Shown here one piece after another: positions 1-33,561 of a stretch of DNA of 33,561 nucleotides (within the stretch, counting starts at the first letter, position 1; every line of letters starts with the position of its first letter). A program made the position numbers and the translations under genes. The DNA is from Ignavibacteriales bacterium (GTDB taxonomy: Bacteria; Bacteroidota; Ignavibacteria; Ignavibacteriales; Ignavibacteriaceae), in NCBI GenBank assembly GCA_020061465.1, contig JAGUYG010000101.1, forward strand, positions 1-33,561. Reading direction: 5' to 3'. The notes beneath the pieces are model-generated. The model was not told the DNA's origin. It saw only the letters and a program-made list of their open reading frames with translations, and did not search any database.

Positions 1-1
1 C

Positions 2-298
2 AATCGACATTATCTCGTCCTGCTTTATCTTAACCCACTGCTCTAACAGCTCGTCCGAGAAAATATTTGCTCTGTGAAGAAAATCGTTATCGGCTTTTAT
101 CGCATCTAAAGCTTCTGAAAGATTTCGCGGCAGAAAATGGATGTGATGTTCCGGATCTTCTTTCAAAAAGTTTCTATCGCACGGTCCAAAGCCTTCTTTT
201 ACCGGATCTATTTTATTTACAACTCCGTCAATACCGGCTTTACCCATGTTAAAAGATTTTACTGCAGCAGTGAACGATCTAACCGATCCTCGGTTTGG
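2..298 (-). pseudogene. glnA: glutamine synthetase (GlnA) C-terminal fragment, 5'-truncated and cut by the left edge
   Basis: The minus strand is open from a stop at 299-301 down to base 1. It encodes a segment matching the C-terminal third of type I glutamine synthetase: AGIDGVVNKIDP, then HIHFLPRNLSEALDAI, then DNDFLHRANIFSDELLEQW, as in the GlnA signature where LPRNL(x)EALDAL precedes the last helices. Similarity starts near KAGIDG (about base 235). Upstream of that there is no GlnA catalytic core, only a short unrelated stretch, a stop codon and a small inverted repeat (arms AACCGA/TCGGTT, 281-295). The enzyme normally makes glutamine from glutamate and ammonia, but this copy lacks the ATP- and metal-binding barrel and cannot be active. 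The 3' end lies outside the window. An assembly join at this point is an alternative explanation. Confidence 0.72.
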
Positions 299-361
299 TT
301 AGTAATATTTTTTATTTCATATCGTTTATTGTTACTTTTCAGAAAAAAATCCGGGGATTAA

Positions 362-1705
362 ATGATCAAAAAATTATTATTAGTCTTCTTAACATCATCT
401 GTTATTTTTTGTCAAACAGATATACGCCATAAAATTTCTCAAATGATAATGATAGGCTTCCCCGGTAAAACTATAAGCGATACAATGTTAATTAATGATC
501 TTCAAATTAGAGGAGTCGGAGGTGTAATTCTTTTTGCAGGTAATATTGAATCTCCTTCTCAGCTTCAACAATTAACATCACGGCTTCAAAGCTTCTCTCA
601 AATCCCGCTTTTTATTTCTATTGACCAGGAGGGCGGAAATGTAGCAAGGCTGCGGGAATCAAACGGATATGTCAATACAAGTACTGCCTATCAGATGGGA
701 ACATTTTATAACAACGAAAACAATACACGAAGCTGGGCTGAATTAATGTCCGGCTGGCTGCAAGATGCGGGAATAAATATTAATCTTGCGCCTGTTGGCG
801 ATGTAAATGTGAATCCTTTAAGTCCGGCGATTGGATTAAAAGAGAGAAGCTTCTCTAAAATTCCGGATTCTGTTTACAATCATTGTTATTGGTTTATTGA
901 TGAATCGCATAAAAAAAATATTAAAAATACTTTAAAGCATTTTCCCGGACACGGAAGTTCGGCTGCCGATTCACACCTTGGCTTTACCGATATTACAAAT
1001 ACGTGGGCTGATTCAGAGCTTGTTCCTTATCAGAAATTATTTCAATCGGGTTATAAAGATTTTGTTATGACCGGACATTTATTCAACGCTAATCTTGATT
1101 CAGTTTATCCGGCTTCCCTTTCGTATAAAATTACTACGGAACTGCTGAGGAATACTTTAGGATTTGAGGGAGTAACAATGACGGATGGAATGTTCATGGG
1201 CGCTATAACAAATAATTATACTTTTGATGAGGCTGTAACTCTTGCAGTAAATGCCGGTAACGATTTGCTTCTTTATACAACAAACACTCTTGGCGGAAAA
1301 TCTCTTGTCGACAGTGTTGTGAATATTATAGTTGATAAAATCAATCAAGGAATCATCACTGAAGATCGAATTGATGAATCATATAACAGAATTATGGAAA
1401 TGAAAAATGTAACCGGAATTTATTTAGCCGATAATAATCTGCCAGGGGATTACCATTTAATCAATTATCCTAATCCGTTTAACGCTTCAACGCAAATTAA
1501 AATTAAAATTCCTGAGTCTGGAAATGTTTCTTTGAAAATTTATAATATAATCGGAGAAGAGAAAGCCGAAATTGCGAACGGTTATTTTAATGCCGGTACT
1601 TATCAATTTTATTTTAATGCCAATGAACTTGCATCCGGTGTATACTTAATAAGAATGAAGGCAGGCGGGAAGTATCTAACGCACAAAATTATTTTGTTGA
1701 GATAA
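362..1705 (+). CDS. secreted GH3 glycosidase (NagZ-like beta-N-acetylhexosaminidase) with T9SS sorting domain
   Basis: A 447-residue protein. Residues 1-17 form a signal peptide ending in ...VIFC before Q18. Residues about 20-350 are a glycoside hydrolase family 3 TIM barrel with the NagZ signatures: IDQEGG at 87-92, KHFPGHG at 192-198, the DSH loop at 203-205 (His is the acid/base in NagZ), and MTDG with D275 in the nucleophile position. NagZ-type enzymes cleave GlcNAc-containing peptidoglycan fragments or related beta-glycosides. Residues about 365-447 are a type IX secretion C-terminal sorting domain (NYPNPFNAST..., then GVYLIRMKAG, ending KIILLR). The protein is therefore predicted to leave the periplasm for the cell surface or medium, whereas ordinary NagZ is cytoplasmic. 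The Shine-Dalgarno site is weak. It stands alone between decayed genes. Substrate not determinable. Confidence 0.9.
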   Translation: MIKKLLLVFLTSSVIFCQTDIRHKISQMIMIGFPGKTISDTMLINDLQIRGVGGVILFAGNIESPSQLQQLTSRLQSFSQIPLFISIDQEGGNVARLRESNGYVNTSTAYQMGTFYNNENNTRSWAELMSGWLQDAGININLAPVGDVNVNPLSPAIGLKERSFSKIPDSVYNHCYWFIDESHKKNIKNTLKHFPGHGSSAADSHLGFTDITNTWADSELVPYQKLFQSGYKDFVMTGHLFNANLDSVYPASLSYKITTELLRNTLGFEGVTMTDGMFMGAITNNYTFDEAVTLAVNAGNDLLLYTTNTLGGKSLVDSVVNIIVDKINQGIITEDRIDESYNRIMEMKNVTGIYLADNNLPGDYHLINYPNPFNASTQIKIKIPESGNVSLKIYNIIGEEKAEIANGYFNAGTYQFYFNANELASGVYLIRMKAGGKYLTHKIILLR

Positions 1706-1793
1706 GGAACGAAAAGTGAAAGTTTAAAAACACTAAGGGCTTTAGCAATTCATATTATCTAAAAATTTTGATTTAACTATTTGTCAAGGGCGC

Positions 1794-1820
1794 TTTACAA
1801 ATAGTTATACTATTTGTAAA
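1794..1820. promoter_or_regulatory. 27-bp perfect palindrome with 12-bp arms, operator-like
   Basis: Arms TTTACAAATAGT and ACTATTTGTAAA flank a 3-base centre. A third half-site, ACTATTTGT, occurs just upstream at about 1776-1784, and a looser one (TTTAGTAAACA) follows near 1830. The AT-rich arms and lack of a T-tract argue for a protein-binding site over a terminator. It lies between the GH3 gene and the TPR remnant, so the gene it once controlled is unclear. Confidence 0.45.
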
Positions 1821-1868
1821 ACAATGTTGACATTTAGTAAACAACAAAATGTGATGGTATATAGAATT

Positions 1869-2117
1869 TTATTCTTTCTCCATCTCTCTGATTCTCTTCT
1901 CCGCATTTTTGTTTTGAGGATTTAGTTGTAATGATTTTTTGTAATTCTCTAAAGCCAGCTTTTTATTGCCTTTGATCATATACGCTTCTCCGAGACTGTC
2001 ATACGTATTCGCAGCATCGGGAAAACATTTTGTGTTGATCAAGAAAACCACTGCTGCTTTATCTATAAAACCAGAGTTTAATAATTGATCCCCGATTCTA
2101 TCAATGAAAGAGGCAGG
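1869..2117 (-). pseudogene. TPR-repeat tail of a lost hydrolase gene
   Basis: The minus-strand frame is open from a stop at 2118-2120 to the stop at 1869. It reads IDRIGDQLLNSGFIDKAA, then FPDAANTYDSLGEAYMIKGN, then ALENYKKSLQLNPQNKNA. These are two tetratricopeptide repeats of the kind found at the C-terminus of many Bacteroidota alpha/beta-hydrolases and beta-lactamase-like esterases. There is no start codon ahead of the homologous segment and no enzyme domain upstream. The only possible start is an internal GTG inside a repeat. I read it as the 3' remnant of a deleted gene. Family assignment of the lost enzyme is inference. Confidence 0.6.
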
Positions 2118-2164
2118 TTAATTAACGAACTTATTAAAGCAAACTTACTTTTCAGCCTATTCTT

Positions 2165-2534
2165 TCAGGCAAGCAATGATTCAGCCGGGATATTAAATTT
2201 TTTGTGAAGGTCTCTTCCAAAGGATCGTTCCGACATCATCTTTGCCGTAAGGTCTCTTTTCCGATTGATTATTTCAGAAGCCCTATTTTTCCCTCCGATA
2301 ACCTCGGCAATATCAGATTGTTTTAAACCGAGCTGCTCCATCCTAAACTTTATTGCCTTTAGGGGGTTTGGCGGGGGTTATTTTGAAATGCTTTTGTTCA
2401 TAAGCTTCTACAAGAGTTACTATTACTTCTAACAAGTCACCGGCTTCAGTATTCGGTTTTGCGTTGAACAGCTTGTCTATTTTTTTTAGTGCAGCTTCGT
2501 AATCTTTTTTGGTTTTAATTGGTTTGATTTTCAT
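2165..2534 (-). pseudogene. higA: HigA-type antitoxin, frameshifted and carrying an 18-bp insert
   Basis: Starts at the ATG at 2532-2534 with GGAGG upstream, directly after the toxin stop, as expected for higBA order. The first frame (2343-2534) gives the HigA N-terminal region: MKIKPIKTKKDYEAALKKID, then LLEVIVTLVEAYEQKHFKI. It ends in a TAG. The helix-turn-helix half continues in another frame: KAIKFRMEQLGLKQSDIAEV, GGKNRASEIINRKRDL, then the tail NIPAESLLA to the TGA at 2165-2167. One missing base in or near the C-runs at about 2365-2377 would restore one frame. Inside the HTH half, SERSFG (encoded by the 19-mer at 2215-2233) is an extra six residues relative to the family's usual run. As read, the antitoxin is broken unless the frameshift is a sequencing error. 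Confidence 0.72.
2215..2233 (-). repeat. 19-bp repeat, copy 1, inside higA
   Basis: Reads TCGGAACGATCCTTTGGAA on the minus strand, identical to the copy in the toxin gene at 2696-2714. Its 18-base core adds SERSFG in frame to HigA. The core is free of stops in all six frames. Confidence 0.75.
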
Positions 2535-2535
2535 A

Positions 2536-2763
2536 TTAAACTTCCTCCGCATTTATTCTATCATATTCTCTATGAGTGCCGACAAATCGTATGTAGACAA
2601 TTCCAAAATAATAATTAATTGCTGTTATCAGCCTATAGTAATTTCCTTTTATGTTAAACACTGCACTATTATTTGCTAAAATGCTTGCTGATCTTTTCCA
2701 AAGGATCGTTCCGAAATGCCTTTTAATATCATCTGGCTTTTCCAAACCAGCCGATACTATAGC
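2536..2763 (-). pseudogene. higB: HigB-type mRNA interferase toxin, N-terminally truncated and carrying an 18-bp insert
   Basis: The open frame runs from a stop at 2764-2766 to the TAA at 2536-2538. It contains the C-terminal two thirds of HigB: EKPDDIKRH, SASILANN, VFNIKGNYYRLITAINY, then YIRFVGTHREYDRIN. HigB toxins of this family are about 95-105 residues. Roughly 30-40 N-terminal residues are missing, and the only in-frame start is TTG at 2745 inside conserved sequence. The family normally reads DIK..(x)RSASIL with no gap. Here FGTILW, encoded by the 19-mer at 2696-2714, interrupts it, and excising 18 bases restores RHLRSASIL. Probably inactive. It pairs with higA immediately downstream. 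Confidence 0.72.
2696..2714 (-). repeat. 19-bp repeat, copy 2, inside higB
   Basis: Identical over 19 bases to 2215-2233. Read here in a different frame (GTILW), again without a stop and without shifting the host frame. Confidence 0.75.
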
Positions 2764-2940
2764 TTAATTAACAAAATAATTTTTAATTATACTTTCATAG
2801 CAAAATTAAAAAAACCAGGTGACCCAAGCTAAATTTATCATTCAAATTATTTTTTTGTTTGCATATCACTAACCAATCTGTTTATTTTATTCGGGGCAGT
2901 TAATTAAAACTACATTTCTAAACAAACAAAAGGAGCAAAA

Positions 2941-3504
2941 ATGATTTCAATAGCTTCGCTCTGGCTTCCGATTCTACTATCAGCCGCGGCTGTTTTTATT
3001 GTGAGTTCCATAATTCACATGTTTCTGGGTTATCATAACTCGGATTTCAAAAAGCTTCCCGATGAGGATCGGGTAATGGATGATCTTCGAAAAGCTAACA
3101 TTCCTCCCGGCGATTATATGTTCCCTTATACAACCGACAGCAAGGAAAGAAATTCACAGGAATTTAAAGATAAAATGAGCAGAGGACCAATGGGTGTTCT
3201 AAGCGTATTTCCCGGCGGCTCGGCAAATATGGGGTCAAGTCTTGCACAGTGGTTTGTTTATTGTGTGATAGTTGGAATATTTGCTGCTTATGTTGCAGGA
3301 CGAGCGTTACCGGCAGGCGCTGATTATCTTGCAGTATTTCGTTTTGCGGGTGTAACTGCTTTTGTTGGATACGGTCTTGCTTTAATGCAAAACAGCATTT
3401 GGTATAAGAAGAGCTGGACTGCAACATTAAAATCAATTTTCGATGGATTGATTTACGCATTAGTTACAGGCGGAATTTTCGGCTGGCTGTGGGTTGCTGC
3501 ATAG
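2941..3504 (+). CDS. conserved hypothetical multi-pass membrane protein
   Basis: A 187-residue protein with an excellent ribosome-binding site (AGGAG seven bases before ATG). Hydrophobic helices lie at about residues 5-28, 102-122, 130-148 and 166-186. Between the first two is a polar segment of about 70 residues containing PDEDRVMDDLRKANIPPGDY and a MFPY motif. This segment is the most conserved-looking part and resembles a family of unnamed membrane proteins found in several phyla. No catalytic motif is visible. It is a single-gene unit, closed by the hairpin at 3524-3560. Function unknown. Confidence 0.8.
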   Translation: MISIASLWLPILLSAAAVFIVSSIIHMFLGYHNSDFKKLPDEDRVMDDLRKANIPPGDYMFPYTTDSKERNSQEFKDKMSRGPMGVLSVFPGGSANMGSSLAQWFVYCVIVGIFAAYVAGRALPAGADYLAVFRFAGVTAFVGYGLALMQNSIWYKKSWTATLKSIFDGLIYALVTGGIFGWLWVAA

Positions 3505-3523
3505 AGTGAAATGGCTTTCGCAT

Positions 3524-3560
3524 AACCTTCGGGGTCTTGAACTTCGCCCCCGGAGGTTTT
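3524..3560 (+). terminator. probable rho-independent terminator of the membrane-protein gene
   Basis: AACCTTCGGGG pairs with CCCCGGAGGTT (10 of 11 positions) around a 13-base loop. It is followed by a short T-stretch and lies just 20 bases after the stop codon. Confidence 0.55.
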
Positions 3561-3869
3561 GCTTAAAAAAAATCTCTGCTCTAAAAAGAATGTGCTGTCC
3601 CCTTTCGTTTACCCGACTATATTAGTCAGGCTGGCTTGTCCATTCGAAACGAAGTGAAGGCGGGGAAGGGGCGACCTGTCTCGGCTTCGCCGAGCCAAGA
3701 CAGAGGGGTGGGTTGATGCTCGTTTATTACAGAAATTAAGTTGACAGTAAAGAAAAAATTAAGCATTAGAATTAACTTCATCTCTGCCTTTAAAAAATGG
3801 TGGAGTACAAATTTAAAAAAGTATCTTTATAATTGACTCAATAAATATTTCACATCTTCAATTAACCCA
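3561..3869. other. intergenic stretch with a GC-rich hairpin repeat
   Basis: Lies between a plus-strand gene and the end of the minus-strand defence cassette. About 3650-3715 is locally GC-rich compared with its surroundings and contains the hairpin CTCGGCTTCGCCGAG between runs rich in GGGG. This composition is typical of dispersed intergenic repeats. No open frame or RNA gene was recognised. Confidence 0.5.
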
Positions 3870-4847
3870 TCATTTTTTTCTAAATTTCCTTGTGCGGTGG
3901 TATTCTAACGACAGTAAAGAGGGCCACAAATAAATTTCTGACGGTTTAAAAATTTCACGGTTATCAAAAGTGATAAGGTGACCCGCAATATTTTCATTGC
4001 TGTGTAATCTTCTGGAAGTTATGATTTTGTATTTATCGGAAACAGAAAGCAATCCTTCATCAAATGTCCAATGGCATAGTTTACACAATGATAATCCGTT
4101 CTGCGGCAAGTCGTTATGCGATTCACTCCATGGTATAATATGAGCGCCGTCAACGACTGTATGTCCATCGGGTGTTCTCATTCTTATGCCGCAAAATGCG
4201 CATCGATGATTATAAGCAGTTACGACTGCTTTACGAAAACCCTGATCCCGTACTTTTTCTTTATAGTCGTCACCGGCTGAAAAAGCTTCCTTTAACTTAT
4301 AGTTTTTTCTAAGCAGCTTAATTGAGTAATCGTAAGAATCAACATTTATTTTACTTTGAATTAATAGCTGTTCTCTTATGCTATCGTCAAAATATTTTTC
4401 TATAATAATCGATCTGAAAAATTTTCGCTGCTCTTTGTTTAGAACCAGATGAAAAAACTCATCGTCAAACTTTGCACCGATTATCAAATCAAGTAAACGG
4501 TAAACAGACGAAATTTCATGCGTTGAGTTAAGTATATCTTCTTTCCCGGGTTTAGGCAGGAGATGCCAAAAGGATTCTTTCCTAAGGTGGAAGAAGGGAT
4601 AGACAATTTTCCCCTTTTTATCAGGCGGCATTACAATGTTCCAATAGAGTGAAAAAGTTTCACCTAATTCAGGGGAAAGCTCTATTAAATTTTCTTTGAT
4701 GGTTCTTTCATCTATTAAATCCAAAACCGACAATAGTAATAATGGTTTATGCGGTGCCCTGTGTTTAGTTACGGCAGGATATCTGCTTCTTCCTTTATCG
4801 GTATGAAGACTGCTAACAGCTTCTATGTAATATTCAACGGTAGGCAT
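3870..4847 (-). CDS. HNH restriction endonuclease with putative sulfur-binding (ScoMcrA SBD-like) N-terminal domain
   Basis: A 325-residue protein. The N-terminal 150 residues carry HRAPHKPLLLLSVLDLI (29-45), a YW pair at 68-69, and YPFFHLRKESFWHL (83-96). This pattern belongs to the DNA sulfur-binding domain of ScoMcrA-like enzymes, which read phosphorothioate-modified DNA. Residues 205-265 are an HNH nuclease: CAFC at 216-219, DGAHIIPW at 233-240 with the catalytic His, N250, and CKLCH at 255-259 binding zinc. Such proteins cleave DNA near the recognised mark. It is the last gene of the five-gene cassette, 4 bases after the SRA-HNH gene. No dnd modification genes are in the window, so the actual ligand may not be phosphorothioate. 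The nuclease call is firm; the SBD call is from motif memory. Confidence 0.83.
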   Translation of the reverse strand: MPTVEYYIEAVSSLHTDKGRSRYPAVTKHRAPHKPLLLLSVLDLIDERTIKENLIELSPELGETFSLYWNIVMPPDKKGKIVYPFFHLRKESFWHLLPKPGKEDILNSTHEISSVYRLLDLIIGAKFDDEFFHLVLNKEQRKFFRSIIIEKYFDDSIREQLLIQSKINVDSYDYSIKLLRKNYKLKEAFSAGDDYKEKVRDQGFRKAVVTAYNHRCAFCGIRMRTPDGHTVVDGAHIIPWSESHNDLPQNGLSLCKLCHWTFDEGLLSVSDKYKIITSRRLHSNENIAGHLITFDNREIFKPSEIYLWPSLLSLEYHRTRKFRKK

Positions 4848-4851
4848 AATT

Positions 4852-5583
4852 TTAAGTAAATATTGGTGGTATTGTAATGATCTTATTCGATTTGGAAATG
4901 TTGCATTTCATACACAGTATGCGCACATTAGCGGCAGTTAACGATGTGCCACCTTTGGAGAACGGCAGATCGTGGTCGTAGTGTAAGTTTTTTATTGAAC
5001 CGCATTTAACGCATCTGCCCTTGTCGCGTGCCCAGACTTCGACTTTAACTTGTGTTGGTATTAAGCGTGTATGCGGCAGCACTATCTCTTTGTTAAGTGC
5101 TTTAAGTTCAACAGGCTGAAGATAAAATTTAAAAACATTTCGTACTCCATTATTTATTATTGTTGCATCAATCAAGCTGAAGAAACCTTTATAACACCAC
5201 ACTCCAGCTTGAATTTTTTCATAAACTTTTACTTTATGCGGATGTTCTACAAGTTTCATTTTATAAGCTTGAGCAGCAGTAAAGAATTTTCCATTTTCTG
5301 TTAGTGAACCACTTGGTGTTATCAACGGTTGATCTGCTTCTTTCGAATTTTCAACCCAGTTGCTATATGCATCATGTCCTTCATAGATAAGTGTGTTAGT
5401 ACTTTCATCCCACTCATCCGTGTAGGGGGCATTTCTTCGAACGGACATAAGAAAGATTGAATAATCGGGTTTGATTTTAAAATTCATTCCCTTTTGGAGA
5501 TTGATTCTTTCGGCGGCAACTAACTCAACATAAGAAATTATGTCGTCGATTTTGAATGTGGGTTTTGGGAAGAAGGATTTCAT
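4852..5583 (-). CDS. HNH endonuclease with SRA/YDG-like N-terminal domain
   Basis: A 243-residue protein. Residues about 45-155 contain LIYEGHDAY (65-73), a DQPL run, LTENGKFF (94-101), VYEKIQAGVWCYKGFFSLID (120-139). This layout matches the SRA-like base-reading domain of ScoMcrA-type and related HNH enzymes; SRA domains flip and read modified cytosines. Residues 180-235 are a clear HNH: CVKC at 191-194, HYDHD at 201-205, N219, CMKCN at 224-228, then a lysine-rich tail. It starts 7 bases after the methyltransferase stop. In this operon it could cut DNA according to cytosine modification state. A target cannot be inferred. Confidence 0.8.
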   Translation of the reverse strand: MKSFFPKPTFKIDDIISYVELVAAERINLQKGMNFKIKPDYSIFLMSVRRNAPYTDEWDESTNTLIYEGHDAYSNWVENSKEADQPLITPSGSLTENGKFFTAAQAYKMKLVEHPHKVKVYEKIQAGVWCYKGFFSLIDATIINNGVRNVFKFYLQPVELKALNKEIVLPHTRLIPTQVKVEVWARDKGRCVKCGSIKNLHYDHDLPFSKGGTSLTAANVRILCMKCNISKSNKIITIPPIFT

Positions 5584-5590
5584 GTTGATT

Positions 5591-6505
5591 TTACGAGTTA
5601 CCCAAATATTTATTATAGACTAATTTACCTTTACCATTAAACCTAAAAGCTGAACCTATAACATACTCCTCAATAATTTCAACGCTAATCCAATTTCTTT
5701 TTAGTTTTTCTGCAATAGATCCGACTACGTTTGAACCTGCAAAAGGATCTAATACTAATTCATTAGGTTTTGTTAAAAATTTGATAAAGAATTCTGGAAT
5801 CTTATCCACAAAGCGAGCTGGGTGAACAGCTAAACCAAATTCTCTACAAGCTTTAATATAGTCATCAGTACTTTTAGTATTAGCTGCAATAATAATATTG
5901 GATGGAATTGATCCACCTTGATCTTTGGACCATTTGCTTGATACTAAATGGCCCGACGGTCTTAGCCCCTGATTGTATCCTTTTCTTAATAGAATCTGCA
6001 TACTTTTTTTGTATGGCTGCAGTACTCTTCTATTATCAGCTTTTGGGTTTTCTGATTTAGACAACCACCAAATAGTATTTACAGCATCTTTCACTCTTAT
6101 TCTTTCAATCGTAACCCATTGAGCCGGGGCAGGCATTTTTGCTGGATTGTACCAATAAAATTCCTGTGCCAAGTTGAATAAATTGTCCTCAACACATAAT
6201 CGAAGCAAAAGCTCAAAATGATATAGGGATCTTGTAGGTATTCCTTCATTCCACGAACCGCCTATATCAAGAACAAAACTTCCTGAAGGTTTCAATATCC
6301 TTCGGATTTCTTTAGCAAAAGGAAGGAACCATTGATAGTATTCATCAGCAGAAACATTACCATAGGATTTTTTTCTTCTTAGAGCAAAAGGCGGTGAAGT
6401 TAAAACTAAATTTACACTATTACTTTTAATTGTTTTTAACAATTCAATTGAGTCAGCACAATATGCTTTCCCATTCTTAGTTTTATAAACTAATTTACCT
6501 TTCAT
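5591..6505 (-). CDS. site-specific N4-cytosine DNA methyltransferase (PvuII-like, beta class)
   Basis: A 304-residue protein. Catalytic motif IV is TSPPFAL at 36-42; an SPP(F/Y) motif is characteristic of N4-cytosine methyltransferases, and the following RRKKSYGN resembles M.PvuII. The AdoMet-binding motif I, LDPFAGSN, is at about 252-259. The order IV then I makes it a beta-class enzyme. It transfers a methyl group to the exocyclic amine of cytosine in a specific site. Its start overlaps the preceding gene by 11 bases, which implies translational coupling. It probably protects host DNA from the two HNH nucleases downstream. The recognition sequence is unknown; similarity to PvuII over the catalytic loop does not establish CAGCTG. 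Confidence 0.9.
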   Translation of the reverse strand: MKGKLVYKTKNGKAYCADSIELLKTIKSNSVNLVLTSPPFALRRKKSYGNVSADEYYQWFLPFAKEIRRILKPSGSFVLDIGGSWNEGIPTRSLYHFELLLRLCVEDNLFNLAQEFYWYNPAKMPAPAQWVTIERIRVKDAVNTIWWLSKSENPKADNRRVLQPYKKSMQILLRKGYNQGLRPSGHLVSSKWSKDQGGSIPSNIIIAANTKSTDDYIKACREFGLAVHPARFVDKIPEFFIKFLTKPNELVLDPFAGSNVVGSIAEKLKRNWISVEIIEEYVIGSAFRFNGKGKLVYNKYLGNS

Positions 6506-7184
6506 CTGTTCGCTGCATAATAATTCCTATTTCCTCTTTAAATTTATCTTTCAATGTATTGTTTGTTAAAAAAAGAAATTTTATATCGTCCATTGAAAGT
6601 GAACTACCACCATGTTCAAATGAGATTCTGTTTTCGTTAACAGAATGTTCAAATATACTTAATATTTTATCAGTTTTGGCTAACTTTCCACTCACTTCAA
6701 TAGCCGAACTTCGTGGAGAAATTTGCCAAAATGAACATGCATCATGAAAGGTTAATTCCCCCAAATTTTGACCCTTAACCTTTTCAATTGCTCTTGAGGA
6801 AAGTAATCTTCTAATTTCATTTTTTATCTCTCTGGCTAAAGTACTTTTTTTTGTAGTAGTTCCCTCTGCAGATCTATATCTAATTATCCTAGCATAATCA
6901 ATTCCTGCTTCGGTTAATTGATATTGCTTTTCACCTACTTTTAAAAGATACCCTCTTTTTCTAATTGGTTTCGAACCCATAATTTCTGCAAATACTCGGT
7001 TTGAATCAGGATGAAGAGATTTTCCCTCATTATCTGTCTGCCCTGCTAAGCCAAATGTTTCCGGAAAAACGTTCCAAGCCTTAACAACCAAATCCTCTGC
7101 ACTAAAAATTCTCTTCCCCTCTTCATCCAATAAAAATGCTGCCACTATCAGTTTTTCAACAACGCTATAATCTTTAGTTTTCAT
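6495..7184 (-). CDS. hypothetical protein of the defence cassette, probable winged-helix N-terminus
   Basis: A 229-residue protein that I do not recognise as a named family. Residues 1-105 have the helix pattern of a winged-helix domain: VEKLIVAAFLLDEEGKRIFS, then a stretch rich in Phe/Trp, then GYLLKVGEKQYQLTEAGIDY, which looks like a wing strand followed by an LTxxG helix. Residues about 125-229 are mixed alpha/beta and include a WQISPRSSAIEV segment and a hydrophobic LKFLFL-like strand. It begins at an ATG that shares a base with the ATPase stop (TAATG) and overlaps the methyltransferase start, so it is translated with them. A role as the DNA-binding or specificity subunit linking the ATPase to the methyltransferase is inference. 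Confidence 0.7.
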   Translation of the reverse strand: MKTKDYSVVEKLIVAAFLLDEEGKRIFSAEDLVVKAWNVFPETFGLAGQTDNEGKSLHPDSNRVFAEIMGSKPIRKRGYLLKVGEKQYQLTEAGIDYARIIRYRSAEGTTTKKSTLAREIKNEIRRLLSSRAIEKVKGQNLGELTFHDACSFWQISPRSSAIEVSGKLAKTDKILSIFEHSVNENRISFEHGGSSLSMDDIKFLFLTNNTLKDKFKEEIGIIMQRTDER

Positions 7185-9463
7185 TAAGGGTTCTCCGTTG
7201 GTAAAACTCCTTCAGCGATAAAATTATCTAGATCAACAACCACTGCTGTTTGAATATCTGAAGCTTGTTCCCCCCATTTTAATATCCAATCATTTATTGA
7301 CATTGAAGCAGGGGTCTCTGGGCTTTGAAGTAAAGCGATTTGAACAATAATATCCATATATCTTTCTAAATGATACATCCTCCATTCCCTTGAATTAGAG
7401 CCATAACCTTTATTCTTGTCCAAGTACATTTTTGCTAGTGGTGATGCGCTATTAATCCACCATATGTTCCGTCCAAAATCTTGGGGGTATTGAACAACAG
7501 GGGGTTCATCGCTCATGAAATAGCGGTATTCTTTAGTATCAGGATCTCGATCAAAATCGCCTGAAATAAAAATCCTAGGAAATCCTTTACCTGTATTATC
7601 CCCCTTTCCTGAGCCCTTTCCTTCCGTAACCTTAATCTCTGCCCCTTCTTTCGACATACATTTATCATCGAATGCAACAACCCTAGTTTCTCCAAGGGCA
7701 AATCCAAATACTGTTCCGGCCGCACTGACTCTTGCTATGTTAGGATTATCTTCTGTCCACATAAGAGCAATATTACTAATTTTCACACTTTCAGATAACC
7801 AACAAATTGTCTCTAAACTTCCTCTTCCACCTAAACCAATGGTTAATTCAGATGGTTGGATTTCAATTTTATGTATATGAACAACCTCTAAAGGAACTTT
7901 ATTCGAAATAATTTTGCCCTCAATAGTTTCAGCATAAACATGTGTCTTCCCACAGGAAAAAGTATTAATAACCATCAGATCTTCGTCTACATAAGCGATA
8001 TTCGTATCTTCTACAATCCATCTGAAAGGAATCGGTCTTATTCTTCTTCTTTCTTTATCATAAAATTTTAGTCTTGGACGAAAAGAAACGCCAATGCCAG
8101 AATATTGGTAAGGAAGATCTAATTCGATAAATTTTACCTTTGCAGCAGGCAATGGAGGTGTAACAGGAGGAATTGGTCCCTTCCCTCCCCACATTCCTTT
8201 CATATACTCTTTTAGGAATTTATTTTTCCATCTATCTAGTGCTTCATTCATTCTAGTAATGGCATTTTTTTCTTGCTGATTATATTTTCTTCTTTCTTTG
8301 TCTTCAAAATCATGTGCATATTTCTGTATTTCCTGAGAAATAAATTTCGTAATTGCTCTCGTTAAAGGACTTGATGCTAGATAGTGTCGATCATTTTGTT
8401 TATAGGGTTCTAATGAATCAAGCTCACAATCCCCATAAATTTTGGTACGATATGCAGATTGAATATCAAGTTCATTAACAGAAATATAACCCAAGAAACC
8501 AGATTGACCTTTAAAGATAACATTATGTCTTCCCTTCAAACTATAATTCATATTAACCTGAGAAGTTCTCAAGACTAAAATACCACTTGAAAATTTATTA
8601 TTATTTGTTGTTGAAATTTCATTATCCGTTTCAGGATCTTTTAATTTTTCAGGAATCTTTATTACTCGAGGTTGTTCATTATCAATTGGTTTTATAATTG
8701 GTAGCGATATTTCTTTTCCATCATTAAACATTTTTCCGTTCACAACAACATATACTTTGCAGATCTCTAATGTTTTAATCATTTGTGGATGTTCTTGCAA
8801 ATTCATTATAAGTGAATTTATTGGAATATGATTGTCATATCCTTTAGGATTTACCCCCATTATCAATGAAAAGCCATTCGCCAACTTTAAAGCATCGTGT
8901 ACTCCTTGTGGGAATGTATTTAAAGAACATCTCATTGATTTCAATATCTTTGTTAATTCGTCTTCTAAATTAGCAACTTGAAAATTTTTACCTTCTTCTG
9001 GATTAGGAATGTATCCGAATTTAATTGAACCCCCAGTAACGCCATACTTATTTCCAATATTCTTTTTTACCGTATGTATAAAAGCATACTCATTAAACAT
9101 TTGTGTCATATAACATTTACCGCCATTACCATGCCCACCTTGAATATTACCACTCTTAATACCTCTAACTGCTGCGTCAGGATCGGCCCAAATTCTGAAA
9201 TTATTTTCAATCATTTCACTCGTCATTCCGACAAAATCAAGACAACAAATTGATGCAAATTCGTTTTTTCTTCCAAAATCAAAAAACACTATTACAATTC
9301 TTTTCTCCTTTACGGCATCTTCTCGCGCATAGGCATCCGACGAATTTTTTATCCATTCTGGTAAGCCCATTTCATGGGACTGAAATGGTTTACAGAGTAA
9401 TTTAATCGCACCTTCCTCATGCACTTTTGTATCTTTATCTGGTGTATAAGTAAATGAAGACAT
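7184..9463 (-). CDS. GHKL-family ATPase (MutL/MORC-like) with two bacterial Ig-like (BIG_2) domains
   Basis: Start taken at the ATG 9461-9463, because GTGAGG lies six bases upstream; the upstream GTG at 9475 would be part of that site. The protein is 759 residues. Residues about 15-200 are a GHKL ATPase: N-box EWIKNSSDA (36-44), a DxVGM box at 76-80 (the DxGxG position), and GGHGNGGK at 109-116 as the ATP lid. Residues about 200-370 resemble the transducer region, and 370-425 are charged and helical. Two Ig-like repeats follow at about 445-530 and 531-612. The second is textbook BIG_2: LTIGLGG, then LMWTEDNPNIARVSAAGTVF, then a GETRVVA strand. A Gly-rich linker (614-627) leads to a C-terminal domain of about 130 residues. 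There is no signal peptide. First gene of the cassette. Confidence 0.85.
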   Translation of the reverse strand: MSSFTYTPDKDTKVHEEGAIKLLCKPFQSHEMGLPEWIKNSSDAYAREDAVKEKRIVIVFFDFGRKNEFASICCLDFVGMTSEMIENNFRIWADPDAAVRGIKSGNIQGGHGNGGKCYMTQMFNEYAFIHTVKKNIGNKYGVTGGSIKFGYIPNPEEGKNFQVANLEDELTKILKSMRCSLNTFPQGVHDALKLANGFSLIMGVNPKGYDNHIPINSLIMNLQEHPQMIKTLEICKVYVVVNGKMFNDGKEISLPIIKPIDNEQPRVIKIPEKLKDPETDNEISTTNNNKFSSGILVLRTSQVNMNYSLKGRHNVIFKGQSGFLGYISVNELDIQSAYRTKIYGDCELDSLEPYKQNDRHYLASSPLTRAITKFISQEIQKYAHDFEDKERRKYNQQEKNAITRMNEALDRWKNKFLKEYMKGMWGGKGPIPPVTPPLPAAKVKFIELDLPYQYSGIGVSFRPRLKFYDKERRRIRPIPFRWIVEDTNIAYVDEDLMVINTFSCGKTHVYAETIEGKIISNKVPLEVVHIHKIEIQPSELTIGLGGRGSLETICWLSESVKISNIALMWTEDNPNIARVSAAGTVFGFALGETRVVAFDDKCMSKEGAEIKVTEGKGSGKGDNTGKGFPRIFISGDFDRDPDTKEYRYFMSDEPPVVQYPQDFGRNIWWINSASPLAKMYLDKNKGYGSNSREWRMYHLERYMDIIVQIALLQSPETPASMSINDWILKWGEQASDIQTAVVVDLDNFIAEGVLPTENP

Positions 9464-9486
9464 GTTTTTCCTCACTTTTTAATAAT

Positions 9487-9885
9487 TTAGATCCAAATTA
9501 TTTTTATTTCATTTTCTAAAGTCTTAAACTCTTTATCACCCGTAACAAGCGTTGCTTTCTTCATCCTTGCCAAAGCAGCGGCATAAGCATCAGCGTAGGA
9601 CATCTTATTAAATGCTTTGTACTCTGCCGCTTGGAGTGTAAGATTAATATTTGCCTCAATAATATCAATCGGCAGCGCTTTTACAATTTCAAAGACCAGC
9701 CTTGCTTTCTGTTCACCGCCAACTCGAAGTGCGTGATAGTAGACCTCACCCAAGTTTACAACGCACATTAGCGAATATTCATCTGCCTCAGCACATTTTT
9801 CAAAAATTTCAGCTACTTTATTGTATCCTTCTTCTTTATTTAAATATGCTATTAAAGCATAACTGTCGAGAACTACTGGTTTCAT
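9487..9885 (-). CDS. vapC: PIN-domain ribonuclease toxin (VapC family)
   Basis: A 132-residue protein with the PIN fold and its acidic residues: D7 in VVLDSYALIAYLN, E47 in NLGEVYY, D99 in MSYADAYAAALA, and D117 in LVTGDKEF. VapC toxins cleave tRNA or rRNA and are neutralised by the upstream antitoxin. The start codon overlaps the end of the AbrB-type antitoxin gene, the standard arrangement. All catalytic acids are present, so it is likely functional. It sits between the defence cassette and a set of decayed toxin-antitoxin genes, with only 23 bases to the ATPase start, so some read-through from this pair into the cassette is possible. Confidence 0.9.
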   Translation of the reverse strand: MKPVVLDSYALIAYLNKEEGYNKVAEIFEKCAEADEYSLMCVVNLGEVYYHALRVGGEQKARLVFEIVKALPIDIIEANINLTLQAAEYKAFNKMSYADAYAAALARMKKATLVTGDKEFKTLENEIKIIWI

Positions 9886-10112
9886 AATTCTCTTTCTTTC
9901 TTTTTATCTTCCATCAAAGACTTTAACATTTTACCCTTTTCATCTAGAATCCCGGCAAGTTTATTAAAATATTCCTTATCTAAAGGTTGTATTATTACCT
10001 TGTCCCCTTGTTCAATAAATGCAACCTTTATCCCGTTTTTCATTCCGTATTTTCTTCGGATTTTTACAGGTATTACGATTTGTCCTTTTGATGTTATTAC
10101 TGATGTTTCCAT
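9882..10112 (-). CDS. vapB: AbrB/MazE-type (SpoVT-AbrB fold) antitoxin
   Basis: Start chosen at the ATG 10110-10112, which has AAGGAG seven bases upstream; a longer reading to 10163 adds residues unlike the family. The 76-residue protein begins METSVITSKGQIVIPVKIRR, the swapped-hairpin AbrB DNA-binding signature. It then has a glycine-containing KNGIKVAF turn and ends in a charged tail ..LKSLMEDKKKEREL that would wrap the toxin. It overlaps vapC by four bases. The tail is very similar to that of the damaged antitoxin at 11229-11462 (LKSFMEEKKREREL), showing the two are paralogues. It should autoregulate the pair. Confidence 0.88.
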   Translation of the reverse strand: METSVITSKGQIVIPVKIRRKYGMKNGIKVAFIEQGDKVIIQPLDKEYFNKLAGILDEKGKMLKSLMEDKKKEREL

Positions 10113-10222
10113 ATTCTTACTCCTTTCAACCGCAAACTTACTAAAAACAAAAAGGTAAGTCAAGAATTAATTTGTATTACATATAAATATTGGTGTGATT
10201 TTCGGGGGATGGTTTCGTTAGA

Positions 10223-10273
10223 TTATAATGAGATCGTTACTCTTCCGCCGGAGGTAATTTTGAATATTTTCAT
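10223..10273 (-). pseudogene. N-terminal fragment of a second AbrB-type antitoxin
   Basis: Sixteen codons reading MKIFKITSGGRVTISL then stop. The DNA is closely similar to the start of the antitoxin pseudogene at 11462 (shared ATCGTTAC, CTTC, GCCGGA, TATTTTCAT blocks in order). It shows that the intact family has Gly-Gly at the position where the other copy has a stop codon. Confidence 0.55.
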
Positions 10274-10457
10274 GATGAAAATTTTTTAAACTTAAAAAAT
10301 TATGCTCACTAACTTAATTACTATTTGCTGCTGATGAAACAAAAATATCTGTTGATGATTACATGTATGATCCTCAGTGCTATTTTTATGCAGCAAAACA
10401 GGATGCGGTAAACTAAAATTATTTGTTCAAAGTTTGAAAGATGATAAATTAATTTGC

Positions 10458-10475
10458 GCACTCTTTTTAGAGTGC
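10458..10475. terminator. small stem-loop, possible terminator or boundary element
   Basis: Perfect 7-bp stem GCACTCT/AGAGTGC with a TTTT loop. There is no strong T-tract on either side, so termination is uncertain. Confidence 0.3.
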
Positions 10476-10532
10476 TCATTTATAGACAAAAATGTTATTT
10501 TTGTTTAAAGTATTTGGGACTTGCAAGTTTTT

Positions 10533-10856
10533 ATGACAGACCGAGAAAAAAATATAGCTCTGCGAATTAAAAACAAGATTAAAGAAAGAGACTCTTCCGC
10601 AGAAATTATCCTTTACGGTTCGCATGCAAGCGGAACTGCAAATGAAGGATCGGATTGGGATATATTAATTTTGCTTGACAGGGAAGATGTTAACTTAAAG
10701 ACCGAGCAGGAATACAGACACCATCTGCTTGATCTTGAACTTGAAATAGGCGAACCCATTTCGGTCATGGTTTATTCTAAAAACCGCTGGGATGCAAGGC
10801 ACTCTATAACGCCTTTGTACCGCAGTATAAGCAAGGAGGGAATTACTTTAAATTGA
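10533..10856 (+). CDS. minimal nucleotidyltransferase (MNT) antitoxin-like protein
   Basis: Start taken at ATG 10533; a TTG at 10521 would add four residues, and neither has a strong ribosome-binding site. The 107-residue protein has the polymerase-beta nucleotidyltransferase motif LYGSHASG (GS at 29-30) followed by SDWDILILL, with the metal-binding D41 and D43. MNT proteins of HEPN-MNT pairs act as antitoxins, some by AMPylating the HEPN RNase. The stop overlaps the TTG start of the HEPN-like reading frame directly downstream, so the pair was originally coupled. MNT itself looks intact; its partner is frameshifted. Confidence 0.85.
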   Translation: MTDREKNIALRIKNKIKERDSSAEIILYGSHASGTANEGSDWDILILLDREDVNLKTEQEYRHHLLDLELEIGEPISVMVYSKNRWDARHSITPLYRSISKEGITLN

Positions 10857-11223
10857 CGGACGGAATTAATGATTATATAACCTATCGCCTTGAGAAAGCA
10901 AAGCAAAGCTTCTTGCCGATAATAAAAGCTGGAACTCCAGCGTAAACAGACTTTATTACGCATGTTTTTATTCCGTAAGCGCATTACTAACCAAAAATAA
11001 TTTTGAAGCCAAATCGCACAGCAGTATAAGGACTATTTTCTTCAGAGAATTTATTAAAACAGGAAAAGTTCATAAAGATTTCGGCAAGCTTTATTCCGAT
11101 TTGTTCGACTGGAGAAATAAAGGTGATTATTCTGATTTTATCGACTTCAGCGCACAGGATGTTTTACCAATATTAGAAAAGGCGGATCAGTTTATTGAGG
11201 TGATAGAAAAACTTATTAGATAA
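10853..11223 (+). pseudogene. HEPN-domain protein (UPF0332-like), frameshifted
   Basis: Begins at a TTG overlapping the MNT stop, with AAGGAGG about 13 bases before it. The first frame reads TDGINDYITYRLEKAKQSF and then runs into a TAA within twenty codons. The family continues in another frame from about 10906: KLLADNKSWNSSVNRLYYAC, then FYSVSALLTKNN, WRNKGDYSDF and a C-terminal helix, to the TAA at 11221-11223. The break lies in three tandem AAAGC units (10895-10910). HEPN proteins normally have a few more residues there, so slippage or deletion between the units explains it. HEPN proteins are RNase toxins or RNA-binding partners of MNT proteins; this copy is unlikely to be made in full. 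Confidence 0.75.
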
Positions 11224-11228
11224 GGTTT

Positions 11229-11462
11229 TCACAGCTCCCTCTCCCTCTTCTTCTCTTCCATAAAAGATTTCAATAGTTTACCCCTCATTCCAAGTAAACC
11301 GGCATTTGCTTTTATTTCTTCAATTGTGGCAAGCGGTATTATTTCTATTCTTTCCTTGCTGATGTAAAACTTCACACGACGACCTGGTTCTAACCCATAT
11401 TTCTTCCGCAATTCAACGGTAATCGTTACCCTTCAGCCGGATGTAACTTTTACTATTTTCAT
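11229..11462 (-). pseudogene. AbrB/MazE-type antitoxin with an in-frame TGA, toxin partner missing
   Basis: Starting at ATG 11460-11462 the frame reads MKIVKVTSG, TGA (11433-11435), then RVTITVELRKKYGLEPGRRV and on to ..LLKSFMEEKKREREL. It is a complete antitoxin apart from one codon. The related fragment at 10223-10273 has GGA there, so a single G-to-T change explains the stop. A TTG at 11411 could still start a 60-residue C-terminal piece lacking the DNA-binding hairpin's first strand. Downstream on the same strand there is no PIN toxin, only the convergent HEPN remnant. It is therefore an orphan. Tail similarity to the vapB antitoxin at 9882-10112 marks them as paralogues. Confidence 0.75.
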
Positions 11463-11880
11463 TATGTGTTACTTGTCCCTTCCGTAAAAAATATGTGCTT
11501 GCAAATCATTAATGCCTCTTATGAAATATTTTTCTTTTAACTGCAGTAAAATTATACGATGGCATCGTACAAAAAACAAATAATTATACGATGGTATCGT
11601 ATAGAAGTGTTTGATAAAGTGTGAAAAATGCTTTAGTCTTATCTAATTCCGTACTTTTAAAAGAACGCATGGGGGTTGATATTTTACAGCAAATTTTCTT
11701 ACAGCGATTAAGCTTTCTACAATAGATTTTTTAAGGGGATTAGGAATCATGCGCGACCAGCTTAATTCCCGTGATAGTGTAACGACAATTGTTTTCCGTA
11801 ACCAGGCCGCTGGTTTCCTAATATATCTTTATTAAATTCCCCTTGCTGGTACCATATCTACTCTTTCAGCCTCTTTCCCC
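11463..11880. other. 418-base gap with tandem operator-like palindromes and an imperfect inverted repeat
   Basis: Holds the two palindromes at 11553-11603 and, further right, an imperfect inverted structure at 11733-11844. In that structure AAGGGGA and ATTAGGAA on the left face TTCCTAAT and TCCCCTT on the right, with CCAGC/GCTGG inside. It could be a small non-autonomous element or a structured 3' region of the trpB2 transcript. No gene seen. Confidence 0.45.
11553..11603. promoter_or_regulatory. two tandem palindromic operator-like sites
   Basis: Site 2 (11585-11603) is TATACGAT, GGT, ATCGTATA: perfect 8-bp arms. Site 1 (11553-11570) is TATACGAT, GGC, ATCGTAC: the inner six bases of each arm are perfect. 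Both are preceded by AAT and their centres are 32 bases apart, close to three helical turns. They lie about 90-140 bases upstream of the decayed antitoxin start, suggesting the autoregulatory operator of that former toxin-antitoxin pair. Confidence 0.55.
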
Positions 11881-13248
11881 TCACTCAACCGGGTGAAGAT
11901 TCAATTCCTTCAAACCGGAGTAAAGCTCATCATCGGTTAATTCATGATCCACAAGCTTTCCGGCAAAGTAATCGCTGTAAGCGCTCATATCAAAGTAACC
12001 GTGTCCGCAAAGGTTAAACAAAATTGTTTTTGACTTTCCTTCCTGCTTTGCTTTTTCGGCTTCTCTAAATACCTGCGCTATGCCGTGCGTTGCTTCGGGA
12101 GCGGGAATGATGCCTTCGGTTCGCGCAAATTTTACACCGGCGTCAAAGCATTCAAGCTGCTGCATTGCCGATGCTTCAATGATTTTATCTTTAAGCAGTT
12201 GGCTCACTATTACGCCGGCACCGTGATACCGCAGTCCGCCTGCGTGGATAGGAGCCGGAACGAATGTATGTCCTAACGTGTACATCGGAAGCAAAGGAGT
12301 AAGTCCTACCGTATCTCCAAAATCATAACGGAATTCTCCTCTGGTAAGCTTTGGACATGAGGCAGGTTCAACGGCAATACATCTGATATTTTTTCCTTCG
12401 GTTAAATTGTATTTTAAGAAGGGAAAAGATATGCCGGCAAAGTTTGAACCTCCGCCGAAAGGCGCAATAACTATATCGGGGAAATCGCCTGCTTTTTCGA
12501 ACTGCTTAACTGCCTCCAATCCGATTACGGTTTGATGCATTAAAACATGGTTAAGTACGCTTCCCAATGAGTATTTTGTGTTGGCGCTTGTAGCAGCTCT
12601 TTCAACAGCTTCCGAGATAGCAATTCCTAAGCTGCCGGGCGAATCAGGATTTGCGGCTAAAATTTTTCTTCCCGATTCTGTTTTATTCGTAGGAGAAGAA
12701 AAAACCTCTGCGCCCCATACATTCATCATCGATTTGCGGTAAGGCTTTTGATCGTAGCTTATCTTTACCATGTAAACTTCAAGTTCCATCCCGAAAGTTT
12801 GACACGCAAAAGCAAGCGCGCTGCCCCACTGACCGGCTCCGGTTTCGGTGGTTAATTTTTTCACCCCCTCTGCTTTGTTATAATAAGCCTGAGCAACTGC
12901 GGTGTTTGGTTTGTGTGAACCGGCGGGACTAACTCCTTCATATTTATAATAAATTTTCGCAGGTGTGTCTAAAAGTTTCTCCAAATTGTATGCGCGGTAC
13001 AGAGGGGTGGGGCGCCACATTTTATATATATCCCGTACTTCTTCGGGAATATCAATCCATCTTTCTTTTGATACTTCTTGTTTAATTAATTCCATCGGGA
13101 ATAACGGCGCTAAATCTTCAGGACCAATAGGCTGTTTTGTTCCCGGATGTAATGGCGGCAGCATAGCATTAGGCATATCAGCCTGTATGTTATACCATTG
13201 TTCGGGAATTTCATTTTCGGACAGTAAAAATTTTTTTGTTTTTTTCAT
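11881..13248 (-). CDS. trpB: tryptophan synthase beta chain, TrpB2 type
   Basis: A 455-residue PLP enzyme of the TrpB2 clade, which is longer than TrpB1 (about 390-400). Signatures are the N-terminal [33 protein letters not shown], the PLP lysine in [23 protein letters not shown], and the phosphate-binding FGGGSNFAG loop. It condenses indole with serine to give tryptophan. TrpB2 often occurs away from the trp operon and without TrpA, as here, and is thought to use free indole or salvage it. It is a single-gene transcription unit on the minus strand with toxin-antitoxin debris downstream. Whether a second TrpB exists in the genome cannot be seen. Confidence 0.93.
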
Positions 13249-13637
13249 AGCATTTAATTATTGTTTGTGAAGTAAGTAGTTTCCTTGCTTGGGCGCAATA
13301 ATAAGAATTTTCGGAAATAATAGGAAATGGAAGCCTTTGTTTAATCTGCAATAATTAAAAAAAAGCAATTTTCTTTAATCATCGATTTCATGAGGATTAA
13401 ATTAGTTTCGCAAATTTATCAAATCTATTCATTGCTAATGAACGCTCTTGTTCAATATGGATGAACATCCGGAATGACAGCTTTTAATTGTTATAGAATC
13501 AGGCATCAAATGTGAAATGTGAGACGGAAGAATGTATTTGATATTTCATTTTACGTTTACCGTTTGGCTTAGAAATGTTTTGGGTTTGGTGATTAATCTG
13601 GTGGGAGAGGCAATTCTTTTTAAAAAATATACTTTTT
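13249..13637. other. 389-base gap, nothing definite
   Basis: Contains the trpB2 promoter region on the right flank of that gene and the 3' end region of the DUF4143 gene. Weak partial inverted repeats are visible (AAATGTGAAATGT near 13507 against ATTTCATTTTAC near 13540). No convincing gene or RNA was found. Confidence 0.4.
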
Positions 13638-14864
13638 TCACCAAAGAATATCGATCGGTAATGCAAACATATTTTTCCCAAATGGTATGGATTCTTTACC
13701 TGTATAAATGACTATCCCTCTAAAAAACTTTTTGCCGGTTTCATCGGCAAACATTTTTAGATGATTAAAATCCGCCGAAGAAATTTTTGCTGAAGCTTTA
13801 ACTTCGATTCCTACTAATCTGCCGTCGCTTCGCTCGATAACAAAATCAATTTCATGACCTGATGAAGTACGAAGATGATATAAAGAAAGATTAAATTGAC
13901 TCCATGATGATTGTTTTAACAATTCTATTAGTACAAAGTTTTCAAGAATTCTGCCCCATGATAAAGTATCGTATAGAATTTTATCCGGCTCAAATCCGAT
14001 AATATGCGTCAATAATCCGGTATCGCTAATATAAAGCTTGGGGGTTTTAATTAATCTTTTGGATAAATTTCCCGACCATGCGGGCAAAAGATAAATCATA
14101 AAAACTGCTTCCAGTAACGCTGTATATCGTTTAAGCGTGGTTTGTGGAATAGCTGCTGAACGCGAAAATTCTGCAAAGTTAAGAAGTGTGCCGGCGCGTG
14201 CCGAAAAAATGCTTAGAAGTTTTGGAAGCTCGCTTAGCTTTTCAATGCTGGAGATATCTCTTACATCCCGCTGTAAAATGGTAGTTATATAAGATTTAAA
14301 CCACGCATTTTGTCTTGAGCGGTCATTTCTTCGCAGCATTTCGGGAAATCCACCTGTCATTACCCTTCTTACAATATCATTTTTCATCGGCTGCTTAAAG
14401 GTTGGTTTAAATTCAATATTAAAAACCTCATCAATAAAATTAAAATTGCTGCCTGTAATTTCGTTTTGAGAAAAGGGAAACAGTTGGAGAATTTCGATTC
14501 TGCCCGCCAATGACTCCGATACCTTAGGCAGTAAAAGAACATTCGATGAACCGGTAAGAATGTACTTCCCCGCCTTTCGGTTTTTGTCAATAACATTTTT
14601 AATTGCTACAAAAATATCAGGTACTTTTTGCACTTCATCGATGATTAGACTGCCGTCATAACCGGTAAGAAATTCCATCGGATTATTTAAAGCAGCGGAT
14701 AAAATTCCGGGGTCATCACAAGTTAAATATTTTGCAGGGTAGTCGTTTTCAGCAAGATATTTTACAAGAGTGCTCTTTCCGGTTTGTCTCGCACCGTGCA
14801 ATAGCACTACCGGTGAATCTGATAAAGCAGTAATCAACTTTTGTTTAATTTTTCTTTCAATCAT
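13638..14864 (-). CDS. AAA-type ATPase with DUF4143 domain
   Basis: Start chosen at ATG 14862-14864 (MIERKIKQKLITALSD); the longer frame runs into a palindromic operator-like region and has no homology. The 408-residue protein has a Walker A, LLHGARQTGKSTL, Walker B, GSLIIDEVQKVPD, a sensor-like KYILTGSSN, and an arginine-containing LAGRIEILQLFPFSQNE. A C-terminal DUF4143 segment follows with ISDTGLLTHIIGF, GRILENFVLIELLKQ and a nuclease-like HEIDFVIE...VGIEVKAS motif resembling PD-(D/E)XK folds. Such proteins are very common in Bacteroidota and are often lone, mobile-looking genes of unknown role, possibly defence or toxin-antitoxin related. It is a single-gene unit. Confidence 0.88.
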   Translation of the reverse strand: MIERKIKQKLITALSDSPVVLLHGARQTGKSTLVKYLAENDYPAKYLTCDDPGILSAALNNPMEFLTGYDGSLIIDEVQKVPDIFVAIKNVIDKNRKAGKYILTGSSNVLLLPKVSESLAGRIEILQLFPFSQNEITGSNFNFIDEVFNIEFKPTFKQPMKNDIVRRVMTGGFPEMLRRNDRSRQNAWFKSYITTILQRDVRDISSIEKLSELPKLLSIFSARAGTLLNFAEFSRSAAIPQTTLKRYTALLEAVFMIYLLPAWSGNLSKRLIKTPKLYISDTGLLTHIIGFEPDKILYDTLSWGRILENFVLIELLKQSSWSQFNLSLYHLRTSSGHEIDFVIERSDGRLVGIEVKASAKISSADFNHLKMFADETGKKFFRGIVIYTGKESIPFGKNMFALPIDILW

Positions 14865-14883
14865 AGTGCAAACATATATTATC

Positions 14884-14937
14884 AATGGATGATAATCAAC
14901 CACTATGTGGATGATTATCATCCACCTGGTGGACGAT
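14884..14937. promoter_or_regulatory. palindromic operator cluster upstream of the DUF4143 ATPase
   Basis: GTGGATGAT, T, ATCATCCAC is a perfect 19-bp palindrome at 14907-14925. Additional half-sites flank it: ATGGATGAT at about 14884, and GTGGACGAT at about 14929 (one mismatch). GGATGATAATC at 14887 and GATTATCATCC form a second, longer-range 11-bp pairing. The cluster lies 20-75 bases upstream of the chosen start, where an autoregulator would bind. Confidence 0.5.
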
Positions 14938-15175
14938 TTGCAAGATTTTTACAGCCATCAATTAAGGAAAGAATGTTTTTGACGGGCGCTTACTTGTACG
15001 CTGCAGTTTTTATTCTAACCCTTTTGATGTAAAATGTTTAACGCTTGATTAGAAAAATATAAATATGCTGCTGCTTGTACGAATCTCATCTTGCATAAAA
15101 TCCTTTTTATCGCAGCAGCCAATATTTTTTTACCCCCCCTGCTGTGAAATTGTATTTGAAAGATTTAAATGCTTC
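14938..15175. other. intergenic, possible hairpin
   Basis: The whole gap between genes is 14865-15175, its left part being the operator cluster. In the rest, GCTGCTGC near 15067 can pair with GCAGCAGC near 15112, flanked by AAATAT/ATATTT. No gene seen. Confidence 0.35.
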
Positions 15176-15466
15176 TTATTCAATCTTAAAAATTTCGCGG
15201 TAGCCGGTTTCAACTAAATCCATGTAACCCTTTATGATGTCTCTTACTTCCGGTTTTAAAGTAAAACCTTCCTGCTTATCAAAAACAGATAGGCTTTCTA
15301 CTTCGTATTCAAGAACAACCGTCCAATAGTCTGCCACTGCATCGGTCATGAGCCGCGGTTTTTTCATGTCGGATGATTCCATAAAAGGAAAAGTCTGCTT
15401 GAATTTGTTAACAAGCTCTTTTGCCATTCCGGGTTTTGTTCTAAACACGTTGCGGACTAAATACAT
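15176..15466 (-). CDS. small ferredoxin-like (dimeric alpha-beta barrel, NIPSNAP-like) protein
   Basis: Start chosen at the ATG 15464-15466 because a perfect AGGAGG lies six bases upstream; the longer frame is unsupported. The 96-residue protein starts MYLVRNVFRTKPGMAKELVN, a strand followed by the long helix typical of NIPSNAP/dimeric alpha-beta barrel proteins. It continues with MTDAVADYWTVVLEYEVESL and a final helix. Proteins of this fold are often described only as hypothetical; function unknown. It is a single-gene unit divergent from the his operon. Confidence 0.75.
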   Translation of the reverse strand: MYLVRNVFRTKPGMAKELVNKFKQTFPFMESSDMKKPRLMTDAVADYWTVVLEYEVESLSVFDKQEGFTLKPEVRDIIKGYMDLVETGYREIFKIE

Positions 15467-15759
15467 AACGCCTCCTGATTTATTATTTATTATTGACGAT
15501 TTGAGCCTTGCGATTTTAAATGGGGGCTGCATATTTAAGTTGTGTTTCATATGAACAAACCTAAATAGCAAACGGCAGATAAATTATGTTAACCTGTATG
15601 CTTTGTCAATAATTTTCTGTTATTAAATACAACCATTTGCTAGAAGTGTTGCTGCTGTCACTAAATATTATTGTATTCCTTCTCCATAATTGCACTGGCA
15701 CTTGCACTTTTCTTCAATTTGATATGAAACTCTTTTTTACTTAAGTTTGCTGCGTGAAA
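15467..15759. other. divergent promoter region between the NIPSNAP-like gene and the his leader
   Basis: About 290 bases without a gene. It must contain promoters for both directions. TTGATA at about 15719 followed by a T-rich spacer is a possible -35 for the his operon, but no element is clear enough to call. Confidence 0.35.
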
Positions 15760-15828
15760 ATGAAAAGGCAAATACTAAATATCGAAATACATCATCATCA
15801 CTTATCGGATTTTTATGCCGGCAGGTGA
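15760..15828 (+). CDS. hisL: histidine operon leader peptide
   Basis: A 22-codon frame, too short for ordinary gene calls, with ATG at 15760-15762 (an in-frame GTG lies six bases upstream) and TGA at 15826-15828. Codons 11-14 (15790-15801) are CAT CAT CAT CAC, four histidines in a row; the flanking residues are LNIEI and LSDFYAGR. It ends 70 bases before hisG and is followed by a terminator hairpin, which is the classical arrangement of an attenuation leader. A ribosome stalled on the His codons when charged tRNA-His is scarce would keep the operon on. Confidence 0.88.
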   Translation: MKRQILNIEIHHHHLSDFYAGR

Positions 15829-15880
15829 TGAACTATAATTAATTTTAACCATGCACCCCCGGCAAATGTCGGGGTTTTTT
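15795..15880 (+). promoter_or_regulatory. his operon attenuator (alternative RNA stems)
   Basis: Three competing pairings are visible. Stem 1:2 is TCATCAC (15795-15801, inside the His codons) with GTGATGA (15825-15831). The antiterminator 2:3 is TGCCGG (15816-15821) with CCGGCA (15859-15864), extended by GGTG (15824-15827) with CACC (15854-15857). The terminator 3:4 is CCCCGGC (15857-15863) with GTCGGGG (15868-15874), loop AAAT, followed by TTTTTT. Segment CCGGC is shared, so antiterminator and terminator cannot coexist. Stalling at the His codons would block 1:2 and favour 2:3. Confidence 0.85.
15857..15880 (+). terminator. rho-independent terminator of the his attenuator
   Basis: A 7-bp stem (one G-U pair) with a four-base loop and six T residues directly after. 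It lies between the leader stop and the hisG ribosome-binding site AAAGGAG. Confidence 0.85.
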
Positions 15881-15898
15881 GTTTTAAAGGAGAATTAA

Positions 15899-16765
15899 AT
15901 GAATGGTAATTTAAAGCTGGCAATACAAAAAAAAGGAAGGCTGACAGATAAATCGGTTGAGCTGTTAAAACTTTGCGGACTTGATTTCGAAAATTATTCC
16001 GAGAGACTTTTTGTAACAGCACGCAACTTCCCGCTCGATATACTTTTTCTGCGGGATGACGATATACCCGAATATGTTCAGGACGGTGTTGCCGATGTCG
16101 GAATAGTCGGCGAAAATGTTATTTATGAAAAACAAACTGATACACCGGTTCTAGAAAAATTAGGTTTCGGCAGATGCAGCCTGTTGATTGCACATCCCGA
16201 AGGCAAAGAATTAAAAACGCTTTCAGACATTAACGGTAAAACAATAGCCACTACCTACCCTGTTATTCTAAATGATTTCCTTGTGAAGAATAATATTAAT
16301 GCAAAGGTTATTGAGCTGAGCGGTTCGGTTGAAATTGCGCCGTCATTAGGTGTAGCAAATTTGATTTGTGATATCGTCTCAACCGGCAATACTTTGATGC
16401 TTAACAAGCTGAAAAAATCTTTTAAAGTGTTTGACTCGCAGGCAGTATTAATTTCCGCTAAAGATGTAAGCGGTAACAAAAAGAAAAATGAAATTTTAGA
16501 TTCATTATTAAAACGAATTCGTTCAGTACTGAATGCGCGAAGATCAAAATATTTGATGATGAATATTCCTAAAGAAGCGCTGCCGAGAATAAGTGAAATT
16601 ATTCCATCTCTTAAAAGTCCGACAGTTCTTCCGCTTGCCGATGAAAACTCGCTTGCGGTTCATGCAGTAATTCCGGCAGATCGATTTTGGGAAATTGTTG
16701 ATGATTTAAAAAGCGCCGGCGCATCCGGTATTCTTCTTTTACCAATAGAAAATATGATATTATGA
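15899..16765 (+). CDS. hisG: ATP phosphoribosyltransferase, long form
   Basis: A 288-residue protein, so the long form with a C-terminal ACT-like regulatory domain; it does not need HisZ. It catalyses the first step of histidine synthesis, joining ATP and PRPP. N-terminal LKLAIQKKGRLTDKSVELLK and DVGIVGENV, and the PRPP-loop-like ICDIVSTGNTL, match HisG. The last 75 residues (MNIPKEALPRISEIIPSLKS onward) are the feedback-binding domain. AAAGGAG lies eight bases before the ATG, just downstream of the attenuator. It ends in an ATGA overlap with hisD. Histidine inhibition of the long form is known for the family. Confidence 0.95.
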   Translation: MNGNLKLAIQKKGRLTDKSVELLKLCGLDFENYSERLFVTARNFPLDILFLRDDDIPEYVQDGVADVGIVGENVIYEKQTDTPVLEKLGFGRCSLLIAHPEGKELKTLSDINGKTIATTYPVILNDFLVKNNINAKVIELSGSVEIAPSLGVANLICDIVSTGNTLMLNKLKKSFKVFDSQAVLISAKDVSGNKKKNEILDSLLKRIRSVLNARRSKYLMMNIPKEALPRISEIIPSLKSPTVLPLADENSLAVHAVIPADRFWEIVDDLKSAGASGILLLPIENMIL

Positions 16766-18048
16766 AAAAATATTATTACAAGAATTTAAATACCGAAATT
16801 CGAAAAGCGCTGCTGAGAAGACCCTCGATAAACTTTGATGGTATATTTAATGTCGTAAAACCGATTATTAATGATGTAAAACAAAACGGCTTACAAGCGG
16901 CATTAAAATATGCAAAAGAGTTTGACGGCTTTGGCACAACCGAAGTAAAAGTTTCGCCTGCAGAATTTGACGAAGCTGAAGAAAATTTAGATGATGAAAT
17001 AAAACAAGCGCTAAAAACAGCAGCGGCTAATATCGAAAAATTTCACATTGAACAAATTCTCAAAAGTTACTCGGTTGAAACAATGCCCGGAATAATTTGC
17101 TCAAGAGAGTTTAGAGCAATTGAAAATGTTGGACTTTATGTACCTGGCGGCAGTGCGGTGCTGCCCTCAACAATGCTGATGCTTGGCATACCTGCTAAAA
17201 TTGCCGGCTGCAAAAGAGTTGTGGTTTGTTCACCTGCAAAGAATGGAAGAATAAATTATCCGCTGTTGTATGCAGCTAAGCTTTGCGGCATTGATGAGTT
17301 TTATAAGTTGGGAGGTGCACAGGCTATTGCTCTGATGGCTTTAGGTGATGTGACTATTCCAAAGGTTGATAAAATTTTTGGACCCGGTAATCAGTTCGTT
17401 ACTGCAGCAAAAATGCTTATCAGTATTGATCCGGACGGATGTGCAATCGATATGCCTGCCGGTCCGAGTGAATTGTTAATCATTGCAGATGAAACAGCAA
17501 ACCCGGCATTTGTAGCTGCCGATCTTTTATCGCAGGCAGAACATGGCGAAGATTCGCAGGTGGTTTTGGTTTCAACATCTGAAAAATTTATTGAACAGGT
17601 AAACAGTGAGATAGCCGGGCAAATCCAAATGCTGCCGCGAAAAGCTATTGCTGAAAAATCTTTTGGCGGTTCTTTTATTTTGATTACAGAAAATATTGAA
17701 CAGGCAATCGAGTTTAGCAATGAATACGCACCTGAACATTTAATTATTAATCTTGAAAATTCTGAAAGCAATCGTGATAAAATTATTAACGCCGGTTCGG
17801 TGTTCTTTGGACAGTATTCTCCCGAAAGCGTGGGTGACTATGCTTCCGGAACGAATCATTCGCTGCCTACTTCCGGTTATGCGAAATCATTCGGAGGAGT
17901 AACGGTTGAATCATTTATGAAGTCTATTACATTTCAACATTTAACTAAAGAAGGATTGAAGCAAATTTCCTCAGCAGTAGAAACAATAGCTGAAGCGGAA
18001 GGTTTGGAAGCCCACAAGAACGCAGTAACGATTCGATTTAAAGAATAA
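16762..18048 (+). CDS. hisD: histidinol dehydrogenase
   Basis: A 428-residue protein, the usual length. It oxidises histidinol to histidine in two NAD-dependent steps with zinc. Visible family motifs are ENVGLYVPGGSAVLPSTMLM, the FYKLGGAQAIALMA run, KIFGPGNQFVTAAK, DMPAGPSELLI, LLSQAEHGEDSQV, and the late YAPEHLIIN and SGTNHSLPTSG segments that bind substrate and zinc. It overlaps hisG by four bases and is followed after 72 bases by hisC. No unusual change seen. Confidence 0.96.
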   Translation: MKKYYYKNLNTEIRKALLRRPSINFDGIFNVVKPIINDVKQNGLQAALKYAKEFDGFGTTEVKVSPAEFDEAEENLDDEIKQALKTAAANIEKFHIEQILKSYSVETMPGIICSREFRAIENVGLYVPGGSAVLPSTMLMLGIPAKIAGCKRVVVCSPAKNGRINYPLLYAAKLCGIDEFYKLGGAQAIALMALGDVTIPKVDKIFGPGNQFVTAAKMLISIDPDGCAIDMPAGPSELLIIADETANPAFVAADLLSQAEHGEDSQVVLVSTSEKFIEQVNSEIAGQIQMLPRKAIAEKSFGGSFILITENIEQAIEFSNEYAPEHLIINLENSESNRDKIINAGSVFFGQYSPESVGDYASGTNHSLPTSGYAKSFGGVTVESFMKSITFQHLTKEGLKQISSAVETIAEAEGLEAHKNAVTIRFKE

Positions 18049-18120
18049 GTTATTTATAAGCTCTGTGAGTATTGATTATTTTTGATTGATTAACAGTTGG
18101 ATTAATTCAAAAGAAATAAT

Positions 18121-19170
18121 ATGGACATTAAATCTTTAGTACGAAAAAATATACTCGAACTTAAACCGTATACATCAGCACGTGATGAGTACAGGTTAGG
18201 CATTCTTTTGGACGCGAATGAAAATAGTTTTGGTTCAACTTTTACCGCTATTGACGGATTGAGCTTAAACCGTTATCCCGATCCACATCAAAATGATTTG
18301 CGTAAGTTAGTTGGGAAATACTTTTCCATCCCGCCGGAGAATCTATTTTTTGGTGTCGGTTCAGATGAAATAATTGATTTGCTTATAAGAATTTTCTGCG
18401 AACCTCAAAAGGATACTGCTTTGATACCGGAACCCACTTACGGTATGTATAAAGTTTCGTGCGATATAAATAATGTTCATACTATTAATGTTTTATTGAA
18501 TGACAAATTTCAAATAGATTTTGAAGCGATTGAAAAAAATTATGCTGAAAATGTTAAAATGATTTTCCTTTGTTCGCCGAATAATCCCACCGGAAATCTT
18601 TTAATCAAAAATGAGATTCTTACATTATGTAAAAGGTATAATACTATTGTAGTAGTTGATGAAGCTTATATAGATTTTGCGGAAGACGGAACAGTTATTA
18701 ATGAAGTAAAAGATTATCCCAATCTTGTTGTGCTGAGAACATTTTCGAAGGCGTGGGGTTTAGCGGGAATTCGTCTAGGCTTTTGTGCTGCTAATGAAGA
18801 AATAATAAAACTTCTTTTTAAAGTTAAAGCGCCTTATAATATCAATACACTAACAAGATTTGCCCTTGAGCAGGCGATTAAAAATAACGAGATAAAAAAT
18901 ACATTCGTTAAGAAAATCATTAAGGAACGTGACAGACTAAAGCATTTATTAGAAACTCTTCCTGGAGTTATAGAGGTATTCAATTCCGATGCAAATTTTT
19001 TATTATTCCGATGTGCTGATCCTAAGGGAGTACAAAAGAAGCTTGCTTCAGAAAGAATAATTATACGCGATAGAAGCACCCAGCCAAAACTTGAGGGGTG
19101 TCTGAGGATATCTATCGGAACAGAAGCAGAAAATGATGAACTTTGGGATGCGCTTAGAAAAATTCTTTAA
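18121..19170 (+). CDS. hisC: histidinol-phosphate aminotransferase
   Basis: A 349-residue fold-type I PLP enzyme converting imidazole-acetol phosphate and glutamate to histidinol phosphate. It shows LDANENSFGS, RYPDPHQNDL, FGVGSDEIIDLLIR, LCSPNNPTGN, VVVDEAYIDF, and the PLP lysine in RTFSKAWGLAGIRLG, as expected for HisC. The 72-base gap from hisD has no terminator. Downstream comes an inverted-repeat element before hisB, so transcription must pass through that element for the operon to act as one unit. Confidence 0.95.
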   Translation: MDIKSLVRKNILELKPYTSARDEYRLGILLDANENSFGSTFTAIDGLSLNRYPDPHQNDLRKLVGKYFSIPPENLFFGVGSDEIIDLLIRIFCEPQKDTALIPEPTYGMYKVSCDINNVHTINVLLNDKFQIDFEAIEKNYAENVKMIFLCSPNNPTGNLLIKNEILTLCKRYNTIVVVDEAYIDFAEDGTVINEVKDYPNLVVLRTFSKAWGLAGIRLGFCAANEEIIKLLFKVKAPYNINTLTRFALEQAIKNNEIKNTFVKKIIKERDRLKHLLETLPGVIEVFNSDANFLLFRCADPKGVQKKLASERIIIRDRSTQPKLEGCLRISIGTEAENDELWDALRKIL

Positions 19171-19533
19171 GAATTATTCGATAAGAAATCAAACAATACA
19201 ATAGTAAAATTTATTAAATCATGTTACGCAGAAATTATCGTATATGCGATAAACTCAACCCCCCACGGGGATGTCTCAAAAGTCTAATATTGTCATTTCG
19301 ACTCCGAATACTTTTCCAAAGTCCAAAGGATCCTCGGAGAACCTACGGTCGGAGGAGAAATCTTATTTTGAATTAAGAACGCAGAAAGATCATTCGGAAA
19401 AGATTTCTCCTCACTAAGTTCGTCGAAATGACAGGTACGATACAGCTCCTGAGGGGGATTAGTTCGAGCGTTTTGCGTAAGGTGAGTTATTAAATCATTA
19501 TTCACAACTAACACAATCAAAAACTGTTAAGAA
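19171..19533. repeat. 363-base gap in the his operon filled by a nested inverted-repeat element (19291-19433 core)
   Basis: The outer arms are TGTCATTTCGAC (19291-19302) and GTCGAAATGACA (19422-19433), a perfect 12 bp. The inner arms are GAGGAGAAATCTT (19352-19364) and AAGATTTCTCCTC (19400-19412), a perfect 13 bp. Other small palindromes lie between. The layout is that of a dispersed palindromic/MITE-like repeat, as known from Bacteroidota genomes. It also contains CCAAAGGATC, related to the motif inserted in higA/higB. A long foldback RNA here could affect expression of the downstream his genes. Confidence 0.7.
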
Positions 19534-20424
19534 ATGAAAAACATATTCATTGATTCAAAATTTTTCGGTTTGCAATTGCCGCTTTCGCAAGGATTATTAA
19601 GCGGATTAAAAAAACTTTCCGCAATGGAATTTAATATTTATACTCAATTAAATGAGAATCAAAACTCTGAAATAATTAATAAGATTTTACGGTTAGAAAA
19701 TATTCATCTGATAGATGGTAAACCGGACGATGAATTTATTTTAATAGCAGCCGGTAAGACGAATAAAAAAAACTCCATCTCAGTGGTAGAAAAAGGTTCG
19801 GTTAAAACATTTGAAGAAGCGGTTTCGGACATCATTAAAAAGCAAAGGTCTTCTTCTATTACAAGAAAGACGAATGAAACGGATATCAAAATAAAAGTTG
19901 AGTTAGACGGAAGCGGTTATTCAGATATAAAAACCGGAATTGGATTTTTTGATCACATGTTAGAGCAGATAGCAAGACATGCAAACATCAACCTATATCT
20001 TGCTGTAAAAGGAGATTTGCACGTAGACGAGCATCATACCGTTGAAGATACTGGAATTGCCCTGGGTACTGCAATAAATGAAGCCCTGGGAAGCAAAAGA
20101 GGAATAAAAAGATACGGCTTCTTTCTGCCAATGGATGATGCGGCAGCGCAGTGTGCAGTTGATTTGGGCGGAAGAGTATATCTAAACTTCAAATGCAAAT
20201 TTAAAAGGGAATTTGTCGGTGAATTTCCTACTGAACTTACAGAAGAATTTTTTAGAGGAATTGCATCGGGAATGAAAGCTAACATTTACATAAGGGCAAC
20301 GGGAAAAAACGATCATCATAAAATCGAAGCAATATTTAAATCATTTGCTAAATCATTAAATGAAGCTTGCCGGCTTGATGAAAGAAGCACCGGAACGCTT
20401 CCAAGTACAAAGGGGATTATATGA
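19534..20424 (+). CDS. hisB: imidazoleglycerol-phosphate dehydratase with an extra N-terminal domain
   Basis: A 296-residue protein. Residues about 105-296 are a complete dehydratase: GFFDHMLEQIARH, DEHHTVEDTGIALG, the FRGIASGMKANIYI segment, NDHHKIEAIFKSFAKSL, and the C-terminal STGTLPSTKG. The metal-binding His clusters are intact. It converts IGP to imidazole-acetol phosphate. Residues 1-104 are unexplained: KNIFID, then GLLSGLKKLSAMEFNIYTQL, loosely recall the first strand and helix of the HAD phosphatase domain of bifunctional HisB, but there is no DxDxT motif and it is about 60 residues short. It may be a degenerate phosphatase remnant. The stop overlaps hisH by four bases. Confidence 0.93.
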   Translation: MKNIFIDSKFFGLQLPLSQGLLSGLKKLSAMEFNIYTQLNENQNSEIINKILRLENIHLIDGKPDDEFILIAAGKTNKKNSISVVEKGSVKTFEEAVSDIIKKQRSSSITRKTNETDIKIKVELDGSGYSDIKTGIGFFDHMLEQIARHANINLYLAVKGDLHVDEHHTVEDTGIALGTAINEALGSKRGIKRYGFFLPMDDAAAQCAVDLGGRVYLNFKCKFKREFVGEFPTELTEEFFRGIASGMKANIYIRATGKNDHHKIEAIFKSFAKSLNEACRLDERSTGTLPSTKGII

Positions 20425-21005
20425 TTGCCGTTATAAATTACGGTGCCGGAAATGTTGCATCGGTTGCCAACGCACTTGCCGAGTTAAAGCAGGATTACAT
20501 TATAACCGATAACGAGTTTGAAATATGTGATGCTAATAAGGTAATTTTCCCGGGTGTAGGCGAAGCATCTTTTGCGGTTAAGCAATTGCACAAACTAAAT
20601 TTATTTACCGTGCTGCGGATCGTCAAAAAGCCGATGCTCGGTATTTGTCTTGGTCTGCAACTAATGGCAGATTTTTCTGAAGAGGGGAATGTAACTTGCC
20701 TGGGAATTTTCCCCGGCAGATCGATAAAGTTTGATAACAAGCTCGTTAAAGTTCCTCACATGGGATGGAACTCAATGGAAATCGTAAAGGATAGCAAGCT
20801 TTTTAATGGAATAAAAAACGGCGAGCGCTTTTACTTTGCCCACTCCTATTATCTGCCCGAAACTGAATATACCACCGCGCTTTCGAATAATAATGTTAAA
20901 TTTACTGCAGCGATGGAAAAGAATAATTACTACGGCGTTCAGTTTCACCCGGAAAAATCCGGCGATGCCGGTCTTCAATTAATTAAAAATTTTGTGATGC
21001 TATGA
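20421..21005 (+). CDS. hisH: imidazole glycerol phosphate synthase, glutaminase subunit
   Basis: A 194-residue class I glutamine amidotransferase. It has the oxyanion strand VIFPGVGEASFAV, the nucleophile cysteine in MLGICLGLQLM, and the His/Glu of the triad in YGVQFHPEKSG. It supplies ammonia to HisF. Starts at an ATG overlapping the hisB stop and overlaps hisA by four bases, so translational coupling is likely along the whole block. Confidence 0.95.
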   Translation: MIAVINYGAGNVASVANALAELKQDYIITDNEFEICDANKVIFPGVGEASFAVKQLHKLNLFTVLRIVKKPMLGICLGLQLMADFSEEGNVTCLGIFPGRSIKFDNKLVKVPHMGWNSMEIVKDSKLFNGIKNGERFYFAHSYYLPETEYTTALSNNNVKFTAAMEKNNYYGVQFHPEKSGDAGLQLIKNFVML

Positions 21006-21721
21006 TAATAATACCCGCAATAGATATTTACGAGAATAAAGTTGTAAGACTTACAAAGGGAAGTTTCGATACAGTTACTTTTTATAAAAATACTCCGCTT
21101 CAGCGCGCAAAAGAATTTGAGGCTTCGGGCTTTACTCAAATTCATGTAGTAGATTTAACCGGATCCAAGACAGGAAAATTTTCTTCACTCGGAACTCTAA
21201 GCGAAATTAAAAAGGAAACTTCACTTATAGTTCAGTTCGGCGGAGGGATAAGAGATTTTAAAACTGCAAAACAAGTATTCGATGCCGGAGCCGATTTTGC
21301 CATAATCGGTTCGCTTGCAATTAAAAACAGGACTGAATTCGAAGCGGTAATTAATGCAAATACACCGGGAAAAATTATTGTGGCTATTGATGTTCTTAAT
21401 GAAAAAATTCACATAAGCGGATGGACGGAAACCACGGAGATTTCGCTTAAAAGCCATATAGATTACTGCACTTCTAAAGGAATTAAGAAATTTCTTTGCA
21501 CCGATATTTCTAAAGACGGTATGCTTGCCGGAACTAATATCGAACTATATGAAAAGATATTAGATCAATTCCCAGACATACAATTAATTGCTTCGGGAGG
21601 TATAAAAGATATTGATGAAGTAATTGCTTTAAAAAAACTAAATCCCTATGCCGTTGTAATAGGCAAAGCTATTTATGAAGAAAAAATTAATTTGAAGGAG
21701 TTAGCATCACTTGCTGTGTAA
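21002..21721 (+). CDS. hisA: ProFAR isomerase
   Basis: A 239-residue beta/alpha barrel. IIPAIDIYENKVVRLTKG with the catalytic Asp, the phosphate loop VQFGGGIRD, and the second catalytic Asp in LCTDISKDGML (Thr-Asp-x-x-x-Asp-Gly) are typical HisA. It isomerises the aminoaldose ProFAR to PRFAR for HisF. It overlaps both neighbours (hisH by 4 bases, hisF by 11). Confidence 0.95.
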   Translation: MIIIPAIDIYENKVVRLTKGSFDTVTFYKNTPLQRAKEFEASGFTQIHVVDLTGSKTGKFSSLGTLSEIKKETSLIVQFGGGIRDFKTAKQVFDAGADFAIIGSLAIKNRTEFEAVINANTPGKIIVAIDVLNEKIHISGWTETTEISLKSHIDYCTSKGIKKFLCTDISKDGMLAGTNIELYEKILDQFPDIQLIASGGIKDIDEVIALKKLNPYAVVIGKAIYEEKINLKELASLAV

Positions 21722-22466
21722 AAGAATTATTCCCTGTTTAGATGTAAAAGACGGACGGGTTGTAAAAGGAACTAACTTTGTAAATCTTGTTGATGCCGGC
21801 TCACCGATTGAATTAGCAGCGCGCTACTCAAATGAAAGCGCAGATGAGCTTGTCTTTTTAGATATAACCGCTTCAGCAGAAAAGAGAAAAACATTAGTTC
21901 ACCTTGTAGAAGAAGTAGCAAAGGTATTGAGGATTCCCTTTACCGTTGGAGGAGGTATTTCTGAATTAGATGATATTGATGCCCTTCTAAAAGCGGGCGC
22001 CGATAAAGTATCATTAAATTCTGCAATTGTTAAGAATCCTAATTTGATAAGTGAAGCGGCACGGCAATTCGGCAGCCAGGCAATAGTAGCCGCAATTGAT
22101 GTCAAGCATACCGGAAATGAATACAAGGTCTTCATCAAAGGAGGAAGGGAAGAAACAGATTTAATAGGAATTGAATGGTGTAAGCAGGCAGCAGAGCTTG
22201 GTGCCGGAGAGATATTGCTGACATCGATGGATAAGGACGGAACAAAATCAGGTTACGATATAAAATTTTTGAAGGAGCTTACATCGGCTGTTACAATTCC
22301 GGTTATCGCATCGGGTGGTGCAGGGAAAAAAGAAGATTTTTTGGAAGCTTTTAATGAGGCGGACGTTGATGCCTGTCTTGCAGCCAGCTTATTCCATTAT
22401 AATATTTTGCCGATAAAAGAATTGAAAGAATATTTGGATGCCTCAGGTGTTATTGTAAGAATTTAA
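21711..22466 (+). CDS. hisF: imidazole glycerol phosphate synthase, cyclase subunit
   Basis: A 251-residue barrel. LCKRIIPCLDVKDGRVVKGT (catalytic Asp), FTVGGGISELDD, LLTSMDKDGTKSGYD (second Asp) and IPVIASGGAGK match HisF. Start is a TTG at 21711; AAGGAG about ten bases upstream, inside the end of hisA, supports it, since no ATG occurs early. It combines PRFAR and ammonia from HisH into IGP and AICAR. Confidence 0.95.
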   Translation: MLCKRIIPCLDVKDGRVVKGTNFVNLVDAGSPIELAARYSNESADELVFLDITASAEKRKTLVHLVEEVAKVLRIPFTVGGGISELDDIDALLKAGADKVSLNSAIVKNPNLISEAARQFGSQAIVAAIDVKHTGNEYKVFIKGGREETDLIGIEWCKQAAELGAGEILLTSMDKDGTKSGYDIKFLKELTSAVTIPVIASGGAGKKEDFLEAFNEADVDACLAASLFHYNILPIKELKEYLDASGVIVRI

Positions 22467-22534
22467 TATTTCATCAATTATACTTTCGTAAAATCGAACA
22501 TTATATTTTAATCATCTCTTTACTAAGTTTTATT

Positions 22535-23149
22535 ATGATAAACAATTCACTCATTAACATATTGAACTTTAACAAACTCAGCGGATTGATTCCTGCTGTT
22601 GTAGTAGATGCAAATAACGATGCTGTCCTTATGTTAGGTTTTATGAATAAAGAGGCTGTAGTAAAAACCATCGAAACTAAGCTGGTTACATTTTACAGCA
22701 GAAGCAGAAATACACTATGGACTAAAGGCGAAACATCCGGAAATTATTTGCATCTTGTTGATATCAAACCCGACTGCGATAACGATGCGCTGCTTGTATT
22801 TGCCGATCCATTAGGGAATACGTGTCACACGGGTAATTATTCTTGTTTTGGTATATCAAAAAAAACATCGCTGACTTTTTTAACCGATCTTTTTGAATTA
22901 ATTAAAAGCAGAAAAACCGAACTGCCGGAAAAATCTTACACAACAAAATTGTTTAAAGAAGGCAGTAATAGAATAATTCAAAAATTAGGTGAGGAGGCTA
23001 TCGAAACTGTTATAGCCGCAAAGAATAGAAACAAGGATGAAATAATAAATGAAACCTCCGACTTGTTGTATCACTTATTCGTTATGCTCGCCGATCAGGA
23101 AATTGAGTTAGAACAAATCGTAAAAAATTTAGCCGGAAGGGCAAAGTAG
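22535..23149 (+). CDS. hisI: bifunctional phosphoribosyl-AMP cyclohydrolase / phosphoribosyl-ATP pyrophosphatase
   Basis: A 204-residue fusion (HisIE). The N-terminal HisI domain has LMLGFMNKEAV, FYSRSRNTLWTKGETSGN, and the zinc/metal run DCDNDALLV with the CHTG motif. The C-terminal HisE helical domain from about residue 115 shows EEAIETVIAAKN and ETSDLLYHLFVMLAD. It performs steps two and three of the pathway. It is the last gene of the operon, 68 bases after hisF, followed by an unrelated gene without a clear terminator. Confidence 0.95.
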   Translation: MINNSLINILNFNKLSGLIPAVVVDANNDAVLMLGFMNKEAVVKTIETKLVTFYSRSRNTLWTKGETSGNYLHLVDIKPDCDNDALLVFADPLGNTCHTGNYSCFGISKKTSLTFLTDLFELIKSRKTELPEKSYTTKLFKEGSNRIIQKLGEEAIETVIAAKNRNKDEIINETSDLLYHLFVMLADQEIELEQIVKNLAGRAK

Positions 23150-23217
23150 TTTTATCCGTTCAATTAAACCGCAGTTTTTTTTATTTTCGCATCAACATTC
23201 ATTTATCCGGAAGACCA

Positions 23218-24096
23218 ATGACGTTTATCCGCCGTTTAATCATCTTTTTATTATTAATTTCTCAAAGCCTGTTTCCTCAAAACAGTGCTGAGGAAAATCT
23301 TAAGTTCGAATTCCTTCCTGCAGGATTAAACTTTATGCCTTTAAAAGCTAACCATCAAGAAGCAAGGCTCGGAGTGCTTTATTATACTGCAACCTCTAAT
23401 CTGAAAGTTGATATAGGAAATACGATTGACCTTTTTAGTTTCGAATTTGCTGAAGACGATATTCGAATTACATTAGGAATCGATTTTATGGCGTATGCAT
23501 TTTCAACAAGCTTTGAAGGCAGGCGTTTGCAGATAGATGCAATCGATGGCTTCTTCGGAGGCAATCTATCGTTTTCAAAAAGATTTCAAAAAAACAACTT
23601 GTTGGGACGATTCAGAATAATTCATAACAGCGCTCACTTTGTCGACGGTCATTATGATCTTGACCAAAAGAATTGGCTAAACGATACCGAACCAATTCCA
23701 TTCACACGGGATTTTGGAGAGCTGACTATTGCACATGAAATCATTTACACAAGTACGATAATAAAATATTATGGAGGATTATCATACTCATCGTTGGTAC
23801 GACCTTCCGAATTAAAAAGGTTTAATTATCATGCGGGTATTGAAGCTGCATTTGTAAATCTATTTGGAGAAATATTTAATCACAACACAAACATATTTTT
23901 AGCACATCACTTTTTACTCGCCGGAGCAGAAAGGTATACCGGCAGCCAGCAAATACAAGCCGGGATTAAATTCGGTAATTGGCATTCGAAAGGAATTGTA
24001 TTTTATTTATCATATTACACAGGAAGCGATGTGTTCAGTTCTTACTATTACAGGCATATAAAAAAATGGGGAATCGGATTTAACGTTGACTTCTAA
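23218..24096 (+). CDS. predicted outer-membrane beta-barrel protein
   Basis: A 292-residue protein with a signal peptide (residues 1-20, hydrophobic run ending ..SLFPQ). The rest is a series of amphipathic strands such as ARLGVLYYTATSNL, FEGRRLQIDAIDGFFGGN and KGIVFYLSYYTGSD, ending GIGFNVDF, with a terminal aromatic residue as usual for outer-membrane insertion. It resembles DUF1207-like porins, but that assignment is weak. HSAHFVDGHYD near residue 135 is a conserved-looking loop. Substrate unknown. It follows the his operon in the same direction after 68 bases. Confidence 0.72.
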   Translation: MTFIRRLIIFLLLISQSLFPQNSAEENLKFEFLPAGLNFMPLKANHQEARLGVLYYTATSNLKVDIGNTIDLFSFEFAEDDIRITLGIDFMAYAFSTSFEGRRLQIDAIDGFFGGNLSFSKRFQKNNLLGRFRIIHNSAHFVDGHYDLDQKNWLNDTEPIPFTRDFGELTIAHEIIYTSTIIKYYGGLSYSSLVRPSELKRFNYHAGIEAAFVNLFGEIFNHNTNIFLAHHFLLAGAERYTGSQQIQAGIKFGNWHSKGIVFYLSYYTGSDVFSSYYYRHIKKWGIGFNVDF

Positions 24097-24129
24097 CAGT
24101 TATAAAAATTTCAAGGAAAGGGATTTTTT

Positions 24130-24537
24130 ATGTACTCTGCATTTGAAACGGAAGTGAGAATTCGTCCCGACGATATTGACTTGAATAACCACGTTCACAA
24201 CACTAAATATTTAGATTACGTACTTGCTGCGCGTTATGACCAAATGATAAACAATTATAAGATGTCTATGGATGAATTTTGGAAGTTAGGTTATAACTGG
24301 GTTGTAAGTATAACATATATTGAGTACAAGAGAGCTTTAACTTTGGAAGATCGGATATTAGTGCGCACGCAGGTTGATTCCGTAAACGGCGCACAGTGCC
24401 GTGTAAATTTTTGGATTTTAAAAAAAGAAAATAGAAAAGCAGCCGCCGAAGGTTATTTAATCTATACAATGATTTCTACAACCAGCGGAAGACCGGTAAG
24501 AGTACCGGATGAAGTAATTGAGAGGTATTCGGTATAA
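24130..24537 (+). CDS. acyl thioesterase of the hotdog (4HBT) fold
   Basis: A 135-residue protein. VRIRPDDIDLNNHVHNTKYLD is the hotdog thioesterase signature: the Asp and the Asn-His in the active-site region, then a substrate helix AARYDQMI, followed by VSITYIEYKRAL and a closing sheet strand AAEGYLIYTMI. It hydrolyses acyl-CoA or acyl-ACP esters; the precise substrate is not visible. It begins 34 bases after the porin gene with GGAAAGGGA upstream. Confidence 0.88.
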   Translation: MYSAFETEVRIRPDDIDLNNHVHNTKYLDYVLAARYDQMINNYKMSMDEFWKLGYNWVVSITYIEYKRALTLEDRILVRTQVDSVNGAQCRVNFWILKKENRKAAAEGYLIYTMISTTSGRPVRVPDEVIERYSV

Positions 24538-24585
24538 TAATAACATATAACGATATTTTGCTTACAAAAAGGAGGATAATTAATT

Positions 24586-25647
24586 ATGCAAGACTTCTTA
24601 AATCAAACTTACTTTAACAATACAATACTCAGCTATCTGATTGCACTAGGTGTATTTGTTTTAGGCATCATAATTATAAACATTTTTAAAAGAATAGTAT
24701 TAAGCAGACTAAAAAAATGGTCAGCCAAAACAGATACAACTATAGATGATTTTCTTATCAAGGGAATTGAAAAATCGGGGATACCGTTGCTTTATTTTGG
24801 GTCGTTTTATTTGGCGGCAAAAACTTTAACCATTCCCGATAAAACTTTTCAGATCATCTATGTGCTTTCAGCAGTGCTTATTACATTCTTTGCTATTAAG
24901 TTTATCACCTCGTCGATTAATTACTCGCTAAATCTTTATTTGGATAAACAAGAAAAAGCCGAAGAAAGAAAAAAGCAGGTAAAAGGAATAACCACTCTGA
25001 TAAATTTAATTATCTGGGCTTTAGGGTTTATTTTCCTGTTAGATAATCTGGGCTTTGAAATTACGGCGGTTATTGCAGGTTTGGGTATAGGCGGAATAGC
25101 AATTGCTCTTGCAGCACAAACTATACTTGGCGATCTGTTCAGCTATTTTGTTATCTTCTTCGACAGACCTTTTGAAATAGGTGACTTTATAATTGTTGGC
25201 GATAAAATAGGTACTGTTGAATACATCGGAATAAAAACTACCCGTCTGCGAAGTCTTAGCGGTGAACAAATTGTCCTTTCAAATACCGACCTAACAAATT
25301 CAAGAGTGCATAATTATAAAAGAATGGAAAAGAGGCGTGTTGTTTTTAAACTTGGTGTTGTTTACCAAACACCCGCTAAAATCCTTAATGAAATTCCTGC
25401 ACTTGTAAGGAGTATTATCGAATCACAGTCAGATGTAACTTTCGACAGGGGGCATTTCTCTTCTTATGGAGATTTCAGTCTTAACTTTGAGTTTGTGTAT
25501 TTTGTTTTAGGCTCAGATTATGTTAAGTATATGGATACGCAGCAAAAAATCAATCTCTCGATCTATGAGGAATTTGAAAAGAAGGGAATTGAGTTTGCTT
25601 ATCCTACCCAAACTTTGTTTGTGAATAAAACGGATAGTCAGACTTAA
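24586..25647 (+). CDS. small-conductance mechanosensitive channel (MscS family)
   Basis: A 353-residue protein. Several N-terminal membrane helices (about 15-40, 65-85, 88-110, 140-155) lead to the pore helix GLGIGGIAIALAAQTILGDL, the Gly/Ala-rich MscS TM3. It is followed by the beta domain FDRPFEIGDFIIVGDKIGTV and the cytoplasmic alpha/beta cage with a C-terminal FAYPTQTLFV strand. It opens under membrane tension to release solutes. AGGAGG lies about 14 bases before the ATG. Single gene; a decayed gene follows on the other strand. Confidence 0.95.
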   Translation: MQDFLNQTYFNNTILSYLIALGVFVLGIIIINIFKRIVLSRLKKWSAKTDTTIDDFLIKGIEKSGIPLLYFGSFYLAAKTLTIPDKTFQIIYVLSAVLITFFAIKFITSSINYSLNLYLDKQEKAEERKKQVKGITTLINLIIWALGFIFLLDNLGFEITAVIAGLGIGGIAIALAAQTILGDLFSYFVIFFDRPFEIGDFIIVGDKIGTVEYIGIKTTRLRSLSGEQIVLSNTDLTNSRVHNYKRMEKRRVVFKLGVVYQTPAKILNEIPALVRSIIESQSDVTFDRGHFSSYGDFSLNFEFVYFVLGSDYVKYMDTQQKINLSIYEEFEKKGIEFAYPTQTLFVNKTDSQT

Positions 25648-25781
25648 GTGTAGTGAGAAAGATTTATTAAATTTTTTTTGTCTGTATAAAACCACCATTC
25701 TTTTGAGGGTGACCAATGGGTAAAAGATATGAATTATAATTGCAAATAATAAAAGAAATCTTTGTAGAGACGGTAATATTC

Positions 25782-26125
25782 TTAACCGAAACAACCGCAG
25801 GTTACTTGTACACCATCAATTATTTTAACTATTATCGAACCTGTAAGAATTATTAGTAAATATTTAACACCTTCAAAGATAAAATGTGTTGAAATTTTAG
25901 CATAATCGATATTGCGAGTATACCTTCAAATATAGGAATGAAAGAACTGATAAAGGGCACAAAATTATCCGGCAAAACAGTAAACTTATATAGAATGCTT
26001 TGAAATGAATTTATATTGCCTAGTTTTGTTAGAGAGGGAATCAATAAAATTGCAGCAATGAAAGAGATTGATAAATAGATTTTGAGATAAAACGTTATAC
26101 TAAATATTAAAAAATATTACTATTT
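25782..26125 (-). pseudogene. MauE/DoxX-like membrane protein, frameshifted
   Basis: On the minus strand one frame reads IAAILLIPSLTKLGNINSFQ, then FTVLPDNFVPFISS, then FEGILAISIML, with the Phe/Glu pattern of MauE-family proteins (..AGxxKL..F, PxxEllxGl). It stops at 25853. A neighbouring frame then continues LLIILTGSIIVKI and ends VTCGCFG at 25784; CGCFG is the hallmark Cys pair of MauE-like proteins. No ATG precedes the homologous region, and the frames are disconnected near 25860. The family takes part in thiol/disulfide or methylamine-oxidase maturation. This copy is dead. Confidence 0.62.
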
Positions 26126-26345
26126 AATAACTCCAAAATAGATCAAAACTTGTTCAGTAAATTTGAAAAGGTAAAAATTTTTCAGCACAATGAATAGTTC
26201 ATTGAAGATCTTACATTGTTCATTATACCGCCGGGGCTAATGGATAAATTATACATTATAAATTATTCATTGTAAATTACAGCGGCAGAAACAAAGCTGT
26301 TTACCTGTTTGAAGAATTTTATGATAAAGAGAGGGGAAATAAATT
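26126..26345. other. intergenic, nothing definite
   Basis: AT-rich. A loose repeat of TCATTG/CAATGA words is visible around 26190-26280 (GAATAGTTCATTG, TTGTTCATTAT, AATTATTCATTG), which could form weak stems. No gene recognised. Confidence 0.35.
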
Positions 26346-27446
26346 ATGGGACTTGGAATCGGAATAATTGGTTTGCCGAATGTGGGGAAATCGACCCTAT
26401 TTAATGCACTGACAAAAGCACAGAATGCACAAACTGCCAATTATCCTTTCTGTACGATTGAACCAAACAAAGCAGTCGTAATAGTTCCCGACGAAAGACT
26501 AAACAAGCTTGCAGAGCTTGTTAATCCTGTTAGCACGATATTTTCGACCATAGACTTTTATGATATTGCCGGATTAGTTAAAGGCGCCAGTAAAGGCGAA
26601 GGATTAGGAAATCAATTTTTATCGCACATTAGAGAAGCTAAAGCATTAATTCACATTGTTCGATGTTTTGAGCATAATGATATTGTGCACGTAACGGGTA
26701 AAATAAATCCGGTTGAAGAGATTCAAACCGTTGAGACGGAACTTCTGCTTGCCGATATTCAAACTGTTGAAAAAAAATTAGACAAGCTTCAAAAGTTGTT
26801 GAAAGGCGATAAATCAGTTAAAGATGAGGTTGCTTGCTGTGAAGCATTACTAAATTTTTTAAATGAAGGCAAACCGGCAATTGTCTTTCCAGATATGGAA
26901 AAAGAAACATTCAAACAAATTCTGAAAGAAACAGGGTTGTTAACAGCAAAACGAGTAATTTATTGCTGCAACGTTGATGAAGAAGGATTGTTGGAAGACA
27001 ATGATTACGTAAAGATGGTGAAAGAGTTTGCAAGCCTGGAACAATTTGAAGCTGTGAAAATATCCGCAAAGATTGAAGAAGAGCTGATAGGATTGGATGA
27101 AAGCGAACGAAAGGAGTATCTCTCTGCTTTTGGAATTGAAGAAGGAGGATTAGAAAAAATTATAAGGAAATGTTTTCAAATGTTAGAGTTGATAAGCTTC
27201 TTCACAACCCGCTCAAAAGAACTTCGTGCCTGGACGATACCTCAAGGAACCAAAGCACCGCAGGCTGCCGGTGTAATTCATACAGACTTTGAACGGGGAT
27301 TTATTCGCGCCGAAGTTGTTAGTTATGAAGATTTTATTAAATATGGCTCTGAATCCGAATGCCGTCATCAAGGAATAATGAGAACCGAAGGAAAGGATTA
27401 TGTTGTGCAGGATGGAGATGTAATACATTTTCTATTCAATGTTTGA
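26346..27446 (+). CDS. ychF: redox-responsive ATPase/GTPase YchF (OLA1 family)
   Basis: A 366-residue protein, the usual length. The P-loop is GLPNVGKST at residues 9-17, Switch II is DIAGLVKGASKGEGLGN, the NxDE-like CCNVDEEGL replaces NKxD as in YchF (ATP preference), and a C-terminal TGS domain contains FFTTRSKELRAW and TDFERGFIRAEVV. It associates with ribosomes and translation stress responses. The start is supported by AGAGGGG about nine bases upstream. Neighbours are unrelated. Confidence 0.96.
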   Translation: MGLGIGIIGLPNVGKSTLFNALTKAQNAQTANYPFCTIEPNKAVVIVPDERLNKLAELVNPVSTIFSTIDFYDIAGLVKGASKGEGLGNQFLSHIREAKALIHIVRCFEHNDIVHVTGKINPVEEIQTVETELLLADIQTVEKKLDKLQKLLKGDKSVKDEVACCEALLNFLNEGKPAIVFPDMEKETFKQILKETGLLTAKRVIYCCNVDEEGLLEDNDYVKMVKEFASLEQFEAVKISAKIEEELIGLDESERKEYLSAFGIEEGGLEKIIRKCFQMLELISFFTTRSKELRAWTIPQGTKAPQAAGVIHTDFERGFIRAEVVSYEDFIKYGSESECRHQGIMRTEGKDYVVQDGDVIHFLFNV

Positions 27447-28156
27447 TTGATTTAAGTAACTTTGAAATACAACTTTCTTTCTATTAGCTTTTTTGTTTAC
27501 TCGTTAATGCTACATAGAATTTTATTTTTTAAGGAGAACTCAAATCCCAGTTAATCTACCAAATAATTTTGTGTTTTAGTGGCTTGATGACTTATGTTTT
27601 TAATTCACTTAACAACCGAAGTGTCTCCCAAGATCCTATGAATATTGCCACGATGTCACAAAGGCTCGAAGAATCACAGCGTAGCAGTCAGACTGATCCT
27701 TCGGAAAAGCTACAAACAATCAGACTGATCCTTCGGAAAAGTAGAACTCATCCCTCAAATGAGTCCTTTGGACAACCCTTCTCTTAAGAAGAGAAGGGCT
27801 TATTAATAGTGGTGTCTTTTTATTCGCAGTTCTGACAGAAATACAAATACAATGTTAGCACTGATAATAAGTCTCTCTCTTTTTAAGAGAGAGATTATCC
27901 CAAAGGGATGCCTTTGGCAGAGAGAGTTTAAAAGTACCGTATATAGAGCAACAAATCAGATTGATCCTTCGGAAATGTTTGCTTAAAAAACAAACTTTTT
28001 TAACGTAGTATCACTAAGATTATTTTCGATTAGATAATAGCGCCGTTGAGAACTAATTCAAAATTTTTGTATGAAGTGAGTAGTTCAAATAGCATTTAAT
28101 AATCCATTTCAATAATTTAACCGGCAATTATTCTTCATTCATTAAAAAATATCTTC
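27447..28156. repeat. 710-base gene-free stretch with hairpins and short direct repeats
   Basis: Three copies of a CAGA(C/T)TGATCCTTCGGAAA motif occur at about 27691, 27731 and 27958, the first two 40 bases apart. A perfect hairpin with 10-bp arms CCCTTCTCTT/AAGAGAAGGG lies at about 27776-27798. Another, CTCTCTCTT/AAGAGAGAG, lies near 27874-27894, followed by ATTATCCCAAAGGGATGCC, a sequence style seen in dispersed Bacteroidota intergenic repeats. No coding gene is supported; short open frames here show no protein pattern. Confidence 0.6.
27776..27798. terminator. strong hairpin, possible terminator/repeat arm
   Basis: CCCTTCTCTT, AAG, AAGAGAAGGG: perfect 10-bp arms. No T-tract follows, so it may be part of the repeat rather than a working terminator. 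Confidence 0.4.
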
Positions 28157-29473
28157 ATGAAAATTTTAATTAGGACATTTTTAAGCATTACAATTTGCTT
28201 TGCTTTTTGCGGTTCAATTTCTCCGCAGTCAAATACTATAGTTTTTAAGGGGGCTTTAATATATCCAATTGCGGGTGGTGAGATAAATAATGGGGTTCTG
28301 ATAATAAAAGGTGGTAAAATTATTTCAGTCGGAAGTGAAGAGGATATAATCGTTCCTGAAGATGCATCGATAATCGATGTTTCCGGCAAAGTTATTATGC
28401 CTGGATTGATTGATACACATTCACACATTGGTGAAGGTGATGGCGGTGATGCTTCATCGGCTGTTCATCCGGAGGTAAGAATACTTGATGCGATTGATCC
28501 GCAAAGCGATACATTTAAGAAAGCTCTTGCCGGCGGTATTACAACCGTTAATGTTATGCCCGGTTCCGGACATTTAATGAGCGGGCAAACAGTCTATTTA
28601 AAAATGCGCAAAGGAGCAAAAACTATAAATGATCTTCTTTTCTGTGAAAATGTATTAACTGAAATCTGCGGCGGATTGAAGATGGCAAACGGAACAAATT
28701 CGCTGAGAGAACCTCCCTTCCCCGGAACGCGTGCTAAGTCTGCCGCAATCATTAGACAACTATTTATAAAAGCTCAAGAGTATAAAGTAAAAGTTGATGC
28801 AGCTAAGAGTGATCCAACGAAAAAACCGGAGCGTGATCTTGAGATGGAAACACTTCTTGAAGTGCTTGATGGAAAAAGAATAGTTCACCATCATACGCAT
28901 CGTGCAGATGACATCATGACAGTAATCAGATTATCGCAGGAATTTGGTTTCAAAGTAGTGCTGCATCATGTTAGCGAAGGATGGAAAGTTGCCGATGAAA
29001 TTGCAAAAGCTAAAATCCCATGTTCAATTATCTTGATAGACTCGCCGGGTGGAAAATTGGAAGCGGTCGGCTTGAGTTTTAAAACCGGTGCAGTTTTAGA
29101 ACAAGCCGGTGTTGAAGTTGCATATCATACAGACGACGGAATAACCGATTCCCGTTTATTTATTCGCTCGGCAGCATTCGGAGTTAGAGCAGGTATGTCA
29201 CGACAAAAAGCTTTAGAAGCATTAACGATTACCGGGGCAAAAATGTTAGGACTTGAGAACCGCGTTGGTTCTCTAGAAAAAGGCTCGGATGCCGATTTCA
29301 TTATTTTATCCGGCAATCCCTTCAGCATTTTTACACATGTTGAACAAACATGGGTTGAAGGCAAAAAAGTATTCGATCGTTCTAATCCCGACGACTTAAA
29401 ATATGCTATCGGCGGTTATGAAGTTTTTAGAGGCGATTATCAAGAAGTGCATAACTGCGGAGGTGATCAATGA
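28157..29473 (+). CDS. secreted metal-dependent amidohydrolase (imidazolonepropionase-like)
   Basis: A 438-residue protein with a signal peptide (about 1-24). It is a composite-domain amidohydrolase with the metal ligands in place: DTHSH with H88 and H90, VHHHTH at 243-248, VVLHH at 267-271, and AYHTDDG at 322-328 with the catalytic Asp. FPGTRAKSAAIIRQLF and KLEAVGLSFKTGA are typical of the periplasmic/secreted subgroup that hydrolyses cyclic amides or peptides. It shares an ATGA with the next gene, which encodes a paralogue lacking these ligands, so the two products probably act together. Substrate unknown. Confidence 0.88.
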   Translation: MKILIRTFLSITICFAFCGSISPQSNTIVFKGALIYPIAGGEINNGVLIIKGGKIISVGSEEDIIVPEDASIIDVSGKVIMPGLIDTHSHIGEGDGGDASSAVHPEVRILDAIDPQSDTFKKALAGGITTVNVMPGSGHLMSGQTVYLKMRKGAKTINDLLFCENVLTEICGGLKMANGTNSLREPPFPGTRAKSAAIIRQLFIKAQEYKVKVDAAKSDPTKKPERDLEMETLLEVLDGKRIVHHHTHRADDIMTVIRLSQEFGFKVVLHHVSEGWKVADEIAKAKIPCSIILIDSPGGKLEAVGLSFKTGAVLEQAGVEVAYHTDDGITDSRLFIRSAAFGVRAGMSRQKALEALTITGAKMLGLENRVGSLEKGSDADFIILSGNPFSIFTHVEQTWVEGKKVFDRSNPDDLKYAIGGYEVFRGDYQEVHNCGGDQ

Positions 29474-30690
29474 AAAGTATATTTTTTCTTTCAGTCTGTT
29501 TAGGAATTTTCGTTTCAGTATTAGCTTCTGATGCTATCGCACAAATTGCAATCAAGGCAAAAGTAATTTACACTATGTCAGGTGAACCTGTTAAAGAAGG
29601 CATCATCTTAATCAATAATGGTAAGATCGAAAATGTCGGGTACGCTTCAGATGTTTTTATACCGGAAAACTATGATATTATTATGGCAAACGTTGTTACA
29701 CCCGGCTTGATTGATGCACACACAGTTGTGGGTCTTTCGGGTATTTTAAATTACAGCCATGATCAAGATCAACTTGATAAAACCGAAGCTATTCAACCTG
29801 AATTAAGAGCTATAGATGCTTACAATAACCGTGAGGCATTGGTCGAGTGGCTCCGTAATTTTGGAATAACTACAATTCATACCGGTCACGCTCCGGGTGC
29901 ACTTGCAAGCGGACAAACAATGATAGTAAAAACATACGGCGAAAATTTAACCGAAGCTATTATCTCTCATTCAAAGTGTGTTGCATTTAGTTTAGGTTCT
30001 ACCGTATCAAGAAATTTCAAAAAACCCGGCTCACGTTCAAAAGGAATTGCAATGCTTCGTCAGGAATTCCTAAAAGCAAAAGATTATTTAGAGAAAAGAA
30101 ATCAAGATAAAGAAGACAAAAAACCAGCTCGCAATCTGCGTTTAGAAGCATTAGCCGATGTACTCGAAGGTAAGCTTTATGCATTATTCACGGTGAATCA
30201 AGCAGTTGAAATTATGGGGGCACTTAGATTAGCCGAAGAATTTAACTTTAAGCTGATTTTAGACGGTGCCGCTGAGGCTTATCTGTTGATAAACGAAATC
30301 AAAAAAGCCGGTGTGCCAATAATTTTACACCCGACTATGGTTAGAAATTACGGCTCTTCGAAGAACGCTTCCTTTGAAACAGCTAAAAAATTGAAAGAAG
30401 CCGGAATCACTTTTGCAATTCAAAGCGGGTATGAAAGTTATGTACCAAAAACCCGTCTCGTGCTATTTGAAGCCGCCGTAGCTCATGCGAACGGTTTATC
30501 TTTTCAAGATGCATTAGCTTCCATTACGATTGATGCAGCAAAGATATTAGGTATTGAAAATAGAGTGGGTATGATTGAACCGGGTAAAGATGCCGACGTG
30601 GTTTTGTTTGACGGAAATCCGTTTGAATATACAACTCACGTCTGTCAGGTAATCATCAACGGCGAAATCGTTAAAGAAGATTGTTATTAA
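29470..30690 (+). CDS. amidohydrolase-family paralogue lacking the metal-binding residues
   Basis: A 406-residue protein with a signal peptide (1-24, ..SDAIAQ) and the same fold and order as the upstream enzyme: GLIDAHTVVG, RSKGIAMLRQEFLKAKDY, LASITIDAAKILGIENRVG, GKDADVVLFDGNPF. The catalytic positions are changed. HxH is HTV (84-86), the His-rich strand is KLYALFTVNQ (235-244), the second His strand is LILDGAAEA (262-270), and HTDDG is QSGYE (318-322). It is therefore predicted to be a non-catalytic partner or substrate-binding subunit. ATGA overlap with the upstream gene implies coupled translation in fixed proportion. Confidence 0.85.
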   Translation: MKSIFFLSVCLGIFVSVLASDAIAQIAIKAKVIYTMSGEPVKEGIILINNGKIENVGYASDVFIPENYDIIMANVVTPGLIDAHTVVGLSGILNYSHDQDQLDKTEAIQPELRAIDAYNNREALVEWLRNFGITTIHTGHAPGALASGQTMIVKTYGENLTEAIISHSKCVAFSLGSTVSRNFKKPGSRSKGIAMLRQEFLKAKDYLEKRNQDKEDKKPARNLRLEALADVLEGKLYALFTVNQAVEIMGALRLAEEFNFKLILDGAAEAYLLINEIKKAGVPIILHPTMVRNYGSSKNASFETAKKLKEAGITFAIQSGYESYVPKTRLVLFEAAVAHANGLSFQDALASITIDAAKILGIENRVGMIEPGKDADVVLFDGNPFEYTTHVCQVIINGEIVKEDCY

Positions 30691-30721
30691 TTCAAGTTTC
30701 TGTAATCGATTGTAAATTGTT

Positions 30722-31492
30722 ATGTGCTTATTATTAGTTGCAAAAAATTCTCATCCAAAATTCAAGTTTATTTTAGCTGCAAACAGGGATGAGTTTTATA
30801 ACAGAGAATCCTTACCCGCATATTTCTGGAAAGAATATCCTTCTTTACTCGCAGGGAAAGATTTAAAGGAAGGCGGCACATGGCTGGGTATCACTAAATC
30901 GGGAAAGCTTGCCGCAATTACTAATTACCGCGACATACGAAACTTAAAAAATAATGCGCCTTCACGAGGTATGTTAACTTTGAATTTTTTAATAAATGAA
31001 ATTTCACCACAGCATTATTATGAAAAATTAGAAAGTAACGGCAGCAACTATAACGGCTATAATTTGATATTCGGAAACCTTAATCAGCTTTTTTATTTCT
31101 CAAATGTATCGAAAGAATTTAAAGAATTGCAAAACGGAATTTATGGATTAAGTAACAGTCTGCTCGATGTACCCTGGGCTAAGGTTGAACAAAGTAAGGA
31201 GAGATTAAGTGTATTGTTATCAAAACCATCATTTGAGATGAATGATCTGTTTGACATTTTATTCGACGAAACCACGGCAGATGACGATACACTTCCCGAT
31301 ACGGGTTTAAGCATTGATCTTGAGAGAATTCTTTCGGCAATATTCATAAAAACGCAGGGTTACGGAACCCGTTCTTCAACTATAATATTAGTTAACAAAA
31401 AATCTGAAGTTGCTTTTATTGAAAAAACATATCATCCAGAATCGGATAATTTTACAACCAAGGATTTTAACTTCACTCTCGATTTAATTTGA
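30722..31492 (+). CDS. NRDE-family protein (TANGO2-like)
   Basis: A 256-residue protein beginning MCLLLVAKNSHPKFKFILAA with ANRDEFYNRES, the NRDE motif that names the family, then GKDLKEGGTWLGITKSGKLA and ITNYRD. The conserved Cys2 could act as an N-terminal nucleophile after Met removal. Later YGTRSSTIILV and FIEKTYHP match the family C-terminus. The eukaryotic homologue TANGO2 has been linked to haem or lipid metabolism; the bacterial role is not established. No strong ribosome-binding site. Confidence 0.9.
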   Translation: MCLLLVAKNSHPKFKFILAANRDEFYNRESLPAYFWKEYPSLLAGKDLKEGGTWLGITKSGKLAAITNYRDIRNLKNNAPSRGMLTLNFLINEISPQHYYEKLESNGSNYNGYNLIFGNLNQLFYFSNVSKEFKELQNGIYGLSNSLLDVPWAKVEQSKERLSVLLSKPSFEMNDLFDILFDETTADDDTLPDTGLSIDLERILSAIFIKTQGYGTRSSTIILVNKKSEVAFIEKTYHPESDNFTTKDFNFTLDLI

Positions 31493-31522
31493 TATAAAAA
31501 ATTGAATGCTCATCAAGCAAAT

Positions 31523-31801
31523 ATGGAATTAGACATCAAGCATGATAAAAAGAATCAACGCTTTTATGCAATCCTAAACGGAAAAGAAGCTAAACTTGAT
31601 TACAGTTTTGTTGATGAAGAAACTATTAATTTTCGATTTACTTATGTGCCGCTGGAATTAAGAGGGAAGGGTATCGCCGCAAAAATTGTAGAAGAAGGAT
31701 TGAGATATGCAATTGAAAATAATTATAAAATTATTCCGTCATGCTCTTATGTTGATTTGTTTATCGAACGTAATGAAAAATATAAGAATTTGTTGCTGTG
31801 A
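31523..31801 (+). CDS. small GNAT-family acetyltransferase (YjdJ-like)
   Basis: Start taken at ATG 31523; an in-frame TTG at 31502 would add seven residues. The 92-residue protein has NFRFTYVPLELRGKGIAAKI, with the acetyl-CoA pyrophosphate loop R-G-K-G-I-A, then VEEGLRYAIENNYKIIPSCS and a final YVDLFIERN. This small single-domain form is typical of the YjdJ/Gtn10 group, whose substrate is unknown. It ends just before a bidirectional terminator. Confidence 0.82.
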   Translation: MELDIKHDKKNQRFYAILNGKEAKLDYSFVDEETINFRFTYVPLELRGKGIAAKIVEEGLRYAIENNYKIIPSCSYVDLFIERNEKYKNLLL

Positions 31802-31809
31802 TTAAAAAA

Positions 31810-31860
31810 GAAAGATGACATCTTTTTGCTTACGGCTCACTTCGAAAGATGTCATCTTTC
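31810..31860. terminator. bidirectional terminator between convergent genes
   Basis: GAAAGATGACATCTTT pairs perfectly over 16 bp with AAAGATGTCATCTTTC across a 19-base loop. It has A-rich sequence on the left and T-rich on the right, so it works for the GNAT gene and for osmC on the other strand. Each arm contains a near-palindrome AAGATG(A/T)CATCTT. Confidence 0.8.
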
Positions 31861-31865
31861 ACAAT

Positions 31866-32294
31866 TTATTTCAGTTTGGCATTTAAAATAAATTCTGTTC
31901 CTGTTAATGCTTTAGAAACAGGACAAGTACCCTTTGTTTCACCTGCATGTTTGAGAAAATCGCTCTCGCTTATTCCTTCGACATCGCCGATAGTATTAAT
32001 TTCAATTTTTGTTATCTTAAATGCGCCTTCGACTTTTTCTATAAAAACATTATCCTCGGTTTGAATTGAATTAACTTTGAATCCTGCTTTTGATAAACCG
32101 TTTGCAAACGCCATTGAAAAACAGGCAGCATGAGCTGCACCCACCAACTCTTCGGGGTTTGTTTCATTTCCCTGTTCAAATCTTGATACAAAATTGTATG
32201 GAATGTTTTTCAACACTCCTGTTTCGGTCGAAATATTTCCGCTTCCATTTAGTAGATTGCCTCTCCATTCAGCATTGCCTTTTCTTACGGGCAT
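31866..32294 (-). CDS. osmC: OsmC-family organic peroxide reductase
   Basis: A 142-residue protein. The two redox cysteines are C58 in AHAACFSMAF and C124 in GTCPVSKAL; R38 and E49 (TNPEELVGAAH) occupy the active-site positions of OsmC. It reduces organic hydroperoxides using thiols. Single-gene unit; AGGAG lies about six bases before the ATG at 32292-32294. Ends at the shared terminator with the GNAT gene. Confidence 0.93.
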   Translation of the reverse strand: MPVRKGNAEWRGNLLNGSGNISTETGVLKNIPYNFVSRFEQGNETNPEELVGAAHAACFSMAFANGLSKAGFKVNSIQTEDNVFIEKVEGAFKITKIEINTIGDVEGISESDFLKHAGETKGTCPVSKALTGTEFILNAKLK

Positions 32295-32411
32295 AAGTAA
32301 TCTCCTGTTGTGATAAATAATATTTTAGTAACGGTCGAAAATTTAATCAAATTGAAAATGATTTACTTGAAATTGGAGCATACTAAAATTAAAATGTGAT
32401 AGAGATTTGTT

Positions 32412-32915
32412 CTAATCCAAATTGGAATAAAATCTTATTCCAATAGCGGCATCGGCTGACGACCCAAAATCAGGTGAAAACCCGATCAACATTCCTATTT
32501 CGAAGAAAAGTTCTAACGGAGTATTTTCAGGAATAACATTTACGCCAAAGACACCGCGGGCAGCTATACCAAGTTCGCTTTTTTCTCTGAAATATTTGCC
32601 TTTGTACCAGAAACCATTTCCTTTGCCTATACCCAAAGCACCTCCGGCTCCTGCATAAAGGTTCGCTATCCTCGATCTAAAAGCATCGAAGTGCCAAAGA
32701 TAATCTACACCAATGCGCGGGCTGCCGAAATATGAAGCTCCCACATCAACAACAAATGCGTTTGCGGCGGCAGTCCAAAACTTTACCGTAGCCCCGCTGG
32801 GGTCTCCCAAAATAATTCCGAAGCCAAAATTTTTCCCCTCGGGACCCTGCGCATAAATCATCGAAATATTAATTAATACATTTAAAATGATTATAGTAAA
32901 AACTGCTTTTAGCAT
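32412..32915 (-). CDS. small predicted outer-membrane protein (DUF3996-like)
   Basis: A 167-residue protein with a signal peptide (about 1-22, ..SMIYAQ). Then come strand-rich repeats: GFGIILGDPSGATVKFW, NAFVVDVGASYFGSPRIGVD, LYAGAGGALGIGKG, ELGIAARGVFGVNV, ending AIGIRFYSNLD. The opening GIILGDPSGATVK is typical of small barrels annotated as DUF3996-like in this phylum. No function known. Single gene. Confidence 0.75.
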   Translation of the reverse strand: MLKAVFTIIILNVLINISMIYAQGPEGKNFGFGIILGDPSGATVKFWTAAANAFVVDVGASYFGSPRIGVDYLWHFDAFRSRIANLYAGAGGALGIGKGNGFWYKGKYFREKSELGIAARGVFGVNVIPENTPLELFFEIGMLIGFSPDFGSSADAAIGIRFYSNLD

Positions 32916-33005
32916 TTTTAATTCTCTTTGTTTTATCTTTAAATATTAAATAAGTAATTTCCATGCCCCATAGTCAAGCCAATAATTTTTTGTGCTGAGG
33001 TTTTT

Positions 33006-33293
33006 TTAATTATGGAATAGCCTTTCGAAGCCCGAGTATGGCATCAATGGAACTATGTCGAATGTAATTAAATTTTCTTGAACAAGAGGAAGGGTGTCAA
33101 GATGTTTTTCTGCCTCTTCTAAACTCGTACATTCAAGAATGATTATGGCAAACTGCTCATCCGTAAAATAAATTTCCCGTATAACTCCGCTTTTATATAA
33201 TTCCCATACCCTTAAAGCTTCCGACTTAAGAAAAGGTTGATAATTTGTTTCCTTCACACCGGGAATTTCCCTTTCAATTGCAAGTAATTTCAT
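33006..33293 (-). CDS. small dimeric alpha-beta barrel protein (muconolactone isomerase/YciI-like)
   Basis: A 95-residue protein with the beta-alpha-beta pattern of ferredoxin-like dimers: MKLLAIEREIPG, a helix EALRVWELYKSGVIREIYFT, then QFAIIILECTSLEEAEKHL, ending LVQENLITFDIVPLMPYSGF. The segment VWELYKSGVIREIYF matches small proteins usually annotated as muconolactone delta-isomerase-like or simply hypothetical. There is no aromatic-degradation context, so that name should not be taken as a function. Confidence 0.78.
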   Translation of the reverse strand: MKLLAIEREIPGVKETNYQPFLKSEALRVWELYKSGVIREIYFTDEQFAIIILECTSLEEAEKHLDTLPLVQENLITFDIVPLMPYSGFERLFHN

Positions 33294-33385
33294 AATGAAA
33301 ATTCTCTCTTTTTTTACTTTGTGATTTGGTTGTTGAATAACCTGATTATTTAATTGAAGATTTCATATTCGTTTTTTTTAAGTAC

Positions 33386-33559
33386 TCAAGTTGACCGTTT
33401 ATAATTGAGTAACTCATCTAGTATGACTTCAACAACCTTCTTTATTCCAATATTAAAATTTGCAATGGATTCTTCTCTTGAACCAAAAAATTTAATTAGT
33501 TCAAACGCCTTAACATTTGAAGGCAGAACATTTCGTATTTCATCATCAATAATTCCGCA
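33386..33559 (-). CDS. C-terminal end of an unidentified protein, cut by the right edge
   Basis: An open minus-strand frame entering from the right edge and ending at the TGA 33386-33388. It reads CGIIDDEIRNVLPSNVKAF, then ELIKFFGSREESIANF, NIGIKKVVEVIL, and ends LLNYKRST. Codon usage and helix pattern look coding, and a 58-codon run without a stop in this AT-rich DNA supports that. No family recognised. Confidence 0.5.
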   Translation of the reverse strand, partial: CGIIDDEIRNVLPSNVKAFELIKFFGSREESIANFNIGIKKVVEVILDELLNYKRST

Positions 33560-33561
33560 GC

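Follow-up and report, generated by a model that had tools for sequence, protein, structure and literature searches.

Histidine leaders are listed as Rfam family RF00514 in the available part of PMC3766115, and a His-dependent regulation upstream of hisG is named for the gamma-proteobacteria in the excerpt of PMC4833913. According to the accessible text of PMC2965389, leader peptides were extended from Proteobacteria and Actinobacteria to Firmicutes. In Flavobacterium psychrophilum, the accessible part of PMC9723704 reports clues to leader-peptide attenuation upstream of amino-acid operons, together with a structured element 5' of hisG, also present in other Flavobacteriaceae, that has no Rfam match. 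Bacteroid-trp RNA (RF01692) was presented as a candidate structured RNA of Bacteroidetes (PMC2864571, in part). An earlier note on the DNA described here, made from its letters, had remarked that ribosome-mediated attenuation is well documented mainly in Proteobacteria and Firmicutes-type genomes; leaders are indeed reported in those groups, but the remark was too narrow, as the available portions of two sources add Actinobacteria (PMC2965389) and the clues from Flavobacteriaceae (PMC9723704). Among the open-licence papers searched, none was found on leader-peptide attenuation in Ignavibacteria, PMC9723704 being the closest. Because the Flavobacteriaceae hisG element and the attenuation clues are already described, as far as the accessible text of that source goes, the kind of regulator is known and the lineage is only partly new. 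A 2010 study by Lopatovskaya et al. may treat Bacteroidetes/Chlorobi, which would lower the novelty further.

The locus lies upstream of hisG in a window of 33,561 nucleotides, the whole stretch of DNA analysed, from an Ignavibacteriales bacterium (contig JAGUYG010000101.1). Its features are listed below.

15718-15749, plus strand: putative promoter, TTTG-20 nt-TAAGTTTG (Bacteroidota sigma-A type), ending 10 nt before the leader ATG
15760-15828, plus strand: leader peptide ORF MKRQILNIEIHHHHLSDFYAGR, with ATG at 15760, stop codon TGA at 15826-15828 and 22 sense codons
15790-15801, plus strand: control codons CAT CAT CAT CAC, four consecutive His codons read in the sequence
15795-15803, plus strand: segment 1, pairing in predicted folds with 15823-15831 if ribosome-free
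15816-15827, plus strand: segment 2, the antiterminator 5' arm TGCCGG..GGTG, overlapping the leader stop codon
15854-15864, plus strand: segment 3, the antiterminator 3' arm CACC..CCGGCA, common to the terminator
15857-15880, plus strand: intrinsic terminator CCCCGGC-AAAT-GTCGGGG with T6 (segments 3 and 4), from a hairpin scan
15899-16765, plus strand: hisG, ATP phosphoribosyltransferase, first gene of the putative operon (NCBIfam TIGR00070, 190.1 bits, cut-off 75.75)

The earlier note had claimed a 22-codon leader with four His codons and, after it, two mutually exclusive stems, the second ending in six Ts. The leader was recovered to the base, and the stems with their T run were found at the same place, just before hisG. 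In the antiterminator, TGCCGG (15816-15821) pairs with CCGGCA (15859-15864) and GGTG (15824-15827) with CACC (15854-15857). The terminator arms CCCCGGC (15857-15863) and GTCGGGG (15868-15874) are followed by T6 (15875-15880), and a terminator scan returned the same hairpin with 7 pairs, 6 of them G-C. The run of four His codons occurred once in the window, against 0.02 expected. The fold of the window leader RNA had a z of -2.14, with 7 of 200 shuffles equally good, a modest result taken alone. In the window fold, a prediction for this one locus, segments 1 and 2 formed a protector helix of 9 pairs, and the pairing of segment 1 with 15823-15831 would hide part of the antiterminator arm.

Taken together, the observed anatomy, conservation, covariation of both helices and spacing indicate that the locus is very probably a ribosome-mediated transcription attenuator, by which the his operon would respond to charged His-tRNA. 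This mechanism, proposed in the earlier note, is the best-supported reading: the His codons fit the product of the operon, the helices are mutually exclusive and covary, and the spacing suits a ribosome stall. From the sequence, we infer promoter use, termination, ribosome stalling, the order of folding and the histidine response as follows. RNA polymerase would start just upstream of 15760, and the leader would be translated by a ribosome. With ample His-tRNA, the ribosome would reach the stop codon at 15826 and cover segment 2 (15816-15827), whereupon segments 3 and 4 would form the terminator and transcription would end near 15880. With scarce His-tRNA, the ribosome would wait at 15790-15801 and segment 2 would stay free to pair with segment 3 ahead of the synthesis of segment 4; no terminator would form, and hisG to hisIE would be transcribed. 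If the leader were untranslated, segments 1 and 2 could pair and the terminator would form. Since attenuation needs close coupling of ribosome and polymerase, such coupling in Ignavibacteria is a testable expectation.

The arrangement was looked for in close relatives. The search covered 59 genomes including the window's own, 39 of which matched the window HisG. A first set of 39 loci comprised the best 30 of these 39 HisG-matching genomes and 9 further loci from named records; with 8 of the 9 lower-ranked HisG genomes, it made up a full close set of 47 (own genome included). Genome G033 lies outside the 47 and is represented by its covariance-model match alone. The named records held 77 loci with HisG relatives, of which 63 from Sphingobacterium and 1 from Parapedobacter make 64; the top HisG match was an Ignavibacteria MAG at 81% identity (L032), and the other close records were labelled Ignavibacteriales, Melioribacteraceae or plain Bacteroidetes bacterium. 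By these HisG relatives, the genome belongs in Ignavibacteria. Three of the loci were duplicates (L032, L036 and L038 of L003, L004 and L005), and four were left out, L086, L087 and L103 for short upstream DNA and L171 with 240 bases.

A leader was called on at least 3 His within 6 codons, and an intrinsic terminator was then sought before hisG. Both were present in 39/39 loci of the first set, including L005, which misses the first leader pattern and has 3 His in 6 codons. In the close set as a whole, 44/47 relatives had both features, and 46/47 had the His-rich leader when it was counted alone. Relatives without the His codons or without the terminator, which the earlier note had named as evidence that would speak against an attenuator, were thus few (3/47), and all three came from the 8 lower-ranked genomes: G002 and G007 had a His-rich leader without a detected terminator, and G024 had neither, while G054, G028, G027, G050 and G020 had both. 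Dinucleotide shuffles of the 39 stretches gave a leader in 10/780 and a leader with terminator in 0/780; set against 44/47 relatives with both, this argues that the arrangement is not due to chance. When the same detector was run on 28 of the window's 31 ORFs, both features were found solely at hisG, and one other upstream region had a His-rich ORF without a terminator. The leader peptides of the relatives have little in common beyond His.

As a separate observation, 20/59 genomes had no match to the window HisG, as did 13 of the 51 genomes with a completeness of 90% or more and a contamination of 5% or less. These missing matches suggest that histidine synthesis may be absent in part of the lineage.

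The position of segment 2 relative to the translating ribosome was determined in the 39 loci. In a search that ignored the stop codon and ran from the last clustered His codon up to the vicinity of the terminator, the best segment-2 helix was centred no more than 12 nt before or 6.5 nt after the first base of the stop codon in 38/39 loci; the exception was L024, with a midpoint 14.5 nt after that base. In a second search, limited to the stretch from 25 nt upstream to 20 nt downstream of the stop codon, the segment-2 core started 12-27 nt past the last His codon of the cluster, and 18-24 nt past it in 35/39 loci. With an assumed ribosome footprint of about 14 nt beyond the A-site codon, the core would be free in 39/39 loci when the ribosome is at the first His codon and in 38/39 when it is at the last. 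With a ribosome at the stop codon, it would be covered in 39/39 under the same footprint, a count that follows in part from the search itself, which looked for the core only close to the stop. The reading frame of the core was 0 in 28 loci, 1 in 5 and 2 in 1, and the core was untranslated in 5; since several frames and untranslated cores occur, it is the RNA and not the peptide that is under selection.

Covariation upstream of hisG, a check proposed in the earlier note, was examined in alignment A2 of 38 rows, from which L029 was omitted as a near-duplicate of L027, and both helices were found to covary. The counts that follow are inflated by kinship between the rows. In the antiterminator, 87.1% of cells were paired, compared to 81.7 +/- 1.0 in column shuffles (0/500 as high), and standard pairing fell to 24-49% when the partner was slid by 1-3 columns. 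Cells changed on both sides numbered 16, compared to 7.1 +/- 1.9 in shuffles (0/500 as high). Column pair 156-208 had C-G in 21 rows, U-A in 7 and U-G in 5, and column pair 154-210 had U-A in 18, C-G in 7, U-G in 3 and A-U in 1. Two other antiterminator counts were not above those in shuffles, namely pairs changed on both sides (3; 316/500 as high) and further pair types (10; 89/500 as high), and the outer pair was intact in just 19/36 cells. In the terminator, 88.4% of cells were paired and 6 pairs were changed on both sides (0/500 shuffles as high). Mutual exclusion is supported, since segment 3 belongs to both helices and each of them covaries. Conservation in the alignment is concentrated in the His codons and both helices.

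Folding of single loci was less discriminating. The segment 2:3 helices were only moderately better than shuffles (in the window, 14/200 as good), and a locus paired better with its own partner than in the median cross-locus pairing in 26/39 loci, a modest difference that is expected because the core GYCGG/CCGRC is common to many loci. The consensus fold of the alignment displayed the terminator alone, as one nested structure cannot hold both helices. Speaking against the attenuator in its simple form, minimum-energy folds retained the terminator even when the RNA was masked to 15804 or 15813, the assumed ribosome front at the first or fourth His codon. For 15816-15874, the fold energies were -17.8 kcal/mol with the terminator and -16.2 kcal/mol with the antiterminator; as the terminator fold is the lower in energy, antitermination would have to win by forming first.

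The specificity of the element was determined with a covariance model, R1, run on the 59 genomes. The 35 best matches (E <=4.8e-8) were all directly upstream of hisG, and with a weaker match in G020 the model covered 36/39 genomes having hisG; the other 31 matches (E 7.7e-6 to 9.6e-4) were located elsewhere. Of the 59 searched genomes, 29 had contributed rows to R1, so that 10 hisG genomes were independent of it. Seven of these 10 were matched, one of them (G009) having a leader nearly identical to an R1 row, and G002, G007 and G024 were not.

At gathering score, no Rfam family matched the window, the trpE leader of the same genome (L227), L006 or L026. A lax Rfam scan of 15600-16000, with E up to 10, gave 13 matches. 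One was a weak alignment to RF00514 (His_leader) over 15789-15884, whose 19.7 bits (gathering 49, E 0.57) do not make the window leader a member; another, below threshold, was to the sRNA rli38, covering 15749-15882 at 32.9 bits (gathering 49, E 0.0069). The latter, with the ability of leader peptides to act also in trans (PMC7298713, in its accessible part), would suit a hairpin that ends an independent small RNA or short protein gene in which the His codons are incidental. Such a gene is very improbable, as a leader with terminator precedes hisG in 44/47 relatives whose peptides share little but His, and it is as RNA, read in several frames, that segment 2 is conserved. It is more improbable still, to a degree that borders on the negligible, that histidine or tRNA is sensed directly, be it by a T-box, by a riboswitch or by a leader that binds a protein. 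T-boxes upstream of hisS do control his genes elsewhere, according to the available text of PMC2965389; in the window, by contrast, no Rfam family, the T-box included, reached its gathering score, no T-box was among the 13 lax matches at 15600-16000, and the alignment columns that are well conserved belong to the His codons and the two helices.

Transcription starting downstream of 15880, which the earlier note had held would tell against attenuation, would have little room, with hisG at 15899, and the putative promoter lies before the leader. The TTTG-20-TAAGTTTG pattern occurred 3 times in the window against 1.42 expected, and 18/100 shuffles had at least 3, which is not significant alone. 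The promoter consensus of Bacteroidota is TAnnTTTG in the accessible part of PMC9723704. Across the 39 loci, the best box of this type within 90 nt upstream of the called leader start agreed at no fewer than 5 of its 6 positions in 37/39, with a mean combined score of 7.5 compared to 6.0 (sd 0.6) in shuffles, and its distance to the start codon had a median of 11 nt (range 3-55). If transcription starts a few nt past the box, the 5' untranslated region of the window leader would be very short. No plus-strand sigma-70-like site was listed between 14900 and 16400.

The genes that follow hisG in the window are listed below.

16762-18048, plus strand: hisD (NCBIfam)
18121-19170, plus strand: hisC (NCBIfam)
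19534-20424, plus strand: hisB (NCBIfam)
20421-21005, plus strand: hisH (NCBIfam)
21002-21721, plus strand: hisA (NCBIfam)
21711-22466, plus strand: hisF (NCBIfam)
22535-23149, plus strand: hisIE (NCBIfam)

From gene order and strand, the his cluster (15899-23149) is probably co-transcribed. The N-terminal 100 or so residues of HisB precede its family match, which starts at residue 103 for NCBIfam and at 134 for Pfam IGPD; these residues had no Pfam match of their own, and the gene (19534-20424) did not match the phosphatase part of the bifunctional HisB model. The 363-nt gap between hisC and hisB (19171-19533) contains inverted repeats TGTCATTTCGAC / GTCGAAATGACA, with arms at 19291-19302 and 19422-19433, and an inner 13-nt inverted pair. 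Against the genome, 19240-19500 gave 25 additional matches, complete or partial; it is a MITE-like repeat lying within the his cluster. Near the cluster, a TrpB-like PLP enzyme is encoded on the minus strand at 11881-13248 (NF009057, 741 bits, cut-off 366).

Elsewhere in the genome, trpE is preceded by a Trp-rich leader, MKKFTGTYYNTNLFFSQYFWWWFSVPYSMTR (YFWWWF), and by a strong T-tailed hairpin, a parallel that favours the attenuator reading of the his leader. The position of the trpE leader is as follows.

G000:C41:51560-52300, minus strand: trpE leader L227, Trp-rich leader (WWW) and terminator

An ilv attenuator was also sought upstream of ilvB, where a hydrophobic short ORF was present with no terminator.

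A wider survey found hisG in 40/119 genomes of the class and 252/296 of the phylum, and the upstream regions of 108 distinct genomes were covered, in families labelled f1-f57. A His-rich leader with terminator was called in 41 genomes, a leader without terminator in 26 and neither in 41; the last group includes one miscount, G053. Locus L119, called leaderless because the contig end shifted the offset, is the same as L019 and has a leader. The leaders of the survey, all called by one criterion, are putative. Leaders of this type were seen before hisG in many of the other Bacteroidota families covered, though not in all. No His-rich leader was found in 15 families (36 loci), namely f5, f6, f7, f10, f14, f19 and f24 of the same class outside the order (23 loci), and f28, f29, f31, f33, f38, f44, f47 and f56. 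The absence from the 23 loci of the same class counts against the attenuator reading. Outside f1-f3, an antiterminator arm near the leader end was tested in 23 loci with leader and terminator, and at most 10/200 shuffles were as good in 11/23 of them. Examples are CTCAAGCG/CGTTTGAG in f35 (L199) and GGGCAGGTGGTGAGGCGTTT/AAGAGGTTTACCACTTGCCC in f39 (L208); at L203 (101/200) and L209 (90/200), the arm was at chance level.

Family f37 had a His-rich leader without a detected terminator in 14/14 loci (L140-L145, L149, L150, L152, L154, L159, L204-L206), and a hairpin at L204 had no T tail directly after it. The f37 spacer before hisG was G-depleted and C/U-rich (mean 24.9% C, 5.3% G), whereas the ratio of C to G was near 1 in the 41 terminator-bearing loci. 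In 11/14 f37 loci and the f57 locus, 12-81 of about 1390 windows of the own locus had a C minus G as high as the spacer, a skew that is unusual but not unique within the locus. The 80 nt before the leader were more skewed than the spacer at the f57 locus and nearly as skewed at L150 of f37. The f37 leaders perhaps have a Rho-dependent output, which is a lead and not a result, since the spacer skew is not unique and the DNA before the leader can be comparably skewed. Two f37 loci, L142 and L206, have a GTG start 4 nt after a TATATTTG box, as in leaderless mRNA.

The Sphingobacterium set, with one Parapedobacter, was scanned in 62 loci (L044-L108 minus L086, L087 and L103), and all 62 had a His-rich leader before hisG. 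Terminators were called only twice, inside the leader at L069 and upstream of it at L100. In most of 10 loci inspected, a hairpin spanned CATCGCCA..GGCGAT within the leader, with TTCTACGTGAAGC or a variant after it.

Since some Bacteroidota keep a His-rich leader without a detected intrinsic terminator, such a leader can work with another output. The same observation would suit translational control in the window, with leader and helices governing access to the hisG start and not termination. Such control is very unlikely at this locus, because the window hairpin has 6/7 G-C pairs followed by T6, and the region before the hisG start (AAAGGAG, ATG at 15899) lies outside both helices; transcription attenuation remains the preferred reading here. 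For the phylum, we tentatively suggest, as a possibility open to considerable doubt, that Bacteroidota keep the His-rich leader and switch its output among an intrinsic terminator, Rho (f37) and the intra-leader hairpin of Sphingobacterium. If true, one and the same sensor would be linked to several modes of stopping in a single phylum, and the variation in output would be a natural experiment on attenuator evolution. In its own lineage, known mostly from metagenome assemblies, the element offers an annotatable regulator for his operons and a covarying RNA that is missing from Rfam.

Among the described systems, Bacteroid-trp RNA (RF01692), which we take to be a Trp-operon leader, differs from the window leader in its amino acid, Trp and not His, and the trp leader of this genome (L227) fell below every Rfam gathering score. 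The hisG element of Flavobacteriaceae (PMC9723704) is, like the one described here, structured, upstream of hisG and without an Rfam family; it belongs to another lineage, and the likeness is one of description, the peptide and helices being absent from the accessible text of that source. The hisS/hisZ leaders of bacilli share a short ORF with a His stretch in the 5' UTR and a predicted attenuator, whereas they control genes of the hisS family, in Firmicutes (PMC2965389, in its available part). Compared to enterobacterial RF00514, the window leader fails membership by sequence and structure (19.7 vs 49 bits), and is alike in its His-rich leader before hisG, its alternative helices and its T tail.
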